Shown: positions 1 to 64,000 of the stretch, one piece after another
How positions within the stretch are numbered: the first letter of the stretch is position 1
Layout: every line of letters begins with the position of its first letter
DNA from: Microbacterium sp. W4I20
GTDB taxonomy: Bacteria; Actinomycetota; Actinomycetes; Actinomycetales; Microbacteriaceae
Assembly: GCF_030816505.1 (NCBI RefSeq)
Contig: NZ_JAUSYB010000001.1
Location: 496,001 to 560,000, forward strand
Reading direction: 5' to 3'
Length of the DNA: 64,000 nt
Notes under the pieces: generated by a model
Told to the model about the DNA's origin: nothing
Databases searched by the model: none
What the model saw: the letters and a program-made list of their open reading frames with translations, nothing else
Translations under genes and position numbers: made by a program

Positions 1-135
1 GCCCTCCACGGGCATCGTGGCGACGCAGCGTTCGAGGCTGAACTCGAGGAACTCCATGCCCATCTTCTGGGCGAGTGCGCCCATTCCGCGGGCGGTGGCC
101 CAGTCGAGTCCCTCGCTCGTGGCGACGTCGCTCAT
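1..135 (-). CDS. Hotdog-fold (PaaI-type) thioesterase, N-terminal part
   Basis: Only the first 45 codons are in the window; the gene runs off the left edge. The ATG is at 135, divergent from polA. The visible residues (MSDVATSEGLDWATARGMGA, then MGMEFLEF, and ATMPVEGN-type sequence at the edge) match the start of PaaI-family thioesterases, where a hydrophobic strand leads into a TMPVEGN motif before the active-site loop. Such enzymes hydrolyse acyl- or aryl-CoA thioesters in the cytosol. The catalytic residues lie outside the window, so substrate cannot be judged. The family assignment is from the short N-terminus only. Confidence 0.6.
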   Translation of the reverse strand, partial: MSDVATSEGLDWATARGMGALAQKMGMEFLEFSLERCVATMPVEG

Positions 136-168
136 GAATCCTCCTCAGCGGGTGTCTGTCGTCCTCGT

Positions 169-174
169 TAGGCT
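169..174 (+). promoter_or_regulatory. -10 element of a leaderless polA transcript
   Basis: TAGGCT ends exactly six bases before the GTG of polA at 181. That spacing puts the transcription start on the first base of the start codon, and there is no Shine-Dalgarno sequence. The same arrangement recurs upstream of at least seven other genes here. Confidence 0.55.
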
Positions 175-180
175 GACAGG

Positions 181-2814
181 GTGACGGACTCCGCAAAGCC
201 TACCCTCATGGTCATCGACGGCCATTCGCTCGCCTACCGTGCCTTCTTCGCCCTTCCGGTCGAGAATTTCACGACGAAGGACAACCAGCACACGAACGCC
301 ATCTACGGCTTCCTGTCGATGCTGGTGAACCTCATCAAGGCCGAGCAGCCGACGCACATGGCGATCGCCTTCGACACTTCTCGCCACTCGTTCCGAACCG
401 ACGAGTACCCCGAGTACAAGGCCACGAGGTCCGAGACGCCGCAGGAGTTCCGCGGTCAGATCCCGCTCCTGCAGGACTGCCTGGCCGCGATGTCGATCCC
501 GGTCCTGACCAAGGAGGGGATCGAGGCCGACGATATCCTCGCCACGCTCTCCACCCAGGGCGTCGAGCAGGGCTACGACGTGCTGATCGTCTCGGGTGAC
601 CGCGACAGCATCCAGCTCGTCAACGACGACGTCACGCTGCTGTACCCGAACGTGCAGGGCGTCTCGCAGCTCAAGCGCTACGACCCGGCAACCGTGCAAG
701 AGCGCTACGGAGTGCGGCCGGAGCAGTACCCCGACATCGCGGCTCTCGTCGGCGAGACGAGCGACAACCTGCCCGGCGTGCCGAAGGTGGGGGAGAAGAC
801 CGCGGTCAAGTGGCTCACCCAGTTCGGCACACTCGACGAGCTGCTCGAGCGGGCGGACGAGATCAAGGGCGTCGTCGGCGGCAACCTGCGCGACCACATC
901 GACGACGTCCGGCGCAACCGCAGGCTCAATCGTCTGCTCACCGATGTCGAGCTTCCGGTGGCCCCCGGCGATCTGGTGGTGACCCCGATCGACGCCCAGG
1001 CCGTGCGCGATATCTTCGCCCGGCTCGAGTTCCGCACCCTGCTGCCGCGCGTGTTCGAAGCAGTGGGCGCCGGAGAGGTCGCCGACGACCCCGCGTCGGT
1101 GGTCGTCATGCCCGTACCCGGCGAGGTCGCACCCGCCGACCTCGCCGCCTGGGCCGGTTCGCAGGAGGGCGACGTCGCGCTGCGCGTGACGCTCCAGGGC
1201 GGAAAGCCCGCGCGGATCGGAGTGGCCACGGCGACCGAACTCCGCGAGACCGACTGGACGGAGGCCTCGGCCGATGACCTGCGGTCGTGGATCGAGTCCG
1301 ACAGCCCCAAGGTGCTGCACGACGCGAAGCCGCAGGTGAAGGCGCTGCTGCGCCAGGGTCTGCGTCTGGGCGGGCTCGCCTATGACACCAGCCTCGCCGG
1401 GTGGTTGCTGCGCCCGAGCTTCCCCGACAAGACCCTCGCCGACCTGGTCGAGCGGTACCTCGGCGAGAAGCTACCCGAAGCCGACCCGACGCAGCTCGTT
1501 CCCGAGACCGAGGGCGCCGCTCCCTCTCAGGAGGCCTGGTTCGCGCTCCGCGTCGCCGATGCGCTGCGCGAAGACATCCCGGAATCCGTGAACACGGTGC
1601 TCGTCGACATCGAGCTGCCGACCCTGAGGACGCTCGCCGACATGGAGGTCGCCGGCGTCGCCGTCTCGCACGACGTGCTCTCGACGTTCTCGGGCGAACT
1701 CGCGACTCGGGCTGAGGGGCTCGCACAGGAGGCCTTCACGGCTGTCGGGCGGCAATTCAACCTGGGCTCCCCGAAGCAGCTCCAGGAGGTGCTGTTCGAA
1801 GACCTGCAGCTCCCGAAGACGCGCAAGACGAAATCCGGTTACTCGACGGATGCCGCCGCGCTGGCAGATCTGCAGGAGACCCATCCGCATCCGTTCCTCA
1901 GCCTGCTGCTGCAGCACCGCGAGGCCACGAAGCTCCGTCAGATCATCGAGTCGCTCGACACCGCCATCGGCGATGACCACCGCGTGCACACGACCTACGT
2001 GCAGACCGGCAGCCAGACCGGGCGCCTGTCCAGCACCGACCCGAACCTGCAGAACATCCCGGTGCGCACAGAGGAGTCGCGCCGCATCCGCAGCGCGTTC
2101 CAGGTGGGTGAGGGGTACGAAGCGCTGCTCACGGCGGACTACTCCCAGATCGAGATGCGGATCATGGCGCACCTCTCCGGTGACGAAGGACTCATCGAGG
2201 CCTTCAACAGCGGCGAGGACCTGCACCGGTTCGTCGGTGCCCGTGTCTTCGGTGTGGACCCGAGCGAGGTGACCTCGGCCATGCGCACGAAGGTGAAGGC
2301 GATGTCGTACGGGCTCGTCTACGGTCTGTCGGCGTTCGGACTCTCCAAGCAGCTCCGCATCGAGCAGTCCGAGGCGAAGCAGCTGATGGTCGAGTACTTC
2401 GCCCGATTCGGGGCGGTCCGCGACTACCTCCGCGCCTCTGTGATGAAGGCGAAGGAGGTCGGGTACACCGAGACGATCTTCGGACGCCGTCGGCCTTTCC
2501 CCGACCTCGCGAGCCCCAACCGCGTGCTGCGAGAGAACGCCGAACGCGCGGCGCTCAATGCGCCGATCCAGGGCAGTGCGGCCGACATCATGAAGATCGC
2601 CCTGCTGCACATCCACGACGACCTGCAGGCCGAGAAGCTCCAGTCCCGCGCCCTGCTGCAGATCCACGACGAGCTCGTGGTCGAGGTCGCACCGGGCGAA
2701 TGGGACGCGGCGGAGCGCATCGTCCGCGCGCGGATGGGCGACGCGGCCGATCTCACGGTGCCGCTCGACGTCCAGGTCGGCCGCGGCGGCGACTGGAACG
2801 AGGCCGCGCACTAG
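181..2814 (+). CDS. polA: DNA polymerase I
   Basis: Repair and Okazaki-fragment polymerase, 877 aa, a normal length for actinobacteria. Residues 1-300 are the 5'-nuclease domain (IDGHSLAYRAFF near the start, GDRDS near residue 140, GVGEKTA-type helix-hairpin-helix near 200). Residues about 310-480 have the size of the 3'-5' exonuclease domain, but the DxE metal-binding motif is not recognisable, as in mycobacterial Pol I, so proofreading is probably absent. The polymerase domain has motif A (ADYSQIEMRIMAHLSGD, about 650), motif B (KAMSYGLVYGLSAFG, about 703) and motif C (HDELVVEV, about 828). The GTG start fits a -10 box six bases upstream (leaderless). The preceding gene is divergent. Confidence 0.97.
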   Translation: MTDSAKPTLMVIDGHSLAYRAFFALPVENFTTKDNQHTNAIYGFLSMLVNLIKAEQPTHMAIAFDTSRHSFRTDEYPEYKATRSETPQEFRGQIPLLQDCLAAMSIPVLTKEGIEADDILATLSTQGVEQGYDVLIVSGDRDSIQLVNDDVTLLYPNVQGVSQLKRYDPATVQERYGVRPEQYPDIAALVGETSDNLPGVPKVGEKTAVKWLTQFGTLDELLERADEIKGVVGGNLRDHIDDVRRNRRLNRLLTDVELPVAPGDLVVTPIDAQAVRDIFARLEFRTLLPRVFEAVGAGEVADDPASVVVMPVPGEVAPADLAAWAGSQEGDVALRVTLQGGKPARIGVATATELRETDWTEASADDLRSWIESDSPKVLHDAKPQVKALLRQGLRLGGLAYDTSLAGWLLRPSFPDKTLADLVERYLGEKLPEADPTQLVPETEGAAPSQEAWFALRVADALREDIPESVNTVLVDIELPTLRTLADMEVAGVAVSHDVLSTFSGELATRAEGLAQEAFTAVGRQFNLGSPKQLQEVLFEDLQLPKTRKTKSGYSTDAAALADLQETHPHPFLSLLLQHREATKLRQIIESLDTAIGDDHRVHTTYVQTGSQTGRLSSTDPNLQNIPVRTEESRRIRSAFQVGEGYEALLTADYSQIEMRIMAHLSGDEGLIEAFNSGEDLHRFVGARVFGVDPSEVTSAMRTKVKAMSYGLVYGLSAFGLSKQLRIEQSEAKQLMVEYFARFGAVRDYLRASVMKAKEVGYTETIFGRRRPFPDLASPNRVLRENAERAALNAPIQGSAADIMKIALLHIHDDLQAEKLQSRALLQIHDELVVEVAPGEWDAAERIVRARMGDAADLTVPLDVQVGRGGDWNEAAH

Positions 2815-2843
2815 AACCGATATATCGAACGGGTGCCGGGGAT

Positions 2844-2849
2844 TAGGCT
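2844..2849 (+). promoter_or_regulatory. -10 element, leaderless start of the DUF885 gene
   Basis: TAGGCT is separated from the ATG at 2856 by six bases, which fits a leaderless transcript. GAAGGG lies in that gap but is too close to the ATG to act as a Shine-Dalgarno. Confidence 0.5.
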
Positions 2850-2855
2850 GAAGGG

Positions 2856-4533
2856 ATGACTTCAGCTCCCCGCACTCCCTCCGCCATCGACAAGGTCGCC
2901 GATGACTGGGTCGATACGATCGCTGTCCTCGCTCCCACCCTCGGCACGTACATCGGGCGCGACGAGGTCAACGACCGCTTCGGCGACCTGAGCCCCGCCG
3001 GACACGAGGAGATCGCCGCGGCGACGCGGTCGACGCTCGACGCGCTCTCCGCTCTGGAGCCGGTCGACGCGATCGACGAGGTCACCAAGGCCGATCTGAG
3101 CTCCGAACTGCGCCTCGACCTCGAGTTCCACGAGGCGAAGTGGCACCTGCGCGACCTGAACGTGATCGCCTCCGCGGCACAGGACGTGCGCGCGGCGTTC
3201 GACCTGATGCCGACGGGGAGCGCCGACGACTGGGGAGTGATCGCGACCCGTCTCGCCGCAGTGCCCGGTGCGCTGCGCGGCTACACCGAGACCCTGCGGC
3301 AGGGCATCGCGGAGGGCATCACCCCGGCGCGTCGGCAGGTCGTCGAGGTCGCCACCCAGATCAATCGCTACACCGCAGACGACGGGTTCTTCGCTGCGTT
3401 CGTCGCAGAGGCCGCGCCCGACGAGGGACAGCTTCCGGCATCGCTCGCGCGCACTCTCGCCGATAACTCCGCTGCCGCGCGCGTCGCCTACGACGAGCCT
3501 CCGCCGCTTCCTGGCCGAGGAGCTCGCCCCTGTCGCCGGCGAGGTCGACGCCGTCGGCAGAGACCTGTACGCCCTCAACTCCCGGCGCTTCCTCGGCGCC
3601 ACCATCGACCTCGACGAGACGTACGAGTGGGGCCGCGAAGAGCTCGCGCGGATGGTCGCCGAGCAGACCGCCATCGCGAACGAGATCCTCCCCGGTTCCT
3701 CGGTCGAAGAGGCCGTCGCCCACCTGGAGTCCGACCCGGCGCGCAAGCTCGTCGGCACGGATGCTCTCCAGAAGTGGATGCAGGAAACCAGCGACCGCGC
3801 CGTCGCCGAACTCGGCGCCTCGCACTTCGACATCCCGGAGGCCATCCGCACCCTCGAGTGCATGATCGCGCCGACCCAGGAGGGCGGGATCTACTACACC
3901 GGTCCCACCGACGACTTCTCGCGTCCCGGCCGCATGTGGTGGTCGGTGCCCGAGGGCGTCACCGAATTCGACACCTGGCGCGAGCTCACCACGGTGTTCC
4001 ACGAGGGAGTGCCCGGTCACCACCTGCAGATCGCGCAGGCCGTGTACAACCGCGCCGAACTGAACACGTGGCGGCGTCTTCTCGCTGGCACCTCCGGCCA
4101 CGCCGAGGGCTGGGCCTTGTACGCCGAGCGTCTCATGGAGCAGCTGGGCTACCTCGACGATCCCGCCGACCGCCTCGGCATGCTCGATGGTCAGCGCATG
4201 CGCGCCGCTCGCGTGGTGCTCGACATCGGCGTACACCTCGGCAAGCCGCGCCTCGACGGCACCGGAACCTGGGATGCGGCTTACGCGCTCGACTTCATGC
4301 GCGGCAACGTCAACATGTCCGACCAGTTCGTGCAGTTCGAGGTGAACCGCTACCTCGGCTGGCCGGGACAGGCGCCGTCGTACAAGGTCGGACAGCGCAT
4401 CTGGGAGCAGGTCCGCGATGCCGTGCGCGCTGCGGAGGGGGAGTCGTTCTCGTTCAAGGACTTCCACAAGCGCGCCCTCGACCTCGGTGGCGTCGGTCTC
4501 GACACCCTGCGCAGCACACTCCTTCCGCGCTGA
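2856..4533 (+). pseudogene. DUF885-family metallopeptidase-like protein, broken by one extra base
   Basis: Two overlapping reading frames together encode one DUF885 protein. The first frame reads correctly from the ATG at 2856 to codon 214 (AAARVAYDE at 3474-3497), then turns into arginine-rich nonsense. The second frame continues with the family's C-terminal half to the TGA at 4531. Deleting one C of the CC at 3498-3499 changes GAG-CCT-CCG into GAG-CTC-CGC and gives AYDELRRFLAEELAP, an unbroken protein of 558 aa, the usual family length. The C-terminal half carries the metal site: HEGVPGHHLQ (about residue 382) and a downstream EGWALYAERL. These proteins are gluzincin-like and their substrates are poorly defined. 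A sequencing error or a recent frameshift mutation is equally possible from sequence alone. Confidence 0.85.
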
Positions 4534-4586
4534 GGGAATGCCGCGACCGATGCGCATGTTCATCCATCTGAATGGAAAGGGATGAC

Positions 4587-5621
4587 ATGAGCATCGAATT
4601 CGGGCTGGACACGTTCGGCGACATCACCCGCGACGCGGAGGGCGAGCTCCTCACCGGCGCACAGACGATCCGCAACGTCGTGGCTCAGGCCGAGATGGCC
4701 GACGCGGTCGGCGTGGACTTCTTCGGCGTGGGGGAGCACCATCGCGCCGAATTCGCGGTCTCTTCGCCGGAGATGGTGCTGGCCACCATCGCAGGACGCA
4801 CGAAGAACATCCGCCTCGGGACGGCCGTCACGGTGCTGTCCTCCGATGACCCGGTCCGCGTGTTCGAGCGGTTCTCCACCCTCGACGCCCTCTCCGACGG
4901 GCGCGCCGAAGTCGTGCTCGGACGCGGCTCCTTCATCGAGTCGTTCCCGCTCTTCGGCTACGACCTGCGCGACTATGACGCGCTCTTCGAGCAGAAGCTG
5001 GAGCTCTTCACCGAGCTTCTCAAGGAAGAGCCGGTCACCTGGTCCGGCACGATGCGCGCCTCGCTCGAGAACGCGAACGTGTTCCCCAAGACCGAGAACG
5101 GACTGCGCACGTGGGTCGGCGTGGGCGGCAGCCCGGAGTCCGTCGTCCGCGTCGCACGTCACGGGCTCGGACTCATGCTGGCGATCATCGGCGGTCCCGC
5201 CGTGCGCTTCAAGCCCTTCGTCGAGCTGTACCACCGCTCGGTCGCGTCCTTCGGGACGACCTCGCACCCGGTGTCGGTGCATTCGCCCGGCCACATCGCC
5301 GAGACCGATGCCGAGGCCTGGGATGCCGCCTATTCCGGCTTCGAGGCGATGAACAACACGATCGGTCGCGAGCGCGGCTGGCCGGCCTACAGCCGCGCAC
5401 GGTTCCAGAACGACGTCGGGCCGGAGGGCGCGATCTACGCGGGTTCTCCCGACCGTGTCGCGGCGAAGATCGCCGACACCGTCACGATGCTGGGTCTCGG
5501 ACGCTTCGACCTCAAGTACGCCACAGGGACGCTGTCGCACGAGGTGATGATGCGCAGCATCGAGCTCTACGGCACCGAGGTCATCCCGCGGGTGCGGAAG
5601 CTCCTCGCCGACCGCGACTGA
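4587..5621 (+). CDS. LLM-class flavin-dependent oxidoreductase
   Basis: 344-aa TIM-barrel monooxygenase of the bacterial luciferase-like family. MSIEFGLDTFGDI, the FFGVGEHH motif near residue 45, LSSDDPVRVFERFSTLD near 85-101 and EVVLGRGSFIESFPLFGYD near 108-126 are typical. Members use reduced flavin (FMNH2 or F420H2) to oxidise small organic molecules; the substrate cannot be told. I chose the ATG at 4587 rather than the in-frame ATG at 4572, because GGAAAGG at 4574-4580 is a well-spaced Shine-Dalgarno for 4587. It lies 53 bases after the DUF885 gene on the same strand, so it may be cotranscribed with it. Confidence 0.88.
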   Translation: MSIEFGLDTFGDITRDAEGELLTGAQTIRNVVAQAEMADAVGVDFFGVGEHHRAEFAVSSPEMVLATIAGRTKNIRLGTAVTVLSSDDPVRVFERFSTLDALSDGRAEVVLGRGSFIESFPLFGYDLRDYDALFEQKLELFTELLKEEPVTWSGTMRASLENANVFPKTENGLRTWVGVGGSPESVVRVARHGLGLMLAIIGGPAVRFKPFVELYHRSVASFGTTSHPVSVHSPGHIAETDAEAWDAAYSGFEAMNNTIGRERGWPAYSRARFQNDVGPEGAIYAGSPDRVAAKIADTVTMLGLGRFDLKYATGTLSHEVMMRSIELYGTEVIPRVRKLLADRD

Positions 5622-5657
5622 GCCGTCATCGTGGGGCTGCGCGCGCATCCGCCGCCC

Positions 5658-5663
5658 TACGAT
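5658..5663 (+). promoter_or_regulatory. -10 element, leaderless start of the MFS gene
   Basis: TACGAT is six bases before the ATG at 5670. This supports 5670 over the upstream in-frame GTG at 5631, whose extra residues do not look like transporter sequence. Confidence 0.5.
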
Positions 5664-5669
5664 GAGGTC

Positions 5670-7022
5670 ATGGCCAACTCCGCCCTGCCGAGTCGCGCAT
5701 CGCTCGCCGAGCGCCTCGACGAATTGCCCTTCACCCGGCGCCACTTCCGCGTCCTCACCGGCTCAGGAGTCGGCTGGGCGCTCGATGCGATGGACGTCGG
5801 ACTCATCTCGTTCATCCTCGCTGCCCTTACTCAGCAGTGGGGCCTGACCAAGACGGATGCCGGGTGGATCGCCTCGGTCGGCTTCCTGGGCATGGCGATC
5901 GGCGCGACGCTCGGTGGCCTCCTGGCCGATCGACTCGGCCGCCGACAGGTGTTCGCCATCACCCTGCTGATCTACGGCATCGCGACCGGTGCCAGCGCGC
6001 TCGTCGGCGGCATCGCGGTCCTGCTGGTCCTGCGCTTCTTCGTCGGGCTCGGACTCGGGGCCGAGCTGCCGGTCGCATCGACCTATGTGAGCGAGTTCGC
6101 TCCGGCGCGGATCCGCGGTCGACTCATCGTCATCCTCGAGGCCTTCTGGGCGCTCGGTTGGACGGTGTCGGCTCTGATCGGATACTTCGTGATCCCGGCA
6201 TCCGACGACGGCTGGCGCTGGGCCTTCGCGCTCGGAGCGATTCCGGCCGTGTACGCGCTGATCGTGCGCTGGGGTTTGCCGGAGTCTCCGCGTTGGCTCG
6301 CCTCCCGCGGACGCATCGCCGAGGCCGACCGCATCGTATCGACCTTCGAGGCGGATGCCGGACTCGTACCGGGTCCCGCCATCCGCAAGGAACCGCCGTC
6401 GCGAGCGATCGCGGTCACGGCGCGGGCGAGGCTCACGACCCTGTGGAACCGTGAGTTCCGCGTGCGCACACTCTGTCTCTGGCTCGTATGGTTGTGCGTG
6501 AACTTCGCTTATTACGGCGCGTTCATCTGGATCCCCAGCATCTTGCTGGACGCCGGATTCGACCTGGTCAAGTCGTTCGGCTTCACGCTCATCATCACCT
6601 TGGCGCAGCTTCCCGGCTATGCCGTCGCGGCCTGGCTCATCGAGGTGTGGGGCCGCCGGGCGACTCTCTCGGTGTTCCTGATCGGTTCCGCCGTCTCGGC
6701 CGTCTTCTTCGGAACGGCGAGCACGGAAGGCGCCATCATCGCTTCCGGCATGGCCCTGTCGTTCTTCAACCTCGGGGCGTGGGGCGCGCTGTACGCGGTC
6801 ACGCCTGAGACGTATCCGACGTCGCTTCGGGGGACCGGCGCCGGGTGGGCGGCGGGAGTCGGACGGATCGCCTCGATCGTGGCCCCGCTCACAGTCCCGG
6901 TCCTGCTCGTCGCGGGCGGCACCCCCGTGCTCTTCGTCGTGTTCGGCGCCTGCTTCCTGGTGGCCGCCGCTGCGGCATGGGGGCTCGCCGATCGCGGAGG
7001 TGTCGCACTCGACGACCGCTGA
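5670..7022 (+). CDS. MFS transporter, NiaP-like metabolite:H+ symporter subfamily
   Basis: 450-aa membrane protein with 12 predicted hydrophobic segments. The N-terminal segment contains GWALDAMDVGLISF, the charged-residue signature of the sugar/aromatic-acid symporter branch. The loop between segments 2 and 3 has the MFS motif GGLLADRLGRR (about residue 87), followed by the RFFVGLGLGAELPVAS segment. A second such loop, EVWGRRATLS, is in the C-terminal half. The closest characterised type I can name is NiaP (nicotinate uptake), but the branch also includes transporters of sugars and aromatic acids, so the substrate is open. The gene appears monocistronic with its own leaderless promoter. Confidence 0.85.
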   Translation: MANSALPSRASLAERLDELPFTRRHFRVLTGSGVGWALDAMDVGLISFILAALTQQWGLTKTDAGWIASVGFLGMAIGATLGGLLADRLGRRQVFAITLLIYGIATGASALVGGIAVLLVLRFFVGLGLGAELPVASTYVSEFAPARIRGRLIVILEAFWALGWTVSALIGYFVIPASDDGWRWAFALGAIPAVYALIVRWGLPESPRWLASRGRIAEADRIVSTFEADAGLVPGPAIRKEPPSRAIAVTARARLTTLWNREFRVRTLCLWLVWLCVNFAYYGAFIWIPSILLDAGFDLVKSFGFTLIITLAQLPGYAVAAWLIEVWGRRATLSVFLIGSAVSAVFFGTASTEGAIIASGMALSFFNLGAWGALYAVTPETYPTSLRGTGAGWAAGVGRIASIVAPLTVPVLLVAGGTPVLFVVFGACFLVAAAAAWGLADRGGVALDDR

Positions 7023-7048
7023 TGCGCCGGGCAGCCTCCGGTCGGGAA

Positions 7049-7054
7049 TAGGCT
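7049..7054 (+). promoter_or_regulatory. -10 element, leaderless start of the SGNH hydrolase gene
   Basis: TAGGCT is six bases before the GTG at 7061. Confidence 0.5.
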
Positions 7055-7060
7055 TGCTCG

Positions 7061-7816
7061 GTGGCAGATGTGCGTTACGTGGCTATCGGAGACTCCTTCA
7101 CGGAAGGGGTCGGCGACGTGCTGCCCGACGGCACGGAACGCGGGTGGGCCGATCTCGCCGCGCAGGGCTGGGCCGACGCGGCCGGTCACCCGATCCAGTA
7201 CGCGAACCTCGCGATCCGCGGCAAGCTCGCGTGGCCCATCGTCGAGCAGCAGCTGGAGCCCGCCCTCGCGCTGCGACCGACCCACCTCTCGTTCAACGGG
7301 GGAGGCAACGACATGCTGCGGCCGCGCACCGACCTCGAGCACATCGCTGACGCGTTCAGCCGCGTGCTGCGGCGCTGCGATGAGGAGGGCGTGACGATGA
7401 TCCTGCTCTCCGGCGCGAACCCGAGCGGACAGCTGCCGATGGGATCGCTCGTGCAGCGCCGCGGCGATCTGCTCTCTGAGGCCGTGCTGCGGCGGGTCGA
7501 GGATCGTCCCGATGTGATCAGGGCGTTGAACTGGCCCGACCGCGAGCTCGCAGATCCCGCGTACTGGTCGGAAGATCGGCTGCACATGAACGCGGCAGGC
7601 CACCATCGCGTGGCGGCGCGCGTCGTCCAGGCGCTCGGCTTCGAACCGCCCGAGACCTGGTGGAAGCCGAGCGAACGGGGAGGAGTGCGGCCGGGCGGGT
7701 TCGCCTACTACCGCGAACACGTCGGTCCGTGGGTACGCCGGCGCGTGACCCGCACCTCTTCCGGTGACGGCCGCGCAGCGAAGTACCCGACGTGGGTCGA
7801 GCGGACACCGTCGTGA
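7061..7816 (+). CDS. SGNH/GDSL-family hydrolase (copy 1)
   Basis: 251-aa serine esterase-type protein. Block I is VAIGDSFTEG with the nucleophilic Ser near residue 9. Block II is the Gly in the YANLAIRGK region, block III is GGGND near residue 84, and block V is DRLHMNAAGHHRVA with the Asp and His of the triad near 169-175. There is no signal peptide, so it acts in the cytosol. A paralogue lies at 41022-41849; the two share the block sequences and a basic C-terminal tail ending SSGDGRAAKYP here and SSGDHVAAKRP there. The GTG start is supported by the leaderless -10 box. The substrate is unknown. Confidence 0.88.
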   Translation: MADVRYVAIGDSFTEGVGDVLPDGTERGWADLAAQGWADAAGHPIQYANLAIRGKLAWPIVEQQLEPALALRPTHLSFNGGGNDMLRPRTDLEHIADAFSRVLRRCDEEGVTMILLSGANPSGQLPMGSLVQRRGDLLSEAVLRRVEDRPDVIRALNWPDRELADPAYWSEDRLHMNAAGHHRVAARVVQALGFEPPETWWKPSERGGVRPGGFAYYREHVGPWVRRRVTRTSSGDGRAAKYPTWVERTPS

Positions 7817-7880
7817 CTCAGCGGCGCCGACGGCGAGAGCCGGCGCCCTCGGGCGAGACCAGGATCGCGGGCTGAGTGAT

Positions 7881-8627
7881 ATGTCCGACTTCGAGATGGC
7901 GCGCATCCCTGCGGGTTCCGTGACACTGCACGATGCGCGGCGCAAGCTGCAGCGCACCGTGTCGCTGGAGCCGTTCGAGATCGGCGCGTACCCGGTCACG
8001 GAGGAGCAGCTGGCGGACGTGCTCGGCATCCCCGTCCGGCATCCGTCCCGCCCGGCCGTCGATCTCAGCTGGCTGCGGGCGGTGCACTTCTGCAACGCCG
8101 CGTCCGAGTGGGAGGGCTTCGACCCGGTCTACCTGTTCGACGGGGAGGACGTCAGCTGGGATGCCACGGCAGACGGATACCGTCTGCCCACCGAGGCGGA
8201 GTGGGAGTTCGCGTGCCGCGCCGGGTCGGTAGGGCCGCACTACGCTCCGCTGGCGGATGCCGCATGGACGAGCGCCGATGGCGTCAGCGCGCCGCAGAAC
8301 GTGGGCGGCAAGATTCCGAACCTGAACGGGCTGTTCGACACACTCGGCAACGTCTGGGAGTGGTGCTGGGATCTGCTCGATCCTGCCCGCTATGGCGACT
8401 ATCGCGTCTTCCGTGGCGGGGGCTTCGCGGATGATGCCTGGAGCGTGCGCGCATCGGTGCGTCGTGGGGGAGCGCCGCGGATGCATCATGACGACGTGGG
8501 CCTTCGGCTGGCGCGGGGTGGGTTCCCTACCGCGGACGAGGCGCAGGGATGGTCGGCGCGGTTGGATCGAGAGCGGGCTGCGTTCGACGGACCACTCCCG
8601 TCGGGATGGACGCCGCTTCGGCGCTGA
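7881..8627 (+). CDS. Formylglycine-generating-enzyme-like (SUMF1 domain) protein
   Basis: 248 aa, entirely one FGE-sulfatase/SUMF1 domain. Visible signatures are ARIPAGSVTLHDARR at the start, PVTEEQLADVLG near 40, RLPTEAEWEFACRAGS near 98-113, GLFDTLGNVWEWCWD near 150-164 and FRGGGFADDAWSVRASVR near 178-195. True FGEs oxidise a sulfatase cysteine to formylglycine, but many solo SUMF1 proteins have other or unknown roles. No sulfatase gene is in the window. I chose the ATG at 7881; reading frames further upstream overlap the SGNH gene and are low-complexity. The gap of 64 bases to the SGNH gene suggests possible cotranscription. Confidence 0.82.
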   Translation: MSDFEMARIPAGSVTLHDARRKLQRTVSLEPFEIGAYPVTEEQLADVLGIPVRHPSRPAVDLSWLRAVHFCNAASEWEGFDPVYLFDGEDVSWDATADGYRLPTEAEWEFACRAGSVGPHYAPLADAAWTSADGVSAPQNVGGKIPNLNGLFDTLGNVWEWCWDLLDPARYGDYRVFRGGGFADDAWSVRASVRRGGAPRMHHDDVGLRLARGGFPTADEAQGWSARLDRERAAFDGPLPSGWTPLRR

Positions 8628-8632
8628 GGGCG

Positions 8633-9295
8633 TCAGATTGCCGCGAGCTCGGCGACGACGATGTCGGCGATGACCTCCGGCCGGGAGATGTATGGCGAGT
8701 GATCCGCGTCCAGTTCGCTCGCCTCTGTGCACCGCGGAGCGAGCGAGCGCTGGATCTCCGGATCGACGGCGCGATCCTGCGCACAGACGATGTAGCGGGA
8801 CCGCGCTTCCTCCCACGCGGCGCGGCGCGGGATACCGCGACCGTGTCCAGGAGCCTGCGGGACCAGCAATCCGACGGCCCAGGCCGCGGTCTCCGCATCG
8901 GCATCCGCATAGAGAGCGCCTCTCGCCAGACTCGGGTCGATGACGGTACCGCCACCCGGATCGCGACGCATCGCTTCGTTCACGAGCGCCCCGCCCAGCG
9001 ATGCGCAGCTCTCATCGGTCGTCGGGACGAAGGCCGCGAGATACACGAGAGACCGCACCCCGGTGAGGCCGCTGATCACTGCACCGCCATAGCTGTGTCC
9101 CAGCACGAGCGGCGGCGAGGGACACGCATCGACGACAGCCTGCACGGCGGTGGTGTCGGCATCGAGGGAACCGCGGTGCAGAGTGGGCGTGTGGGTGTCG
9201 ATGCCCCTGCGAAGAAGCTCCGCGGCGAGCAGGTTCATGTGTGCGCCCTGGTGCCACAGCCCATGGACGAGCACGACAGACGGAGTCGTACTCAC
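8633..9295 (-). CDS. Alpha/beta-fold hydrolase
   Basis: 220-aa small alpha/beta hydrolase of the type related to plant hydroxynitrile lyase/methylesterase. It has VVLVHGLWHQGAHM (oxyanion region, about residues 8-21), the nucleophile elbow LGHSYGGAVISG (Ser about 79) and a C-terminal HSPYISRPEVIADI with the catalytic His. No signal peptide is seen. The GTG start at 9295 overlaps the TGA of the upstream acetyltransferase in a GTGA, so the two are translationally coupled. It converges with the SUMF1 gene, leaving only five bases between the stop codons. Substrate unknown. Confidence 0.85.
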   Translation of the reverse strand: MSTTPSVVLVHGLWHQGAHMNLLAAELLRRGIDTHTPTLHRGSLDADTTAVQAVVDACPSPPLVLGHSYGGAVISGLTGVRSLVYLAAFVPTTDESCASLGGALVNEAMRRDPGGGTVIDPSLARGALYADADAETAAWAVGLLVPQAPGHGRGIPRRAAWEEARSRYIVCAQDRAVDPEIQRSLAPRCTEASELDADHSPYISRPEVIADIVVAELAAI

Positions 9296-9714
9296 GACGA
9301 CGTCAGGTGCTTGATCATGTAGCGGTTCGGGTCCTCGGACGGGGCGAAGCCGTACTGGGCGTAGAGGCCATGTGCGTCGGCGGTCGCGAGCACGATGCGC
9401 TTCACCGGTAGCGGCTCGAGGTCGGCGATCACGCCTTCCACCAGCATCTTGCCCACGCCGGTTCCGCGAGCGGCCTCGTCGACGAAGACATCGCACAGCC
9501 AGGCGAAGGTCACGGCGTCCGTCACCACGCGCGCATAGGCGACCTGTTCACCGTCGGCGTTCCACACGCTGTAGTTGCGCGAGGCCTCGATGGCGGCATC
9601 CTGCGTCGCGCGCGACCTGCCGAGCGCCCAGTAGGCCTGTTCGCTCAGCCAGGCGTGCACACGCTCACGATCGATGACGGACGAATCGGAGGAGAACGTG
9701 AAGCCGGAGACCAT
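9292..9714 (-). CDS. GNAT-family N-acetyltransferase
   Basis: 140-aa acetyltransferase. The acetyl-CoA binding motif A is LCDVFVDEAARGTGVGKMLVEGVI (split across residues about 75-98), followed by a C-terminal YAQYGFAPSEDPNRYM of the type seen in small YjdJ/RimI-like members. A TAGGAT box lies five bases before the ATG at 9714, so this gene also looks leaderless. It is the first gene of a two-gene unit with the alpha/beta hydrolase. The acceptor substrate cannot be told. Confidence 0.87.
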   Translation of the reverse strand: MVSGFTFSSDSSVIDRERVHAWLSEQAYWALGRSRATQDAAIEASRNYSVWNADGEQVAYARVVTDAVTFAWLCDVFVDEAARGTGVGKMLVEGVIADLEPLPVKRIVLATADAHGLYAQYGFAPSEDPNRYMIKHLTSS

Positions 9715-9733
9715 GCTTCATCCTATGAGCGGT

Positions 9734-11059
9734 TCAGCGACGCGGATCAGGGTCGAGGCCGATGCGGATGCGCGTGTGCTTCCGCTCGATGAGGATGAAG
9801 GTGACTCCGAGGATCCACAGCGGAATCGGCATCAGGAAGGCGATGCGGAAGGCGTCCAGCGTGTAGGTGTCCGGAGTCCCCGCACCCTGTAGATCGAGGG
9901 CGAGGCCGATCAGGAAGATCGCGATGAGTGCGGCGATGAAACCGCCGGCGTTGGTCACTCCGGTCGCCGTGCTCAGACGATGGCTCGGGTTGTGCGTGCG
10001 GGCGTGGTCGAACGCGATCATCGACGCGGGGCCTCCGGTCGCCAGCGCCACGGCGAGGACATAGAGCAGCCAGAGCGGAGCGGCGCCCGGAAGCAGCAGC
10101 ACGATGATCCAGGCCAGCATCTGCACGCCGACAGCAGGAAGCACGAGCGCCAGCGAGCGGTGGTTGGGAAGCCGGCGGGACAGGTCGCCGATCACGGGCC
10201 CGAGAACCATTCCGGCGACGACGTACACCGAGATGATCCCGGCCGCGTGCGCAGTGTCGAGACCTTGCGCCGCGGTGAGGAAGGGCATCCCCCAGAGGAG
10301 GATGAACGCGGTGCCGGCGAACGGAGATGTGAAGTGTGACCAGAACGCCAGACGGGTACCGGGATGGGCCCAGGCGGCACGGATGCCGACACCGGTGTCG
10401 ATCGCCGACGTCACGACGCGGATCACCCCGGTATCGGTGTTGACCGTCACGTCGGCGTCGCGTTCCGGTGGATGATTGCGGATGATGAGGGCGACGAGGA
10501 TCGCGAACAGGGCGCCGAGCCCCGCGATGCTGCCGAACGTAATCGTCCAGGTCGTCGCGTGGAGGAGAGCCGCCACCGGAACGAGCGCGATGAGCTGACC
10601 GGCCTGACCCACGATGCCGGTGAACTGCACCATGAGCGGTCCGCGCTGGGAGGGGAACCAGGTCGCGACGAGTCGGAGCACGGCCGGGAAGATCGCCGCA
10701 TCCCCGGCGCCGAGGAGGATACGGGCGATGATCGCGATGCCGACGCTGGGGGAGAGGGCCATGGTGAGCTGGCCGGCGGCCATCAGGAGCATGCCGATGG
10801 TCATGATCGGTCGCGAACCATAGCGGTCGAGGAGGACACCGATCGGAATCTGCATGCCGCCGTACACGGCGAGCTGCACGACCGCGAAGAGCGCGAGTGT
10901 CGAAGCATCGGCCTGGAAGCGATCTGCGGCTTCGACCCCCACCGCGCCAAGCGAGGTGCGGTTGGTTACCGCGAGGACATAGGCCGCCACTCCGACCGAC
11001 CAGATCAGCCAGGCCCGCCATTCCGGGGTGGAGAGCGGCGAGCGGGAGACCTGGGGCAC
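9734..11059 (-). CDS. MFS transporter
   Basis: 441-aa transporter with about 12 hydrophobic segments. The conserved loop after segment 2 reads GVLLDRYGSRPIM (about residue 80), and ILLGAGDAAIFPAVLRLVATW follows in segments 4-5, a pattern common in the anion:cation symporter-like and nitrate/oxalate-like MFS groups. It starts with GTG at 11059, six bases after a TAGCGT -10 box. It stops 19 bases before the acetyltransferase gene on the same strand, so all three genes down to 8633 may form one unit. No substrate can be assigned. Confidence 0.85.
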   Translation of the reverse strand: MPQVSRSPLSTPEWRAWLIWSVGVAAYVLAVTNRTSLGAVGVEAADRFQADASTLALFAVVQLAVYGGMQIPIGVLLDRYGSRPIMTIGMLLMAAGQLTMALSPSVGIAIIARILLGAGDAAIFPAVLRLVATWFPSQRGPLMVQFTGIVGQAGQLIALVPVAALLHATTWTITFGSIAGLGALFAILVALIIRNHPPERDADVTVNTDTGVIRVVTSAIDTGVGIRAAWAHPGTRLAFWSHFTSPFAGTAFILLWGMPFLTAAQGLDTAHAAGIISVYVVAGMVLGPVIGDLSRRLPNHRSLALVLPAVGVQMLAWIIVLLLPGAAPLWLLYVLAVALATGGPASMIAFDHARTHNPSHRLSTATGVTNAGGFIAALIAIFLIGLALDLQGAGTPDTYTLDAFRIAFLMPIPLWILGVTFILIERKHTRIRIGLDPDPRR

Positions 11060-11065
11060 CCTTCA

Positions 11066-11071
11066 ACGCTA
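11066..11071 (-). promoter_or_regulatory. -10 element, leaderless start of the MFS gene
   Basis: On the minus strand TAGCGT is followed by six bases and the GTG at 11059. Confidence 0.45.
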
Positions 11072-11100
11072 CTCCCGCGCGGCGCGGCTCGTCGCCGCGC

Positions 11101-11646
11101 TCATTTGTCCAGGCGGATCCCCATCACCTGGATCTCGCGCGTCTCCGTGATGCGGACCGCGGGATCGACGACCGTCCAGCCGAGCCGGGTATAGAGCCGT
11201 TGAGCGGGAATGGCGTCCTGATAGCAGCCGAGCAGGGCCGTCCGATAAGGGAGGCCGTGCAGCACGGCGTTGATCAGGGCCGCCGCGACTCCCCGGCGTC
11301 GGTTCGAATCGGCGACGGCGAGCTCGACGACCGAGAAGCACTCGGTGTCCAACCAGGCGCGCTGGGCGTCAACCGGCAGGGCTGCGTCGAGACGATCCCA
11401 CCACCAGTCGCCGAGCGAGATCCCGGCGCCGAGCACGAGGCCGACGATGTGCGAATCCTCAGTCGCAAGGAGAAGTCGGAAATCCGGCCTCTCTTCCGCG
11501 TATCGCCGCGCCCGCGAGAGGAGGCTGTCGTGGCTCTCCGAACGGTCATCGCCGTAGGGCGGCTCGGTGAACACGTCTGCGTACAGCTCGGCGGCTCGAG
11601 ACAGCTGGTCATCAGTGCCGTCCCAGGGGGCAATGGTGAAAGTCAT
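11101..11646 (-). CDS. GNAT-family N-acetyltransferase
   Basis: 181-aa acetyltransferase. The acetyl-CoA pyrophosphate loop is DSNRRRGVAAALINAVL (about residues 118-134), preceded by a beta strand with CFSVVELAV. The C-terminus GCYQDAIPAQRLYTRLGW is the usual beta5-alpha4 region. It sits 41 bases upstream of the MFS gene on the same strand, and that MFS gene has its own -10 box. Substrate unknown. Confidence 0.85.
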   Translation of the reverse strand: MTFTIAPWDGTDDQLSRAAELYADVFTEPPYGDDRSESHDSLLSRARRYAEERPDFRLLLATEDSHIVGLVLGAGISLGDWWWDRLDAALPVDAQRAWLDTECFSVVELAVADSNRRRGVAAALINAVLHGLPYRTALLGCYQDAIPAQRLYTRLGWTVVDPAVRITETREIQVMGIRLDK

Positions 11647-11704
11647 GTCATCACCCTGCCATCCAGGGGCGACATCGAGTGCGTGGAATGTCGGTGACGG
11701 TCAC

Positions 11705-11710
11705 TACGGT
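11705..11710 (+). promoter_or_regulatory. -10 element, leaderless start of the VOC gene
   Basis: TACGGT is six bases before the ATG at 11717. Confidence 0.45.
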
Positions 11711-11716
11711 GATGCC

Positions 11717-12085
11717 ATGACACCTCAGCCCGTGCATCACTCCCTCGACTACACCGAGCTCGTCGTGACCGACCTCGCCGCGGCCACGACGTTCTACACC
11801 GAAGCCTTCGGCTGGTCATTCGTCGACTACGGACCCGGCTACGCAGGCATCGCCTCACCGAGCGGCGACGGGAGCGAGGTGGGTGGACTACTACTCGCCG
11901 ACGAACCGCGGCCCGTCGGCGGACCCCTCGTGCTGCTGTACTCGACCGACCTCGACGCCACCATGGACGCGATCACGGCTGCGGGCGGCACGATCCTGCA
12001 GCTGCCGTACGAATTCCCGGGTGGCCGCCGCCTGCACTTCGCCGATCCTTCGGGCAACGAGCTCGGAGTGTGGGCCGCGCAGTAG
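11717..12085 (+). CDS. VOC-family (glyoxalase/dioxygenase-fold) protein
   Basis: 122 aa, one vicinal-oxygen-chelate domain. HSLDYTELVVTDLAAATTFY with AFGWSF is the first beta-alpha-beta module. PGGRRLHFADPSGNELGVW is the second, with the family's terminal Glu. Members range from glyoxalases and antibiotic-resistance proteins to non-enzymatic binders; nothing here points to a specific one. The ATG at 11717 is preferred over upstream codons because of the -10 box six bases before it. The gene converges with the DUF1905 gene. Confidence 0.85.
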   Translation: MTPQPVHHSLDYTELVVTDLAAATTFYTEAFGWSFVDYGPGYAGIASPSGDGSEVGGLLLADEPRPVGGPLVLLYSTDLDATMDAITAAGGTILQLPYEFPGGRRLHFADPSGNELGVWAAQ

Positions 12086-12091
12086 TCCCAT

Positions 12092-12376
12092 TCAGCTGAG
12101 CCGCTCAGTGAGATGGACCGTCACGTCATCCCCGTCTGTCTTCCCGATCCGCTTGCGGATGGCCGCCGCGACCGGCAGCTTGTGAGTGCCGTCGCCCAGG
12201 GCCATAAAGGCGCCGCGGAACGGCTCGCCGTCGACGGTTCCCGCGACCTTGACCAGGCCGCGGGTTCCGAAGACCTCGGCAGAGTCGGAGAGCTGCACGC
12301 ACGTCCAGGTGTCGCCCTCGCGGACTTTGCCGAGCGTCGCGACGAATGTGATGTCGAGGGGAGTGGGTGTGGTCAT
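12092..12376 (-). CDS. DUF1905-domain protein
   Basis: 94-aa small protein matching the DUF1905 pattern: a short beta-barrel with [37 protein letters not shown] in two parts (residues about 28-63), then [24 protein letters not shown]. The AIRKxIGK-GD-V-V ending is diagnostic of this family, sometimes found fused to YdeI. The function is unknown. It begins 20 bases after the repaired stop codon of the upstream membrane-protein gene and is probably transcribed from the same TetR-controlled promoter. Confidence 0.82.
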
Positions 12377-12395
12377 GACGGTTCCGTTCGTTCGG

Positions 12396-12777
12396 TCAGA
12401 CGAAGAGTCCGACGATGGCGCCGATCAAGGCCAGTTTGACGACCCAGTCGACCAGGTGGACGGCGGCTGCTGAGAGGGCGGTGTTCTCGTGCACGACGCC
12501 CACCCATGAGGAGGGTGAGGGGCAGCGCGGTGAGCGCCAGTCCCAGCAGAAGACCTGCGATCGGACCGTGCCAATCCGCTGCGATCAAGATGCCGGCGAT
12601 CAGGCCTGATGCGATGAGGCTGCGCACCACTACGGATGCCATCTGCACGCCGACGGAGAGACCCGGTCGGGGAGTGCTGGTCCGTGAGACGAGGGTCGAC
12701 ACCGGCGGTATGGCGTACAGCACCGCGCTGGCGATGAATGACGCCACGGTGGCGAGTGCGATTCCCAGGGCGATCAT
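12396..12777 (-). pseudogene. Small DUF1761-like membrane protein, broken by one extra base
   Basis: As it stands, the frame from the ATG at 12777 reads a hydrophobic protein up to LTLLMGG and then turns arginine-rich and ends at 12373. Removing one C from the CCC at 12499-12501 restores GVVHENTALSAAAVHL, then [18 protein letters not shown] and a TGA at 12396-12398. The result is a 126-aa protein with four hydrophobic segments, the shape of DUF1761 proteins. It is expressed from a strong -35/-10 promoter that overlaps an inverted repeat shared with the divergent TetR gene. The role is unknown; the family match is by overall layout only. Confidence 0.75.
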
Positions 12778-12789
12778 GGCGACTCCTTT

Positions 12790-12805
12790 AGTACCGAGTG
12801 GTACT
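12790..12805. promoter_or_regulatory. TetR operator, inverted repeat AGTACC-N4-GGTACT
   Basis: Perfect six-base arms around GAGT, placed just downstream of the -10 box of the divergent membrane-protein gene, over its expected transcription start. A related palindrome, AGTACT, is at 12835-12840 beside the -35 box. The local TetR (12844-13470) is the obvious binder. Confidence 0.65.
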
Positions 12806-12806
12806 C

Positions 12807-12835
12807 AGCGTAGGTTCGCCTTTTAGAACTGTCAA
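12807..12835 (-). promoter_or_regulatory. Promoter of the DUF1761-like/DUF1905 unit
   Basis: On the minus strand, TTGACA (12835-12830) is followed by a 17-base spacer and TACGCT (12812-12807). It is a near-consensus vegetative promoter, flanked on both sides by AGTAC-type palindromes. Confidence 0.6.
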
Positions 12836-12843
12836 GTACTAAT

Positions 12844-13470
12844 ATGAAGGACATGACGACTGCAATCCGCCCGCCAGGTCGCCCCGCCGGACGAACGGGG
12901 GAGGAGCTCCTTGCGGTAGCCCGCGATCTGTTCCTCGAGCGCGGGTATGGCGGCACGTCCATGGAGGAGGTCGCCACGCGCGCAGCGATTTCGAAGGCGT
13001 CGCTCTACCGCGAGCATTCGTCGAAATCCGCGCTGTACGAAGCAGTGGTGCGTCACTGGGCCGCATCAGGACGGGACGCGATGCGGCCGGCGCTCGATCG
13101 GCTCCAGACTGCCGACGATCTGCGACAGGGCCTCTCAGAGCTCGCCGAGACGATGCGCGCCGGCATCCTGAGCGAGCCCGTCCTCGCCATGCGACGGCTC
13201 GTCGCCGCGGAAGCTCTGACTCAGCCGGTGGTGGCGAGGATGTATCTCGAGGAGAGCTGGAACAGCAACATCCACTCTCTCGCTGACACCCTCAGCACGA
13301 TGGCCACCAAACACCGCCTCCACATCGACGACCCGGATGCCGCAGCCTCAGACTTCACCTGGCTCGTGATCGGCGCGCCGCTCAATGCGCGCCTTCTCGC
13401 CGGCGACGCTCCAGCGCCACCCGTCGCCCGTACGGTCGATCTCTTCCTTGCGGGCTACAGGGAGCGCTGA
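12844..13470 (+). CDS. TetR/AcrR-family transcriptional regulator
   Basis: 208 aa. The N-terminal helix-turn-helix includes ARDLFLERGYGGTSMEEVA and AAISKASLYREHSSKSALYE (about residues 22-67). The rest is an all-helical ligand-binding domain of the AcrR_C type. It is divergent from the small membrane protein gene, with 66 bases between start codons containing the AGTACC-N4-GGTACT palindrome, so it very probably represses that gene and perhaps itself. Its last 16 bases overlap the end of the convergent P-loop kinase gene. The inducer is unknown. Confidence 0.87.
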   Translation: MKDMTTAIRPPGRPAGRTGEELLAVARDLFLERGYGGTSMEEVATRAAISKASLYREHSSKSALYEAVVRHWAASGRDAMRPALDRLQTADDLRQGLSELAETMRAGILSEPVLAMRRLVAAEALTQPVVARMYLEESWNSNIHSLADTLSTMATKHRLHIDDPDAAASDFTWLVIGAPLNARLLAGDAPAPPVARTVDLFLAGYRER

Positions 13471-13985
13471 ACGGACAGGTCGCGCAGGATGCTCGCGACG
13501 ATCTCACTCGTGGTGTCCTCCGGGCCCACGCGTCGCTCATCGAACCAGGGGAGCGGCTGCCACCCGTCGTACCACTCGCGGATCTTCTCTTCGGCGACGA
13601 CCTTTCCGAGCGGCCGTGAAGCGTGCCGTCGCAGCGTCTCCTCGAGGCCGAGGTCGAACTGACAGATCGCCGTGGCGCCTCGGTGCTCGCTGACGAGATG
13701 TTCGAACCGCTCGGTGTAGTCGCGGAGGTTGAAGATGCCGTCGAGGATCACGTCGTACCCGAGATCGAGAGCCTGGCCTGCGGCAGTGACGATGAGGATG
13801 CTCGCGTCGCGCGACCGTGCGCGTGAATCGGGGTTGCTCAGCATCTCGCGTCGGATCTGGTCCTGGTGGATGACCGCGACCTCCGGGCCGAGCTCGGCAC
13901 GTAGCGCGAGGGCGGTGGTCGTCTTGCCTGATGCCGAGTCTCCGCGGAGGATGACGAGACGGGTGGAGGTCGTGCCGACGGTCAT
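13455..13985 (-). CDS. P-loop AAA/zeta-toxin-like kinase
   Basis: 176 aa. It has Walker A GDSASGKTT (about residues 15-23), IHQDQIRREML near 39 with the Asp typical of small nucleoside or sugar kinases, and ILDGIFNLRDY near 79 as the Walker B region. A lid-type RHASRPLG-K region lies near 119. The pattern matches the AAA_33/zeta-toxin-like kinase group often annotated only as ATP-binding protein. No antitoxin gene is next to it, so a toxin role is not supported. The phosphorylation target is unknown. It lies downstream of a TetR gene on the same strand, separated by 53 bases. Confidence 0.78.
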   Translation of the reverse strand: MTVGTTSTRLVILRGDSASGKTTTALALRAELGPEVAVIHQDQIRREMLSNPDSRARSRDASILIVTAAGQALDLGYDVILDGIFNLRDYTERFEHLVSEHRGATAICQFDLGLEETLRRHASRPLGKVVAEEKIREWYDGWQPLPWFDERRVGPEDTTSEIVASILRDLSVQRSL

Positions 13986-14038
13986 GAGTTCATCGTGACA
14001 CGGTTCGGTTATCCCGCGGATGCGGCGAGGCGCCCCAG

Positions 14039-14665
14039 TTAGTCTCCCGCGCCGTACCGGGCGACGATGGTCTTCGCCGCCTCATCGACGGTGCGGCGTG
14101 TCTCCTCGTCGGTGAGCGACCATCCGACATGCACGAGTCGCGGCCAGAAGACGACTGTCGCGATCATGCCGAGGAACTGCGCAGCTGCGACGTCGAAGTC
14201 GTCGATCCGTGTCTCTCCGCTGGCGTCGGTCGACTCGAGAAAGGCCCTGAGGGCACGCAGGACAGGAAGCGTCCCGAAGTTGAAGGTCTGCTCGCGCAAC
14301 TCCGGGAATCGGGCTGATTCGGTGATCACCGCGCGGATCAGGTCCGTCATCCGGGGATGACCGAGCACCTCCGCGTATGCCAGCCCAATGACGACGAGGC
14401 CCGAATGAAAGTCACCGGCCGGCGGCTCGACGGCCTCTGAGTCCTCGGCGTTACCCGCTCCGAGCACGATCGCCTCGAAGAGCTCGGCCTTCGTCGGGAA
14501 CTGCTTGAACAGTGTCGCCTTGGATACACCTCCCCGCTCCGCCACCTTCGCCAGGGAGGTCCGCTCATACCCGAGTTCCAAGAACAACCCTGTCGCGGCG
14601 TCGAGGATCGCGGCGCGGTTGTCGGCTGCGACTTGGCGGTGATAGGCGGAGAGTTCGCGGGACAT
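14039..14665 (-). CDS. TetR/AcrR-family transcriptional regulator
   Basis: 208 aa. The N-terminal DNA-binding domain is ILDAATGLFLELGYERTSLA (about residues 19-38) followed by GVSKATLFKQFPTKAELFEA (about 46-65). The C-terminal helices are of the AcrR_C_7 kind. It is divergent from the dihydrofolate-reductase-family gene at 14780. The 114 bases between them hold two palindromes built from GTGAGT and ACTCAC, one over its own start side and one over the other gene's leader, so it is expected to control both genes. Confidence 0.88.
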   Translation of the reverse strand: MSRELSAYHRQVAADNRAAILDAATGLFLELGYERTSLAKVAERGGVSKATLFKQFPTKAELFEAIVLGAGNAEDSEAVEPPAGDFHSGLVVIGLAYAEVLGHPRMTDLIRAVITESARFPELREQTFNFGTLPVLRALRAFLESTDASGETRIDDFDVAAAQFLGMIATVVFWPRLVHVGWSLTDEETRRTVDEAAKTIVARYGAGD

Positions 14666-14685
14666 GACTCCATTATGACGTAGAG

Positions 14686-14703
14686 GTGAGTTACTTGACT
14701 CAC
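14686..14703. promoter_or_regulatory. TetR operator 1, GTGAGT-N6-ACTCAC
   Basis: Inverted repeat of six-base arms overlapping the -35 box (14695-14700) of the rightward promoter and lying 20 bases upstream of the tetR ATG at 14665. It has the same half-site as operator 2. Confidence 0.65.
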
Positions 14704-14723
14704 GACCCGCAGGAGACTAGCCT
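14695..14723 (+). promoter_or_regulatory. Promoter of the dihydrofolate-reductase-family gene
   Basis: TTGACT (14695-14700), a 17-base spacer and TAGCCT (14718-14723). The -35 lies inside operator 1, and operator 2 starts five bases after the -10, so bound repressor would block both polymerase binding and escape. Confidence 0.6.
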
Positions 14724-14727
14724 CACT

Positions 14728-14755
14728 TTATGGTGAGTCGTCCGACTCACCATAA
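14728..14755. promoter_or_regulatory. TetR operator 2, 28-bp near-perfect palindrome
   Basis: Thirteen-base arms TTATGGTGAGTCG and CGACTCACCATAA are perfect inverted repeats around a central TC. The core GTGAGT/ACTCAC matches operator 1. It lies across the expected transcription start of the rightward gene. Confidence 0.75.
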
Positions 14756-14779
14756 CGAAGGCATCCCACGGGAGGAACA

Positions 14780-15322
14780 ATGGCGAAGGTACTGATTCAC
14801 GCGACGGTGTCGCTGGACGGATTCATGGCCGACGAGAGCGGGGCAGTCGACTGGATGAACGGCTTCGCCGTGGATCCCGAGGACGAGACGGTGGTCGGGG
14901 GCGTCGTAGGGAGCATCGGCGCGGTCGTCGGCGGCGCGAACAAGACGCAGACGATCGAAGACGGAGGGGTTCCTTACGGCGGGATCGTCGGAGTGCCGGT
15001 CTTTCTGATGACGCACAGCGCGCACGAGCCGGTTGTGAAAGACGGCATCACGTACAACTTCGTCGTCGACGACGTCGTCGAGGCCGTGAATGCTGCCAAG
15101 CGTGCGGCGGGGGAGAAGTGGGTGAGTGTGCTGGGAGGAACTGTCTCCCGACAGTGCTTGGAGAAACGACTTGTGGATGAGATCGTGCTGGACGTCGTGC
15201 CGATCCTCCTCGGAAGCGGGATCTCTTTGTTCACGGGGCTCAGCGAGCACATCACTCTCGAGCGGGTGGAGACCTCTGCTTTCGCGAGCGAGGTGCACCT
15301 GCGTTACCGGGTGCTCGCCTGA
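14780..15322 (+). CDS. Dihydrofolate reductase-family (RibD C-terminal domain) protein
   Basis: 180 aa. It has IHATVSLDGFMADESGAVDW near the start, a GGV-G-IGAVVGG strand near residues 41-53 and WVSVLGGTVSRQCLEKRLVD followed by PILLGSGISLF near 115-155. This is the RibD_C fold used by riboflavin reductases and by many uncharacterised NADPH reductases. It is not the essential folate DHFR (no FolA motifs). GGGAGGA at 14769-14775 is a good Shine-Dalgarno for the ATG at 14780. Expression is probably repressed by the divergent TetR, which suggests an inducible reductase, perhaps for a toxic compound; that last point is inference. Confidence 0.86.
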   Translation: MAKVLIHATVSLDGFMADESGAVDWMNGFAVDPEDETVVGGVVGSIGAVVGGANKTQTIEDGGVPYGGIVGVPVFLMTHSAHEPVVKDGITYNFVVDDVVEAVNAAKRAAGEKWVSVLGGTVSRQCLEKRLVDEIVLDVVPILLGSGISLFTGLSEHITLERVETSAFASEVHLRYRVLA

Positions 15323-15404
15323 GACCGTGAGAACGGCGCGTGATGCGGTCAGCGCCCGTCGTGGGTGTGGGACTGGAGGCGCCTCAGCCTAGGAGAATGG
15401 TCGG

Positions 15405-16166
15405 ATGCAGCAATCGCAAGCGCCCGAGCCCGCCGAGAACATTTCGGCGCACACCCGCCGACGCTTCCTCATCGCTGCCGGCGCGGGTGTCGCGGTGACT
15501 GCCGCAGGCATCTGGTTCGCGGCGACGGCCGAGATTCCCGACGGTCCGACCGCCGCTGCGGGCGCGGACAACCCGAGGGGATTGGTCCGGTACGACCCTG
15601 TCTATCACCGCGCGGTGAGCGGGCTGGAAGCGCCCCTGGGGTTCGACGACTGCGGGCATTCCACCACCCGGGCGAGCCGCGACACAGCAGGAAGCGACCG
15701 CCACACCGTGACGCCCGTCATAGACCGGTTCGTCATTCATCACACGGGTACGACGGCAGACCAGCTGGACTTCCTCTCGCGTTGCAACATGCGATCCTCG
15801 GCTCCCACGTTCTATCTGCGGCACGACGGATCCGTCATCGAGCTGATTCGCCCTGGCGCGAAGCCGTCGTCAACCGGAGCTGACTGGAACTGGCGATCGC
15901 TGGCGGTGGAGACTCTGAACGCGACGGGGGCGCCTGACTACGCCGTGACAGAGGCTCAGCTGGAAGAGCTGGCACAGATGATCGCGTGGCTCGCGACGTA
16001 CGACGGCGAGCGTCTGGACGGCGTGCCGGTGTCGTTCACGATCGACAGGGAGCACGTCATCACCCACCAGGAGACGTGGTCGGGGACCGAATGCCCCGGT
16101 CCGTATCTGCAGTCCCGGTTGGACGACATCGTGGCCCGCGCCAGGGAGATCTTTCAGAAAAACTGA
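15405..16166 (+). CDS. Tat-exported N-acetylmuramoyl-L-alanine amidase (amidase_2/PGRP fold)
   Basis: 253 aa. The N-terminus has a twin-arginine signal, HTRRRFLIAAGAGVAV (about residues 16-31), followed by a hydrophobic stretch, so it is folded before export. The catalytic domain shows zinc ligands in FVIHHTGTTADQ (about 107-118), THQETWSGTECPG (His about 223, Cys about 232), and NMRSSAPTFYLRHDGSVIEL between them. It would cut the amide bond between MurNAc and the stem peptide in the cell wall. The tatA and tatC genes are at 28.8-29.9 kb. Its last two codons and stop lie inside the proposed dif site. Confidence 0.88.
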   Translation: MQQSQAPEPAENISAHTRRRFLIAAGAGVAVTAAGIWFAATAEIPDGPTAAAGADNPRGLVRYDPVYHRAVSGLEAPLGFDDCGHSTTRASRDTAGSDRHTVTPVIDRFVIHHTGTTADQLDFLSRCNMRSSAPTFYLRHDGSVIELIRPGAKPSSTGADWNWRSLAVETLNATGAPDYAVTEAQLEELAQMIAWLATYDGERLDGVPVSFTIDREHVITHQETWSGTECPGPYLQSRLDDIVARAREIFQKN

Positions 16167-16188
16167 CATAATGTGCATTATCGGCTTA
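16161..16188 (-). other. dif: Putative dif site (XerC/XerD chromosome dimer resolution)
   Basis: Read on the minus strand this is an 11-base arm TAAGCCGATAA, a six-base centre TGCACA, and an 11-base arm TTATGTCAGTT. The 11-6-11 layout and the inner arm bases (ATAA ... TTATGT) match Escherichia coli dif, whose arms end in GC--ATAA and begin TTATGT-A. The E. coli comparison is from memory. The stretch is strikingly AT-rich for this genome. It overlaps the amidase stop codon and lies upstream of a leaderless promoter. If correct, it marks the replication terminus. An operator or weak hairpin is the alternative, since the inner ATAATG/CATTAT is palindromic. Confidence 0.8.
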
Positions 16189-16214
16189 TGTCCGAGAGGG
16201 GTTAAGTCGGTGGC

Positions 16215-16220
16215 TAGGCT
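16215..16220 (+). promoter_or_regulatory. -10 element, leaderless start of the methyltransferase gene
   Basis: TAGGCT is six bases before the ATG at 16227, just downstream of the proposed dif site. Confidence 0.5.
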
Positions 16221-16226
16221 TCCAGC

Positions 16227-17072
16227 ATGAACGGAAGCAACGTCGAGATCGACTGGGAAGCCGCCCGACACGCCAATCTGCAGAATTGGGACGACCGCGT
16301 GCCGCTGCACGAAACGGCCTACGGACTCGACGCCTACGACGACCCGAAATACCTGAGCGACGTCGTGCGACACGACCTGCCTGTCTTGGCGCCGTTCTTG
16401 CCTGGCCGCACCCTCGCCGGACTCGATCTCTGCCACCTCCAGTGCCACATCGGGACGGACACCGTCTCGCTGGCACGAGCCGGCGCCACCGTCACCGGCG
16501 TGGATTTCTCCCACCCGGCGCTGGCTGCGGCAGCACAACTCGCCCAGCGCGCCGGCGTGGCGGCCACCTGGGTTGAGGCCGACGTACTCGACGCCCGGAG
16601 CGCCGTCATCGGCGACTTCGATGTCGTCTACACGAGCATCGGTACGATCACCTGGCTCGCCGACCTGGATCGGTGGGCGGCTCAGATCGCGGCGCTGCTC
16701 CGTCCGGGCGGCACGTTCTTCATCCGCGACGGGCATCCGGCTCTCTACGCGCTCGACGAGGAAGCCCCGACACTGACCACTCGCTACCCGTACTTCGGCG
16801 ACGGGCGCGCGCAGCAGTGGGACGACGAGTCGACCTACGTCGGCGACGGCAAGGTCGCTCATCCTCGCACCTTCGAGTGGCCCCACCCGCTGTCCGAGAT
16901 CCTGGGTGCTCTTCTCGGCGCCGGTCTCCGTCTCCTGCACTTCGACGAGGGCCGGACGCTGCCGTGGCGCTTCAGTCCGCGGATGGTCGAGGTGGATGGC
17001 GATTTCGCGTGGCCGGAGCCGGAGCGCAATCTCGTGCCGTGCACCTACACGATCGTCGCGCGGCGGGAGTGA
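16227..17072 (+). CDS. Class I SAM-dependent methyltransferase
   Basis: 281 aa. The SAM-binding core is GLDLCHLQCHIGTDTVSLARAGATVTG (motif I, split over about residues 71-97), FSHPALAAAAQLA after it, and DFDVVYTSIGTITWL (motif post I, about 130-144). FFIRDGHPALYAL near 170 is typical of a common uncharacterised methyltransferase group. The LHLQCHIGxDT version of motif I is more often seen than the classic GxGxG in this group. Substrate unknown. The gene is alone on its strand. Confidence 0.87.
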   Translation: MNGSNVEIDWEAARHANLQNWDDRVPLHETAYGLDAYDDPKYLSDVVRHDLPVLAPFLPGRTLAGLDLCHLQCHIGTDTVSLARAGATVTGVDFSHPALAAAAQLAQRAGVAATWVEADVLDARSAVIGDFDVVYTSIGTITWLADLDRWAAQIAALLRPGGTFFIRDGHPALYALDEEAPTLTTRYPYFGDGRAQQWDDESTYVGDGKVAHPRTFEWPHPLSEILGALLGAGLRLLHFDEGRTLPWRFSPRMVEVDGDFAWPEPERNLVPCTYTIVARRE

Positions 17073-17081
17073 TCGCAGGCG

Positions 17082-19439
17082 TCACGCACCCACGTACTGC
17101 GCCAGATGCTCGCCTGTGACTGTCGTTTTTTGGGATACCAAATTGCTCGGAGTTCCTTCGAAGACGATCTTGCCGCCGTCGTGCCCGGCACCCGGTCCGA
17201 TGTCGATGATCCAATCCGCGTGCGCCATCACGGCTTGGTGGTGCTCGATCACGATCACCGTCTTGCCGGAATCCACCAACGTGTCGAGGAGCCCGAGAAT
17301 CTTGTCGACGTCGGCGAGGTGGAGTCCCGTCGTGGGCTCATCCAGCACATAGACGTCGCCCTTCTCCCCCATCTGGATCGCCAGCTTGATGCGTTGCCGC
17401 TCTCCCCCCGACAGCGTCGAGAGTGGCTGGCCGAGCGAGAGATACCCGAGGCCGACGTCGTCGAGCCGGCCGAGGATCGCCGTCACTGCGGGGATCTTCG
17501 CCTCTCCGTCGGAGAAGAAGACGCGTGCTTCGGAGACCGGCAGGTCGAGCACCTCGGTGATGTCCTTGCCCGCCAGCTTGTACTCGAGCACGCTCGCCTG
17601 GAAGCGCTTGCCGCCACAGTCCTCGCACGGGGTTTCGATCGTGTCCATGAAGCCCAGCTCGGTGATGATGACACCGGCCCCCTTGCAGGTCGGGCAGGCC
17701 CCCTCGGAGTTCGCGCTGAACAGTGCGGGCTTGACGCCGTTGGCCTTCGCGAACGCTTTGCGGATCGGCTCCAGCAGACCGGTGTACGTCGCCGGATTGC
17801 TTCGTCGCGAGCCCTTGATCGCACCCTGGTCGATCGCCACGACGCCCTCTCGGCGCGAGACCGAGCCGTGGATCAGCGAGCTCTTGCCGGAACCCGCCAC
17901 CCCGGTCACGACGGTGAGGACGCCCTTCGGGATGTCGACGTCGACGTCGCGGAGGTTGTTGGCGGTCGCGCCACGCACCTCGATCGCGCCCGTGCTCGAG
18001 CGCACCGAGTCCTTCAGCTGCGCCCGATCGTCGAGATGATCTCCCGTGCGCGTACCGCTGGCCTTGAGTCCTTCGACCGTGCCCTCGAAGCAGATCTGGC
18101 CGCCTGCACCGCCGGCGCCGGGCCCGAGATCGACCACGTGGTCGCCGATCGCGATCGTCTCCGGCTTGTGCTCGACGACGAGGACCGTGTTGCCCTTGTC
18201 GCGCAGCTTGAGCAGCAGGCTGTTCATCCGCTGGATGTCATGCGGATGCAGCCCGATCGTCGGCTCGTCGAAGATGTAGGTGACGTCGGTGAGAGACGAG
18301 CCGAGGTGGCGCAGCATCTTGATGCGCTGCGCCTCTCCCCCGGACAGCGTCCCCGACGGCCGCTCGAGACTCAGGTATCCGAGACCGAGAGTGACGAAGG
18401 CGTCGAGATTGGCGCTGAGGGCCTCGAGCAGCGGTCCGGCACCCGGAAGATCGAGACCGCGGACCCATGTCGCCAGGTCGGTCACCTGCATGCGACACGC
18501 ATCCGCGATGCTGATGCCGTCGATCTTCGACGAACGGGCGCCCTCGGTCAGTCGGGTCCCATCGCACTCCGGGCAGACCGCGAACGTCGCGACCCGCTCG
18601 ACGAACGCGCGGACGTGCGGCTGCAATGCGTCGAGATCCTTGGACAGCATCGACTTGGTGATCTTCGGGATCAACCCTTCGTAGGTCATGTTGATGCCCG
18701 AGATCTTCACCTTGGTCACCTCGCCGTACAGCAGCAGATGACGCTGCTTCTCGGTGAACTCCGAGATCGGCTTGTCGCCCGGGTAGAAACCGGATGCGGA
18801 GAACCCCTTCACCATCCAGCCGTCGGCGGTGTATCCGGGAACCATGATCGCGCCCTCGTCGAGGGACTTCGACTCGTCGACGATCTGCGAGAGGTCGAGG
18901 TCGGACACTGCTCCCCTGCCCTCGCATCGCGGGCACATGCCGCCGAGGTAGATCGCGTCCTTCACGATCTTCTTCTCGCCGCCCGGCCCGGTCATCACAC
19001 CGCTGGCCCGCTGCGTCGGGATGTTGAACGAGAACGCCGTCGACCCGCCGATGTACGGCTTGCCGAGCTTGCTGAACAGGATACGGAGCATCGCGTTCGC
19101 GTCGGTCACCGTGCCCACGGTCGATCGGGGGTTCGCGCCGAGACGTTCCTGGTCGACGATGATCGCCGTCGTCAGACCTTCCAGCACGTCCACGTCGGGT
19201 CGTGGGACCGACGGCATGAAGCCCTGGACGAAGGCACTGTAGGTCTCGTCGATCATGCGTCGCGACTCGGCGGCGATCGTGTCGAACACCAGCGAGCTCT
19301 TCCCTGACCCCGAGACGCCCGTGAAGACGGTCAGCCGCCGCTTCGGGATGTCGACGCTGACGTCTTTCAGGTTGTTCTCGCGCGCACCCTGCACGCGGAT
19401 GATGTCGTGGGTGTCTGCGGGATGCTCGGCGGCGGTCAT
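17082..19439 (-). CDS. Short UvrA paralogue (UvrA-like ABC ATPase)
   Basis: 785 aa, against about 940-970 for canonical UvrA. Two ABC modules are present: Walker [11 protein letters not shown] at 41-50 and [10 protein letters not shown] near 513, each with its signature ([12 protein letters not shown] and [12 protein letters not shown]). Zinc-finger cysteines remain ([10 protein letters not shown] near 178, [18 protein letters not shown]). The missing length lies after the first Walker A, where the UvrB-binding domain sits, so it probably does not act in classical nucleotide excision with UvrB. Similar shortened UvrA proteins include the drug-resistance DrrC type. Its job here is unknown: DNA-damage or intercalator tolerance is inference from the family. 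It is the first leftward gene after the proposed dif. Confidence 0.87.
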
Positions 19440-19468
19440 CGGCTTCCTTCGTGTGTCGAGGCTGAAGC

Positions 19469-19888
19469 TCAGCCGGCCTGATTGATACGGAGCAGGTTTC
19501 CTGCGGGGTCGCGGAAGGCGCAGTCGCGGACGCCGTACGGCTGGTCCATGGGCTCCTGCACGACGTCGGCACCCTGCTCGACGAGTCGCTCGAAGAGCGC
19601 GTCGAGGTCGTCGCTGGCGAGAGTCAGCGCTCCGTAGCTGCCCTTCGCGATCAACTCGAGGATCGTCTGGCGCTCAGCGTCGGTGATTCCGGGATCGGTT
19701 GCCGGCGGGTGCAGGACGATCGAGGTCTCCGGCTGACCCGCGGGTCCGACGGTGAGCCAGCGGAGACCGTCGTAACCGACGTCGTTGCGCACCTCGAACC
19801 CGAGCGCGTCACGATAGAACCCGAGGGCCGCGTCGGCGTCGGTGTGCGGGAGAAAGGCGTAATGGATGCTGATGTTCATGGTGTTCAC
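19469..19888 (-). CDS. VOC-family protein (bleomycin-resistance/glyoxalase fold)
   Basis: 139 aa. IHYAFLPHTDADAALGFYRDALGFEV starts the first module (two pieces, residues about 8-33). QPYGVRDCAFRDPAGNLLRI ends the second, with the metal-site Arg-Asp-Cys-Phe region of VOC proteins. The GTG at 19888 overlaps the TGA of the upstream AraC regulator gene in a GTGA, so translation is coupled; an in-frame ATG at 19879 is the alternative start. AraC plus VOC pairs usually travel as a regulator with its target; the substrate is unknown. Confidence 0.86.
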   Translation of the reverse strand: MNTMNISIHYAFLPHTDADAALGFYRDALGFEVRNDVGYDGLRWLTVGPAGQPETSIVLHPPATDPGITDAERQTILELIAKGSYGALTLASDDLDALFERLVEQGADVVQEPMDQPYGVRDCAFRDPAGNLLRINQAG

Positions 19889-20373
19889 GCTAGGTGCGCA
19901 TCGGTGCGCGGTGCTTCTTGATTCCTGATCGGTCTGGTGACGTGCTTGGCCTGGAACGACGGGATCCCGTCGACGTTGGCAGCGCGTTCACGGTACACCC
20001 GGGGTGAGACACCGACCAGTTCTGTGAAGCGCGTGCTGAATGTGCCCAGCGACGAGCAGCCGACCTCGAAGCACACGTCCGTCACGCTCAGGTCGCCGCG
20101 ACGCAGCAGTGCCATGGCTCTCTCGATGCGTCGAGTCATCAGGTAGGAATACGGCGACTCACCGTATGCATCCCGGAACCGGCGACTCAGATGACCGGCC
20201 GACATGTGCACTCCACGCGCCAGCGCCTCGACATCGAGCGGCTTCGCATACTCGCGGTCTATCCGGTCTCTGACCTTGCGCATGACGACGAGCTCGCGGA
20301 GTCGGGCGTCGTCCACGGCGGTCACGAGTCGATCCTGCCATGTCGCTGTGTGACCCGGGGTGACGGCGCGCAT
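19885..20373 (-). CDS. AraC-family transcriptional regulator (DNA-binding domain only)
   Basis: 162 aa, consisting almost entirely of an AraC-type double helix-turn-helix. The first HTH is LDVEALARGVHMSAGHLSRR (about residues 47-66), linked by GESPYSYLMTRRIERA to the second HTH, LSVTDVCFEVGCSSLGTFST (about 95-114), with the FTELVGVSPRVYR signature after it. There is no separate effector domain, so the signal must reach it another way or it may be constitutive. It overlaps the VOC gene by four bases. Confidence 0.88.
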   Translation of the reverse strand: MRAVTPGHTATWQDRLVTAVDDARLRELVVMRKVRDRIDREYAKPLDVEALARGVHMSAGHLSRRFRDAYGESPYSYLMTRRIERAMALLRRGDLSVTDVCFEVGCSSLGTFSTRFTELVGVSPRVYRERAANVDGIPSFQAKHVTRPIRNQEAPRTDAHLA

Positions 20374-20463
20374 CCTGTCTGTCGAGATCCACTCCCCCGG
20401 AGAACGGCTCCAGGGCTAGCCTGTGAGCATCCCCACAGGATTCTCTCAGAAAGGGTCCACATC

Positions 20464-21060
20464 ATGTCGCAACCATCCACCGCGGCGAAGTCTGTCTTCG
20501 CCTCAGTACGCATTGCCCTTGCTGTCTCCGGAGTGCTTGCACTGCTCGCAGGCATCGTCCTCCTCGTTTGGCCCGGCAAGTCGCTCGCGGCCATCACCGG
20601 CATCTTCGCCGCTTACCTCGTCGTGGCGGGCGTCGTCTACGTCGGGCTGGGCATCTTCTCCGGCAGAGGAGGCGTCTGGGCACGGGTCGGGCACATCGTG
20701 CTCGGGCTCCTCTACGTCGTGGCCGGCGTGATCGCGTTCGCGAACCTCCAGCCCGTCGGCGAGTTCCTCGCGCTCGTCGTCGTCATCTTCATCGGCATCA
20801 GCTGGATCGTCGATGGAGTGGTGTCGCTGACTCTCCTCGGCCGCGACGGGTCGCGCGTCTGGACGCTGCTTTACGCTCTGTTGAGCATTGTCGCCGGTGT
20901 GGTCGTGCTGTTCTCGCCCCTCATCGCCGGGTTCGCTCTCTGGCTGCTCTTCGCGGTCTCCCTCATCGCGCTCGGCATCGTGCAGATCGTGCGCGCGGTC
21001 ACCCTCGGCAAGGACGGGAAGTCGTCCGTCGCGGCATCGCAGGACGACACCGCGGTCTGA
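20464..21060 (+). CDS. HdeD/DUF308-family membrane protein
   Basis: 198-aa integral membrane protein with six hydrophobic segments and short loops, the DUF308/HdeD layout. Signatures are LALLAGIVLLVWPGKSLAAIT (residues about 24-44, given in part), YVVAGVIAFANLQP near 92 and ISWIVDGVVSL near 115. HdeD proteins are linked to acid resistance in E. coli; in actinobacteria the role is unknown. The ATG at 20464 follows AGAAAGGG. A strong hairpin terminator follows the stop codon. Confidence 0.86.
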   Translation: MSQPSTAAKSVFASVRIALAVSGVLALLAGIVLLVWPGKSLAAITGIFAAYLVVAGVVYVGLGIFSGRGGVWARVGHIVLGLLYVVAGVIAFANLQPVGEFLALVVVIFIGISWIVDGVVSLTLLGRDGSRVWTLLYALLSIVAGVVVLFSPLIAGFALWLLFAVSLIALGIVQIVRAVTLGKDGKSSVAASQDDTAV

Positions 21061-21071
21061 ACACCTCCACA

Positions 21072-21119
21072 CAGGCGTCGGCCCCTCCCCGCGGCACTGC
21101 GGGAAGGGGCCGACGTCTG
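21072..21119. terminator. Bidirectional hairpin terminator
   Basis: Arms 21072-21092 and 21099-21119 pair almost throughout (CAGGCGTCGGCCCCT with AGGGGCCGACGTCTG, then CCCGC with GCGGG), with one G-T and one mismatch. It lies between the convergent HdeD-type and SDR genes, with no long T tract. Confidence 0.75.
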
Positions 21120-21127
21120 AAGCGGGA

Positions 21128-21892
21128 TCACTCAGCGGCGAAGGCGCTCACGTCACCGACGAGCCGAGTGTTGTCCGCGGGCACGGGATCGACGGCCGCA
21201 CGAGCGACCTCCGCTGCGAACTCCGAGACGTTGTAGAGCTTGCCCGCCGACTCGCGGCGCTCGGCGATCGCGCCGGGGTTGGCGCGCTCGAGCAGCGTGG
21301 CGGTGATCGTGCCCTCGATCATGTCTCCGGAGACGACGGTGAAACCGATGCCCTTCTCGGCGAGACCCGGGATGAGTTCGCGCAATGCGTCCTCGCCGGC
21401 ACGCTTCGAGAGCGCGACCGGCTCGTACTCGGGCATGGTCGGCGTGGTCCGGATGAAGTGCGCCTGGTGACTGGTCACGAAGACGACGCGCGATCCCTCG
21501 CCGAGCAGCGGCGTCGCGGCGTTCAGCACGCTGAGCTGCGCATCACGGTTCAGCGTCAGCGCGTAGTCCTCGGCCATGCCAGACTCCATGCCGCCGGAGG
21601 CGTTGAGCACGAGCACGTCCAGCCGGCCGTACTCGGCGCGGACCGCCTCGAACATCTCGGCGACGGATGCCGGGTCTGTGAGATCGGCGCCCACCACAAG
21701 CGCCCGGCGGCCGAGCTCGCGCAGCTGGGCGGCGAGCTTCTCGGCACGCGGCGCCTTGTTGCGGAAATTGATGACGACGTCGGCACCGGCCTCAGCCAGA
21801 TAGCGCACGGTGTCGGCGCCGATTCCCCGCGACGAGCCGGTGACAAGTGCGACCTTGCCGTCGAGGGATCCTGCAGGAAGAACGTCGGTCAC
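21128..21892 (-). CDS. SDR-family oxidoreductase lacking the usual catalytic Tyr
   Basis: 254 aa, Rossmann fold. The cofactor loop is VTGSSRGIGADTVRYLAEAG (about residues 17-36), and VLNASGGME follows (NAG-type motif, about 93). The usual YxxxK is not present: around the conserved Lys the sequence is PEYEPVALSKRAGEDAL, so the residue four before Lys is Val and the nearest Tyr is seven before. This may be a group that uses another acid or binds without catalysis. The GTG or nearby start at 21892 follows AGGAG. It is divergent from nfeD. Confidence 0.83.
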   Translation of the reverse strand: MTDVLPAGSLDGKVALVTGSSRGIGADTVRYLAEAGADVVINFRNKAPRAEKLAAQLRELGRRALVVGADLTDPASVAEMFEAVRAEYGRLDVLVLNASGGMESGMAEDYALTLNRDAQLSVLNAATPLLGEGSRVVFVTSHQAHFIRTTPTMPEYEPVALSKRAGEDALRELIPGLAEKGIGFTVVSGDMIEGTITATLLERANPGAIAERRESAGKLYNVSEFAAEVARAAVDPVPADNTRLVGDVSAFAAE

Positions 21893-22012
21893 GATGACTC
21901 CTCATGGTGCGTGAGATGCCGTGATCGCACGGCCCGTCCACACTATCAATCCGCCTCCTGACACCCCGGCCGCGTCCACGCCCCGTGATAGGTTGACCGC
22001 AAAGGAGGCCGC

Positions 22013-22486
22013 ATGAACGACTTCTCCGTCTTCATCGAATTGATCGACAACTGGGCATGGATCGGTTGGCTGGTCCTGATCGCCCTCTTCCTCGTGATCG
22101 AGATGCTGACGCTCGACTTCACCTTCCTGATGCTCAGCTTCGGCAGCGCGATCGGACTCGTCACCGATCTGGTCGGACTTCCCATCTGGGCGCAGGTGAT
22201 CATCGCCGCAGCCGCCGCCGCGGTGTTCATCCTCTTCCTCCGGCCGCCGCTGCTCAAGCGGCTCCGACGCGGGGAGGATCCGACGAAGTCCAACGTCGAC
22301 GCACTGATCGACCTCCGAGGCGTCGCCCTTCACGACATCACGCAGATCTCGGGGCAGGTGAAGCTGAGCAACGGCGACACCTGGACCGCACGCTCCCTCA
22401 CGTCCGTCCCCATCCCGCAGGGCTCGCCGATCGCGATCAGCGCGATCAACGGCGCGACCGCCGTCGTCCGTCCCATCAACGACTAG
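22013..22486 (+). CDS. NfeD-family membrane protein
   Basis: 157 aa. Hydrophobic segments cover residues about 15-35 (GWLVLIALFLVIEML) and 38-82. A C-terminal OB-fold beta domain follows with LIDLRGVALHDITQISGQVK and GDTWTARS. NfeD proteins pair with stomatin/SPFH proteins in the membrane, and the SPFH gene follows 25 bases downstream, which confirms the pairing. AAAGGAGG at 22001-22008 is a near-perfect Shine-Dalgarno. A TAGGTT -10 box is at 21989-21994. Confidence 0.9.
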   Translation: MNDFSVFIELIDNWAWIGWLVLIALFLVIEMLTLDFTFLMLSFGSAIGLVTDLVGLPIWAQVIIAAAAAAVFILFLRPPLLKRLRRGEDPTKSNVDALIDLRGVALHDITQISGQVKLSNGDTWTARSLTSVPIPQGSPIAISAINGATAVVRPIND

Positions 22487-22511
22487 ACCCCCTAACGACT
22501 AGGAGAAATCA

Positions 22512-23441
22512 GTGAACGACTCCTCGTTCATCCCGACCGCGATCCTGTGGATCCTGGTGGCGGCGATCATCATCTTCGTGGTGGTCACCGTCGCCCGGTC
22601 GATCCGGATCATCCCGCAGGCGACCGCGGGTGTGGTGGAGCGGCTCGGCCGCTACCACAAAACCCTCATGCCGGGTCTGAACCTCCTCGTCCCGTTCATC
22701 GACCGGCTGCGTCCGCTGATCGACATGCGCGAGCAGGTCGTGTCGTTCCCGCCCCAGCCCGTCATCACCGAGGACAACCTCGTCGTGTCGATCGACACCG
22801 TCGTGTACTTCCAGGTGACGGATGCTCGTGCCGCCACGTACGAGATCGCAAACTACCTCGGTGCCGTCGAGCAGCTCACCACCACCACACTTCGTAACGT
22901 GGTCGGTGGCCTCAACCTCGAAGAGGCGCTCACGAGCCGCGACAACATCAACGGACAGCTCCGCGTCGTGCTCGACGAGGCCACCGGTAAGTGGGGCATC
23001 CGAGTCGGCCGCGTCGAGCTGAAGGCGATCGACCCGCCCATCTCCATTCAGGACTCGATGGAGAAGCAGATGCGTGCAGAGCGTGATCGTCGTGCGGCGA
23101 TCCTCACCGCAGAAGGAACGAAGCAGTCGGCGATCCTCGAAGCCGAGGGTGCCCGTCAGGCAGAGATCCTCCGCGCCGAGGGCGACAAGCAGGCCGCGGT
23201 CCTCCGCGCCCAGGGTGAAGCCGAGGCGATCCAGAACGTGTTCACCGCCATCCACCAGGGCGCGCCTGACGACAAGCTGCTGGCCTACCAGTACCTCCAG
23301 ATGCTGCCGAAGATCAGCGAGGGTCAGTCCAACAAGCTGTGGATCATCCCGAGCGAGCTCACCGAGGCGCTGAAGGGTATCGGCAGCGCCTTCACGCCGA
23401 AGCCCGGACAGGCGCCGAACAACACCCTTCCGGGCGCGTGA
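22512..23441 (+). CDS. SPFH/Band 7 (paraslipin-type) membrane-associated protein
   Basis: 309 aa. One N-terminal membrane segment (FIPTAILWILVAAIIIFVVV, about residues 5-24) is followed by the SPFH domain: RIIPQATAGVVERLGRYH near 33-50, GLNLLVPFIDR near 55 and VSIDTVVYFQVTDA near 93. A coiled, alanine-glutamate-rich repeat region follows near 185-240, with repeats of the type ILEAEGARQAEILRAEGDK. Such proteins form large membrane rings and organise lipid domains with NfeD. Its stop overlaps the GTG of the next gene (GTGA). Confidence 0.92.
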   Translation: MNDSSFIPTAILWILVAAIIIFVVVTVARSIRIIPQATAGVVERLGRYHKTLMPGLNLLVPFIDRLRPLIDMREQVVSFPPQPVITEDNLVVSIDTVVYFQVTDARAATYEIANYLGAVEQLTTTTLRNVVGGLNLEEALTSRDNINGQLRVVLDEATGKWGIRVGRVELKAIDPPISIQDSMEKQMRAERDRRAAILTAEGTKQSAILEAEGARQAEILRAEGDKQAAVLRAQGEAEAIQNVFTAIHQGAPDDKLLAYQYLQMLPKISEGQSNKLWIIPSELTEALKGIGSAFTPKPGQAPNNTLPGA

Positions 23442-24214
23442 CGCACCCGTACTTCTCGAAGGCGCGGCATCCCCGAGTCCTCGCCCACCGCGGTCTGATC
23501 ACCACGGCGGGCGGGGACTCGGGCGTCTGGGAGAACACGGCAGCCTCTTTCGCGGCCGCCCATGCCGCCGGGGTGGAGTACATCGAGAGCGACTGCCGGG
23601 TGACCGCCGACGGGGATGTCGTGCTGTTCCACGACGAGACTCTCCAGCGCCTCGTCAGCGACCCTCGGCCGGTCGCGGAGGTCCGTACTCGGGAGCTGAG
23701 GAGCATCTTCGCCGATCACGGCGGCCTCCTGACCGTCGCAGAGGCGCTGGCCTCTTTCCCCCAGGTCCGCTTCAACATCGATGTGAAGGCGGAAGCCGCG
23801 AGCGGGCTCCTGGGCCCGATCCTCGTCGATGAGACGCACCGCGTCCTGGTGACCAGCTTCTCGGACGCGTACCGCCGCAAGACGCTCTCAGCCGTTCTGC
23901 GAGCGGGAGCTGCTCTCCGCCCGGCAACTTCCGGCGGCAGCAGGACGATCGCGGCCCTGCGTTCGCTGTCGTCGCTCCGGGTCTCCCCCGCTCGGGTGCT
24001 CCGCGAGGTCGACGCGCTCCAGATCCCCGAGCGACGCGGCCTGGTGAAGGTCCTCACTCCGGCGCTCCTTCGCGCGGCTCACCGCCACGGCGTCGAAGTG
24101 CATGTGTGGACGGTGAACGAGCCCGAGGCGATGCTCCGTCTTGCTGGTCTGGGGGTCGACGGGATCGTCTCCGACCGCGCCGATCTCGCGCTCGCAACGC
24201 TCAACCCTGTGTGA
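23438..24214 (+). CDS. Glycerophosphodiester phosphodiesterase
   Basis: 258 aa, cytosolic GDPD/PI-PLC-like TIM barrel. The catalytic start is VLAHRGLITTAGG (His about 13). It continues with ENTAASFAAAHAAGVEYIE-D-R near 36-59, DGDVVLFHDETLQRL (second catalytic His about 69), and EVHVWTVNEPEAMLRLAGLGVDGIVSD in pieces at the C-terminus. It hydrolyses glycerophosphodiesters to glycerol-3-phosphate and an alcohol. The GTG start overlaps the SPFH stop codon by four bases, so the two are translationally coupled. Confidence 0.9.
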   Translation: MTHPYFSKARHPRVLAHRGLITTAGGDSGVWENTAASFAAAHAAGVEYIESDCRVTADGDVVLFHDETLQRLVSDPRPVAEVRTRELRSIFADHGGLLTVAEALASFPQVRFNIDVKAEAASGLLGPILVDETHRVLVTSFSDAYRRKTLSAVLRAGAALRPATSGGSRTIAALRSLSSLRVSPARVLREVDALQIPERRGLVKVLTPALLRAAHRHGVEVHVWTVNEPEAMLRLAGLGVDGIVSDRADLALATLNPV

Positions 24215-24337
24215 CCGGATCCGGCCCTATAACCTTCGCCGCTGGGATTTCGCTGTGAATCGCGCCGAGATCACGCCCGCGTTGAGCAGGCGCACAGGCT
24301 GGAGCGTTATACCTGACAGCGACGAGAGGACCACAAA

Positions 24338-24721
24338 ATGGCAGATCGCAGCCTGCGCGGCATCCGACTCGGCGCCCAGAGCCTACAGAGCGAAGAGGGC
24401 GTCGTTTTCATGGAACGCCGCGAAACCCACTACTCCTGTGACACGTGCGGACACGTCACGAACCTGATGTTCTCGGCCGACGCCGAACCGCCGCAGACCT
24501 GGGAATGCCGCTCCTGTGGAGCGGACGCCCGCCTGAACGTCGACGGCAAGTCCGTGACCCTCGAGGTCACCGACGAGAAAGCCGCTCGTACCCACTGGGA
24601 CATGCTGATGGAGCGCCGCACCCGCGCCGAGCTCGAAGAGCTCCTCGAGGAGCGCCTCGCCTTCATCCGCGCACGCCGGGGTGCGGGCGAAGACCCCACC
24701 CGCGAGAAGATCGGCGCCTGA
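24338..24721 (+). CDS. rbpA: RNA polymerase-binding protein RbpA
   Basis: 127 aa. Actinobacterial transcription factor that binds the primary sigma factor and RNA polymerase and stabilises the open complex. It begins with MADRSLRGIRLGAQSL, the basic N-terminal tail. A zinc-ribbon-like core follows with Cys pairs in YSCDTCGHV (about 33-41) and WECRSCGADA (about 58-67). The helical sigma-interaction domain is at the C-terminus (ELEELLEERLAFIRARR, about 98-114). GAGAGGA lies eight bases before the ATG. It has its own upstream region of 123 bases and a strong terminator, so it is a single-gene unit. Confidence 0.97.
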   Translation: MADRSLRGIRLGAQSLQSEEGVVFMERRETHYSCDTCGHVTNLMFSADAEPPQTWECRSCGADARLNVDGKSVTLEVTDEKAARTHWDMLMERRTRAELEELLEERLAFIRARRGAGEDPTREKIGA

Positions 24722-24748
24722 CAGATCGAGTTCTGACAGGTCGAACCA

Positions 24749-24783
24749 AGAAGCAGCGGGGCTCCGAGAGCCCCGCTGCTTCT
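24749..24783. terminator. Strong hairpin terminator after rbpA
   Basis: A perfect 16-bp stem: AGAAGCAGCGGGGCTC (24749-24764) pairs with 24768-24783 around a CGA loop. It sits between the convergent rbpA and lnt genes and should stop transcription from both sides. Confidence 0.85.
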
Positions 24784-24807
24784 CTGTGCGCGGCAGGCCG
24801 CGACCGG

Positions 24808-26355
24808 TCAGCTGACGGGCTTCTTGCGCGCCCGCCACCACGCGACCGCCAGGGCCACGAGACCGCCCCAGACGAGCAGCAGCTGGACCCACGGCCCCAG
24901 AACGACGCCCGAGGTGAGACCGGTGCGCAGCTCCACGTCCTCCAGCATCGCTCCGGCCTCGTCGGCATCCAGACTCGTCACAGTGGTGCCGTCCGGGCGG
25001 ATGATCTGACTCGTTCCGACCGTCGAGATGTTCACGACGCTGCGGCCGCTCTCGATCGCCCGCATGCGCGCGAAGGCGAGCTGCTGCAGGTTCTCGTTCG
25101 TGCCACGGAAGTCCGCATTGTTCGTCTGGAACACGAGGACCTCAGCACCCGCGTGCAGGCTCTCGGTGATCACGTCGTCGTAGATGACGTCGAAGCAGAT
25201 CGCCAGGCCGACCGAGACCCCGTCGACGTCGACGACGGGCGGATTCTCCCCCGGCGTGTACTCGCGCTGGATGAGCCCGATGAGGTCAGGGGCCAGCGCG
25301 TTGAAGAAAGCACGATCCGGCACGTACTCGCCGAACGGCACCGGATGCCGTTTGTCGTGCAGCTGCGTCGCTCCCCCGGCATCCGTCCACAGCATCGACG
25401 TGTTGAAGTACCGATCTGCCCGGCCGGTGGCGGCATTCGCGAGCAGTGGCGCTCCGATCCGCGTGGCGATCGAGGTCATCCGGCGCGCCAGGGACTCGTT
25501 CTGGAAGGGATCCGTGTCCAGCGATCCTTCGGGCCAGACGAGCAGATCGACGTCCTCGCCGTAGAGCGGTGTCGTCGCATCGGTCTGCGCCTGGATCAGG
25601 GAGAAGGGCTCACGCTGGTCGAAGTACCCGGAGGGACCGTTGCCCTGCACGGCGGCGATGCGCAGCAAGCCCGAGTCCGACGTCGGGAAGAGCGGGGTGA
25701 ACAGCAGGACGAGTACGAGCGCTGCCGGCATGACCAGACGCAGCGGCCGCTGCCAGGCGCGCAGGCGCACGACCTCGATGAGCATCGCCACCAGCAGGAC
25801 CATCAGGAAGCCGAGTCCGCTGACGCCCAGCCACGACGAGAGAGGCGCAAGGGGGCTCTGCGCCTGGCTCATGCCGATCCGCGCCCACGGGAAGCCTCCG
25901 TAGGGCCAGGAGCCCACGAACACCTCTCGTCCCACCCACAGCGCCGCGACGACCGACGGCAGGCCGAGCAGACGCCCCGCGGTACCGGGGAAGGCCCGCG
26001 GCATCCAGCGGTACGCGAGCGCGGTCAGGATCAGCGCGATGCCTGTCAAGCCGCCCTCGACGACGCTCAGAGCAGCCCACGGGATCGGACCGAGGTATCG
26101 CGACGTGAACGAGACCAGGAGCGCGAACAGCACGATGCCGTAGACGAGTCCGACCAGCAGCGCTCCCCCGGCTCGTCGTCCGATGAGCGCCAGCAGGATG
26201 AGGGCCGTCGCCGGGAAGGCCAGCGCCCAGATCGCGGCCGACGGATACGCGAAGTTCATCAGGCACGCGGAGATCGCCGCGGCGATCACGGCGGCCCAGA
26301 GCGGGAGGAGGGGGCGCGATCGCGCCGGGGACTCAGACATCCCTCTCATTCTCAC
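24808..26355 (-). CDS. lnt: Apolipoprotein N-acyltransferase
   Basis: 515 aa. About six hydrophobic segments (residues 1-200) precede a periplasm-side nitrilase domain and a last membrane segment. The catalytic triad is visible: Glu in LVWPEGSLDT (about 266), Lys in LHDKRHPVPFGEYVPD (about 330) and Cys in GLAICFDVIYDD (about 382). It adds a third acyl chain to the N-terminal Cys of lipoproteins; an FKBP-type lipoprotein is encoded in the same operon. The first start, GTG 26355, overlaps the helY stop. An ATG at 26340 (MSESPARS) gives a more usual N-terminus and is equally possible. Confidence 0.93.
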   Translation of the reverse strand: MRMRGMSESPARSRPLLPLWAAVIAAAISACLMNFAYPSAAIWALAFPATALILLALIGRRAGGALLVGLVYGIVLFALLVSFTSRYLGPIPWAALSVVEGGLTGIALILTALAYRWMPRAFPGTAGRLLGLPSVVAALWVGREVFVGSWPYGGFPWARIGMSQAQSPLAPLSSWLGVSGLGFLMVLLVAMLIEVVRLRAWQRPLRLVMPAALVLVLLFTPLFPTSDSGLLRIAAVQGNGPSGYFDQREPFSLIQAQTDATTPLYGEDVDLLVWPEGSLDTDPFQNESLARRMTSIATRIGAPLLANAATGRADRYFNTSMLWTDAGGATQLHDKRHPVPFGEYVPDRAFFNALAPDLIGLIQREYTPGENPPVVDVDGVSVGLAICFDVIYDDVITESLHAGAEVLVFQTNNADFRGTNENLQQLAFARMRAIESGRSVVNISTVGTSQIIRPDGTTVTSLDADEAGAMLEDVELRTGLTSGVVLGPWVQLLLVWGGLVALAVAWWRARKKPVS

Positions 26356-28826
26356 ATCGACGAGTAGGAGACGATTCCGCGTCGCACGCCGTCCAGAGCC
26401 GCCCGAGCCGTGCGGGCGAGCGTGCCGTCCTCGGCCACGATCGACAACTGATCGAGGAGGTCGATCGTCTGCTTCGCCCAGCGCACGAAGTCACCGGCGG
26501 CCATGTCGGCATCGATCAGCACCCGGTCGAGCATGCCGCCGCGCGCCCAGGAGTGCATGGCACCGGCAAGACCGGCCGCCAGCGGCTCGCTGCCCGGCAG
26601 ATGGTGATCCTTCTCCAGGTCGTCGAGTTCGGCCCAGAGAGTCGTCGTCTTCTCGTAGGCCGCGCGGAACGCGCCGCGCGGAAGGTTCCGCTCCCCCGCG
26701 TTCGCCTCATCGCGGCGCGGTTCATACACGAGGCAGCAGGCCATCGCGGCGAGCGACGGAGCGTCCAGCCCGTTCCAGAGTCCCTGCCTCAGGGACTCCG
26801 CGACCAGCAGGTCACGCTCCCCGTAGATGCGGCGCATCGTGCGTCCGGCATCCGTCAGAACGGTCTCCGCGCCCTCTGCCGTCAGGTAATCGAGGGTCTC
26901 GAGCACCTCGACGACGCGGTCGAAGACGCGCGCGACGGTGCCCGTGCGCGTCTCGATCTGGCGACGGAGGCGATCGGTCTGACGCTTGAGCTTCCAGTAG
27001 CGCTCGGCCCAACGGGCATGCGCCTCGCGATCGGGGCATCGATGACAGGGATGCCGTTGCATCTGCGTCCGCAGCGATTGGATGCGCTTCATGCGCTTGT
27101 CACGAGAGGCGCGCGGCGCCTGGGAGTCCTGCCGGTTCTTCTTCTCGAGGTCGCTCAGCTCACGCCGGATCGCCGCGTACTCGGGGAAGTCGCCGTGCTC
27201 GCAGGCCATCGACTTCTGGTAGCCGGCGAGCGACTCCTCCGCCTCTCGAACCTGCCGCGCCAGCCCGACGACGGAACGATCGGCCTGGAACTGCGCGAAC
27301 GAGGACTCCAGGATCTGGCGCGCCCTGGCCTTGCCGAACATGTCGATGAGGTTGACCGCCATGTTGTAGGTCGGCCGGAAGCTGGAGTTCAGCGGATAGG
27401 TCCGTCGCGACGCGAGCGCAGCCACGGACTGCGGGTCCATGCCCTCGGTCCACTGCACCACGGCGTGTCCCTCGACGTCGATGCCGCGGCGGCCGGCGCG
27501 CCCGGTGAGCTGCGTGTACTCCCCCGACGTGATGGCGACACGGGCCTCGCCGTTGAACTTCTCCATCTTCTCGAGGACGACCGTGCGCGCGGGCATGTTG
27601 ATCCCGAGCGCCAGGGTCTCGGTGGCGAAGACGACCTTGACGAGCTTGAGGCGGTAGAGCTCCTCGACCACTTCCTTGAACGCGGGAAGCAGGCCGGCAT
27701 GATGTGCCGCGACACCGCGCTCGAGGTTCTCCAGCCAGTCCCAGTAGCCGAGCACACCGAGATCCTCGTCCTGGAGCGATCGGGTCCGCTCCTCGACGAT
27801 CGCTCGGATCTCGGCCTTCTCCTCGCTCGACGTGAGACGGATGCCGGAGCGACGCACCTGCTGCACGGCGGCGTCGCATCCGACCCGGCTGAAGATGAAG
27901 AAGATGGCGGGGAGCAGATTCGCGCGCTCGAGGAGCTTGATCACATCGGGCCGGTCCATCCGCTCGATGCGTCGGACGTTCGACGGACGCACGGGGCGCT
28001 GCCCGCCGCGGGGTGGGCGCTTGGCCTGCCGTCCCGCGTGCCGGTTGCTGATGTAGGACTGGGTCTGACGATTGTTCTCGTAATTCGAGCCGGTGAACGA
28101 GCGGATCCGCATCAGCTCCTGGTTCACCTGCGCTGTCGCGATTCCCGCTCGGTCGTCGAAGAGCGGCAGGAGGTCGTCGCGCACCAGCACGTGCTGCTCG
28201 AGCGGGACCGGCCGGATCTCGGAGACGATCACCTCGGTGTCGCCGCGCACCGTGTCGAGCCAGTCGCCGAACTCCTCGGCGTTCGACACCGTGGCGCTCA
28301 GGGAGACGAGCCGCACCTGCTGCGGCAGGTGGATGATGACCTCTTCCCACACCGCGCCGCGGAACCGATCGGCGAGGTAATGGACCTCGTCCATGATCAC
28401 GTGGCGAAGGTCGCGCAGCGCCGGTGAATCGGCGTAGATCATGTTGCGGAGCACCTCGGTGGTCATCACCACGATCCGGGCGTTGCCGTTGATGTTGGTG
28501 TCACCGGTGAGGAGCCCCACCTCCTCCGGTCCGTAGACCTCGACCAGCTCCCGGAACTTCTGGTTCGAGAGCGCCTTCATCGGGGTCGTGTAGAAGGCCT
28601 TGTCCTTCGGCGTCTGCATGGCCAGGTGGATCGCGAACTCGCCCACGATGGTCTTGCCTGCTCCGGTGGGAGCCGCGACGAGCACGCTGCGACCGCTCTC
28701 GAGGGCGTGGCACCCCGCGATCTGGAAAGGATCGAGTTCGAACTTCTGGCGTGCGGCGAAGGCGACGGTCGCCGGGTGCTCAGCGGCCTCTCGTGCAGCC
28801 GCGTAACGCTCGGACGGCGAACTCAT
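26352..28826 (-). CDS. helY: Ski2/Mtr4-type DEVH RNA helicase HelY
   Basis: 824 aa, superfamily 2 helicase. The motifs are APTGAGKTIVGE (Walker A, about 53-64), MDEVHYLADRFRG (motif II, about 146), LSATVSN (motif III, about 176) and QLTGRAGRRGIDVEGH (motif VI, about 440). A C-terminal DSHCT domain covers about residues 640-815. A cysteine group HPCHRCPDREAH near 597-608 resembles a metal site in the arm region. The ATG at 28826 overlaps the tatC stop by four bases (ATGA). tatA-tatC-helY is the same order as in Mycobacterium tuberculosis. Confidence 0.93.
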   Translation of the reverse strand: MSSPSERYAAAREAAEHPATVAFAARQKFELDPFQIAGCHALESGRSVLVAAPTGAGKTIVGEFAIHLAMQTPKDKAFYTTPMKALSNQKFRELVEVYGPEEVGLLTGDTNINGNARIVVMTTEVLRNMIYADSPALRDLRHVIMDEVHYLADRFRGAVWEEVIIHLPQQVRLVSLSATVSNAEEFGDWLDTVRGDTEVIVSEIRPVPLEQHVLVRDDLLPLFDDRAGIATAQVNQELMRIRSFTGSNYENNRQTQSYISNRHAGRQAKRPPRGGQRPVRPSNVRRIERMDRPDVIKLLERANLLPAIFFIFSRVGCDAAVQQVRRSGIRLTSSEEKAEIRAIVEERTRSLQDEDLGVLGYWDWLENLERGVAAHHAGLLPAFKEVVEELYRLKLVKVVFATETLALGINMPARTVVLEKMEKFNGEARVAITSGEYTQLTGRAGRRGIDVEGHAVVQWTEGMDPQSVAALASRRTYPLNSSFRPTYNMAVNLIDMFGKARARQILESSFAQFQADRSVVGLARQVREAEESLAGYQKSMACEHGDFPEYAAIRRELSDLEKKNRQDSQAPRASRDKRMKRIQSLRTQMQRHPCHRCPDREAHARWAERYWKLKRQTDRLRRQIETRTGTVARVFDRVVEVLETLDYLTAEGAETVLTDAGRTMRRIYGERDLLVAESLRQGLWNGLDAPSLAAMACCLVYEPRRDEANAGERNLPRGAFRAAYEKTTTLWAELDDLEKDHHLPGSEPLAAGLAGAMHSWARGGMLDRVLIDADMAAGDFVRWAKQTIDLLDQLSIVAEDGTLARTARAALDGVRRGIVSYSSM

Positions 28827-29632
28827 GCAGGATCCGGCAACAGCCCCGCAGCGGCGTCACGCTTGCGCTTGCGCCGATCGAACAGCAGAGACAGCCCCGC
28901 TGCAGCGAAGAAGAGCACGATCAGGATGCCGGCGAGCATCAGCATGCTGATCACGTCAGCGGCCGGCGTCGACAGCGCGGCGAACACCGTCGCGATGAGG
29001 ATCGCGACGCGCCAACCCTTGAGGATCGCCTTGCCGGACATGACCCCGGCGACGTTCAGCGCGACCAGGAAGACCGGGAGCACGAAGGCGACACCGAGCA
29101 CGATCATCAGCTTGAAGATGAAGTCGTAGTACTCCTGCGCCTGGAAGAGGTTCTTCGCCCCTTCCGGCGTGAATCCTGCCATCAGCTCGATGATGTGCGG
29201 CTGGATCAGGACACCGATGTAGCACCCGGCGAAGAACAGCGGAACCGCGGCGGCGACGAAGGAGATCGTGTAGCGGACCTCCTTGCGCGTCAGCCCTGGC
29301 ATGATGAACGCCCAGATCTGCCACAGCCAGACCGGCGCCGAGATGAACAACCCGAGCGAGAACGCGATGCGCATGCGCATGTCGAACGGACCGGTGATGG
29401 TCGAGTACACGAGCGCGGCAACGTCTTCGCCTCGCTCAGCGGCGATGTCGTTGATCGGCTTCGTGATGAAGTTGATGACCGGGTCGGTGATCAGGAATGC
29501 GATGACCATGCCGACGACGAGCGCGAGCGCAGCGAACATGAGCCGCTTGCGGAGTTCGACGAGATGTGCGCCGAGCGACATCCGCCGATCCCGATCCGCC
29601 TTCTGCTTCACGGTCGGTTCGATGGTTGCCAC
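28823..29632 (-). CDS. tatC: Twin-arginine translocase subunit TatC
   Basis: 269 aa, polytopic membrane protein with six hydrophobic segments. The conserved N-terminal motif is MSLGAHLVELRKRLMFA (about residues 19-35). FMPGLTRKEVRYT near 110 and GVAFVLPVFLVALNVAG near 176 are typical. TatC recognises the twin-arginine signal; a substrate candidate is the amidase at 15405. The C-terminal tail is basic (RRKRKRDAA). It lies six bases downstream of tatA. No tatB is in the window. Confidence 0.95.
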   Translation of the reverse strand: MATIEPTVKQKADRDRRMSLGAHLVELRKRLMFAALALVVGMVIAFLITDPVINFITKPINDIAAERGEDVAALVYSTITGPFDMRMRIAFSLGLFISAPVWLWQIWAFIMPGLTRKEVRYTISFVAAAVPLFFAGCYIGVLIQPHIIELMAGFTPEGAKNLFQAQEYYDFIFKLMIVLGVAFVLPVFLVALNVAGVMSGKAILKGWRVAILIATVFAALSTPAADVISMLMLAGILIVLFFAAAGLSLLFDRRKRKRDAAAGLLPDPA

Positions 29633-29638
29633 GGCCGG

Positions 29639-29872
29639 TTAGGTGCGGGGCGGAGTCTCAGGTTCGACGCCCGAGTCCTTCACCGTGGTGGGCTCGGCGA
29701 CGACCGTGTCGCTGCGCGCCGCGTCTTCGTCCTTCATGGCCTTCATCTCGCCCTTGAAGACACGAGCCGACTGACCCATGCTCTTCGCCAGAGCGGGCAG
29801 CTTCGCAGCGCCGAAAAGAAGGAGGATGACGGCGAGCACGATGAGCAGGTGCCAGCCTTGCAGTCCAGCCAT
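29639..29872 (-). CDS. tatA: Sec-independent protein translocase TatA
   Basis: 77 aa. One N-terminal membrane helix (GWHLLIVLAVILLLFGAAKLP, residues about 5-25, given in part), then the hinge KLPALAKSMGQS and an amphipathic helix, then an acidic, Thr/Pro-rich tail. The FGAAKLP motif is diagnostic. I chose the ATG at 29872; longer frames reach back into pafC and are arginine-rich. There is no clear Shine-Dalgarno. A TAGACT -10 box (29907-29912 on the minus strand) inside the pafC end may give it an extra promoter. Confidence 0.94.
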   Translation of the reverse strand: MAGLQGWHLLIVLAVILLLFGAAKLPALAKSMGQSARVFKGEMKAMKDEDAARSDTVVAEPTTVKDSGVEPETPPRT

Positions 29873-29916
29873 TTTAAAATCCCGTCGTCGGTGGGCGATC
29901 CATCTCAGTCTACAGA

Positions 29917-30900
29917 TCAATCCCCGAGATCGGGGCGGTGGTACAGAGCGAGTCCCGCCGCCGCCCACTCCCGCGTGGCTGCGCGCGCGACGCCCGGCTC
30001 CAGCACCTCCATCGCTCCCCCGAAGCGCGCCGCGAGGCGCTTGATGCCGCGGGGGTCGGCGAGATGGAGGTGCGCGGTCACGCTTCCGTCGACGGCCTCG
30101 AGCGCCGTCGTCGGGAAGAATCCGCTCAGCAGCGGGGCGAACCGCTCCGACACCCGCACCGTCACCTCACGCTCCTCGTCCAGTCCCGCGAAGGCCTCCG
30201 GTACCTGGTCCCCGCCGTGCGTGATCGGGATGTCGGTCAGCTTCGGCTCGCTCACACGGTCGAGGTGGAACGTGCGCATCGCCTGCCGCAGGTGACACCA
30301 GCCCTGCAGATACCACTGCGCGTTGGTGATGAGGATCTGCATGGGGTCCACGGTCCGGGTGGTCGGCACGGCATCCGGTGCCTGATAGGTGAAGGAGATC
30401 GCGACGCCGTCCTGCAGCCCGCGGGCCACGGCCTCGCGCACCTCGTCGACCGCGCTCGGGGCGACGACGACATCCGCGGGGGCGTCCGCTGCACCACGGG
30501 AGAGCTTGGAGATGAGGCCTGCGACGAGTCCCGAGTCCGAGACGGCGGGCACCGCGGCGACCATCTGGAGGCCGGCCAGCAGCGCGGCGGCCTCGCGGGC
30601 GGTGAAGCGCGGTACACGGCGCAGGGCGACATCGTTCGTGATCTCGATGACGTCTTCGAGGTCGAGGAGGTCCCAGTTGATGTCGAACATCTCCTGCGGC
30701 TGCTGCCAGTAGCCGGATTCCCCGGGGAGTCCGATGACCGTCAGCTTCTCGACCATCGCCCGCATCTCCTGCGGCGTCACGCCGAACTCCGCCGACGCTT
30801 CGGCGAGCGAGACCTGACCGTGCTCGAGGAGGTAGGGCACGAGGGTGAGGTACAGCCGCACACGGTCCGCTGCCAACAGCGGCTTCGCCTGGGCGCTCAT
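29917..30900 (-). CDS. pafC: WYL-domain transcriptional regulator PafC
   Basis: 327 aa. An N-terminal winged-helix region (RLYLTLVPYLLEHGQVSLAEA near 14, then FGVTPQEMRAMVEKL) is followed by the WYL domain with NAQWYLQGWCHLRQAMRTFHLDRV near 190-213. A C-terminal WCX-like region follows. In mycobacteria PafB and PafC form a heterodimer that activates the RecA-independent DNA-damage response. It overlaps pafB by four bases (ATGA 30897-30900), so the pair is translated together. Strong synteny with tatA-tatC-helY supports the name. Confidence 0.92.
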   Translation of the reverse strand: MSAQAKPLLAADRVRLYLTLVPYLLEHGQVSLAEASAEFGVTPQEMRAMVEKLTVIGLPGESGYWQQPQEMFDINWDLLDLEDVIEITNDVALRRVPRFTAREAAALLAGLQMVAAVPAVSDSGLVAGLISKLSRGAADAPADVVVAPSAVDEVREAVARGLQDGVAISFTYQAPDAVPTTRTVDPMQILITNAQWYLQGWCHLRQAMRTFHLDRVSEPKLTDIPITHGGDQVPEAFAGLDEEREVTVRVSERFAPLLSGFFPTTALEAVDGSVTAHLHLADPRGIKRLAARFGGAMEVLEPGVARAATREWAAAGLALYHRPDLGD

Positions 30901-31889
30901 GAGGCCTCCTCCCGCTCGGCGTGCGCGTCGAGGGCCGCGCGCAGTCGCGCGATCACCGCGTCGCGGAGTGGAGCCGGCTCGACCACGCGCACCTCTGGCC
31001 CGTAGGACGCGAGCTCGTCGGCGAAGATGTGCAGGTCGACGAACGGCACCGTGATGCCCTGAGCCGCGGGGGCCGCCCGACGTCCGAGCCGCAGAGACGC
31101 TTCCGTGCCGGGAGTCACCTCCAGCAATGCGGAGTTCTCGGCCGCGACGCGCTCGAGACCCGCGAGAGCACGGTCTCCCGCTCCGTCGCGGAGCGCGGGA
31201 TCGAAGCTCTTCGCGGTCATCTTGACCTCGCCGACGATCCGGCTGAGCAGGAACATCCGGTCCTCCTCGACGTCGACGTCGATGCCGAACACATGCCAGC
31301 GCGCCTCGTAGTCCACCAGGGCGAGAGGGCGGATGCTGCGCCGCCTCGGCACGGCCTCGCCCGGTTTCAGGTACTCGAAGACGACGATCCGGCTCTTCTC
31401 GATCGCCTCCTGCAGCGGCGAGAACGCCGCGTCGCGGGCTGTGATCCGAGGAGCGAAGCCGATGATCGGCTCGTCGCCGTCGATCCCCAGGGCGCGGATC
31501 TTCCGGACGCCGGACTGCGCGTCGCCCGACGCCGACTCCGCACTCCAGACGCTCCCCGCGAGGCGGAGCACCGCCAGCTCTGCCGGAGTGAACTCGATGT
31601 CGGACGGCAGGTCGTACTCCGCCTGCGGAATGCGATAACGGGCCTCGCGCAGGTCGTTCGGGTCGGCCTGATCGCCGATCGTCTCGATCGGCACGCCCAG
31701 GGAGCGGAGCTCCTCCTTGTCGCGCTCGAACATCTTCTCGAGGGCATCGGAGCGGGTACCGGCATCCGCGCGCTGACGGTAGCCCGACACGTTGTCGAGG
31801 ATCTGCTGCTTGGTCAGCCCGATCTCCGTGGCCATCAGCGCCACGACGAGATTCGTCAGGCGCTCCTCCGCGGGAATCCGGGCAGCCAT
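30897..31889 (-). CDS. pafB: WYL-domain transcriptional regulator PafB
   Basis: 330 aa. The winged-helix DNA-binding part is PAEERLTNLVVALMATEIGLTK with GYRQRADAGTRSDALEKMFERDKEELRSLG (in pieces, about residues 6-70). The WYL domain shows YEARWHVFGIDVDVEEDRMFLLSRI near 205-229, with the WYL core replaced by RWHVFG. The ATG at 31889 shares one base with the TGA of the FKBP gene (TGATG). It is the partner of PafC in the DNA-damage response. In this locus the usual neighbour pafA (Pup ligase) is absent. Confidence 0.92.
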   Translation of the reverse strand: MAARIPAEERLTNLVVALMATEIGLTKQQILDNVSGYRQRADAGTRSDALEKMFERDKEELRSLGVPIETIGDQADPNDLREARYRIPQAEYDLPSDIEFTPAELAVLRLAGSVWSAESASGDAQSGVRKIRALGIDGDEPIIGFAPRITARDAAFSPLQEAIEKSRIVVFEYLKPGEAVPRRRSIRPLALVDYEARWHVFGIDVDVEEDRMFLLSRIVGEVKMTAKSFDPALRDGAGDRALAGLERVAAENSALLEVTPGTEASLRLGRRAAPAAQGITVPFVDLHIFADELASYGPEVRVVEPAPLRDAVIARLRAALDAHAEREEAS

Positions 31890-32821
31890 CACTGGGTCGG
31901 CGCCGTGACTGCGCCCAGGATGTCGACGACGTAGGCGACCGCAGGAGCTCCCTCGGCGCCGGGAGTCACCACGAGCACCTGCGAACCGACCGTCTTGCCG
32001 ACCAGAGCCTCGGCGACGGCGGGCGCGACCTGCGAGATGTCGGCCGCAACGGCCTTCCCCCACGTGGTGTTGACGACCTTCTTGTCGTCCCAGCCGACGG
32101 CGGTGTAGTGGACGAACGGCATCTCACCGGTGGCGACCTCGTCGCCCTCGCCCTTGATCAGCGTCTGGACGACCTGAGTGGTGGGCGCCGCCGAGTCGGG
32201 GATGATCACCCCGGGCGTGCCGTCGGGCGCGCGGACCACGGTCGGCATCCCGGCTGCGTCATTGAACTGCAGCGTGCCTTCCGCGCGGGGAAGGAAGACG
32301 TCGAGCGCATCGCCGATGAACACCATGGTGTCGTCCGCCGCGAGTCCGAAGCCCGAGAGCGTCTCCGCTCCGGCGTCTTCTGCCGAGACCGCCACTACGA
32401 TTCGCGATCCCTCGGTCACGCACTTCAACGCGGAGGAGAGCGCGGGAAAACGCTCCGACTGGATGTCGAGGCTGGTGAGCGCTCCCGTCGAGGCATCGTA
32501 TTCCGTCGAGGCGACCATCTCACCGGTCTCGCCGCTGTAGAGCGAGAGCTCGAGGACGAAGGGCTGCTGGCCGTTCTCGACCGGGCGTCCATCACCCTCG
32601 ATGACGGTGCTCGAGCCGGACTTCTCCACCTGCAAGGGCGAGAAGATGCTCACGTCGGGCTTCGATCCGAGGTCGCCTTTCACGGTGACGGCATCGCGGA
32701 CGCCGACCGAGTCGGCGCTGCGATCGCATGCGGCATCGTCGGAGGAACCGGTCGCAGTGCAGCCCGTCAGGGCGAGGACGGCGAGGCTGAGGGAGGCCAG
32801 AACGGCGGACGTTTTACGCAC
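31889..32821 (-). CDS. FKBP-type peptidyl-prolyl isomerase-like lipoprotein
   Basis: 310 aa. A lipoprotein signal peptide with lipobox LTGC places the lipidated Cys at residue 21, so it is anchored outside the membrane; lnt in the same operon may modify it. The C-terminal 100 residues are FKBP-like (MPFVHYTAVGWDDKKVVNTTW near 230, then VGSQVLVVTP and AYVVDILG), but the classic FDSS motif is replaced by NTTW, so catalysis is uncertain. The region at 60-160 looks like a second, degenerate FKBP-type module. In relatives an FKBP gene is found next to pafA. It is coupled to pafB. Confidence 0.85.
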   Translation of the reverse strand: MRKTSAVLASLSLAVLALTGCTATGSSDDAACDRSADSVGVRDAVTVKGDLGSKPDVSIFSPLQVEKSGSSTVIEGDGRPVENGQQPFVLELSLYSGETGEMVASTEYDASTGALTSLDIQSERFPALSSALKCVTEGSRIVVAVSAEDAGAETLSGFGLAADDTMVFIGDALDVFLPRAEGTLQFNDAAGMPTVVRAPDGTPGVIIPDSAAPTTQVVQTLIKGEGDEVATGEMPFVHYTAVGWDDKKVVNTTWGKAVAADISQVAPAVAEALVGKTVGSQVLVVTPGAEGAPAVAYVVDILGAVTAPTQ

Positions 32822-32831
32822 GCGCTCCAGT

Positions 32832-33851
32832 CTATTCCGTCGTGTCGTCCGATTCGCGCGAAGCGGCAGCCAAGCGTGCCCCTTCGGCGGCCTTGCCCGC
32901 CTCCCTGGCCCGCTTGCGCAGGTTCTTGTCGGTGATCTCGCGATCGCCGACGGCGCCCGGGGTCCACAACTCCACGTCGTCGTCGCCGTAGCTGCTCTTC
33001 GATGCCCGTCGCTTCACCGACGGCGCCACCGCACCGGGGGCGAGACGACGAGCCGTGAGCAGAAATCCGGTATGCGCGACCATGCGGTGGTCGGGACGCA
33101 CGGCGAGTCCTTCGACATGCCAGCCTCGGACCATCGTCTCGGACGCCTCGGGGTCCGTGAACAGGCCCGTGGCGCGGATGTACTCGGCCGTGCGCGACAG
33201 CTGCGTCACGGTCGCGACGTAGCAGAGGACGACTCCGCCGGGGGTCAGGGCCTCCGCCACGGCGTCGATGCACTCCCAGGGGGCGAGCATGTCGAGGACC
33301 ACGCGATCGACGGTGCCGGCCGGCACGGCGTCGGGGAGCTGCTCGACCAGATCGCCGACCACCACGCTCCATGCGGTGGGATGCTCGCCGAAGAAGGTCT
33401 CCACGTTCCCCCGAGCGACATCGGCGAAGTCCTCGCGACGCTCGAACGAGAGGAGCCTCCCCTCCGAGCCGACGGCGCGCAGAAGCGACAGCGAGAGCGC
33501 ACCGGATCCGACCCCGGCCTCGACGACGGTCGCTCCGGGGAAGACGTCGGCCTGCATGACGATCTGTGCCGCATCCTTCGGGTACACGATCGCGGCGCCG
33601 CGGGGCATCGACATCGCGAAATCGCGGAGCAGCGGGCGCAGAGCCAGGTAGTCGTGACCCGAGCTGTTCGGCACGACGGAACCGTCGGGAAGCCCGATGA
33701 GGTCACGGTGGCGCAGCACACCCTGATGCGTGTGCAGCTCGCCGTCCTCGCGCAGCGTCACTGTGTGCAGGCGGCCCTTGGGGCCTGTCAGCTGCACGCG
33801 ATCACCGATCCGGAACGGACCGCTCGGTCGCTGGGTGTCGGTGCTGGTCAT
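32832..33851 (-). CDS. trmI: tRNA (adenine-58-N1)-methyltransferase TrmI
   Basis: 339 aa. The N-terminal beta domain has RIGDRVQLTGPKGRLHTVTL near residue 14. It is followed by IVYPKDAAQIVMQADVFPGATVVEAGVGSGALS (in pieces, about 89-121), the SAM-binding signature of TrmI. DRVVLDMLAPWECIDAVAEAL near 182-202 and GGVVLCYVATVTQL near 207 complete the core. The C-terminal 70 residues are charged and low in complexity. It methylates A58 of the tRNA T-loop. The ATG overlaps the HAD-gene stop (ATGA at 33848-33851). In many actinobacteria trmI is next to the proteasomal ATPase gene. Confidence 0.92.
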   Translation of the reverse strand: MTSTDTQRPSGPFRIGDRVQLTGPKGRLHTVTLREDGELHTHQGVLRHRDLIGLPDGSVVPNSSGHDYLALRPLLRDFAMSMPRGAAIVYPKDAAQIVMQADVFPGATVVEAGVGSGALSLSLLRAVGSEGRLLSFERREDFADVARGNVETFFGEHPTAWSVVVGDLVEQLPDAVPAGTVDRVVLDMLAPWECIDAVAEALTPGGVVLCYVATVTQLSRTAEYIRATGLFTDPEASETMVRGWHVEGLAVRPDHRMVAHTGFLLTARRLAPGAVAPSVKRRASKSSYGDDDVELWTPGAVGDREITDKNLRKRAREAGKAAEGARLAAASRESDDTTE

Positions 33852-34540
33852 AGCGTGGCTCCCGCCGTGGTGCGGTTCGCCTCGAAGAGGTCGACGAGGT
33901 CGGCGACGCCGCGGCCGGCGAGCGTGTCCCAGAGATCGTGGGCCCCGATGCCGTCCAGCGACACGATGTGCGGAACACCGAGGGCCACGGCTCCCGACGC
34001 GATCCCGGCGCGCAGGCCGGTCGGAGAATCCTCGATCACCACGGCATCCGCGATGTCGACGTCGAGCAGCGCGGCGGCCTGCAGGTACGGCTCCGGGTGC
34101 GGCTTCGGGTTGTCGACGTCATCGCCTGCGACGACGATGTCGAAAGCCTCGAAGTCGATGAGATCGACGACGTTCAGCGCCATCCGCCGCAGCGACATGG
34201 TGACGAGCCCCGTCGGTATGCCTGCGTCCTTCAGCTCGGCGAGCAGCTCGCGGGCGCCGGGCCGGAAAGGAACACCCTGGGTGCGGAGCAGATCCTGCAC
34301 GACGTCCGTCAGGTGCGACACGATCGCCTCGGGTTCCATCGCGACGCCCGCGTTCTGCAGGATGATCGCACTGTCGATCAGTCCGCTGCCGACGAGCTGC
34401 AGGGCGTCCTCGTGACTCCAGGATCCGCCGAAGGATTCGACCAGCGAGGTCTCGGCCGCCATCCAATACGGCTCGGTGTCGACGAGGGTTCCATCCATGT
34501 CCCAGAGGACTGCGCGGGGCTTTCTGCTCACTGAACCCAT
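33848..34540 (-). CDS. HAD-family hydrolase (beta-phosphoglucomutase/phosphatase-like)
   Basis: 230 aa. Motif I AVLWDMDGTLVDTEP gives the nucleophile Asp near residue 15. Motif II is GLVTMSLRRMA near 116, and motifs III-IV are KPHPEPYLQAA near 152 and VIEDSPTGLRAGIASG near 170. A helical cap sits between motifs I and II. Substrates of this subgroup are small phosphorylated metabolites. It is the first gene of the long leftward operon. TAGCAT overlaps the ATG at 34540, so the real, leaderless start may be the in-frame GTG at 34531, which keeps the whole domain. Confidence 0.87.
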   Translation of the reverse strand: MGSVSRKPRAVLWDMDGTLVDTEPYWMAAETSLVESFGGSWSHEDALQLVGSGLIDSAIILQNAGVAMEPEAIVSHLTDVVQDLLRTQGVPFRPGARELLAELKDAGIPTGLVTMSLRRMALNVVDLIDFEAFDIVVAGDDVDNPKPHPEPYLQAAALLDVDIADAVVIEDSPTGLRAGIASGAVALGVPHIVSLDGIGAHDLWDTLAGRGVADLVDLFEANRTTAGATL

Positions 34541-34619
34541 GCTAGCCGGGCTCCGCCCACATCCCCTCGCCGCGGACTAGCCTGGAGGGATACGTCCTCG
34601 ATCTCGAAGGGAGCCCCCG

Positions 34620-35468
34620 ATGGATGTCCTCGGTTCACGCATCATCATCGCCGCCTTCGACGGCTGGAACGACGCGGGCGAAGCAGCCAGTGGCGCCGTC
34701 GAGGCATTGCGTTCATCGGCGGAGTACGAACTCGTGCACTCCGTCGACCCCGAGCTGTACTTCGACTATCAGTACACCCGGCCGGCGACGCGGATGGATG
34801 CCGAAGGCCACCGGCAGCTGAAATGGCCGGAGGCGGGACTGTGGCGTCCGCTCGACCCGGGCCCCGGGCCCGAGTTCTGGCTTCTCACCGGCGTGGAGCC
34901 CGCACGCACCTGGCAGGCGTTCGCCGCCGAGTTCATCGACATCGCCCTGCGCGACGACATCACCGGACTCGTGACGATGGGCGCGATGCTGGCGGACGTG
35001 CCGCATACGCGTCCTATCTCGATCTTCGCCTCCAGCCAGAACGAGCAGGTGCGCGAGGCGCACGACCTCGAGCGCTCCCTCTACGAAGGTCCGGTCGGCA
35101 TACTCAGCGTGTTCGAGCACTTCGCCGAGAGCGCCGGCATCCCGACAGCGGGCCTGTGGGCGAGCGTTCCGCACTACGTCGCGTCGGCGACGCCCTCGCC
35201 GAAGGTCACGCTCGCTCTGCTGGACCGGCTCGAGGAGCTCACCGGCGTCGACGTCGATCGTCAGCGCCTGCGCACTGAGGCGGCCGCGTGGGAGGCGTCC
35301 ATCGACGCTGCGGCATCCGAGGACGAGGACATGGCGGAGTACATCCACCAACTCGAGCGCACGCGCGACACCTGGGACTCCCCCGAGGCATCGGGCGACG
35401 CCATCGCCCAGGCGTTCGAGCGCTACCTGCGTCGCCGAGGCGACGCCCCCGGCGACCACAAGCGCTGA
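34620..35468 (+). CDS. PAC2-family protein
   Basis: 282 aa. The family core is IIIAAFDGWNDAGEAASGAVEAL near residues 8-30, DFTRP-like DYQYTRPATRMD near 49, and LLTGVEPARTWQAFAAEFID near 88-107. VTMGAMLADVPHTRP near 118 and ESAGIPTAGLWASVPHYV near 170 follow. PAC2 proteins resemble eukaryotic/archaeal proteasome-assembly chaperones, but they are common in actinobacteria without proteasomes and their role there is unknown. AAGGGAG at 34607-34613 is the Shine-Dalgarno. It is divergent from the HAD-trmI operon. Confidence 0.9.
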   Translation: MDVLGSRIIIAAFDGWNDAGEAASGAVEALRSSAEYELVHSVDPELYFDYQYTRPATRMDAEGHRQLKWPEAGLWRPLDPGPGPEFWLLTGVEPARTWQAFAAEFIDIALRDDITGLVTMGAMLADVPHTRPISIFASSQNEQVREAHDLERSLYEGPVGILSVFEHFAESAGIPTAGLWASVPHYVASATPSPKVTLALLDRLEELTGVDVDRQRLRTEAAAWEASIDAAASEDEDMAEYIHQLERTRDTWDSPEASGDAIAQAFERYLRRRGDAPGDHKR

Positions 35469-35501
35469 CGCCCCCGGCTCGGCTCGGCCTCGAGCCTCGG
35501 C

Positions 35502-36326
35502 TCAGGCGGCGATGACGCCGGTGCCGAGCAGCACGAGCAGCACGGTGCCGAGCAGGATGCGATAGATCACGAACGGCAGGAAGCTGCGCTTCGAGATGAA
35601 GTTCATGAAGAACGCGATCACGCCGAGCGCGACCACGAAGGCGATGCCGGTGGCGGCGAGGGTGTCTCCGAACGAGAAGAACGACGGCTCACCCCAGCTC
35701 TTGAACACCTGGTAGAAGCCGCTGCCGAAGACGGCGGGAATGGCGAGCAGGAACGCGTAGCGCGCGGCAGCCGCGCGCTCGTAGCCCAGGAAGAGGCCCA
35801 TGGTGATGGTGCCGCCCGAACGGGAGACGCCGGGAATCAGGGCGAGCGCCTGCGCGAAGCCGAACGCGATGCCGTGCGGGTAGGTGAGGTCGCCGAGCTT
35901 CCGGCGCTTGGCGCCGACGTGGTCGGCGATGCCGAGCAGTATCCCGAACGCGATGAGCATGATCGCGACGATCCACAGCGAGCGGAACACGGTCTCGATC
36001 TGGTCCTGGAAGAGGAGGCCGAGCACGACGATCGGGATGCTGCCGATGATGATCATCCAGCCCATCCGGGCGTCGGGATCGGAGCGCGGCGCCTTGCCGA
36101 CGAGCGACCGACACCACTGCGTGATGATGCGCACGATGTCCCGCCAGAAGAACACGACGACGGCCGCCTCGGTGCCGATCTGCGTGATGGCGGTGAAGGC
36201 CGCTCCGGGGTCCTCCCCCGACGGCAGGAAGGTGCCGAGGATGCGCAGGTGCGCGCTCGAGGAGATGGGCAGGAACTCGGTGAGTCCCTGGACGATGCCG
36301 AGGATCAGCGCTTCGAGCAGGTGCAT
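35502..36326 (-). CDS. uppP: Undecaprenyl-diphosphatase
   Basis: 274 aa, BacA/UppP family, with about eight hydrophobic segments. Its signatures are [18 protein letters not shown] (about residues 11-28), [23 protein letters not shown] (about 162-184, given as the conserved PGVSRSG box) and a conserved terminal membrane segment. It recycles the lipid carrier for cell-wall synthesis by removing one phosphate from undecaprenyl pyrophosphate. The ATG follows a GAAGGCCCC stretch. It lies 42 bases after the M20 peptidase gene. Confidence 0.95.
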
Positions 36327-36368
36327 GGAGGGGCCTTCTGGTGAGTGGACAGCGCGGGAGCGACGGGC

Positions 36369-37664
36369 TCAGTACGTACGCAGCAGATCGGCCAGCACGC
36401 GCTGGCCGAAGACAAGCGATTCTACGGGCACGCGCTCGTCGACTCCGTGGAACATCCCGGTGAAGTCGAGGTCGGCGGGAAGTCGCAGCGGCGCGAATCC
36501 GTAGCCCGTGATGTCGAGCGACGCCAGCGCCTTGTTGTCGGTCCCGGCGCCGAGGAGGTACGGGATGACCGGCACTCCGGGGTCGTGGCGGCCGATGCTC
36601 GCCACCATCGCCTCGACCAGCTCGCCCTCGAAGGGAGTCTCCATGCCGATGTCGCGCACCACCGTCTCGATGACGATCTCGTCGCCGACGATCTGCTGCA
36701 GCTCGGCCAGCACATCGTCTTCGGTCCCGGGGATGACCCGCACGTCGATGAGCGCCTCGGCCCGCTCGGGGATCACGTTGTGCTTGTAGCCGGCGCTCAG
36801 CGCGGTCGGATTCGTCGTGGTGCGGAACGTCGAGCGCAGGAAGGCCTCCGCGGGGCCCGCTGCGGCGGCGAGAGCATCCGGATCGTCCGTGCTGCGTCCG
36901 GTGAGCGCGCCGAGCCCCTCGAGCAGCGCGGTGGTGGTCGGGGTGAGGCGGATCGGCCAGCGGGTCCGTCCGATCGCCGCCACGGCCTCGGCGAGCTTGG
37001 TCACCGCGTTGTCGTCGTGCAGGCGGCTCCCATGCCCCGCTCGCCCCTTCGCCACCAGACGGATCCAGATGAGGGCCTTCTCGCCGACCTGGAGCAGATA
37101 CGCGCGCCGGTCGTCCACGGTGATGGAGTATCCGCCGACCTCGCTGATCGCCGCCGTCGCGCCCGCGAACCATTCGGGCCGGTCCTGCACGACCAGCGCC
37201 GAGCCCTCCACGCCGCCGTTCTCCTCGTCGGCGAAGAAGGCCAGCACCAGATCGCGCTCCGGCTGCTCCCCCGCGCGCAGGATCTCCGCCACCGCGGTGA
37301 GGATCATCGCGTTCATGTTCTTCATGTCGACGGCGCCGCGGCCCCAGAGCATCCCGTCCTGCACGAGGCCAGCGAACGGGTCGACGGTCCAGTCCTCCGC
37401 CATCGCCGGGACGACGTCGAGGTGACCGTGCACGACCAGTGCGGGCTTGTCCCTGTCGCGGCCGGGGACGCGGGCCATCACGTTGGTGCGGCGCGGTATC
37501 GGTTCGTAGTACTCGACGTCCAGCCCGAGGCCCTCCAGGTAGGCGCCCACGTACTCCGCGGCCTCCCGCTCCCCCTCGGCTCTGCCGCCGCCGAAGTTCG
37601 ACGTGTCGAAGCGGATGAGGTCGCTCGCGATGCGAACGACCTCCGGCAGTGAAGGATCGATCAT
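36369..37664 (-). CDS. M20/M25/M40-family metallopeptidase
   Basis: 431 aa. Metal and catalytic residues are visible: His and Asp in VVHGHLDVVPA (about 79), Asp in WGRGAVDMKNM (about 110), Glu-Glu in FADEENGGVEGS (about 145), and a His near SRLHDDN (about 215). The dimerisation domain lies between residues about 190 and 310. It is close to the ArgE/DapE/PepV group, and most such actinobacterial proteins are annotated as dipeptidases. The exact substrate cannot be read. It is followed by uppP on the same strand. Confidence 0.9.
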   Translation of the reverse strand: MIDPSLPEVVRIASDLIRFDTSNFGGGRAEGEREAAEYVGAYLEGLGLDVEYYEPIPRRTNVMARVPGRDRDKPALVVHGHLDVVPAMAEDWTVDPFAGLVQDGMLWGRGAVDMKNMNAMILTAVAEILRAGEQPERDLVLAFFADEENGGVEGSALVVQDRPEWFAGATAAISEVGGYSITVDDRRAYLLQVGEKALIWIRLVAKGRAGHGSRLHDDNAVTKLAEAVAAIGRTRWPIRLTPTTTALLEGLGALTGRSTDDPDALAAAAGPAEAFLRSTFRTTTNPTALSAGYKHNVIPERAEALIDVRVIPGTEDDVLAELQQIVGDEIVIETVVRDIGMETPFEGELVEAMVASIGRHDPGVPVIPYLLGAGTDNKALASLDITGYGFAPLRLPADLDFTGMFHGVDERVPVESLVFGQRVLADLLRTY

Positions 37665-37736
37665 GCCCTCAGGCTACCCAAAGGGCGTGCCACGCCCGGG
37701 CGTCACGCTCGGTTCGAGCGGCGTCTCAGAACGTGC

Positions 37737-37742
37737 TAATCT
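37737..37742 (+). promoter_or_regulatory. Probable -10 element of tRNA-Leu
   Basis: TAATCT lies 33 bases before the tRNA 5' end. A weak TTCGAG -35 (37713-37718) is 18 bases upstream. Confidence 0.4.
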
Positions 37743-37775
37743 CATTCTTCGGTCGGCAACGATCATCCAACACCT

Positions 37776-37858
37776 GCGCGGGTGGCGGAATGGTAGACGC
37801 GCTACGTTGAGGTCGTAGTGCCCGTAAGGGCGTGGGGGTTCAAGTCCCCCTCCGCGCA
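37776..37858 (+). tRNA. tRNA-Leu (anticodon GAG)
   Basis: An 83-nt class II tRNA with a long variable arm (GTGCCCGTAAGGGC region). The acceptor pairs GCGCGGG (37776-37782) with TCCGCGC (37851-37857), followed by discriminator A. The anticodon stem CTACG/CGTAG holds the loop TTGAGGT with anticodon GAG at 37809-37811. The T arm is GGGGG-TTCAAGT-CCCCC. The 3' CCA is not encoded. Confidence 0.95.
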
Positions 37859-37864
37859 CAAGAA

Positions 37865-37896
37865 CAAGAGGCGGTCCCGAGAGGGACCGCCTCTTG
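37865..37896. terminator. Hairpin terminator between tRNA-Leu and the VIT1 gene
   Basis: A perfect 14-bp stem: CAAGAGGCGGTCCC (37865-37878) pairs with 37883-37896 around a GAGA loop. It serves the tRNA from the left and the convergent VIT1 gene from the right. Confidence 0.85.
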
Positions 37897-37905
37897 CGTT
37901 TGCGG

Positions 37906-39000
37906 TCAGGCGACGCCCACTCCGAACAGCAGGCCGAGTGCATACGTGACGGCGGCGGCGCCGAAGCCGATGGCCAGTTGACGGAGCGCACGGCGGAGCG
38001 GCGGACCGCCGGAGAGGACACCCACCATCGCACCGGTGCTCAGCAAGGCCACTCCGACGAGCACGAGGGCGACGATCACCGCGGTTGCACCCTGGAGGCC
38101 GAAGATCCACGGCAGCACCGGGATGATCGCGCCGGAGGCGAACAGCAGGAAGCTGGAGATGGCGGCCGTCCAGTCGCTGCCGACGATGTCGTGGTCCCCG
38201 CCCGGCACGGTCACTGGACCCGTCGCGGCACGCCGCGCGCCGGCCTTGGCAGCCTCGACGATGCGGTGTGCGCGTTCGAGTGCTTCCGTCTGATCCATTC
38301 CTCTGGCTCGGAACACGAGGGCGAGCTCGTTCTCGTCGATGTCGAGATCGCCGGCGGCGTCCGCGGCATCCTCGTTCGCCTCGGTCGCCGCCAGCAGCTC
38401 GCGCTGGGAGCGCACGGACACGAACTCGCCCGCACCCATCGAGAGCGCACCGGCCAGCAGCCCGGCGATGCCGCTGAAGAGCACGAACCCGGAGCTCACC
38501 CCCGTCGCGCCGATGCCGAGCACGAGGGCGAGGTTGCTCACCAGGCCGTCGTTGGCGCCGAAGACCGCCGCACGGAACGATCCGGACAGACGACGCCGGC
38601 CACGGGCCGCGAGGCCCCGCACCACCTCGTAGTGGATCTTCTCGTCCGCCCGCATCGCCGGTGTCGCATACTGCTCGGAGTCGTAGGGCGAACGGGCCTC
38701 CGCGCTCTGCGCGAGCGCGAGCACGAAGATCGATCCGAACCGGCCGGCCATCCAGCCGAGCAGACGCGAACGGATGCCCGCGCGGGGCAGCCGGGACGGC
38801 TCCCCGTCGAGGAGGTCGAGCCAGTGCTGCTCGTGCCGCCGTTCCGCATCTGCGAGACGCAACAGGATATCCCTCTCCTCGCCCGTGCGCCGTGCGGCGA
38901 GCTTCTGGTATACCGAACCCTCGGCACGCTCCTCGACCAGGTAGCGCGCCCAGCGGCGACGGTCGGCAGCGGTGGGCTCGGCTGCAGCGGGGGCTGTCAT
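37906..39000 (-). CDS. VIT1/CCC1-family transporter with an N-terminal rubrerythrin-like domain
   Basis: 364 aa. Residues 1-145 form a ferritin-like helical domain: RYLVEERAEGSVYQKLA near 19, LADAERRHEQHWL near 50 with carboxylate and His ligands, and DEKIHYEVVRGLA near 118. The membrane part has the VIT1 signature FRAAVFGANDGLVSNLALVLG (about 142-162, conserved NDG), then SMGAGEFVSVRSQREL (about 187), and three more hydrophobic segments. Such fused proteins move Fe(II) or Mn(II). The ATG at 39000 has GGAGG five bases upstream; an in-frame start at 39018 lacks this. Confidence 0.88.
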   Translation of the reverse strand: MTAPAAAEPTAADRRRWARYLVEERAEGSVYQKLAARRTGEERDILLRLADAERRHEQHWLDLLDGEPSRLPRAGIRSRLLGWMAGRFGSIFVLALAQSAEARSPYDSEQYATPAMRADEKIHYEVVRGLAARGRRRLSGSFRAAVFGANDGLVSNLALVLGIGATGVSSGFVLFSGIAGLLAGALSMGAGEFVSVRSQRELLAATEANEDAADAAGDLDIDENELALVFRARGMDQTEALERAHRIVEAAKAGARRAATGPVTVPGGDHDIVGSDWTAAISSFLLFASGAIIPVLPWIFGLQGATAVIVALVLVGVALLSTGAMVGVLSGGPPLRRALRQLAIGFGAAAVTYALGLLFGVGVA

Positions 39001-39020
39001 GGATCCTCCAGATGTCACGA

Positions 39021-39037
39021 TGTCCGACGCGCGGACA
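39021..39037. promoter_or_regulatory. Inverted repeat upstream of the VIT1 gene
   Basis: TGTCCG and CGGACA flank a five-base spacer, 21 bases before the VIT1 start codon. The position suits an operator, possibly for a metal regulator, but no family consensus is recognised. The rest of the 154-base gap (39001-39154) shows only a short CGGGC/GCCCG hairpin. Confidence 0.3.
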
Positions 39038-39154
39038 ACCGTTCCACGCTAGCCCGGCGGGCTTGCCCGATCGCACGGAAGCCACGGATTGCCAGCATTT
39101 CGGGGATCCGAACCCGCCGAGGTCTCACCTGGCCGAGGAGTCGGGCGCCCGACG

Positions 39155-40927
39155 TCAGGAGCGCACGCGCTTGCGGAGCACCTCGATGCGGGACTGCAGC
39201 TGTGTCACCGTGGCCTGAGCCACCGCGGGTCCGCCGCAGATGCGCCGGAGCTCGGCGTGCACGGCACCGTGCGGCTCGCCCTTCTGACGCGCGTACAGGC
39301 CCACGAGACTGTTCAGGAGCTGGCGCTGCTCCTTGAGCGTGCGGTGGAGAGGCGCAGGGAGGGTCGTCGTCTCTGTCGGGCTCGCCGAGGCCTCGCGAGC
39401 CTCGCGCAGTCGGGACTGGCGGCTCTGACGCTGCATGAGGAGCTCGTGCACGTGCTCCGGCTCGAGGAGACCGGGAAATCCGATGAATTCCTCCTCTTCG
39501 GGCGTGCCGGGTTCGGCGAGCTGCCCGAACTCCTGCCCTTCGAAGACCACGCGGTCGAAATGGGCGACCGACTCGAGCGCCTGATAGCTGAACTCCTGCG
39601 TCAGGGCGTCGGACGCGTCGTCCTCGCGATTGGCGCTGTCGAGCAGGGAGTCCTCGAGGCCGTCGTCGTCCTGGGACTGCCGGTCGAGCGCATGATCGCG
39701 CTGCTTGTCCATCTCGCCCGCGAGCCCCATCAGGACCGGAACCTGCGGCAGGAAGACGCTCGCGGCCTCGCCTCGACGTCGAGCCCGCACGAACCGGCCG
39801 ATGGCCTGGGCGAAGAACAGCGGTGTCGACGACGACGTGGCGTACACGCCGACCGCGAGCCGCGGCACGTCGACGCCCTCCGACACCATGCGGACCGCCA
39901 CCATCCAGCGCGCGTCGCTCGCGCTGAACTTCTCGATCCGCTCCGAGGCCGTCGCGTCGTCGGACAGGACGACAGTGGGCTGCTGGCCGCTGATGCTGTG
40001 CAGGATCTTGGCGTAGGCGCGGGCGACGGTCTGATCCGTCGCGAGCACCAGTCCCCCGGCATCCGGAACATGGTGGCGGATCTCGGTCAGGCGACGGTCG
40101 GCGGCCGACAGCACCGCAGGCATCCACTGCCCCTCGGGATCGAGGGCCGTCCGCCATGCCTGCGACGTGACGTCCTTCGTGTTGTCCTGCCCGAGATGCG
40201 TCTCGAGCTCGTCGCCCGCGGTCGTCCGCCACCGCATCTTGCCCGCGTACATGTGGAACAGCACCGGGCGCACGACGCCGTCGGCGAGTGCCCGGCCATA
40301 GCCGTAGTTGTAGTCGGTGCGCGAGATGCGCGCACCGGAGTCGTCGGGGTGGTACTCCACGAACGGGATCGGCGCGGTGTCGCTGCGGAACGGCGTACCC
40401 GACAGGAGCAGGCGGCGCTTCGCGGGACCGTAGGCATCGCGGATCGCATCGCCCCAGCTCAGGGCGTCGCCGCCGTGGTGCACCTCGTCGAGGATGACGA
40501 GGGTCTTCGCGTCTTCGGTCAGGTGCCGGTGGACGGAGGATTTCGCCGCGACCTGCGCGTAGGTCACCACGGCCCCGTGATAGTGCCGCGCCGGGGCCCA
40601 GTCGCTGTTGCGGAAGCGGGGGTCGAGACGGATGTGCACGCGAGCTGCGGCATCGGCCCACTGCGTCTTGAGGTGCTCGGTCGGCGCGACCACGATGATG
40701 CGGTTGACCTCGCCTGTGCGCATCAGCTCGACCGCCAGGGTGAGTGCGAACGTGGTTTTCCCGGCACCCGGCGTGGCGGCGACGAGGAAGTCGCGCTGAT
40801 CGGCCTCGAAGTAGCGCTCCAGGGCCTCCTGCTGCCAGGCGCGCAGCTTGCTGGCGGTTCCCCACGGGGCGCGCTGGGGAAAGGACGGAGAGAGCATCGG
40901 CTCCACGATAATCGCTCCGTCGGACAT
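39155..40927 (-). CDS. Superfamily 2 DEVH-box helicase (XPB/type III restriction-like)
   Basis: 590 aa. It has LRAWQQEALERYF (Q-like motif, about 31), VAATPGAGKTTFALTLA (Walker A, about 51), VVAPTEHLKTQWA (Ia, about 81), LVILDEVHHGGDAL (II, about 146) and LLSGTPFRSD (III, about 174). VRMVSEGVDVPRLAVGVYAT (V, about 356) and QAIGRFVRAR (VI, about 383) follow. The C-terminal 170 residues are helical and charged. It has no nuclease motif and no methylase neighbour, so a restriction role is unlikely; repair or recombination is a guess. The ATG at 40927 begins MSDGAIIVE; ATG 40897 is the alternative. Confidence 0.88.
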   Translation of the reverse strand: MSDGAIIVEPMLSPSFPQRAPWGTASKLRAWQQEALERYFEADQRDFLVAATPGAGKTTFALTLAVELMRTGEVNRIIVVAPTEHLKTQWADAAARVHIRLDPRFRNSDWAPARHYHGAVVTYAQVAAKSSVHRHLTEDAKTLVILDEVHHGGDALSWGDAIRDAYGPAKRRLLLSGTPFRSDTAPIPFVEYHPDDSGARISRTDYNYGYGRALADGVVRPVLFHMYAGKMRWRTTAGDELETHLGQDNTKDVTSQAWRTALDPEGQWMPAVLSAADRRLTEIRHHVPDAGGLVLATDQTVARAYAKILHSISGQQPTVVLSDDATASERIEKFSASDARWMVAVRMVSEGVDVPRLAVGVYATSSSTPLFFAQAIGRFVRARRRGEAASVFLPQVPVLMGLAGEMDKQRDHALDRQSQDDDGLEDSLLDSANREDDASDALTQEFSYQALESVAHFDRVVFEGQEFGQLAEPGTPEEEEFIGFPGLLEPEHVHELLMQRQSRQSRLREAREASASPTETTTLPAPLHRTLKEQRQLLNSLVGLYARQKGEPHGAVHAELRRICGGPAVAQATVTQLQSRIEVLRKRVRS

Positions 40928-40961
40928 CGGCGCACGCCGGTCGAGGTGTCGTACGGCGGAG

Positions 40962-40967
40962 TAGGCT
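40962..40967 (+). promoter_or_regulatory. -10 element of the second SGNH hydrolase gene
   Basis: TAGGCT lies 54 bases before the ATG at 41022. This gene has a conventional leader with AAGGAGA at 41010-41016, unlike its leaderless paralogue at 7061. Confidence 0.4.
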
Positions 40968-41021
40968 CGGTCACTGCGATGCGGCCACCGCCGCGCGCGA
41001 CTGTTCGCGAAGGAGAGCTGG

Positions 41022-41849
41022 ATGACCGACCAGGATTCGACTCGGACCCCCGACTCCGACAACCCCACCGTCCACCCCTGGCGCCGCTTCGTCGCCATCG
41101 GGGATTCGTTCACCGAAGGCATCGGCGACCCCGATCCCGCGTCGCCAGGGCAGCACCGTGGATGGGCCGACCGCGTCGCCGATGTCCTCGGGCAGCAGGT
41201 CGACGACTTCGCCTACGCGAATCTCGCCGTACGCGGAAAGCTGATCTCGCAGATCGTCGCGGATCAGATCGAGCCCGCAGTCGCCTTACACCCCGACCTC
41301 GTGTCGATCTGCGCGGGCGGCAACGACGTGATCCGCCCCGGCACCGATCCGGACGCCATCGCCGCGCAGCTGGAGGATGCCGTGACCCGGCTCTCCTCCA
41401 CGGGAGCCACCATCCTGCTCTTCACCGGGCTCGACACCGGCTTCACCCCGGTCTTCCGCGCTTTCCGCGGCAAGGTCGCGATCTACAACGAGAACGTGCG
41501 GGCGATCGCCGAACGCCACGACTGCATCGTCGCGGACCAGTGGGCGCTCAAGGTCGTCCAGGACATGCGGTTCTTCGACGACGACCGTCTGCACTACAAC
41601 GCGCTCGGGCATCACGAGGTCGCGCGCATGGCGCTGCGCGCGCTCAACGTGCCGAACGACCTCGAGGCCATGCAGCCGGAGCCGTTCCCCGTGCGTACCT
41701 GGCGCGAGGCGCGATCCGAGGACTTCGGCTGGGCGCGCGAGCACCTGGTGCCGTGGGTGCTGCGTCGGCTGCGGCACCAGTCGTCCGGAGACCACGTCGC
41801 GGCGAAGCGCCCCGACCCCTCCCCCGTGTTCCGGCACGAGCAGGACTGA
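41022..41849 (+). CDS. SGNH/GDSL-family hydrolase (copy 2)
   Basis: 275 aa. Block I is FVAIGDSFTEGIGD (Ser near 28), block II AYANLAVRGKLI near 66, block III CAGGNDVIRPG near 98, and block V DDRLHYNALGHHEVARMAL near 186-204 with the Asp-His pair. It is clearly related to the protein at 7061-7816 over the whole length, with an extra 20 hydrophilic residues at the start. It shares the C-terminal pattern of an Arg-rich stretch followed by SSGDHVAAKRP. No export signal is seen. Substrate unknown. AAGGAGA precedes the ATG. Confidence 0.88.
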   Translation: MTDQDSTRTPDSDNPTVHPWRRFVAIGDSFTEGIGDPDPASPGQHRGWADRVADVLGQQVDDFAYANLAVRGKLISQIVADQIEPAVALHPDLVSICAGGNDVIRPGTDPDAIAAQLEDAVTRLSSTGATILLFTGLDTGFTPVFRAFRGKVAIYNENVRAIAERHDCIVADQWALKVVQDMRFFDDDRLHYNALGHHEVARMALRALNVPNDLEAMQPEPFPVRTWREARSEDFGWAREHLVPWVLRRLRHQSSGDHVAAKRPDPSPVFRHEQD

Positions 41850-41870
41850 GCGACACCCCTGCTGAGTCCC

Positions 41871-42671
41871 TCAGCGCTTCAGCGCCCAGAGCGCGACGGC
41901 CGCCGCAGAGGCCACATTGAGCGAGTCGACGCCGCCGGACATCGGGATCGTGACGACGTGGTCGGCGCTGTCGATGGTGGCGTGCGACAGCCCGTCACCC
42001 TCCGACCCCATCACGAGCGCGACACGCTCCGGACGATCTGCGGCGTAGGCATCGAGCGTCATCGCATCCTCGGAGAGCGCCAGGGCCGCGATGTCGAAAC
42101 CGGCCGCATGCAGGTCGGCCACGGCTTCGTCCCACTCATCGATACGCGCCCACGGCACCTGGAAGACGGTGCCCATGCTCACCCGGACACTGCGCCGGTA
42201 GAGCGGATCCGCTCCGCCGGGTGACACCAGCACGGCGTCGGCCCCGAGACCGGCGGCCGCGCGGAAGGCGGCGCCGACGTTCGTGTGGTCCCCGATGTTC
42301 TCCAGGATCAGCACCAGACGGGCACCTTCGAGGAGGTCGCGCACGGCCGGCAGCTCGGGACGGTGCATCGACGCGATGGTCCCCCGGTGCACGGCGAAGC
42401 CGGTGACCGCCTCGGCCACCTCGTCGGGCACGACGTAGACCGGGACGTCGAGATCGCCGACGATCGCCCGGATGTCGTCGATCCGGCGCTCCTGCACGAG
42501 CACCGAGCGCGGTCGATGACCGGCCGCGACCGCACGCGCGATGACCTTCGTCGATTCCGCGATGTACAGACCGCCGGACGGCTCGCGCATCGTGCGGAGC
42601 GCCGTGTCGGTGAGCCCCCGGTAGTCGTCGAGACGGGGGTCGGCCGCATCGGGCACGAAGAGGATTTCCAC
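41871..42671 (-). CDS. TrmH-family (SpoU) RNA 2'-O-methyltransferase
   Basis: 266 aa, SPOUT fold. An N-terminal substrate-binding domain (LYIAESTKVIARAVAAGHRPRSVLV, in pieces, near 32-56) is followed by the SAM-knot motifs: VLILENIGDHTNVGAAFR (motif 1, about 128), ALVMGSEGDGLS (motif 2, about 211) and IPMSGGVDSLNVASAAAVAL (motif 3, about 235). It methylates a ribose in rRNA or tRNA; the site is not known. Three adjacent GTG codons (42680, 42677, 42671) could start it. I chose 42671 because CAGAGT ends seven bases before it. It is divergent from the sirtuin gene. Confidence 0.87.
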   Translation of the reverse strand: MEILFVPDAADPRLDDYRGLTDTALRTMREPSGGLYIAESTKVIARAVAAGHRPRSVLVQERRIDDIRAIVGDLDVPVYVVPDEVAEAVTGFAVHRGTIASMHRPELPAVRDLLEGARLVLILENIGDHTNVGAAFRAAAGLGADAVLVSPGGADPLYRRSVRVSMGTVFQVPWARIDEWDEAVADLHAAGFDIAALALSEDAMTLDAYAADRPERVALVMGSEGDGLSHATIDSADHVVTIPMSGGVDSLNVASAAAVALWALKR

Positions 42672-42753
42672 GAGCACCACTCTGCCACCCGACGACCGAC
42701 GCACGGCGCGACCCACCCCCGCCGCACGCCGTAGACTCCTTCGGGGAGGTCCT

Positions 42754-43593
42754 GTGAGCGCGTCGAGCACTGCTGAGCTGTCGGCCAGCATCGCCCACGC
42801 CGCAGACCTGCTGCGCGGCAAGCGGATCGCCCTCCTGACCGGCGCCGGCATCTCGACCGACTCCGGCATCCCCGCGTATCGCGGAGAAGGTGCCAGGACC
42901 CGCAGCGATCCGATGACGATCCAGACGTACCTCGGCGACGAGGCCGCCCGGCGCCGCTACTGGGTCGGCGGGCACCTCGGCTGGAAGGCGTTCGCTCGCG
43001 CAGCGCCGAACCCCGGGCACACCGCTCTCGCCGAGCTCGAATCCGCTGGCACCGTCTCCGGCGTGATCACCCAGAACGTCGACGGCCTCCATCTGCGCGC
43101 GGGCAGCTCCCACGTGATCGAGGTGCACGGGACGATGCGTCGCGTGCTCTGCCTGCACTGCGGTCAGGTCTTCGACCGCCGCGATATCGCCGTGCAGATC
43201 GAGGAGCTCAACCCCTGGATCAGCGTTCCGGAGAACGTGGCCCTCAACCCCGACGGCGACGTGCTGCCGGAGAGCACCGACGGGTTCCTGATCCCGACGT
43301 GCACCGTGTGCGGCGGGATGCTGAAGCCCGATGTCGTCTTCTTCGGCGAGTACGTGCCGCAGGATCGCTTCCGCGCCGCAGAGTCCCTGCTGCGCTCCAG
43401 CTCAGCGCTCATCGTCGCAGGGTCCTCGCTCGTGGTGAACTCCGGCGTGCGACTCGTCGAACGCGCCCGCCGTCGCAGCATCCCCCTGATCATCGTCAAC
43501 CGCGAGCCGACCCGCGCGGACGCCTGGGCGCATCTCACCATCGCCGCCGGCACCAGCGACGTGCTCCCCGCCCTCCAGGAACTGCTCTCGTGA
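42754..43593 (+). CDS. Sir2-family NAD-dependent protein deacylase
   Basis: 279 aa. The NAD-binding motif is IALLTGAGISTDSGIPAYRG (about residues 26-45). The catalytic region VITQNVDGLHLRAGSSHVIEVHG has its His near 128. The zinc site is CLHCGQ and CTVCGG (about 135 and 186), then PDVVFFGEYVPQ. SSLVVNSGVRLV near 227 closes the Rossmann fold. It removes acyl groups from lysines using NAD. The GTG start has GGGGAGG upstream (42743-42749). It is translationally coupled to the phosphatase gene by a GTGA overlap. Confidence 0.93.
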   Translation: MSASSTAELSASIAHAADLLRGKRIALLTGAGISTDSGIPAYRGEGARTRSDPMTIQTYLGDEAARRRYWVGGHLGWKAFARAAPNPGHTALAELESAGTVSGVITQNVDGLHLRAGSSHVIEVHGTMRRVLCLHCGQVFDRRDIAVQIEELNPWISVPENVALNPDGDVLPESTDGFLIPTCTVCGGMLKPDVVFFGEYVPQDRFRAAESLLRSSSALIVAGSSLVVNSGVRLVERARRRSIPLIIVNREPTRADAWAHLTIAAGTSDVLPALQELLS

Positions 43594-44177
43594 CACTCAT
43601 CACCCTCGTCCGCCACGGCCAGACCGACTGGAATCTCGATCGGCGCATCCAGGGCTCGACCGACATCCCGCTGAATGAGAAGGGACGCGCTGACGCGCAT
43701 CGGGCCGCCGCGCACCTCGGAGCGTCCGCCCACGACGCGATCTACACGAGCCCGCTGCTGCGCGCGAGGGAGACCGCCGAGATCATCGCCGCGGAACTCG
43801 GGCTCGAACTCACCGGGATCGTGGCCGATGTCCGCGAGCGCGAGTTCGGCGACGGCGAGGGCATGCTCGTCGACGACTACATCGCGAAATACGGCGACTG
43901 GCACGCCGAGGTCCCCGGTGCGGAGTCGCTCCACGAGGTCGGCGCCCGCGCGATCTCCGCTCTCGATGCGATCGCCCGGGAGTCGCGGCGAAGGTCCACG
44001 CCGCGCGCGGAGTCGGTCCTCGTGGTCGCGCACGGCGGCGTCATCCGCGCGATCATCGATCAGGTCTCCGGAGGGACGCTCCCCCGCGACGGCGAGGTCA
44101 TCGCGAACGGCTCGGCGCACCGGTTCGAGGCATCCCCCGGCTCGCTGCGACTCCTCGAGGAATCGTTCGTCCTCTGA
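43590..44177 (+). CDS. Histidine-phosphatase-family protein (phosphoglycerate mutase-like)
   Basis: 195 aa. The catalytic RHG is at LITLVRHGQTDWNLDRRIQG (about residues 3-22), the second Arg in TSPLLRARETAEII (about 52-65), the acid Glu in REREFGDGEG (about 86), and the second catalytic His in VLVVAHGGVIRAI (about 147). It is a cofactor-independent-of-metal phosphatase; substrate preference cannot be read. The GTG at 43590 overlaps the sirtuin stop codon, so both are made together. Confidence 0.92.
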   Translation: MTLITLVRHGQTDWNLDRRIQGSTDIPLNEKGRADAHRAAAHLGASAHDAIYTSPLLRARETAEIIAAELGLELTGIVADVREREFGDGEGMLVDDYIAKYGDWHAEVPGAESLHEVGARAISALDAIARESRRRSTPRAESVLVVAHGGVIRAIIDQVSGGTLPRDGEVIANGSAHRFEASPGSLRLLEESFVL

Positions 44178-44204
44178 TGCACCCCGCGTGATCCGTCGCC
44201 GCGA

Positions 44205-45014
44205 TCAGTTGGCGCGCGCGACGACCGACCGTGCGTGACGGAGGACCGGCTCGTCGACCATCCGTCCTTCGAACCGGAACACGCCGCGTTCGTTCTCGGC
44301 TGCTGCGAGCACGGCGCGTGCCCAGGCGACGGCCGCCTCGTCCGGCCGATACGCCGCGCGAATGACCTCGACCTGATTCGGATGGATGCACGCGGTGGCA
44401 CGGAAGCCCGACGCCGCAGCATCCACCGCCTCCGCCTCGAGACCCGCCGCGTCACCGAGGTCGATGTGCACGGCGTCGATCGCGGCTTTCCCGTGCGCCC
44501 CCGACTCGATCAGCACTCGCGAGCGGGCATACCGGGCGACGTCGCGATAGACACCGGCGCTGTCGCGTGAGGAGGTGCCGCCGAGCGAGGCGACAAGGTC
44601 CTCCGCACCCCACATCATCGCGGAGACGAGCGGATGTGCCGCGATCCGGTCGGCCGCATGGATTCCTCGGGCCGTCTCGCAGAGCGCGATCAGGGAGAAG
44701 CCCTCGTCGAACGCAGCGAGGCTCTCGGCGCTCTCGGTCTTCGCGACCATCACCGTCCGGAAGGCGGTCTGCGCCACGGCCGCGAGGTCGGCGCGGAAGT
44801 GTTCGCTGTCCGGCGCGTTCACGCGGACGATCACCCGAGCCGGATCGAGGTCAGCATCGATCACGTTCGCGCGCGCCGCCGCCTTGGCAGTCGGGAGCAC
44901 CGCGTCCTCGAGGTCGAGGATCACGGCATCCGCCCTCTCCAGCGCCTTCTCGAAGCGCTCCGGACGGTCGGCCGGGCAGAAGAGCAGCGCCGGCCCCAGG
45001 TCGAACGCGGTCAT
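44205..45014 (-). CDS. CitE-like beta-hydroxyacyl-CoA lyase (HpcH/HpaI aldolase family)
   Basis: 269 aa TIM barrel. LLFCPADRPERFEKAL near 10, VILDLEDAVLPTAKAAAR near 30-47 (metal ligand Glu-Asp), VIVRVNAPDSEHFRADL near 63-79 and MWGAEDLVASLGG near 135 are typical of CitE-like lyases. The operon order (carboxylase beta, alpha, acyl-CoA dehydrogenase, MaoC, CitE) matches Rv2502c-Rv2498c of M. tuberculosis. There the CitE-like enzyme is reported to split (R)-3-hydroxy-3-methylglutaryl-CoA to acetyl-CoA and acetoacetate, ending leucine breakdown. Same role inferred. The ATG overlaps the MaoC stop (ATGA). Confidence 0.87.
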   Translation of the reverse strand: MTAFDLGPALLFCPADRPERFEKALERADAVILDLEDAVLPTAKAAARANVIDADLDPARVIVRVNAPDSEHFRADLAAVAQTAFRTVMVAKTESAESLAAFDEGFSLIALCETARGIHAADRIAAHPLVSAMMWGAEDLVASLGGTSSRDSAGVYRDVARYARSRVLIESGAHGKAAIDAVHIDLGDAAGLEAEAVDAAASGFRATACIHPNQVEVIRAAYRPDEAAVAWARAVLAAAENERGVFRFEGRMVDEPVLRHARSVVARAN

Positions 45015-45499
45015 GCGGCACCCTCCGGAAGGCAATGCACGAGGACCGTCCTCGCGGCGGTCGCGACGACGACGCCATCCTGATTGCGACCGGTGTGAGC
45101 GAGCTGCACCACGCCCTGGCCCGGACGAGACGAGGACAGGCGCTTCTCGACGATGACGCTCTCGGTGTAGAGGGTGTCGCCGGCGAAGAGCGGATGCGGG
45201 AACGCGATGTCCCCGAGTCCCAGCTGCGCGACCAGGGTGCCCTGGGTGAGCTGCGCCACCGAGGCCCCGACCATGGTCGACAGCGTCCACATCGAGTTCA
45301 TCAGGCGCGCCCGGAACGGCTCCTGTGCGTCGGCGAACGCCGCATCGAGGTGCAGGGCCTGCGTGTTCATCGTCAGCGTCGTGAACAGCACGTTGTCCGC
45401 CTCGGTGGCCGTGCGGCCCGGGCGATGCAGATAGCGCGCTCCCGCCTCGAACTCTTCGAAATAGAGACCTCGCTGAATGATGTCCGGCACGTCGCCCAC
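45011..45499 (-). CDS. MaoC-family (R)-enoyl-CoA hydratase
   Basis: 162 aa, hotdog fold. GLYFEEFEAGARYLHRPGRTATEADNVLFTTLT (in pieces, residues about 11-43) includes the Asp-Asn-x-x-x-Thr hydratase pattern. HLDAAFADAQEPF near 52 carries a conserved Asp/His-like region, and FPHPLFAGDTLYTES near 98 follows. In this operon it is placed to hydrate 3-methylglutaconyl-CoA to (R)-HMG-CoA, the substrate of the next enzyme (by analogy with Rv2499c; inference). It starts with GTG at 45499, two bases after the dehydrogenase stop codon, and overlaps the lyase gene. Confidence 0.86.
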   Translation of the reverse strand: MGDVPDIIQRGLYFEEFEAGARYLHRPGRTATEADNVLFTTLTMNTQALHLDAAFADAQEPFRARLMNSMWTLSTMVGASVAQLTQGTLVAQLGLGDIAFPHPLFAGDTLYTESVIVEKRLSSSRPGQGVVQLAHTGRNQDGVVVATAARTVLVHCLPEGAA

Positions 45500-45500
45500 G

Positions 45501-46652
45501 CTAGCCGACGAGCCCGAGACCGCGGGCGATGATGAGCAGCTGCACCTCGGTGGTCCCCTCGCCGATCTCGAGGATCTTCGAGTCGCGGTAGTGGCGCGCC
45601 ACGGGGAACTCGTTCATGAAGCCGTTGCCGCCGAAGATCTGAGTCGCGTCCCTCGCGTTGTCCATCGCGGCCTCGCCGGCGACGAGCTTGGCGATCGCGG
45701 CCTCCTCTGCGAACGGCTTCCCCGCGTCACGGAGCCGCGCGGCGTGGTGCCAGGCGAGGCGGGCGGTGTGCACGCGGGCGCGCATCCGCGCCAGGGTGAA
45801 CTGGGCGTTCTGGCGTGTGCTCAAGGCGCTGCCGAAGATCGTGCGGCTCTTCGCGTAGTCGACGGCGGCCTCCAGGCATCCCTCTGCGGCTCCGGCCGAG
45901 AGTGCCGCGATCGCGATCCGGCCCTCGTCGAGGATGTTGAGGAAGTTCTTGAAGCCGCGCCCGCGCTCGCCCACCAGGTTGGCGGCCGGCACGCGTGCGC
46001 CCTGGAACGTCAGCGGATGGGTGTCCGAGGCGTTCCAGCCGACCTTGTCGTAGGGAGCCTCCACCGTGAACCCGGGCGTGCCGTTCGGGACGATGATCGT
46101 CGAGATCTCCTTGCGGCCGTTCGCCACCCCCGTGACAGCCGTGACCGTGACGAAACGCGTGATCGGCGTGCCGGAGTTGGTGATGAACTGCTTGGAGCCG
46201 TCGATCACCCACTCGTCGCCCTCGAGGCGTGCGGTGGTGCGCGTGGCGCCGGCGTCGCTGCCGGCCTCGGGTTCGGTCAGGCCGAAACCGGCGAGAGCGC
46301 GTCCGGCGAGGAGATCGGGAAGCAGCTCCTGCCGCTGCTCCTCGGTACCGAAGCGGTAGATCGGCATCGCGCCGAGGCTCACGCCCGCCTCCAGCGTGAT
46401 GGCGATGGACTGGTCGACGCGGCCGAGGGCCTCGATCGCGATGCCCAGTGCCATGTAGTCGCCGCCCTGCCCGCCGTACTCCTCCGGGAACGGCAGACCG
46501 AAGAGACCCAGATCGCCCATCTGCGCGACCACGTCCATCGACAGCGTGTGCGTGCGGTCGGCCTCGTAGGACTGCGGCGCGACGACCGTCTCGGCGAACT
46601 CCCGCACCATCGCGGCGAGCTCGCGCTCCTCCTCGGACAGATCTTCCATCAT
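45501..46652 (-). CDS. Acyl-CoA dehydrogenase (isovaleryl-CoA dehydrogenase-like)
   Basis: 383 aa, FAD flavoenzyme. It has GLFGLPFPEEYGGQGGDYMAL near 49-69, FGLTEPEAGSDAGATRTTA near 125-143 (FAD/substrate signature), and QFITNSGTP near 160. RIAIAALSAGAAEGCLEAAVDYAKSR (in pieces) follows near 239-264. The C-terminal signature is QIFGGNGFMNEFPVARHYRDSKI with the catalytic Glu later in IGEGTTEVQ (about 369). In this context it converts isovaleryl-CoA to 3-methylcrotonyl-CoA. The ATG at 46652 shares a base with the carboxylase stop (TGATG). Homologue by position: FadE19. Confidence 0.92.
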   Translation of the reverse strand: MMEDLSEEERELAAMVREFAETVVAPQSYEADRTHTLSMDVVAQMGDLGLFGLPFPEEYGGQGGDYMALGIAIEALGRVDQSIAITLEAGVSLGAMPIYRFGTEEQRQELLPDLLAGRALAGFGLTEPEAGSDAGATRTTARLEGDEWVIDGSKQFITNSGTPITRFVTVTAVTGVANGRKEISTIIVPNGTPGFTVEAPYDKVGWNASDTHPLTFQGARVPAANLVGERGRGFKNFLNILDEGRIAIAALSAGAAEGCLEAAVDYAKSRTIFGSALSTRQNAQFTLARMRARVHTARLAWHHAARLRDAGKPFAEEAAIAKLVAGEAAMDNARDATQIFGGNGFMNEFPVARHYRDSKILEIGEGTTEVQLLIIARGLGLVG

Positions 46653-48598
46653 CAGTTCTCCTCCGTCGTCACGCGGGCGACCGGTTGGTCGCGCCGCACC
46701 TGATCGCCCGCAGCGACCAACAGGTGCACCACGCCGTCGTGCGGCGCCAGCACCTGATGCTCCATCTTCATCGCCTCGATCGCCACGAGCGGGGCGCCCG
46801 CCGCGACGGTCGCCCCGTCCTCGACGTGCACCGCCACGACGTTCCCCGGCATCGGGGCTCGCGCCTCGGGTTCGGTCGCCGCCGCGCCGCGGTCCAGCGC
46901 ATCGAGCCTGCGCCGCATCCGCTGGCGTCGACTCAGCGGACGAAGGCGCGCGGTGCGACCCTCCTCCGTGACCCAGACGGCGCCGTCGGCATCGGCGGCG
47001 GCGCGGAGTCGGGAGGCTTGTGCGCGCGTGTCGTCGCCGCTCAGCTCCACCACGTCGTCCTCGTCCGTGAGGAAGGCGACCGGCGCCCCCGTCACGGAGC
47101 GGGCCCCGAGTCGCCAGCCGGGGCGCTCGCGCCACAGGGGGCTCGTCCGCAGAGGCTCCGCTGACGACGGCAGGCTCGCGTGCGCCGCGGCGATCATCGC
47201 CGCCGAGGGTTCTGCCGCGTGAACGGGCAGGAGCGTCTCGATGAGACCGGTGTCGAGGTCTCCGGCGACCACCCGCGCGTCACGGCAGAGCTGCCGCAGG
47301 AACGCGATGTTGGTGTCGACGCCGAGCACGACCGTGCGGGATAGCGCGTCATCGAGTCGTCTCAGGGCCGTCGCGCGGTCGTCGGCGTAGGCGATGACCT
47401 TCGCGATCATGGGGTCGTAGAAACCGGTCACCTCGCTCCCGGTCTCGACCGCGGCGTCCACGCGGACTCCGGTCGGAGGCTCGAACAGGAGCACGGTGCC
47501 CGTGGACGGGAGGAATCCGCGCTCCGGCGACTCGGCATAGACGCGGGCCTCGACCGCGTGTCCGCGGATGGTCGGCGACACATCCAGCGCGCGACCCGCG
47601 GCCACTCGGAGCTGGAGGGCGACCAGATCGAGCCCGGTGACCTCCTCTGTGACGGGATGCTCGACCTGGAGGCGCGTGTTCATCTCGATGAAGAACACCT
47701 CCTCGGGAGCATCCGCATCGATGAGGAACTCCACGGTTCCGGCCCCGACGTAGGCGACGCTCTCCCCCGCTTGCACGGCAGCGGCGAGAAGGCGCTCGCG
47801 TGTAGCCACCGGGATCCCCGCGGACGGGGCCTCCTCGAGCACCTTCTGATGGCGCCGCTGCAGCGTGCACTCCCGCTCGCCGAGTGCGATCACCGTGCCG
47901 TGGGCATCGCCGAAAACCTGCACCTCGATATGACGGGGGCGGCGGATCAGACGCTCCAGGATGAGCGAGTCGTCGCCGAACGCCGATCCGGCCACCCGGC
48001 GGGCCGAGGCCAGCGCACTGCGGAGACCGGATGCGTCGGTGACGACCTCCATGCCCTTGCCACCGCCACCGGCGCTGGGCTTGACCAGGAGCGGGTATCC
48101 GACGGCGTCCGCCTCCTCCGCGATCTCGCCGTCCGAGAGCCCCTTGGCGTCGAACCCCGGAACGACAGGAACGCCGTACCGCACCACGTGCTCGCGTGCT
48201 CGCGCCTTGTCGCCCATGATCTGCAGCGCCTCGATCGAGGGCCCGATGAAGACGATTCCGCTCTCCGCGCAGGCTTCGGCGAGGCCGACGCTCTCCGAGA
48301 GGAACCCGTAACCGGGATGGACGGCCTGCGCACCCGTGTGCCGAGCCGCGGCGATCACGGCGTCGATGTCGAGGTACGACTCGGCCGCCGGCGCCGGCCC
48401 GATGCGCACGGCGACGTCGGCTTCCCGCACGTGGGGCGCTGCGGCATCCGCATCGCTGTAGACGGCGACGCTGCGGATGCCGAGATCGCGGAGCGTGCGG
48501 ATGACGCGGCGTGCGATCTCCCCGCGGTTCGCGACGAGGACGGTGTGGAATCCGTCGTCGGCGTTCGAGAGTGACTCTGAGGGTTCGATGATCGACAT
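46652..48598 (-). CDS. accA1: Acyl-CoA carboxylase alpha subunit (biotin carboxylase plus biotin carrier)
   Basis: 648 aa. The biotin carboxylase domain starts at residue about 18 (VLVANRGEIARRVIRT), with the ATP-grasp loop LLVKPSAGGGGKGMEVV (about 163) and VEFLIDADAPEEVFFIEMNTRLQVEHPVTE (in pieces, about 287-316). A middle BT-like region follows. The biotin carrier domain is at the C-terminus with the biotinylated Lys in IEAMKMEHQ (about 612). With the beta subunit it carboxylates 3-methylcrotonyl-CoA in leucine catabolism, by synteny with Rv2501c. The ATG lies five bases after the beta-subunit stop. Confidence 0.92.
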   Translation of the reverse strand: MSIIEPSESLSNADDGFHTVLVANRGEIARRVIRTLRDLGIRSVAVYSDADAAAPHVREADVAVRIGPAPAAESYLDIDAVIAAARHTGAQAVHPGYGFLSESVGLAEACAESGIVFIGPSIEALQIMGDKARAREHVVRYGVPVVPGFDAKGLSDGEIAEEADAVGYPLLVKPSAGGGGKGMEVVTDASGLRSALASARRVAGSAFGDDSLILERLIRRPRHIEVQVFGDAHGTVIALGERECTLQRRHQKVLEEAPSAGIPVATRERLLAAAVQAGESVAYVGAGTVEFLIDADAPEEVFFIEMNTRLQVEHPVTEEVTGLDLVALQLRVAAGRALDVSPTIRGHAVEARVYAESPERGFLPSTGTVLLFEPPTGVRVDAAVETGSEVTGFYDPMIAKVIAYADDRATALRRLDDALSRTVVLGVDTNIAFLRQLCRDARVVAGDLDTGLIETLLPVHAAEPSAAMIAAAHASLPSSAEPLRTSPLWRERPGWRLGARSVTGAPVAFLTDEDDVVELSGDDTRAQASRLRAAADADGAVWVTEEGRTARLRPLSRRQRMRRRLDALDRGAAATEPEARAPMPGNVVAVHVEDGATVAAGAPLVAIEAMKMEHQVLAPHDGVVHLLVAAGDQVRRDQPVARVTTEEN

Positions 48599-48603
48599 GG
48601 CTC

Positions 48604-50157
<1,554 letters not shown>

Positions 50158-50220
50158 CGCGATGTCCTCCTCGACTCACGGTCGCGCCGACGGATGGTCT
50201 GGCGCGTTGCACGCTTTCTC

Positions 50221-50238
50221 GGTTAGTGTTCACTAACC
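50221..50238. promoter_or_regulatory. Operator 1 of the BkaR-like TetR, GGTTAGTG-TT-CACTAACC
   Basis: A perfect inverted repeat of eight-base arms around TT, in the 112-base gap between accD1 and the regulator. The same 18-base pattern recurs imperfectly at 50249. Confidence 0.75.
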
Positions 50239-50248
50239 CGTTGATTCA

Positions 50249-50266
50249 GGTTAGCGAGGATTAACT
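50249..50266. promoter_or_regulatory. Operator 2 of the BkaR-like TetR (imperfect)
   Basis: GGTTAG-N6-TTAACT has the same length and outer bases as operator 1. It ends three bases before the regulator's ATG, suiting autorepression. Confidence 0.55.
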
Positions 50267-50269
50267 GAG

Positions 50270-50887
50270 ATGACAACCCCGGTGACCGCTCGAGACCGCG
50301 CCAAGGCCGAACGCTCCGACGCGATCTTGCGCGCCGCAGCGCGCCTGTTCGCCGAGCGCGGCTACACCGGCGTGAGCCTCGAGGACATCGGTGCCGCCGT
50401 CGGCGTCTCAGGGCCTGCCGTCTACCGCCACTTCGCCGGCAAGCAGGCGCTGCTGGGTGCCGTGCTGGTGAAGGTCAGCCACGACCTCATCGACGGCGGC
50501 GAGAAGGTGTCGCTCGGCACGACCACCGCTGATGAGCGGATGCGGGCGCTGATCCGCTTTCACGTGGACTTCGCCCTCGGCAACGCCGAGGTCATCCAGG
50601 TGCAGGACCGCGACGTGGCGCACCTCTCCGAGGCCGATCGCGCGGAGGTCCGCCGCCTGCAGCGCAGCTACATCGAGCTGTGGATGGACGCGCTGACGGC
50701 GCTCCCCCCTGCCGCCGCAGACGAGCGGTCCGCCGTCGATCGCGACGAACTCCGCCTTCGGGTGCAGGCGTGCTTCGGGCTCATCAACTCCACGCCGCAC
50801 AGCACCAGGGCCGCCTCGCGTCGGCATGCCGCCACCGCGAGCGTGCTCGTCGCGATGGCGAATGCCGCGCTGCGGGCGCCTAGCTGA
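50270..50887 (+). CDS. bkaR: TetR-family repressor of leucine catabolism (BkaR-like)
   Basis: 205 aa. The HTH domain is ILRAAARLFAERGYTGVSLE (about residues 19-38) and VGVSGPAVYRHFAGKQALLG (about 44-63). The ligand domain has RFHVDFALGNAEVIQVQDRDVAHL (in pieces, about 99-122), typical of the TetR group that controls acyl-CoA metabolism. The position opposite the accD1-accA1-fadE-maoC-citE operon matches Rv2506 (BkaR), the reported repressor of branched-chain ketoacid genes in mycobacteria. The name rests on synteny plus family. Its 3' end overlaps the convergent E2 gene by eight bases. Confidence 0.83.
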   Translation: MTTPVTARDRAKAERSDAILRAAARLFAERGYTGVSLEDIGAAVGVSGPAVYRHFAGKQALLGAVLVKVSHDLIDGGEKVSLGTTTADERMRALIRFHVDFALGNAEVIQVQDRDVAHLSEADRAEVRRLQRSYIELWMDALTALPPAAADERSAVDRDELRLRVQACFGLINSTPHSTRAASRRHAATASVLVAMANAALRAPS

Positions 50888-52247
50888 ACAACATCGCGCG
50901 GCCGGGCTCGGCCAGGATGTCGGCGACGTCCTTCAGGAAGCGTGCTCCCTCCGCGCCGTCCACCAGACGGTGATCGAACGACAGGCTGAGCGTCATCACC
51001 TGCCGCAGAGCGATCTCTCCCCGGTACTCCCACGGCTGCCGACGCACGGCGCCGACCGCGAGGATGCCGGACTGCCCCGGCGGGAGGATCGGCGTTCCCG
51101 CTTCGACGCCGAAGACGCCGATGTTGGAGATCGAGAACGTGCCGCCCGCGAGCTCCGCCGGAGAGGTCCTTCCCGATCGCGCCGTCTCGGCCAGCGACTT
51201 GAGCGCACCGGAGAGATCGACGAGGTTCATCCGCTCCGCACCGCGGATGTTCGGCACGATGAGCCCGCGGTCGGTCGCGGCGGCGATGCCGAGATCGACG
51301 TAATGGTGCTGCACGATCTCGCCCGCCGCTTCGTCCCAGCGCGCGTTCAGCCCCGGGGCGCGTCCGAGCGCGAGGCACACGGCCTTGGCGATCACTGCGA
51401 GGGGGCCGATCCGGTGTTCGGAGAGCGACCGATCCTCGCGCAGCGTGGCGAGGAGATCCATCATCGCGGTCACGTCGACCGTGTGGAAGACCGTGACGTG
51501 GGGTGCGGTGAACGCACTCTGCACCATCGCGGCCGCCGTGTGCTTGCGGACACCGCGGATCGGGATGCGCGTCTCGCGGGGGGCGTCACCTGCGGCGGCG
51601 AAGAGCCCTGCGGGCGATGCCGGCGCCGTCTCGGACTCCGCGGCCGGAGCAACGGCTGCCGAGAAAGCCGCACCGACGCGTTCCGCATAAGCGTCGACGT
51701 CGTTCCGGGTGATCAGGCAGTCACCGACCTCGGCCGCGACGAGCACGAGGTCGATGCCGAGACGCTTCGCGTGCGCGCGCACCGGCGGCGTGGACCGCGG
51801 GCGCTCGATGACCGTCTCGGTGTTGACCGACGGCGACGCGTCGTGCGGCGCCGCCTCGAGCACGGCCGTGTCGGCCGCCGCACTGCTCGATCCGGCGCGG
51901 CGCGCGCGCCGCGCCGGTCGGCCGGTGGAACTCGGTGCGGCGCCGTAGCCGACGAGGTTGGGCTGCGCCTTCTCTCCCGCCTCATCCGGGACGACCGGCT
52001 CATCCTCACCCTCGACGTCGAACTCGATCAGAGGGGCCCCGACGGCGACCGTCTCGCCGGCATCCGCATGGAGGGTGGAGACCGTGCCCGCGTAGGGCGA
52101 CGGCAACTCGACGATGGCCTTCGCCGTCTCGACCTCCGCGAGCGTCTGGTTCAGCGCGACCGTGTCTCCCGGCGCGACGAGCCACTGGACGACCTCGGCT
52201 TCGGTGAGTCCTTCACCGAGATCGGGCAGGCGGAATTCGGCGTTCAT
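50880..52247 (-). CDS. bkdC: Branched-chain ketoacid dehydrogenase E2 (dihydrolipoamide acyltransferase)
   Basis: 455 aa. One lipoyl domain is at residues 1-78, with the lipoylated Lys in EVETAKAIVELPS (about 44). An Ala/Arg-rich linker follows, then a peripheral-subunit-binding domain near 155-195 (PVRAHAKRLGIDLV ... RNDVDAY). The catalytic acyltransferase domain covers about 225-455, with the active-site signature SFDHRLVDGAEGARFLKDV near the end. A second linker rich in Ala/Pro/Glu precedes the catalytic domain. It accepts the acyl group from E1 and makes acyl-CoA. No E3 gene is adjacent, so E3 is shared from elsewhere. Confidence 0.92.
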   Translation of the reverse strand: MNAEFRLPDLGEGLTEAEVVQWLVAPGDTVALNQTLAEVETAKAIVELPSPYAGTVSTLHADAGETVAVGAPLIEFDVEGEDEPVVPDEAGEKAQPNLVGYGAAPSSTGRPARRARRAGSSSAAADTAVLEAAPHDASPSVNTETVIERPRSTPPVRAHAKRLGIDLVLVAAEVGDCLITRNDVDAYAERVGAAFSAAVAPAAESETAPASPAGLFAAAGDAPRETRIPIRGVRKHTAAAMVQSAFTAPHVTVFHTVDVTAMMDLLATLREDRSLSEHRIGPLAVIAKAVCLALGRAPGLNARWDEAAGEIVQHHYVDLGIAAATDRGLIVPNIRGAERMNLVDLSGALKSLAETARSGRTSPAELAGGTFSISNIGVFGVEAGTPILPPGQSGILAVGAVRRQPWEYRGEIALRQVMTLSLSFDHRLVDGAEGARFLKDVADILAEPGRAMLFS

Positions 52248-53260
52248 ACGTCTGCTCCCGTCAGGCTGTTCGGTCGGTCGAGCACGCGGTCGACCGCGTC
52301 GAGGAGGCGATCGAGGTCCGGCAGGTGGTACTTCTCGAGCTTCGCGGGCGGGTAAGGGATGTCATGCCCTGTCACGCGGAGAGGGGCGGATTCGAGGTAC
52401 TCGAAGCAGCGCTCGGTGATGCTCGCGATCACCTCGGCCGCGACCCCGGCCTCGCGCGACGCCTCGTGCGCGACGACGACTCGGCCGGTCTTACGCACCG
52501 ACGCCGCCACGGAGTCATAGTCGACCGGGGACAGCGACCGGAGATCGATGACCTCGAGAGAGATGCCCTCGTCCTCCGCGGCGTCCGCCGCCTGGAGCGC
52601 GGTCGTGACCATCGCGCCGTAGGTGATCAGGGTGGCATCCGTTCCCGGACGCACCACGCGGGCGAGCCCCATCGGCGGCGCATCGGCCAGCGACCCCTCG
52701 AGGTCAACGTCACCCTTGTGGTGGTAGAGGCGCTTCGGCTCGAAGAAGACGACCGGGTCGTCGGAAGCGATCGCCTGGCGGAGGCTGCGATAGGCGTCCT
52801 CGGGGTTCGAGACCGCGACGACCCGAAGACCGGCGGTGTGCACGAAGTACGCCTCCGGGGATTCGGAGTGGTGCTCCGCCGCGCCGATGCCCCCGGCCCA
52901 CGGGATGCGGATCGTGATCGGCATCTTCACACGCCCCTGCGTGCGGTAGTGGAGCTTGGCGACCTGGGCGACGATCTGGTCGAACGCCGGGTAGACGAAT
53001 CCGTCGAACTGGATCTCCACGACCGGCCGGTAGCCGCGGAACGCCAGTCCCACCGCCATGCCGACGATTCCCGACTCCGCCAACGGGGTGTCGATCACCC
53101 GGGCCGCACCGAACTCCTCCAGCAGCCCGTCGGTGATGCGGAAGACGCCGCCGAGCTTGCCGATGTCCTCGCCGAGCAGCACGACCTTGTCGTCGTCGCG
53201 CATCGCCTGGCGGAGCCCTGCGCCGAGGGCCTTGCCGAGAGTCACTTCAGTCATCGTCAT
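52244..53260 (-). CDS. bkdB: Branched-chain ketoacid dehydrogenase E1 beta subunit
   Basis: 338 aa transketolase-like subunit. It has VTLGKALGAGLRQAMRDDDKVVLLGEDIGKLGGVFRIT in pieces (about residues 6-43), DTPLAESGIVGMAVGLAFRG near 57-76, and VEIQFDGFVYPAFDQI near 81 with the FDF-type TPP contact. RIPWAGGIGAAEHHSESPEAYF near 119-140 has the active-site His pair. The C-terminal part has VIDLRSLSPVDYDSV. Together with the alpha subunit it decarboxylates 2-oxoacids with thiamine diphosphate. Its stop and the E2 start overlap (ATGA). Confidence 0.92.
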   Translation of the reverse strand: MTMTEVTLGKALGAGLRQAMRDDDKVVLLGEDIGKLGGVFRITDGLLEEFGAARVIDTPLAESGIVGMAVGLAFRGYRPVVEIQFDGFVYPAFDQIVAQVAKLHYRTQGRVKMPITIRIPWAGGIGAAEHHSESPEAYFVHTAGLRVVAVSNPEDAYRSLRQAIASDDPVVFFEPKRLYHHKGDVDLEGSLADAPPMGLARVVRPGTDATLITYGAMVTTALQAADAAEDEGISLEVIDLRSLSPVDYDSVAASVRKTGRVVVAHEASREAGVAAEVIASITERCFEYLESAPLRVTGHDIPYPPAKLEKYHLPDLDRLLDAVDRVLDRPNSLTGADV

Positions 53261-54375
53261 GCCGCCCCTTCGAACGAAGCGAGGTAGGCGGCGTACTCGC
53301 CGCGCTGGCGATCGAGGCCCGTGTGGGGTTCGGCGTAGACACCGTCGAAGACCGCCATCGGTGCGCGGGTCTCCATGCCGAGGCAGGCCGCGCGCATCTC
53401 CTTGGCGACGAGATCAGCCGCCGCCTGCGTCTCCGAGATGTGCTCCTCGGTCAGCTCGCCTGCGGCGCGGAGGTACTCCTCCAGTCGGGCGATCGGGTCG
53501 CGGCGGCGCCACGATTCGAGCTCGGCCTCGTCCCGGTAGCGCGTGGGGTCATCGGCGGTGGTGTGGGGACCCATGCGGTAGGTGACCGCCTCGATGTACG
53601 CCGGGCCGCGACCGGCACGCGCGTGATCGAGCGCCCAGCGCATCGCCGCCATGCAGGCGAGTACATCGTTGCCGTCCACACGAAGGCTCGGGATGCCGAA
53701 TCCGGGCGCCCGGCCGGCGATCGGATACTGCGACTGGAGGGCGACCGGCTCGGAGATCGCCCAGTGGTTGTTCTGACAGACGAAGACGACCGGAGCCTGG
53801 TACGAGGAGGCGAAGATCATGGCCTCGTTCACGTCGCCCTGGCTTGTGGCGCCGTCTCCGAAGTAGGTCACGGCGACCTCGTCGGCCCCTTCGTGACGGA
53901 TGCCGAGTGCATAGCCGACCGCGTGCAGGGTCTGCGCGCCGATGATGATCTGCAGCGGGGCGACACGGAGCGTCTCGGGATCGTGTCCTGCGCCTTCTTC
54001 GCCGCGCCACATGCGCACGTAATCTCCGGGTTCGGCGCCCCGCGCGTAGATGACCCCGGTCTCGCGGTAGCTGGGGAACACGTAGTCCTGAGGGGCGATC
54101 GCGCGGGCGGTCCCGATCTGCGTTGCCTCCTGCCCTTGGCAGGGCGCCCACAGTCCGAGCTGTCCTTGACGCTGGAGCGCGACGCCCTCGGCATCGATGC
54201 GGCGGAGGATGATCATGTCGCGATGCAGGGAGCGCAGCTGCGCCGCGTCGACGTCGGCGACGAAGGGGTCCAGCCGTGAGTTGGCGCGGCGGGAGCCGTC
54301 CGGGGCCAGGATGCGCTCGGCAAGCTCCAGATCCTGGGCGGTGTCTGCGATGGGCGTGATCTGCGGCGACATCAT
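53257..54375 (-). CDS. bkdA: Branched-chain ketoacid dehydrogenase E1 alpha subunit
   Basis: 372 aa. The thiamine diphosphate motif is TYFGDGATSQGDVNEAMIFAS (GDG, about residues 170-190) with the closing VCQNNHWAIS (NN, about 200). Before it are LGLWAPCQGQEATQIG near 73 and YRETGVIYARGAEPGDYVRMWRG near 104-126, and GPHTTADDPTRYRDEAE near 270 holds the phosphorylation-loop region. The general family also contains pyruvate dehydrogenase E1 alpha; the branched-chain role is chosen because of the neighbouring leucine operon and the Lrp regulator. It is the first gene of the bkdABC operon and starts ATG-ATG. Confidence 0.9.
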   Translation of the reverse strand: MMSPQITPIADTAQDLELAERILAPDGSRRANSRLDPFVADVDAAQLRSLHRDMIILRRIDAEGVALQRQGQLGLWAPCQGQEATQIGTARAIAPQDYVFPSYRETGVIYARGAEPGDYVRMWRGEEGAGHDPETLRVAPLQIIIGAQTLHAVGYALGIRHEGADEVAVTYFGDGATSQGDVNEAMIFASSYQAPVVFVCQNNHWAISEPVALQSQYPIAGRAPGFGIPSLRVDGNDVLACMAAMRWALDHARAGRGPAYIEAVTYRMGPHTTADDPTRYRDEAELESWRRRDPIARLEEYLRAAGELTEEHISETQAAADLVAKEMRAACLGMETRAPMAVFDGVYAEPHTGLDRQRGEYAAYLASFEGAA

Positions 54376-54456
54376 CGTCCTCCTCGTGCTCGGCGGCCCT
54401 CGTGGGGCGCTCGCGCTGACTCCGGCGTCATCACCGGCATGGTCTGAGGCTACGTC

Positions 54457-54463
54457 TGCTCAA
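54457..54463. promoter_or_regulatory. Lrp-type half-site TGCTCAA
   Basis: A single copy of the arm found in the palindrome at 54491. A further pair, GCTCAAGC (54470-54477) and GCTTGAGC (54489-54496), forms an inverted repeat with an 11-base spacer, so the regulator may bind several phased sites. Confidence 0.5.
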
Positions 54464-54490
54464 CACCTCGCTCAAGCAATTGGAAAGCGC

Positions 54491-54507
54491 TTGAGCATGT
54501 TGCTCAA
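54491..54507. promoter_or_regulatory. Lrp-type operator TTGAGCA-TGT-TGCTCAA
   Basis: A perfect inverted repeat with seven-base arms, 36 bases upstream of the regulator ATG and between it and bkdA. The 17-base length suits Lrp/AsnC boxes. Confidence 0.7.
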
Positions 54508-54542
54508 TTTTGGGGGATCCGGGCCTGCTAGGGTTTGGCACT

Positions 54543-55016
54543 ATGCCTGGACTGGACCGCATCGATCTCGAGCTGCTCGCCGCGCTCGCTGACGATCCCC
54601 GCATCACCATCGTCGCTCTCGCAGAGAATCTGAAGCTCTCGCGCAACACGATCCAAGCGCGGATGGCGCGCCTCGAGCAGACCGGGGTCTTCCTCTCCTA
54701 CGAGCGGTCGTTCTCGCCTGACGTGCTCGGCTTCCCGTTGCAGGCGTTCGTGAACATCGGCGTACGGCAGCCCGAGCTGCCCCGCATCATCAATGAGCTC
54801 GCGAGGATTCCCGAAGTCGTCCAGGCCCACGGGCTGAGCGGCTCTATCGATCTCCTGGCGCGTGTCGCCTGCCGCGATGCGCGGCACCTGTTCGATACGG
54901 ATGCCCGGATCCTCTCCATCGAGGGTGTCGAGCGCACCGAGACCTCTCTCGCCATGGGCGAGGTCATCCCGTTCCGGGTGGCAGGGCTCATCGGCCTCGC
55001 GCGACGGGAATCCTGA
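54543..55016 (+). CDS. Lrp/AsnC-family transcriptional regulator
   Basis: 157 aa. The N-terminal winged HTH is IDLELLAALADDPRITIVALAENLKLSRNTIQARMARLEQTG in pieces (residues about 5-46). The C-terminal RAM (regulation of amino-acid metabolism) domain is FPLQAFVNIGVRQPELPRII near 63 and VVQAHGLSGSIDLLARVACRD near 93-113. It is divergent from bkdABC with multiple TTGAGCA-type sites between, so it most likely senses a branched-chain amino acid or ketoacid and controls bkd expression (BkdR-like role, inferred). The ATG at 54543 is eight bases after a TAGGGT box. It overlaps the convergent hydrolase gene by 29 bases. Confidence 0.9.
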   Translation: MPGLDRIDLELLAALADDPRITIVALAENLKLSRNTIQARMARLEQTGVFLSYERSFSPDVLGFPLQAFVNIGVRQPELPRIINELARIPEVVQAHGLSGSIDLLARVACRDARHLFDTDARILSIEGVERTETSLAMGEVIPFRVAGLIGLARRES

Positions 55017-55887
55017 GGAAACGGCGCACCGCACCGGCCGCCTCGGCCGGGGTCTCGTAGTGGATCAGGTGCCCGACGTGGGCGATCTCGACCAGAACAG
55101 CATCGCTGAAGAGCGTGGCGAGGGTGCGTTCCGCCTCGATCGGCGTGATGTCGTCGCGCTCCGCCGCGACGAGCAGGGTGGGAACGTCGATGTCCGCGGC
55201 GAACTCCCGCACGTCGTGCGAGACGCTCGCCACGAAGGCGTCGCGCAGTACATTTCGATCGGAGAACCGTGAGAAGTACGTGTCGTGCTGGTCGTGGATG
55301 AAGCGTCGGAGCGCCGGATCCTTCGTCTTCGCCATCGTGATGCTCATGACACGCACGATCAGACCGTTGCGCAGCAACGCGGTTCCCAACCGCTCGGGCA
55401 GACGCGCGCCGAGGGCGTAGTACAGCACGGCGAGCCGCGTCATCAGGCCCTTGGGTCCCTCGAGTGCCGGCGCCCCGATGGGGTTCAGCAGGATCAGGCG
55501 CGGAGTCGTGAGCCCGCCGGCAACGGCCGCCGCGGTGACGATGGATCCGAACGAGTGACCCAGGATGACCGCACCCGGAGCGACTGAGGCCGCGAAGTCG
55601 GTGAGCCAGCCGGAGTACTCGTCGAGGTCGTGTGTGCGGCCGGGCAGGGGCTCCGACTCGCCGAAGCCCGGAAGGTCGGGCGCGATCACCCGAGCCTCGG
55701 GGAGGAAGGCCAGCACCGGTTCGAGCCCGTGATGCTCACCGCGAAAGCCGTGCACGGCGACGATCGTCGTCGCGGCATCCGAGGGGCCGTACTCCCAGTA
55801 CACGGTCGTCCCACCGCGCACTTCGACCTCGTGCCGTCGCACCGGCAGGCGTCGGAGACGGTCGGCGTACGGCGAGGGCGCGGTCAT
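54988..55887 (-). CDS. Alpha/beta-fold hydrolase
   Basis: 299 aa. IVAVHGFRGEHHGLEPVL near residues 42-59 is the oxyanion region. DLPGFGESEPLPGRTHDLDEYS follows near 74-95. The nucleophile elbow is GAVILGHSFGSIVTAAAV (Ser about 112). The acid is in LLVAAERDDITPIEA near 240, and the His is in IAHVGHLIHYETPAEAAG near 272. No signal peptide is seen. It resembles haloalkane-dehalogenase/esterase-like hydrolases; the substrate is unknown. Confidence 0.87.
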   Translation of the reverse strand: MTAPSPYADRLRRLPVRRHEVEVRGGTTVYWEYGPSDAATTIVAVHGFRGEHHGLEPVLAFLPEARVIAPDLPGFGESEPLPGRTHDLDEYSGWLTDFAASVAPGAVILGHSFGSIVTAAAVAGGLTTPRLILLNPIGAPALEGPKGLMTRLAVLYYALGARLPERLGTALLRNGLIVRVMSITMAKTKDPALRRFIHDQHDTYFSRFSDRNVLRDAFVASVSHDVREFAADIDVPTLLVAAERDDITPIEAERTLATLFSDAVLVEIAHVGHLIHYETPAEAAGAVRRFLRIPVARGR

Positions 55888-55941
55888 CCCCCGAGTCTAC
55901 GAGCCTCCGCTCTGCTCACCCTCAATGTCCGACGGCCGCTC

Positions 55942-55947
55942 TACCGT
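55942..55947 (+). promoter_or_regulatory. -10 element, leaderless start of the exonuclease gene
   Basis: TACCGT is six bases before the ATG at 55954, which supports that start over longer upstream frames. Confidence 0.5.
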
Positions 55948-55953
55948 GGTGTT

Positions 55954-56682
55954 ATGTCACCCGGTCCCGCGCTCCCCGCCTGGCTCACTCGCGTCGCCGT
56001 GTTCGATCTGGAGACGACCGGCGTCGACGTCACGACCGATCGAGTCGTCTCGGCGCACGTCGGTGTCCTCGACGCGGACGGCTGGGAGATCGCGGCACGT
56101 TCCTGGCTCGCCGACCCGGGTGTCCCCATCCCCGAAGGCGCGACGGCCGTGCACGGCATCACGACCGAGTTCGCCGCGGGCAACGGCCGTCCGGCTCGGG
56201 AGGTCGTCGCCGAGGTCACAGCGGCTCTGCGGTCGCTGCTCGTCCAAGGCGTACCGGTCGTCGCGTACAACGCGGCCTACGACTTCTCGCTGCTCGCGCA
56301 CGAGGCGGCGAGGCATGGCATCGAGCCGCTCGTCGATCCCTCACCTGTCATCGATCCTCTGATCATCGACAAGGCTTACGACCGCTATCGTCGCGGCAAA
56401 CGCACGCTCGAGGTCGTCGCCGAACACTACGCGGTCCCCCTCGAGGGAGCTCACGAAGCCTCGGCCGACGCGATCGCCGCAGGCCGGGTCGCTCAGGCGC
56501 TCGCCCGCCAGTTCTCGCTTCCGCCGACGCTGACCGAGCTGCACACCCGTCAGATCGGCTGGGCGAGGTCGCAGGCGGCGAGCCTGACCGAGTACTTCGT
56601 CAGCATCGGTCGACTCGAGCCCGAGGAGACGCTGGACGGCAGCTGGCCGGTGCGGCCGTCCCCGCCGACGGGTTCGCACTGA
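55954..56682 (+). CDS. DEDDh 3'-5' exonuclease (Pol III epsilon-like)
   Basis: 242 aa. ExoI motif AVFDLETTGVDVTTDRVVSA (Asp-Glu, about residues 15-34), ExoII VVAYNAAYDFSLLAHEA (Asp, about 106), and ExoIII with His-Asp in HEASADAIAAGRVAQAL (about 172). The EGATAVHGITTEFAA segment near 65 is typical of this family. The last 50 residues are an extra helical tail not found in DnaQ alone. It may act in proofreading or repair; the gene is separate from any polymerase. Confidence 0.88.
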   Translation: MSPGPALPAWLTRVAVFDLETTGVDVTTDRVVSAHVGVLDADGWEIAARSWLADPGVPIPEGATAVHGITTEFAAGNGRPAREVVAEVTAALRSLLVQGVPVVAYNAAYDFSLLAHEAARHGIEPLVDPSPVIDPLIIDKAYDRYRRGKRTLEVVAEHYAVPLEGAHEASADAIAAGRVAQALARQFSLPPTLTELHTRQIGWARSQAASLTEYFVSIGRLEPEETLDGSWPVRPSPPTGSH

Positions 56683-56765
56683 GCATCCGATCCGGCAGTG
56701 TCCGTGGCGTGGGATAGAGTCCGAAGGATGCCCGCTTTCACGCGCCGGTGAGGAGAAGTCGGTCG

Positions 56766-57725
56766 ATGCAGTTCACGTCCCGGGATGTCGCCGAGGTGCA
56801 GTCCACCTGGCAGCAGTTCGTTCCTTCTGCAGCGCTGCAGAAGATCGACCCGCATCGCTTCCGCTTCGACTGGCGATCGGCTGATCTCGGCAGCGCGACG
56901 CTCGTCCGGTACGACCTGGCCGCGCAGGTGCACTCCCTGGCCGAACCGCAGGACCAGCTCCTCGTCTGTCGCGTGGACGCGCCCGACGCCCAGGTGTGGT
57001 CGGGACGCGATGCCCTCGACGCCAAGACGCCCTGGCTCTCCGACGGCTCCCAGGTACAGGCGCGCTGGAACCAGGGTGCGCGCGTCCGTGCGCTCGTGTT
57101 CGATCTCGCCGCCGCCGAGGCGCGCGCCCAGCAGCTCATCGGCGACGACTCACTCCGACTGCGATCGACCGGGCTGTCGCCGCACTCGGCCGCCGCAGCC
57201 GAGCAGTGGGAGAAGATGTTCGACTACCTGGATTCGTCGCTCGGCGACGAGGCCGGGGACCAGCGCATCCTCGTGTCCGAGTTCGAACGTCATGCGCTGA
57301 TGACAACCCTCGCGACCTTCCCGACGTCGCTCAGTGACGCGCTTCGCCGTCCCACGCAACGTGCGGGCGCCCCCGCGACGGTGCGCCGGGCTCTCGCCTA
57401 CATCGACGAGAACGCGCACCTGCCGATCACGATCGACGATGTCGCCGTCGCTGCGTACATCTCGACTCGGGGCCTTCAGTACGCCTTCCGTCGGGCCCTC
57501 GACATCACCCCGACCGAGGCCCTCCGGCGGGCTCGTCTCGACGGCGCTCGTCGAGATCTCGAGAGCGGCGAGCATCACTCGGTGCGGGCCGTCGCCCGGC
57601 GCTGGGGCTTCGCCCACCCGTCTCGCTTCGCAGCCGCCTACCGTTCGACCTACGGTGTCGCGCCGACGGCAACCCGCGACAGTGCACAAGTGGTGACACC
57701 AGGCGAAGAGCCTGTTCGCACGTAA
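56766..57725 (+). CDS. AraC-family transcriptional regulator
   Basis: 319 aa. The N-terminal 200 residues are an effector-type domain of the AraC_binding_2 kind (SADLGSATLVRYDLAAQVHSL near 37-57). The C-terminal double HTH is LPITIDDVAVAAYISTRGLQYAFRRALDITPTEALRRARLDGARRDLES in pieces (about 218-266), then VRAVARRWGFAHPSRFAAAYRSTYGVAPT. The ATG at 56766 has GAGGAGA upstream (56749-56756). The target is unknown; the nearest downstream unit is the small-protein gene at 57876. Confidence 0.88.
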   Translation: MQFTSRDVAEVQSTWQQFVPSAALQKIDPHRFRFDWRSADLGSATLVRYDLAAQVHSLAEPQDQLLVCRVDAPDAQVWSGRDALDAKTPWLSDGSQVQARWNQGARVRALVFDLAAAEARAQQLIGDDSLRLRSTGLSPHSAAAAEQWEKMFDYLDSSLGDEAGDQRILVSEFERHALMTTLATFPTSLSDALRRPTQRAGAPATVRRALAYIDENAHLPITIDDVAVAAYISTRGLQYAFRRALDITPTEALRRARLDGARRDLESGEHHSVRAVARRWGFAHPSRFAAAYRSTYGVAPTATRDSAQVVTPGEEPVRT

Positions 57726-57757
57726 CGGCGGGTCACGCCCGAGTGAACGGCACCCTC

Positions 57758-57786
57758 TTGACGGTTGGATAGGGTTCAACTATCCC
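57758..57786 (+). promoter_or_regulatory. Promoter of the small-protein unit at 57834-58193
   Basis: TTGACG (57758-57763), a 17-base spacer and TATCCC (57781-57786). The last base of the -10 deviates from the usual T. Confidence 0.45.
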
Positions 57787-57833
57787 CCGGGGTCGCGAGT
57801 CGACCCGCTCTGCGTGTCTGCTGAGGAGCACCC

Positions 57834-57872
57834 ATGACCCACGCGTCCACCCTGCGCCGAGACTCCGTCTGA
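57834..57872 (+). CDS. 12-codon upstream ORF (possible leader peptide)
   Basis: ATG-ACC ... GTC-TGA encodes MTHASTLRRDSV. It has the best Shine-Dalgarno of the region, TGAGGAG at 57823-57829, while the following gene has none. It ends three bases before the ATG at 57876 and is in the same reading frame, so ribosomes ending here would restart on the next gene. It may serve translational coupling or attenuation; no run of rare or repeated codons for one amino acid is obvious. Confidence 0.45.
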   Translation: MTHASTLRRDSV

Positions 57873-57875
57873 CCG

Positions 57876-58193
57876 ATGGGAAGCCTGTACTACGGCGACG
57901 CTCAGGATCCGATCCAGATCGAGGATCGCGCTCTCGCACACCTCAAGGTCGTCATCGCGACGAAGCTTCGCCGCAACGAGAGCTTCACGCTGTCCTGGCG
58001 GCATCCGGAGGGCGACACCCCCGGTCGCTCCACCCTGTGGCTGCACCCGTCGATTCCGTTGCGCTTCGTGTTCCAGGAGGCGGAGACGCCGGAGTTGAGC
58101 CGGACCTGGATCGAGGACCTCGCCCATTCCGCGAACTCGAGCGGCGGGATCACCCTCGTCGAAGAGCATCTGGAAAGCGCGACGACCGTCTGA
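57876..58193 (+). CDS. Small conserved protein, Microbacteriaceae type (DUF7882-like)
   Basis: 105 aa, no known enzyme motifs. It starts MGSLYYGDAQDPIQIEDRAL, followed by HLKVVIATKLRRNESFTLSW near 27-46, then STLWLHPSIPLRFVFQE near 57-73 and TWIEDLAHSANSSGG near 81. It looks like a small beta-alpha protein. I recognise this pattern as a family of short proteins common in Microbacteriaceae genomes, sometimes mislabelled as DNA ligase; that is from memory and only moderately sure. The function is unknown. Its start codon has no Shine-Dalgarno and depends on the 12-codon ORF just upstream. Confidence 0.8.
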   Translation: MGSLYYGDAQDPIQIEDRALAHLKVVIATKLRRNESFTLSWRHPEGDTPGRSTLWLHPSIPLRFVFQEAETPELSRTWIEDLAHSANSSGGITLVEEHLESATTV

Positions 58194-58239
58194 GCGACCT
58201 CGGTCGCCCGCAGCGTGCCGTGGAGCGGTGATCGAACGG

Positions 58240-58313
58240 TAGGGCGGGCGGGACTTGAACCCGCGATCGTTGGGTTATGAGCCCACTGCCTTAACCAGCT
58301 TGGCCACCGCCCC
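58240..58313 (-). tRNA. tRNA with CAT anticodon (Met, or Ile2)
   Basis: A 74-nt cloverleaf on the minus strand. The acceptor GGGGCGG (5' end at 58313) pairs with CCGCCCT, with discriminator A at 58240. The anticodon loop CTCATAA places CAT at 58279-58277. The T arm is GCGGG-TTCAAGT-CCCGC. CCA is not encoded. CAT is used by both elongator tRNA-Met and tRNA-Ile2 (lysidine-modified); the loop fits either, so Met is the default call. Confidence 0.9.
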
Positions 58314-58343
58314 GTACGGCCTCCAGCCTAGCGGCCGGACGGG

Positions 58344-58881
58344 TCAGACCTGCGTCGCGGCGGCATGGGTCTGCAGGTGCCTCAGATAGATCTCGGCGTT
58401 GGCTATGAGGCCGGCGCGCTCCTCGTCGCTGAGCGCACGACGGACCTTCGCGGGGACACCCGCCACCAGGGATCCGTCGGGGATCTCGGTGCCGCCCAGC
58501 CACCACCGCGCCGCCGGCGATCAGGCACCCGACGCCGATGAGCGCGCCGCTGAGGATCACGGCGCCCATCCCGATCAGAGACCCGTCGCCGATCGAGCAC
58601 CCATGGACCACCGCGTTGTGTCCGATCGAGACGTGCGCGCCGACGACCACCGGGTGCCCGGCGTCCACGTGCACGGAGACGTTGTCCTGCACGTTGCTCG
58701 CCGGCCCGATGGTGATGCCCGCTGAGTCACCGCGCAGCACAGCGTTGTACCAGACACTGGCACGGGCGCCGAGGGAGACGTCGCCGACGATGCGGGCTCC
58801 CTCCGCCACGAAGGCCGATCCATCGATCGACGGGGAACTGTTCGGCAGGGCGAGAACGGATGCTCCTGAGGCGACGGTCAT
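58344..58881 (-). pseudogene. Gamma-class carbonic anhydrase-family protein, broken by one extra base
   Basis: The frame from the ATG at 58881 reads a left-handed beta-helix protein: RIVGDVSLGARASVWYNAVLRGD near 31-53, then NVQDNVSVHVD and HVSIGHNAVVHGCSIGD with the metal-binding His residues near 85-95, up to IAGGAVV. It then breaks. Removing one C of the CC at 58500-58501 restores VLGGTEIPDGSLVAGVPAK and a C-terminus ending HLQTHAAATQV with TGA at 58344-58346. The repaired protein is 178 aa, normal for the family. These proteins are trimeric metalloenzymes or relatives, with reversible CO2 hydration as the reference reaction; activity is unproven in many members. Confidence 0.85.
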
Positions 58882-58894
58882 GAGGTGAGACTAC

Positions 58895-58926
58895 CCTCAC
58901 TTCCGCGGAATCACGCGGAAGTGAGG
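58895..58926. promoter_or_regulatory. Perfect 13-bp inverted repeat between the carbonic anhydrase gene and dps
   Basis: CCTCACTTCCGCG (58895-58907) and its exact reverse complement (58914-58926) flank GAATCA. It lies 14 bases upstream of the carbonic anhydrase start and 16 bases before the dps -35 box. It may be a shared operator or an RNA hairpin in the carbonic anhydrase leader; no known consensus fits. Confidence 0.55.
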
Positions 58927-58941
58927 CCAGCCTGAGCTTGC

Positions 58942-58969
58942 TTGCGGAATGTCTGAGCGTGAGTAGCGT
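58942..58969 (+). promoter_or_regulatory. Probable dps promoter
   Basis: TTGCGG (58942-58947), a 16-base spacer and TAGCGT (58964-58969), 42 bases before the ATG. The leader contains GAGGAG at 59000-59005 as Shine-Dalgarno. Confidence 0.45.
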
Positions 58970-59011
58970 TGTCTTCACACGTACGAGAGATCCGTTCCAG
59001 AGGAGCACAAG

Positions 59012-59497
59012 ATGAGCAAGGCACAGACCATCACCACCACCGCCATCGACCCGACCGTCGCCGCAGGTGCGGCACAGTTCCTCTCCCCCGTGGTGCTCGG
59101 CCTCCAGGCCCTGACGATCAACGGCAAGCAGGCGCACTGGCACGTGCGCGGCGCGAACTTCGTCGGCGTCCACGAGCTGCTCGACACGATCGTCGCCCAC
59201 GCCGGCGACTTCGCCGACACCGCTGCGGAGCGCATCGTCGCCCTCGGCCTCCCGATCGATGCCCGTGTGAGCGCCGTGGCCGCGAAGGCCGGCGCGACCC
59301 CCGTTCCGGCCGGCTTCACGCAGTCCGACGAGCTCATCCGCGCCGTCATCTCCGACATCGATGCCATCCTCGTCGACGTCAAGGCTGCGGTTGACGGTCT
59401 GGACGAGGTCGACCTGACGAGCCAGGACGTCGCGATCGAGATCCAGCGCGGCCTCGAGAAGGACCGCTGGTTCCTGGTCTCGCACGTCGCAGCCTGA
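59012..59497 (+). CDS. dps: Dps-family DNA-protection/ferritin-like protein
   Basis: 161 aa. The ferroxidase motif KQAHWHVRGANFVGVHELLD (His and Asp, about residues 37-56) is followed by AHAGDFADTAAERIVALG (Asp-Glu, about 61-78). DVAIEIQRGLEKDRWFLVSHVA at the C-terminus completes the four-helix bundle. It forms a 12-mer that oxidises and stores iron and shields DNA under stress. The N-terminal tail is short with only one Lys, so direct DNA binding is not obvious. A single-gene unit with a strong terminator. Confidence 0.94.
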   Translation: MSKAQTITTTAIDPTVAAGAAQFLSPVVLGLQALTINGKQAHWHVRGANFVGVHELLDTIVAHAGDFADTAAERIVALGLPIDARVSAVAAKAGATPVPAGFTQSDELIRAVISDIDAILVDVKAAVDGLDEVDLTSQDVAIEIQRGLEKDRWFLVSHVAA

Positions 59498-59508
59498 TCA
59501 CGAACGTC

Positions 59509-59546
59509 GAAGGCCGGTCCTCCGCAGCAGCGGAGAACCGGCCTTC
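59509..59546. terminator. Hairpin terminator after dps
   Basis: GAAGGCCGGT (59509-59518) pairs with ACCGGCCTTC (59537-59546), and CTCCGC pairs with GCGGAG inside, with one C-A mismatch and an AGCA loop. It lies between convergent dps and the amidohydrolase gene. Confidence 0.8.
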
Positions 59547-59563
59547 GTCGTATACGCGCGGTG

Positions 59564-61060
59564 TCAGGCGCGGTGCGACACGCAGCCTCCCAGCAGCGTC
59601 GCGATGACCGGCATCGCGCGCAGCTCGCCGCCCGTGGCCGTGCGCGGGTCAAGCCCGCAGAGGACGATGTCCGCCGTCTCCCCCGGGCGCAGCGAGGACC
59701 GCACGCTCGCCTCGAAGGCCTGATCGATGGTGAGACGCTCCTCGGGATGCCATGGTGCGCGGTCATCGTCGGTCCGGGTGACGGCCGCGGAGATCGCCTG
59801 CCAGGGGTCGAGCGCCGCGACCGGCGCATCCGAACCGAACCGGAGTTCCGCCCCCGCGGCACGGAGCGACGCGAGCGGGTAGGTGATCGCGGTCTGTTCT
59901 GACCAGTGCCGTCCGACGAGGTCCCGATCGTCGAGCGCGTGCTGCGGCTGCACGCTGGCGATGACCCCCAGCCGGGCGAACCGGGCGAGGTCGGCGTGCC
60001 GGACGAGCTGCGCATGCTCGATCGTCCCGACGGCTCCGGCGACCGTGAACGCATCAAGTGCCGACGTCGTCGCGCGATCGCCGATGGCGTGCACCGCGGC
60101 GTCGAGCCCCGCTCCTGTGGCGCGCGTGAGCAGCTCGGTCAGTTCATCCGGCGGCACGGTCAGCACGCCGAAGTTCGCCGGATCGCCGGGATAGGCGTGC
60201 GAGCACGCAGCGGTCCGCGTGCCGAGCGAGCCGTCGCTGATCACCTTGAGCGGGCCGACGTGGATGAGACCTCGTGCACTCTGGGGCGCATCGGCGTCCT
60301 CGTGGACCTCTCCGGTGTGCAGCCCGGCGCCGATCGCTCGATCGAGGTCGAACGGGTACAGGGCGAACTCGACCCGGTGGGCGGCAAAACCGGCCCGCAC
60401 CCGGCGCGGCCAGGCCTCGGCGTTCCATGCCATGTCGAAGTCGACCAGGCCTGTGACGCCGCGCGCGGCTGCACGCTCTCCCGCCTCGGCGACGGCGCGG
60501 TCACCGTGCGCCGGGTCGACGGCGTTGAGGCGCCGCGAGATCTCGAACGCGTCCTTCTCACGCAGCATCCCGTCAGCACTGCGGAATCCCTCGCGGGCGA
60601 GGGCCGCCGAGTTCAACCAGACGCTGTGCACGTCGGCGTTGATCAGGTACGTCGGCACCGGGCCGGTCATGGCGTCCAGAACTCTCAGCGTCGGGAGGTC
60701 GGGCCACAGCGCATCGCGGAACCCGGCGCCCACTCGCCGTCCGTCGGGAAGAGACGGGGCGAGGCTCATCCGTTGCGCCGCTTCGCCGGCGGATGCGGCC
60801 TGGCCGAGCGGCACCCGCTCCGAGTCCAGCGCCCACTGCACAGTGTGGACATGGTTGTCCCAGAGCCCGGGAACCGCCCACGCGCCATCGCCGTCGATCA
60901 CTTCGCCGCGCGCCGGCAGCGCACCGATCGGTGCGATGTCGACGATGCGCCCGTCCGCGATGTGGATGTCGACGGGTTCGTCGTCGATGAGGAACTCCCG
61001 GCCGGGGCCGGCGATGCGCACCGCCCGCACGGTACCGATCTCTGTTCCGCGTCCGGTCAC
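59564..61060 (-). CDS. Amidohydrolase family protein (YtcJ-like, amidohydrolase 3)
   Basis: 498 aa. WAVPGLWDNHVHTVQWAL near residues 62-79 has the HxH metal motif. The middle has GLVDFDMAWNAEAWP near 188, the HVGPLKVISDGSLGTRTAAC region near 255 (metal-bridging Lys), AAVHAIGDRATTSALDAF near 313 and IEHAQLV near 336. Asp of FGSDAPVAALDPW is near 407. Substrates are small amides or esters and are not known for most members. The GTG at 61060 overlaps the stop of the PaiB-like gene (GTGA), so the two are coupled. Confidence 0.87.
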   Translation of the reverse strand: MTGRGTEIGTVRAVRIAGPGREFLIDDEPVDIHIADGRIVDIAPIGALPARGEVIDGDGAWAVPGLWDNHVHTVQWALDSERVPLGQAASAGEAAQRMSLAPSLPDGRRVGAGFRDALWPDLPTLRVLDAMTGPVPTYLINADVHSVWLNSAALAREGFRSADGMLREKDAFEISRRLNAVDPAHGDRAVAEAGERAAARGVTGLVDFDMAWNAEAWPRRVRAGFAAHRVEFALYPFDLDRAIGAGLHTGEVHEDADAPQSARGLIHVGPLKVISDGSLGTRTAACSHAYPGDPANFGVLTVPPDELTELLTRATGAGLDAAVHAIGDRATTSALDAFTVAGAVGTIEHAQLVRHADLARFARLGVIASVQPQHALDDRDLVGRHWSEQTAITYPLASLRAAGAELRFGSDAPVAALDPWQAISAAVTRTDDDRAPWHPEERLTIDQAFEASVRSSLRPGETADIVLCGLDPRTATGGELRAMPVIATLLGGCVSHRA

Positions 61061-61698
61061 CGCTGGACTCCCGTTCGCGCATCCTGCGCCCGCTGCATCT
61101 CCGCGGCGAGGGCGGGGTTCGCGTACGGTCCGTCGTCTGTCAGGGCGGCGATCACGTTCTCGATCGTCTCCGCCGGCTTGTTCTGGCTCAGCTTCCGCTT
61201 CGCCACGACACGCGACGGCGTCAGCCGGAATCCGACGGTTCCTGCGGCGAGACGCTGCACGTACTCCGGATCGTTGGGACGCTCCCACATCAGACGCGGA
61301 TCGGGCATCCGCGACTCGAATCGTTCGACCAGCCGGTCCAGCACCGCGAGGTTCTCGTCGTCGCTGAGGATCTCCGGCACACCGGACAGATGCACGGCGG
61401 TGTAGTTCCACGTCGGCACGGCTTTCACATCACCGTACCAACCGGGCGAGACGTAGCCGTGCGGGCCCTGGAACACCACCAGCAGCTCGTGCTCCCCCAA
61501 GCCGTGGATGAGGTCGTCCGGTCGACCGACGTGGCCGACGACCGTGAGGTCGTCGCGCGACTCATCGAGCAGCACGACGTAGTGCGAGGCGACCTGCCCG
61601 TCTTCGCCTGTGCTGACGATCGTCGCCCACGGATTCGCGTCGATCACACGGCGGATCTCGGTGACGTCGGCCAGCGTGAAGCTCGGGTTCTGTCGCAT
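61057..61698 (-). CDS. PaiB-family FMN-binding protein
   Basis: 213 aa. MRQNPSFTLADVTEIRRVID at the start, then ATIVSTGEDGQVASHYVVLLDE near 25, VGHVGRPDDLIHGL near 53, and HGYVSPGWYGDVKAVPTWNYTAVH in pieces near 78-101. These are the family hallmarks. PaiB proteins have the pyridoxamine-oxidase-like split barrel and were first described as repressors in Bacillus, but most probably act as flavin or haem-type oxidoreductases. It lies first in a two-gene unit with the amidohydrolase. Confidence 0.86.
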   Translation of the reverse strand: MRQNPSFTLADVTEIRRVIDANPWATIVSTGEDGQVASHYVVLLDESRDDLTVVGHVGRPDDLIHGLGEHELLVVFQGPHGYVSPGWYGDVKAVPTWNYTAVHLSGVPEILSDDENLAVLDRLVERFESRMPDPRLMWERPNDPEYVQRLAAGTVGFRLTPSRVVAKRKLSQNKPAETIENVIAALTDDGPYANPALAAEMQRAQDARTGVQR

Positions 61699-61755
61699 GG
61701 AATCAGCCTAGAGCGGATGCCGTGCTCCGGACTCGGGGACCGGAGCGCCGCAGGG

Positions 61756-62755
61756 TCAGGCCTGGCAGCGCGGGCACCAGTAGAGCTTGCGCGCGCCGAT
61801 CTCCTCGAGGGCGATCTCGGTGCCGCAGACCCGGCACGGCAGGCCCGCGCGGTGGTAGACCCAGTGGCGATCGTCGCGGCTCGCCATCGCCGCGCGGTAG
61901 TCCTCCGGCGACAGGTCGTCCATCGTCATCATCTGCCCGGTCTCGACGCCGATCGCGAGCAGGCGCACCCAGTCGTGCCAGATCGCACGGACGATCTCCT
62001 CCGGCACGTTCTTCCCCGGCGTGTGGGGGTTGAGCCGGTGTCGGTACAGCAGTTCGGCCCGATAGACGTTTCCGATGCCGCTCACGACCGACTGGTCCAT
62101 GAGCAGCAGCGCGATGACCGTCTGCGTCTTGCGCACCGCCCGGACGAAGCGTTCCTCGTTCTCCACCGGATCGCCCACCAGTGGATCGGGCCCGAGCTTC
62201 GCGACGGTCGCGAGCATCTCCTCCGGAGTCTGCAGGACGCAGGCGGTCGGGCCACGCAGGTCGGCGGCCGTGATGTCGGTCATGAGACGCAGACGCACCT
62301 GGCCGACGATCGGAGGAGGCCACTCGACTCCTTCGTCGGCGAGGCCCTTCGTCTGCTCCGACATGCGCACGTGCACGCGAGTGCGTCGCGGAGCACCGAT
62401 CGAGGACAGCGAGTTCTCGCCCGCGTCGTCGAGGATCGGATCGTCCAGCACCGTGCCGCGCTGATTCGTCTGCCCCATCCGGCCGTTGGCGGAGGCGATG
62501 GGTGGGGTCCATCACGATCTCACCGGCGAAATCCCAGGCCCCGTAGAGCCCGAGGTGCACCCGAAGCCACAGGTCGCCCTCCGCCTCGAGGAACATCTGC
62601 TTGCCCACGGCTTTGACGCTGACAGCCGCTCGTCCGTCGAGCACGGCAGCGCCCTCGGCGAACCTGCCCTGCGGACTCGACGCGTGCAGCGTCTTGCCGA
62701 TGAAGTTCCGATCGAACTGCCGCGCGATCCGGTGGACGGAGTGACCCTCGGGCAT
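61756..62755 (-). pseudogene. nei: Fpg/Nei-family DNA glycosylase (endonuclease VIII-like), broken by one extra base
   Basis: The ATG at 62755 gives MPEGHSVHRIARQFDR, the classic start with catalytic Pro2-Glu3, and reads to GEIVMDPT. It then turns to arginine-rich nonsense. Another frame carries the rest: IASANGRMGQTNQ, a helix-two-turn-helix region with QSVVSGIGNVYRAELLYR, and a C-terminal zinc finger CRVCGTEIALEE with YWCPRCQA. Removing one G from the GGG at 62500-62502 joins them into 332 aa. Nei/Fpg removes oxidised bases and cuts at abasic sites. It starts two bases after the rpiB stop. Confidence 0.86.
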
Positions 62756-62756
62756 G

Positions 62757-63242
62757 TCAGTCCCTCGGGTCCGGGAGCAGAGAGCCGTCGCGCTCGAAGT
62801 CGGCGATCTGGCCGATCCGGCGCACGTGCCGCTCATCTCCGGAGAACGGCGTCTCGATGAAGCGGTCGATCAGGGCGGTGACCTCCTCATAGGTGTGCTG
62901 CCGCGCGCCGATGGAGATGACGTTCGCATCGTTGTGCTCGCGGGCGAGCTCCGCGGTCGAGAGGTTCCAGACCAGAGCCGCACGAACGCCCTGCACCTTG
63001 TTCGCGGCGATCTGCTCGCCGTTCCCCGAACCGCCGAAGACCACGCCGAGCGCGTCGACGCCGGCAGCCTGATCGGCCACGACCGCCTGGGCGGCACGGA
63101 TGCAGAAGGCGGGGTAGTCGTCCACCGCGTCGTAGACGATCGGGCCGTGGTCGACGACCTCGTGCCCGGCGGCACGCAGGTGATCCTGCAGCTGCGTGGA
63201 GAAGTCGAGACCCGCGTGGTCGGTGGCGATGTGGATGCGCAT
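62757..63242 (-). CDS. rpiB: Ribose-5-phosphate isomerase B
   Basis: 161 aa. MRIHIATDHAGLDFSTQLQ at the start, DDYPAFCIRAAQAV near 45, and VFGGSGNGEQIAANKVQGVRAALVWN near 71-96 in pieces, which is the RpiB phosphate and active-site loop. HNDANVISIGARQHTYEE near 107 follows. It interconverts ribose-5-phosphate and ribulose-5-phosphate. The ATG at 63242 gives the usual MRIHIATDHAG start; an in-frame ATG at 63251 is also possible. It is followed directly by nei. Confidence 0.93.
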   Translation of the reverse strand: MRIHIATDHAGLDFSTQLQDHLRAAGHEVVDHGPIVYDAVDDYPAFCIRAAQAVVADQAAGVDALGVVFGGSGNGEQIAANKVQGVRAALVWNLSTAELAREHNDANVISIGARQHTYEEVTALIDRFIETPFSGDERHVRRIGQIADFERDGSLLPDPRD

Positions 63243-63280
63243 GGCTCCCATCCTAGAAGCGCACGCAGGAGAGCGTGAGG

Positions 63281-64000
63281 TCAGGGCGCGACGCCCGCGG
63301 CGGCCGGCTTGAACCCGGCACGGATGTTCTCGCAGCAGCCGGGACGACAGACGTCGAATGCGCCAGGGAGTGACGTGACATGCGGGCGTTCTGCGTTGGG
63401 GCGCCCCTGCAAGCGCTCCTCGATCAGATCCACGATGCCGGCCACGAACGACGGCGCCACCCCCGGCGTCGGGGTGCGCGTGAAGGCCAGTCCGGCTTCC
63501 TCCGCGGCCTCGGCCGCCTCGGTGTCGAGATCCCAGAGCACTTCCATGTGGTCGCTCATGAATCCGACCGGGACCACGGCGACGGCCTTGCGACCGCGGG
63601 CGGGCAGCTCGGCGATGACATCGCAGACGTCGGGCTCCAGCCAGGGCTGCGAGGCGGGGCCCGAGCGCGACTGGTAGACGAGCTCCCACGACACATCTGC
63701 CGCGGCGGGGATGGTCTGCCGCACCCGGTCCATCACCCAGGCGGCCACCGCGAGATGCTGCGCCGCGTAGGCGCCGCCCTCTCCCCAGTCGATGTCGCGG
63801 GCGCCCGACCGCTCGGCATCCGCCGTCGGGATGCTGTGCGTGGAGAACAGGATCTGGATGTCGGCAGCGGCGATCCCCTGCGCCAAGAACGCCTCCACCG
63901 CCTCGCGCACGCCGCGCTCGAATGCCTCGACGAAGCCGGGGTGGTCGTAGAAGGGGCGGATCTTGTCGATCGTCACCGTGTCGCCGAGCCCGGTCTCCTC
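63281..64000 (-). CDS. hemH: Ferrochelatase (coproporphyrin type), C-terminal part
   Basis: The gene enters the window from the right with an open frame and no start visible; the last 239 codons are present. ILFSTHSIPTADAERS contains the catalytic His in STHS. VYQSRSGPASQPWLEPDV follows, then VVPVGFMSDHMEVLWDLDTEA, all hallmark strands. The C-terminus CRPGCCENIR carries clustered Cys that bind the [2Fe-2S] cluster in actinobacterial ferrochelatases. It inserts iron into (copro)porphyrin for haem synthesis. Confidence 0.93.
   Translation of the reverse strand, partial: EETGLGDTVTIDKIRPFYDHPGFVEAFERGVREAVEAFLAQGIAAADIQILFSTHSIPTADAERSGARDIDWGEGGAYAAQHLAVAAWVMDRVRQTIPAAADVSWELVYQSRSGPASQPWLEPDVCDVIAELPARGRKAVAVVPVGFMSDHMEVLWDLDTEAAEAAEEAGLAFTRTPTPGVAPSFVAGIVDLIEERLQGRPNAERPHVTSLPGAFDVCRPGCCENIRAGFKPAAAGVAP

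Follow-up and report, generated by a model that had tools for sequence, protein, structure and literature searches.

The 28-mer at positions 16161-16188 of the window is almost certainly the dif site of the chromosome. The window is the whole stretch of DNA analysed, 64,000 nucleotides long (C1:496001-560000), from a genome of two contigs, C1 with 4,181,137 bases and C2 with 129,823 bases. A sequence-only reading had proposed a likely dif, with the replication terminus inside the window, and this was supported by the position opposite dnaA, the unique core and the conservation in the genus. The site is an ordinary dif, correctly spotted by that reading and newly located; it places the replication terminus of the genome and adds a feature invisible to gene-only annotation. 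Coordinates are collected in Table 1.

Table 1. Features in the window (window positions) and additional dif-like sites of the genome (contig and position)
Feature	Position	Strand	Remarks
N-acetylmuramoyl-L-alanine amidase gene	15405..16166	plus	PF01510 (Amidase_2)
dif site (almost certain), 28 bp, TAAGCCGATAATGCACATTATGTCAGTT	16161..16188	minus	Basis: layout, uniqueness, position, conservation
XerD-side arm, TTATGTCAGTT	16161..16171	minus	Enzyme assigned by homology to known dif sites
6-bp centre, TGCACA	16172..16177	minus	Commonest centre in the genus
XerC-side arm, TAAGCCGATAA	16178..16188	minus	Enzyme assigned by homology to known dif sites
Methyltransferase gene, other side of dif	16227..17072	plus	
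Clear extra site	C1:2211298	plus	
Clear extra site	C1:2213771	plus	
Clear extra site	C1:1770606	plus	
Clear extra site	C1:3952611	minus	
Clear extra site	C2:13882	minus	
Clear extra site	C2:115742	minus	
Weak extra site	C2:119679	minus	Perfect XerD arm, poor XerC arm

Identification of the chromosomal dif site

The proposed 11-6-11 layout was found as described, the minus strand reading TAAGCCGATAA-TGCACA-TTATGTCAGTT. The 28-mer contains 18 A+T bases, a number reached or exceeded by 40 of the 63,973 28-mers of the window, in agreement with the AT-richness noted before. It is also the sole place in the window with three mismatches or fewer, and 0 of 100 shuffles produced any, so the single occurrence was confirmed. 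A chance AT-rich palindrome, or a terminator or promoter at a gene end, is extremely improbable and was rejected: although the site does lie at a gene end and overlaps a weak promoter-like match of the minus strand, the shuffles gave no match, no terminator-like site was found, and the sequence is kept across the genus despite differing neighbour genes.

Genome-wide, the core has one exact match, at this site, and the next best is on C2 with one mismatch. The expectation that no equally good site would be found elsewhere held for the centre, since all other sites differ from TGCACA, but not for the arms, with equally good ones at, e.g., C2:13882, which is identical at all 8 + 8 inner arm bases. 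The gene dnaA was located at C1:2,575,380, adjoined by a cluster of parS-like sites. On C1, the angle from dnaA to the 28-mer is 182.3 degrees, only 2.3 degrees or 26.7 kb off the antipode, as anticipated for a terminus.

Both contigs of this genome also carry plasmid-type sites, which raises the question of whether the 28-mer could be a plasmid-type or mobile-element Xer site within the chromosome instead of dif. This is very unlikely, since TGCACA, the centre in 50 of 57 site-bearing genus genomes, is the centre of no other dif-like site in this genome, the location at the dnaA antipode speaks against a mobile-element site, and the window holds no second site (up to three mismatches) to delimit an element. 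An Xer-dependent element integrated at dif (IMEX) was rejected on the same count, as it needs two bounding sites.

In Kono et al. 2011 (PMC3025954), dif was predicted in 66 of 66 single-chromosome Actinobacteria genomes, and none had been confirmed by experiment in this phylum as of that year. The sequence suggested there for Frankia alni, the sole published dif compared, is identical to the site at 24 of 28 positions, 22 of them consecutive. The two are alike in the 28-bp length, the 22-base core, the terminus position and the single core copy, and differ in the outermost arm bases (positions 1, 3, 26 and 27).

Profile searches showed that the genome encodes XerD, at 342 bits against a cut-off of 329.6. 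They also gave a XerC-like protein, whose 305.1 bits do not reach the curated value of 335.15 although XerC is still its best family. Several features of a chromosomal dif were found: a host with XerC and XerD (the XerC-like protein being below its own cut-off), arms and centre of the 28-bp type of the phylum, one copy per chromosome, a terminus position and retention in relatives. By analogy with the known family, XerCD would bind the site, FtsK would activate them, and chromosome dimers would be resolved there. Recombination between sister chromosomes would give a dimer, the two dif copies of which would meet at the division septum; TAAGCCGATAA would be bound by XerC and TTATGTCAGTT by XerD, and strand exchange inside TGCACA would split the dimer into two monomers.

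GC skew around the site

A GC-skew switch at the site had also been expected. The two arms do differ in sign, while the switch itself is weak, displaced and not sharp at the site. In samples of 16-20 kb, the mean skew was +0.008 on one arm (n = 16) and -0.009 on the other (n = 15), with p = 0.02, using 31 of the 32 sampled stretches after one overlapping stretch was dropped. The sampled skew goes negative between 0.42 and 0.45 Mb, that is, 0.06-0.09 Mb away from dif at 0.512 Mb, and no extremum of the cumulative skew, followed from 480 to 580 kb, coincides with dif. Within the window, the skew is slightly positive before the site (+0.013) and slightly negative after it (-0.014).

Conservation in related genomes

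The suggested conservation in the genus was borne out, with a match in 57 of 59 genus genomes and none for the reversed-pattern control; in the more complete genomes, matches were found in 52 of 52. Exactly one match was present in 47 of the 58 relatives, more than one in 9 and none in 2. Counting one match per genome from the genus-search listing, the centre was TGCACA in 50 of the 57 genomes (own genome included), TGTACA in 5, TCCACA in 1 and TGCACC in 1. At the family level, 197 of 199 genomes contained a match to a looser pattern, with 3 control matches in all.

The position relative to dnaA was determined in 17 other genus genomes, taken from 23 searched with dnaA; the remaining 6 have dnaA and the site on different contigs, and two of the 17 (G005 and G022) have further contigs. 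The median distance from the antipode was 9.8 degrees, and 12 of 17 were within 20 degrees. Since dif lies up to 44.9 degrees off the antipode, some chromosomes of the genus are lopsided. Of the 18 genomes with both on one contig, 14 have dif and dnaA reading in the same direction (p = 0.03), so inversions flipping dif seem uncommon.

In the four genomes of one genus (g15; G147, G202, G245 and G072, L154-L157), dif is twinned with a second, inverted dif-like site that starts at a fixed distance of 49 bases. In all four, among the matches listed, the XerC arms face each other, the centres differ and the flanks are unlike.

Flanking genes

The gene ending at the site, described before as a cell-wall amidase gene, matches Pfam Amidase_2. 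Its overlap with dif, reported as covering the last codons and stop, is real and comprises the stop TGA and the codon AAC, 6 of the 28 bases, in the XerD-side arm; the plural "last codons" is a slight overstatement because the overlap is one codon plus the stop. For the neighbour comparison, 30 of 71 genus matches were taken with 1.5 kb on each side and 29 were used. The amidase gene adjoins dif in only 1 of the 29 relatives, where its stop precedes the site, and the methyltransferase gene is near dif in 4 of 29. The overlap with the amidase stop codon is therefore most likely a local accident, and a functional coupling between dif and the amidase was rejected.

A weak sigma-70-like promoter match overlaps dif at 16177-16205 on the minus strand, its second hexamer being the GATAAT within the XerC arm. 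It agrees at 9 of 12 positions, with 0.1 such matches expected.

Additional dif-like sites in the same genome

The additional sites matter more than dif itself and are the part that deserves a second look. A relaxed in-register motif gave five perfect matches in the genome (dif included), two with one mismatch and none with two. At three mismatches it reaches background (29 matches, against 26 in all for the control), and the site at C2:119679 is doubtful because it is one of these 29. The pattern shifted by one base out of register, used as a control, gave 2 matches versus 1 in its own control. The centres of the extra sites are all other than TGCACA; TCGTAA is found at C1:2213771 and C2:115742, and also at C1:1770606, there beside a changed XerD arm.

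The 130-kb plasmid-like C2 carries two clear sites and the weak one (L029:13882-13909, L034:15742-15769 and L034:19679-19706), all in one orientation. The site C2:13882 lies 1.6 kb from a relaxase gene, and the best relatives of this relaxase (best 40 of 422 records) are on actinobacterial plasmids. The integrase profile PF00589 was found at seven places in the genome, none of them on C2. On C1, the sites 2211298 and 2213771 (L018:11298-11325 and L018:13771-13798) are in direct orientation, 2.5 kb apart. Comparison of the 2.6-kb stretch around these two sites with plasmid DNA gave no match, and comparison of the dif region with plasmids gave one weak match only.

Survey of actinobacterial plasmids

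A total of 28 plasmids were scanned: 20 of the best 40 relaxase matches (from 422 records; not a random sample) and 8 chosen by accession. In the first set of 16 plasmids, exactly one site was found in 12 (9 perfect and 3 with one mismatch) and none in 4, with no match for the reversed control. In the second set of 12 records, also with a control of 0, one of the three circular plasmids has one site (one mismatch), while SAP1, pRHL1, pRHL2, pRHL3, pREL1, pROB01 and pROB02 (linear, 3.07 Mb) had none (0/7). These seven, linear according to their records, are presumably telomeric. Two further linear-labelled records in this set carry one site and two identical sites, respectively. Over both sets, 2 of 3 linear-labelled records other than the seven have sites. 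A simple motif search thus detects dif-like sites in actinobacterial plasmids with zero background in the reversed-motif control.

Exactly one site was present in 13 of 18 circular-labelled plasmids versus 0 of 7 telomere-type linear ones (Fisher p = 0.0016), a comparison confounded by host group: Rhodococcus and Streptomyces are the hosts of all seven linear plasmids, and among circular plasmids from Rhodococcus 2 of 4 carry a site. Against all linear-labelled records, 2 of 10 of which have sites, the difference gave p = 0.016. The 13 plasmid centres compared (12 from the first set and C2:13882) comprise 12 different sequences, none being TGCACA or TGTACA. The distance from these 13 sites to the relaxase gene was 1.6-3.0 kb in four cases and 6-62 kb in the others.

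The two identical sites of NZ_CP014575.1 (labelled linear; L281 and L282) are 106 kb apart, inside a repeat 2.7 kb or more in length (99.8% identity). A test of whether they stem from a circle left unclosed found the two 10-kb stretches similar over no more than about 2.7 kb, at 99.8%.

Contigs with several sites and contig breaks

Some contigs beyond the named plasmids carry several sites, unlike the pattern of one per replicon. A set of 21 genomes (own genome plus 20 picked for extra sites) gave 85 matches, with 0 in the control; these counts are not a frequency because the 20 were picked for having extra sites. In 19 of the 21, exactly one match has the centre TGCACA or TGTACA; the centre is TCCACA in G019, and G095 lacks any such centre. 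Neighbouring non-dif sites have the same orientation in 18 of 20 pairs on 12 contigs with at least two sites (p = 0.0004), a count that omits the chromosome-size G000:C1 (2 of 3 alike) and G065:C1 (0 of 1) and keeps G099:C2 (over 1 Mb). Adding both omitted contigs gives 20 of 24 pairs (p = 0.0015), and leaving out the weak C2 site gives 17 of 19 (p = 0.0007).

Contigs of two genomes end at dif-like sites. In G180 (end of L216, starts of L219 and L220), there are one left flank and two right flanks: one contig end runs into two others, and the 77-base overlap extends up to and including base 9 of the XerD arm. In G144 (end of L228, start of L227), with two left flanks and one right flank, two contig ends are alike from the XerD arm onward and differ in the centre and XerC arm. 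These patterns suggest either recombination at the sites or repeated copies.

Comparison with known Xer sites and interpretation

In published plasmid Xer sites, the inner arms are conserved and the centres are not, according to PMC11724359, where all enterobacterial replicons above 242 kb have an Xer site and those of 30-100 kb tend to lack one. The extra sites resemble these Enterobacteriaceae xrs (cer, psi and the 28-bp sites of large plasmids) in the conserved inner arms, the variable centre and, in the named set, usually one site per circular plasmid. They differ in that a site is present here in many plasmids of about 60-160 kb, whereas those of 30-100 kb tend not to carry one in that source; the comparison covers the site sequences themselves. 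With the pdif sites of Acinetobacter, as described in PMC13141974 and PMC11705084, they share dif-like arms, a variable 6-bp spacer and sometimes several sites per replicon. However, pdif sites flank modules and lie in alternating orientation, and their recombination requires identical or nearly identical spacers, whereas the alternation of pdif modules was not found here, 18 of 20 pairs being co-oriented, and 12 of 16 plasmids of the first set are single-site. The actinobacterial extra sites resemble both plasmid Xer sites and pdif, with neighbours mostly not alternating.

We infer that the extra sites are plasmid multimer-resolution sites, with private centres that would prevent recombination with dif. 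As such, they would be of a known kind, in a group for which no report of dif-like plasmid sites was found among the top matches of a literature search mostly without subscription journals, which is weak evidence of absence. Alternatively, the extra sites could be the ends of exchangeable modules, like Acinetobacter pdif, and not multimer-resolution sites. Several sites per replicon in some genomes, the coincidence of contig ends with sites in G180 and G144, and the defence genes adjoining some sites would fit such modules, yet the single site in most plasmids of the first set and the co-orientation of neighbours point the other way, and the defence-gene link comes from few loci without a control set, so that no enrichment is claimed. 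Module ends are rather unlikely on this balance.

Multimer resolution by private centres can be extended to a tentative scheme, which is conceivable but which we would not yet favour, for actinobacterial circular replicons: these would share the XerCD arms, each plasmid lineage would have its private 6-bp centre, and a shared centre would mark the chromosome. One recombinase pair could then resolve all dimers without fusing plasmid and chromosome, equal centres, such as the TCGTAA present on both C1 and C2, would let segments move between replicons, and same-orientation sites and contig breaks would be the traces of such movement. The pattern of private centres offers a direct test of how plasmids might share the host XerCD without merging into the chromosome.

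Genes near the additional sites

A sigma-factor gene lies between C1:2211298 and C1:2213771, and a CBASS-like operon (SAVED-HNH effector, E1-E2 and cyclase) beyond the second site. In G019, another genome of the genus, a dif-like site (L134:9102-9122) was found at most 200 bases from a CBASS set of the same types (SAVED-HNH, cyclase and E1-E2), and an inverted XerD-like arm follows a few bases after it. Near other sites, a type III restriction system (G053) and a weak SIR2-like match (C2:115742) were found. A DUF1016-type nuclease gene (L029:10247-11356) is also near a dif-like site and corresponds to PADLOC PDC-S02 (this copy tested). Broken-looking relatives of the DUF1016 type, tails near L034:14700 and L137:252-449 and a piece near L132:8596, bring the dif-like sites with such a neighbour to four, and DNA similarity between the loci partly supports this relationship.
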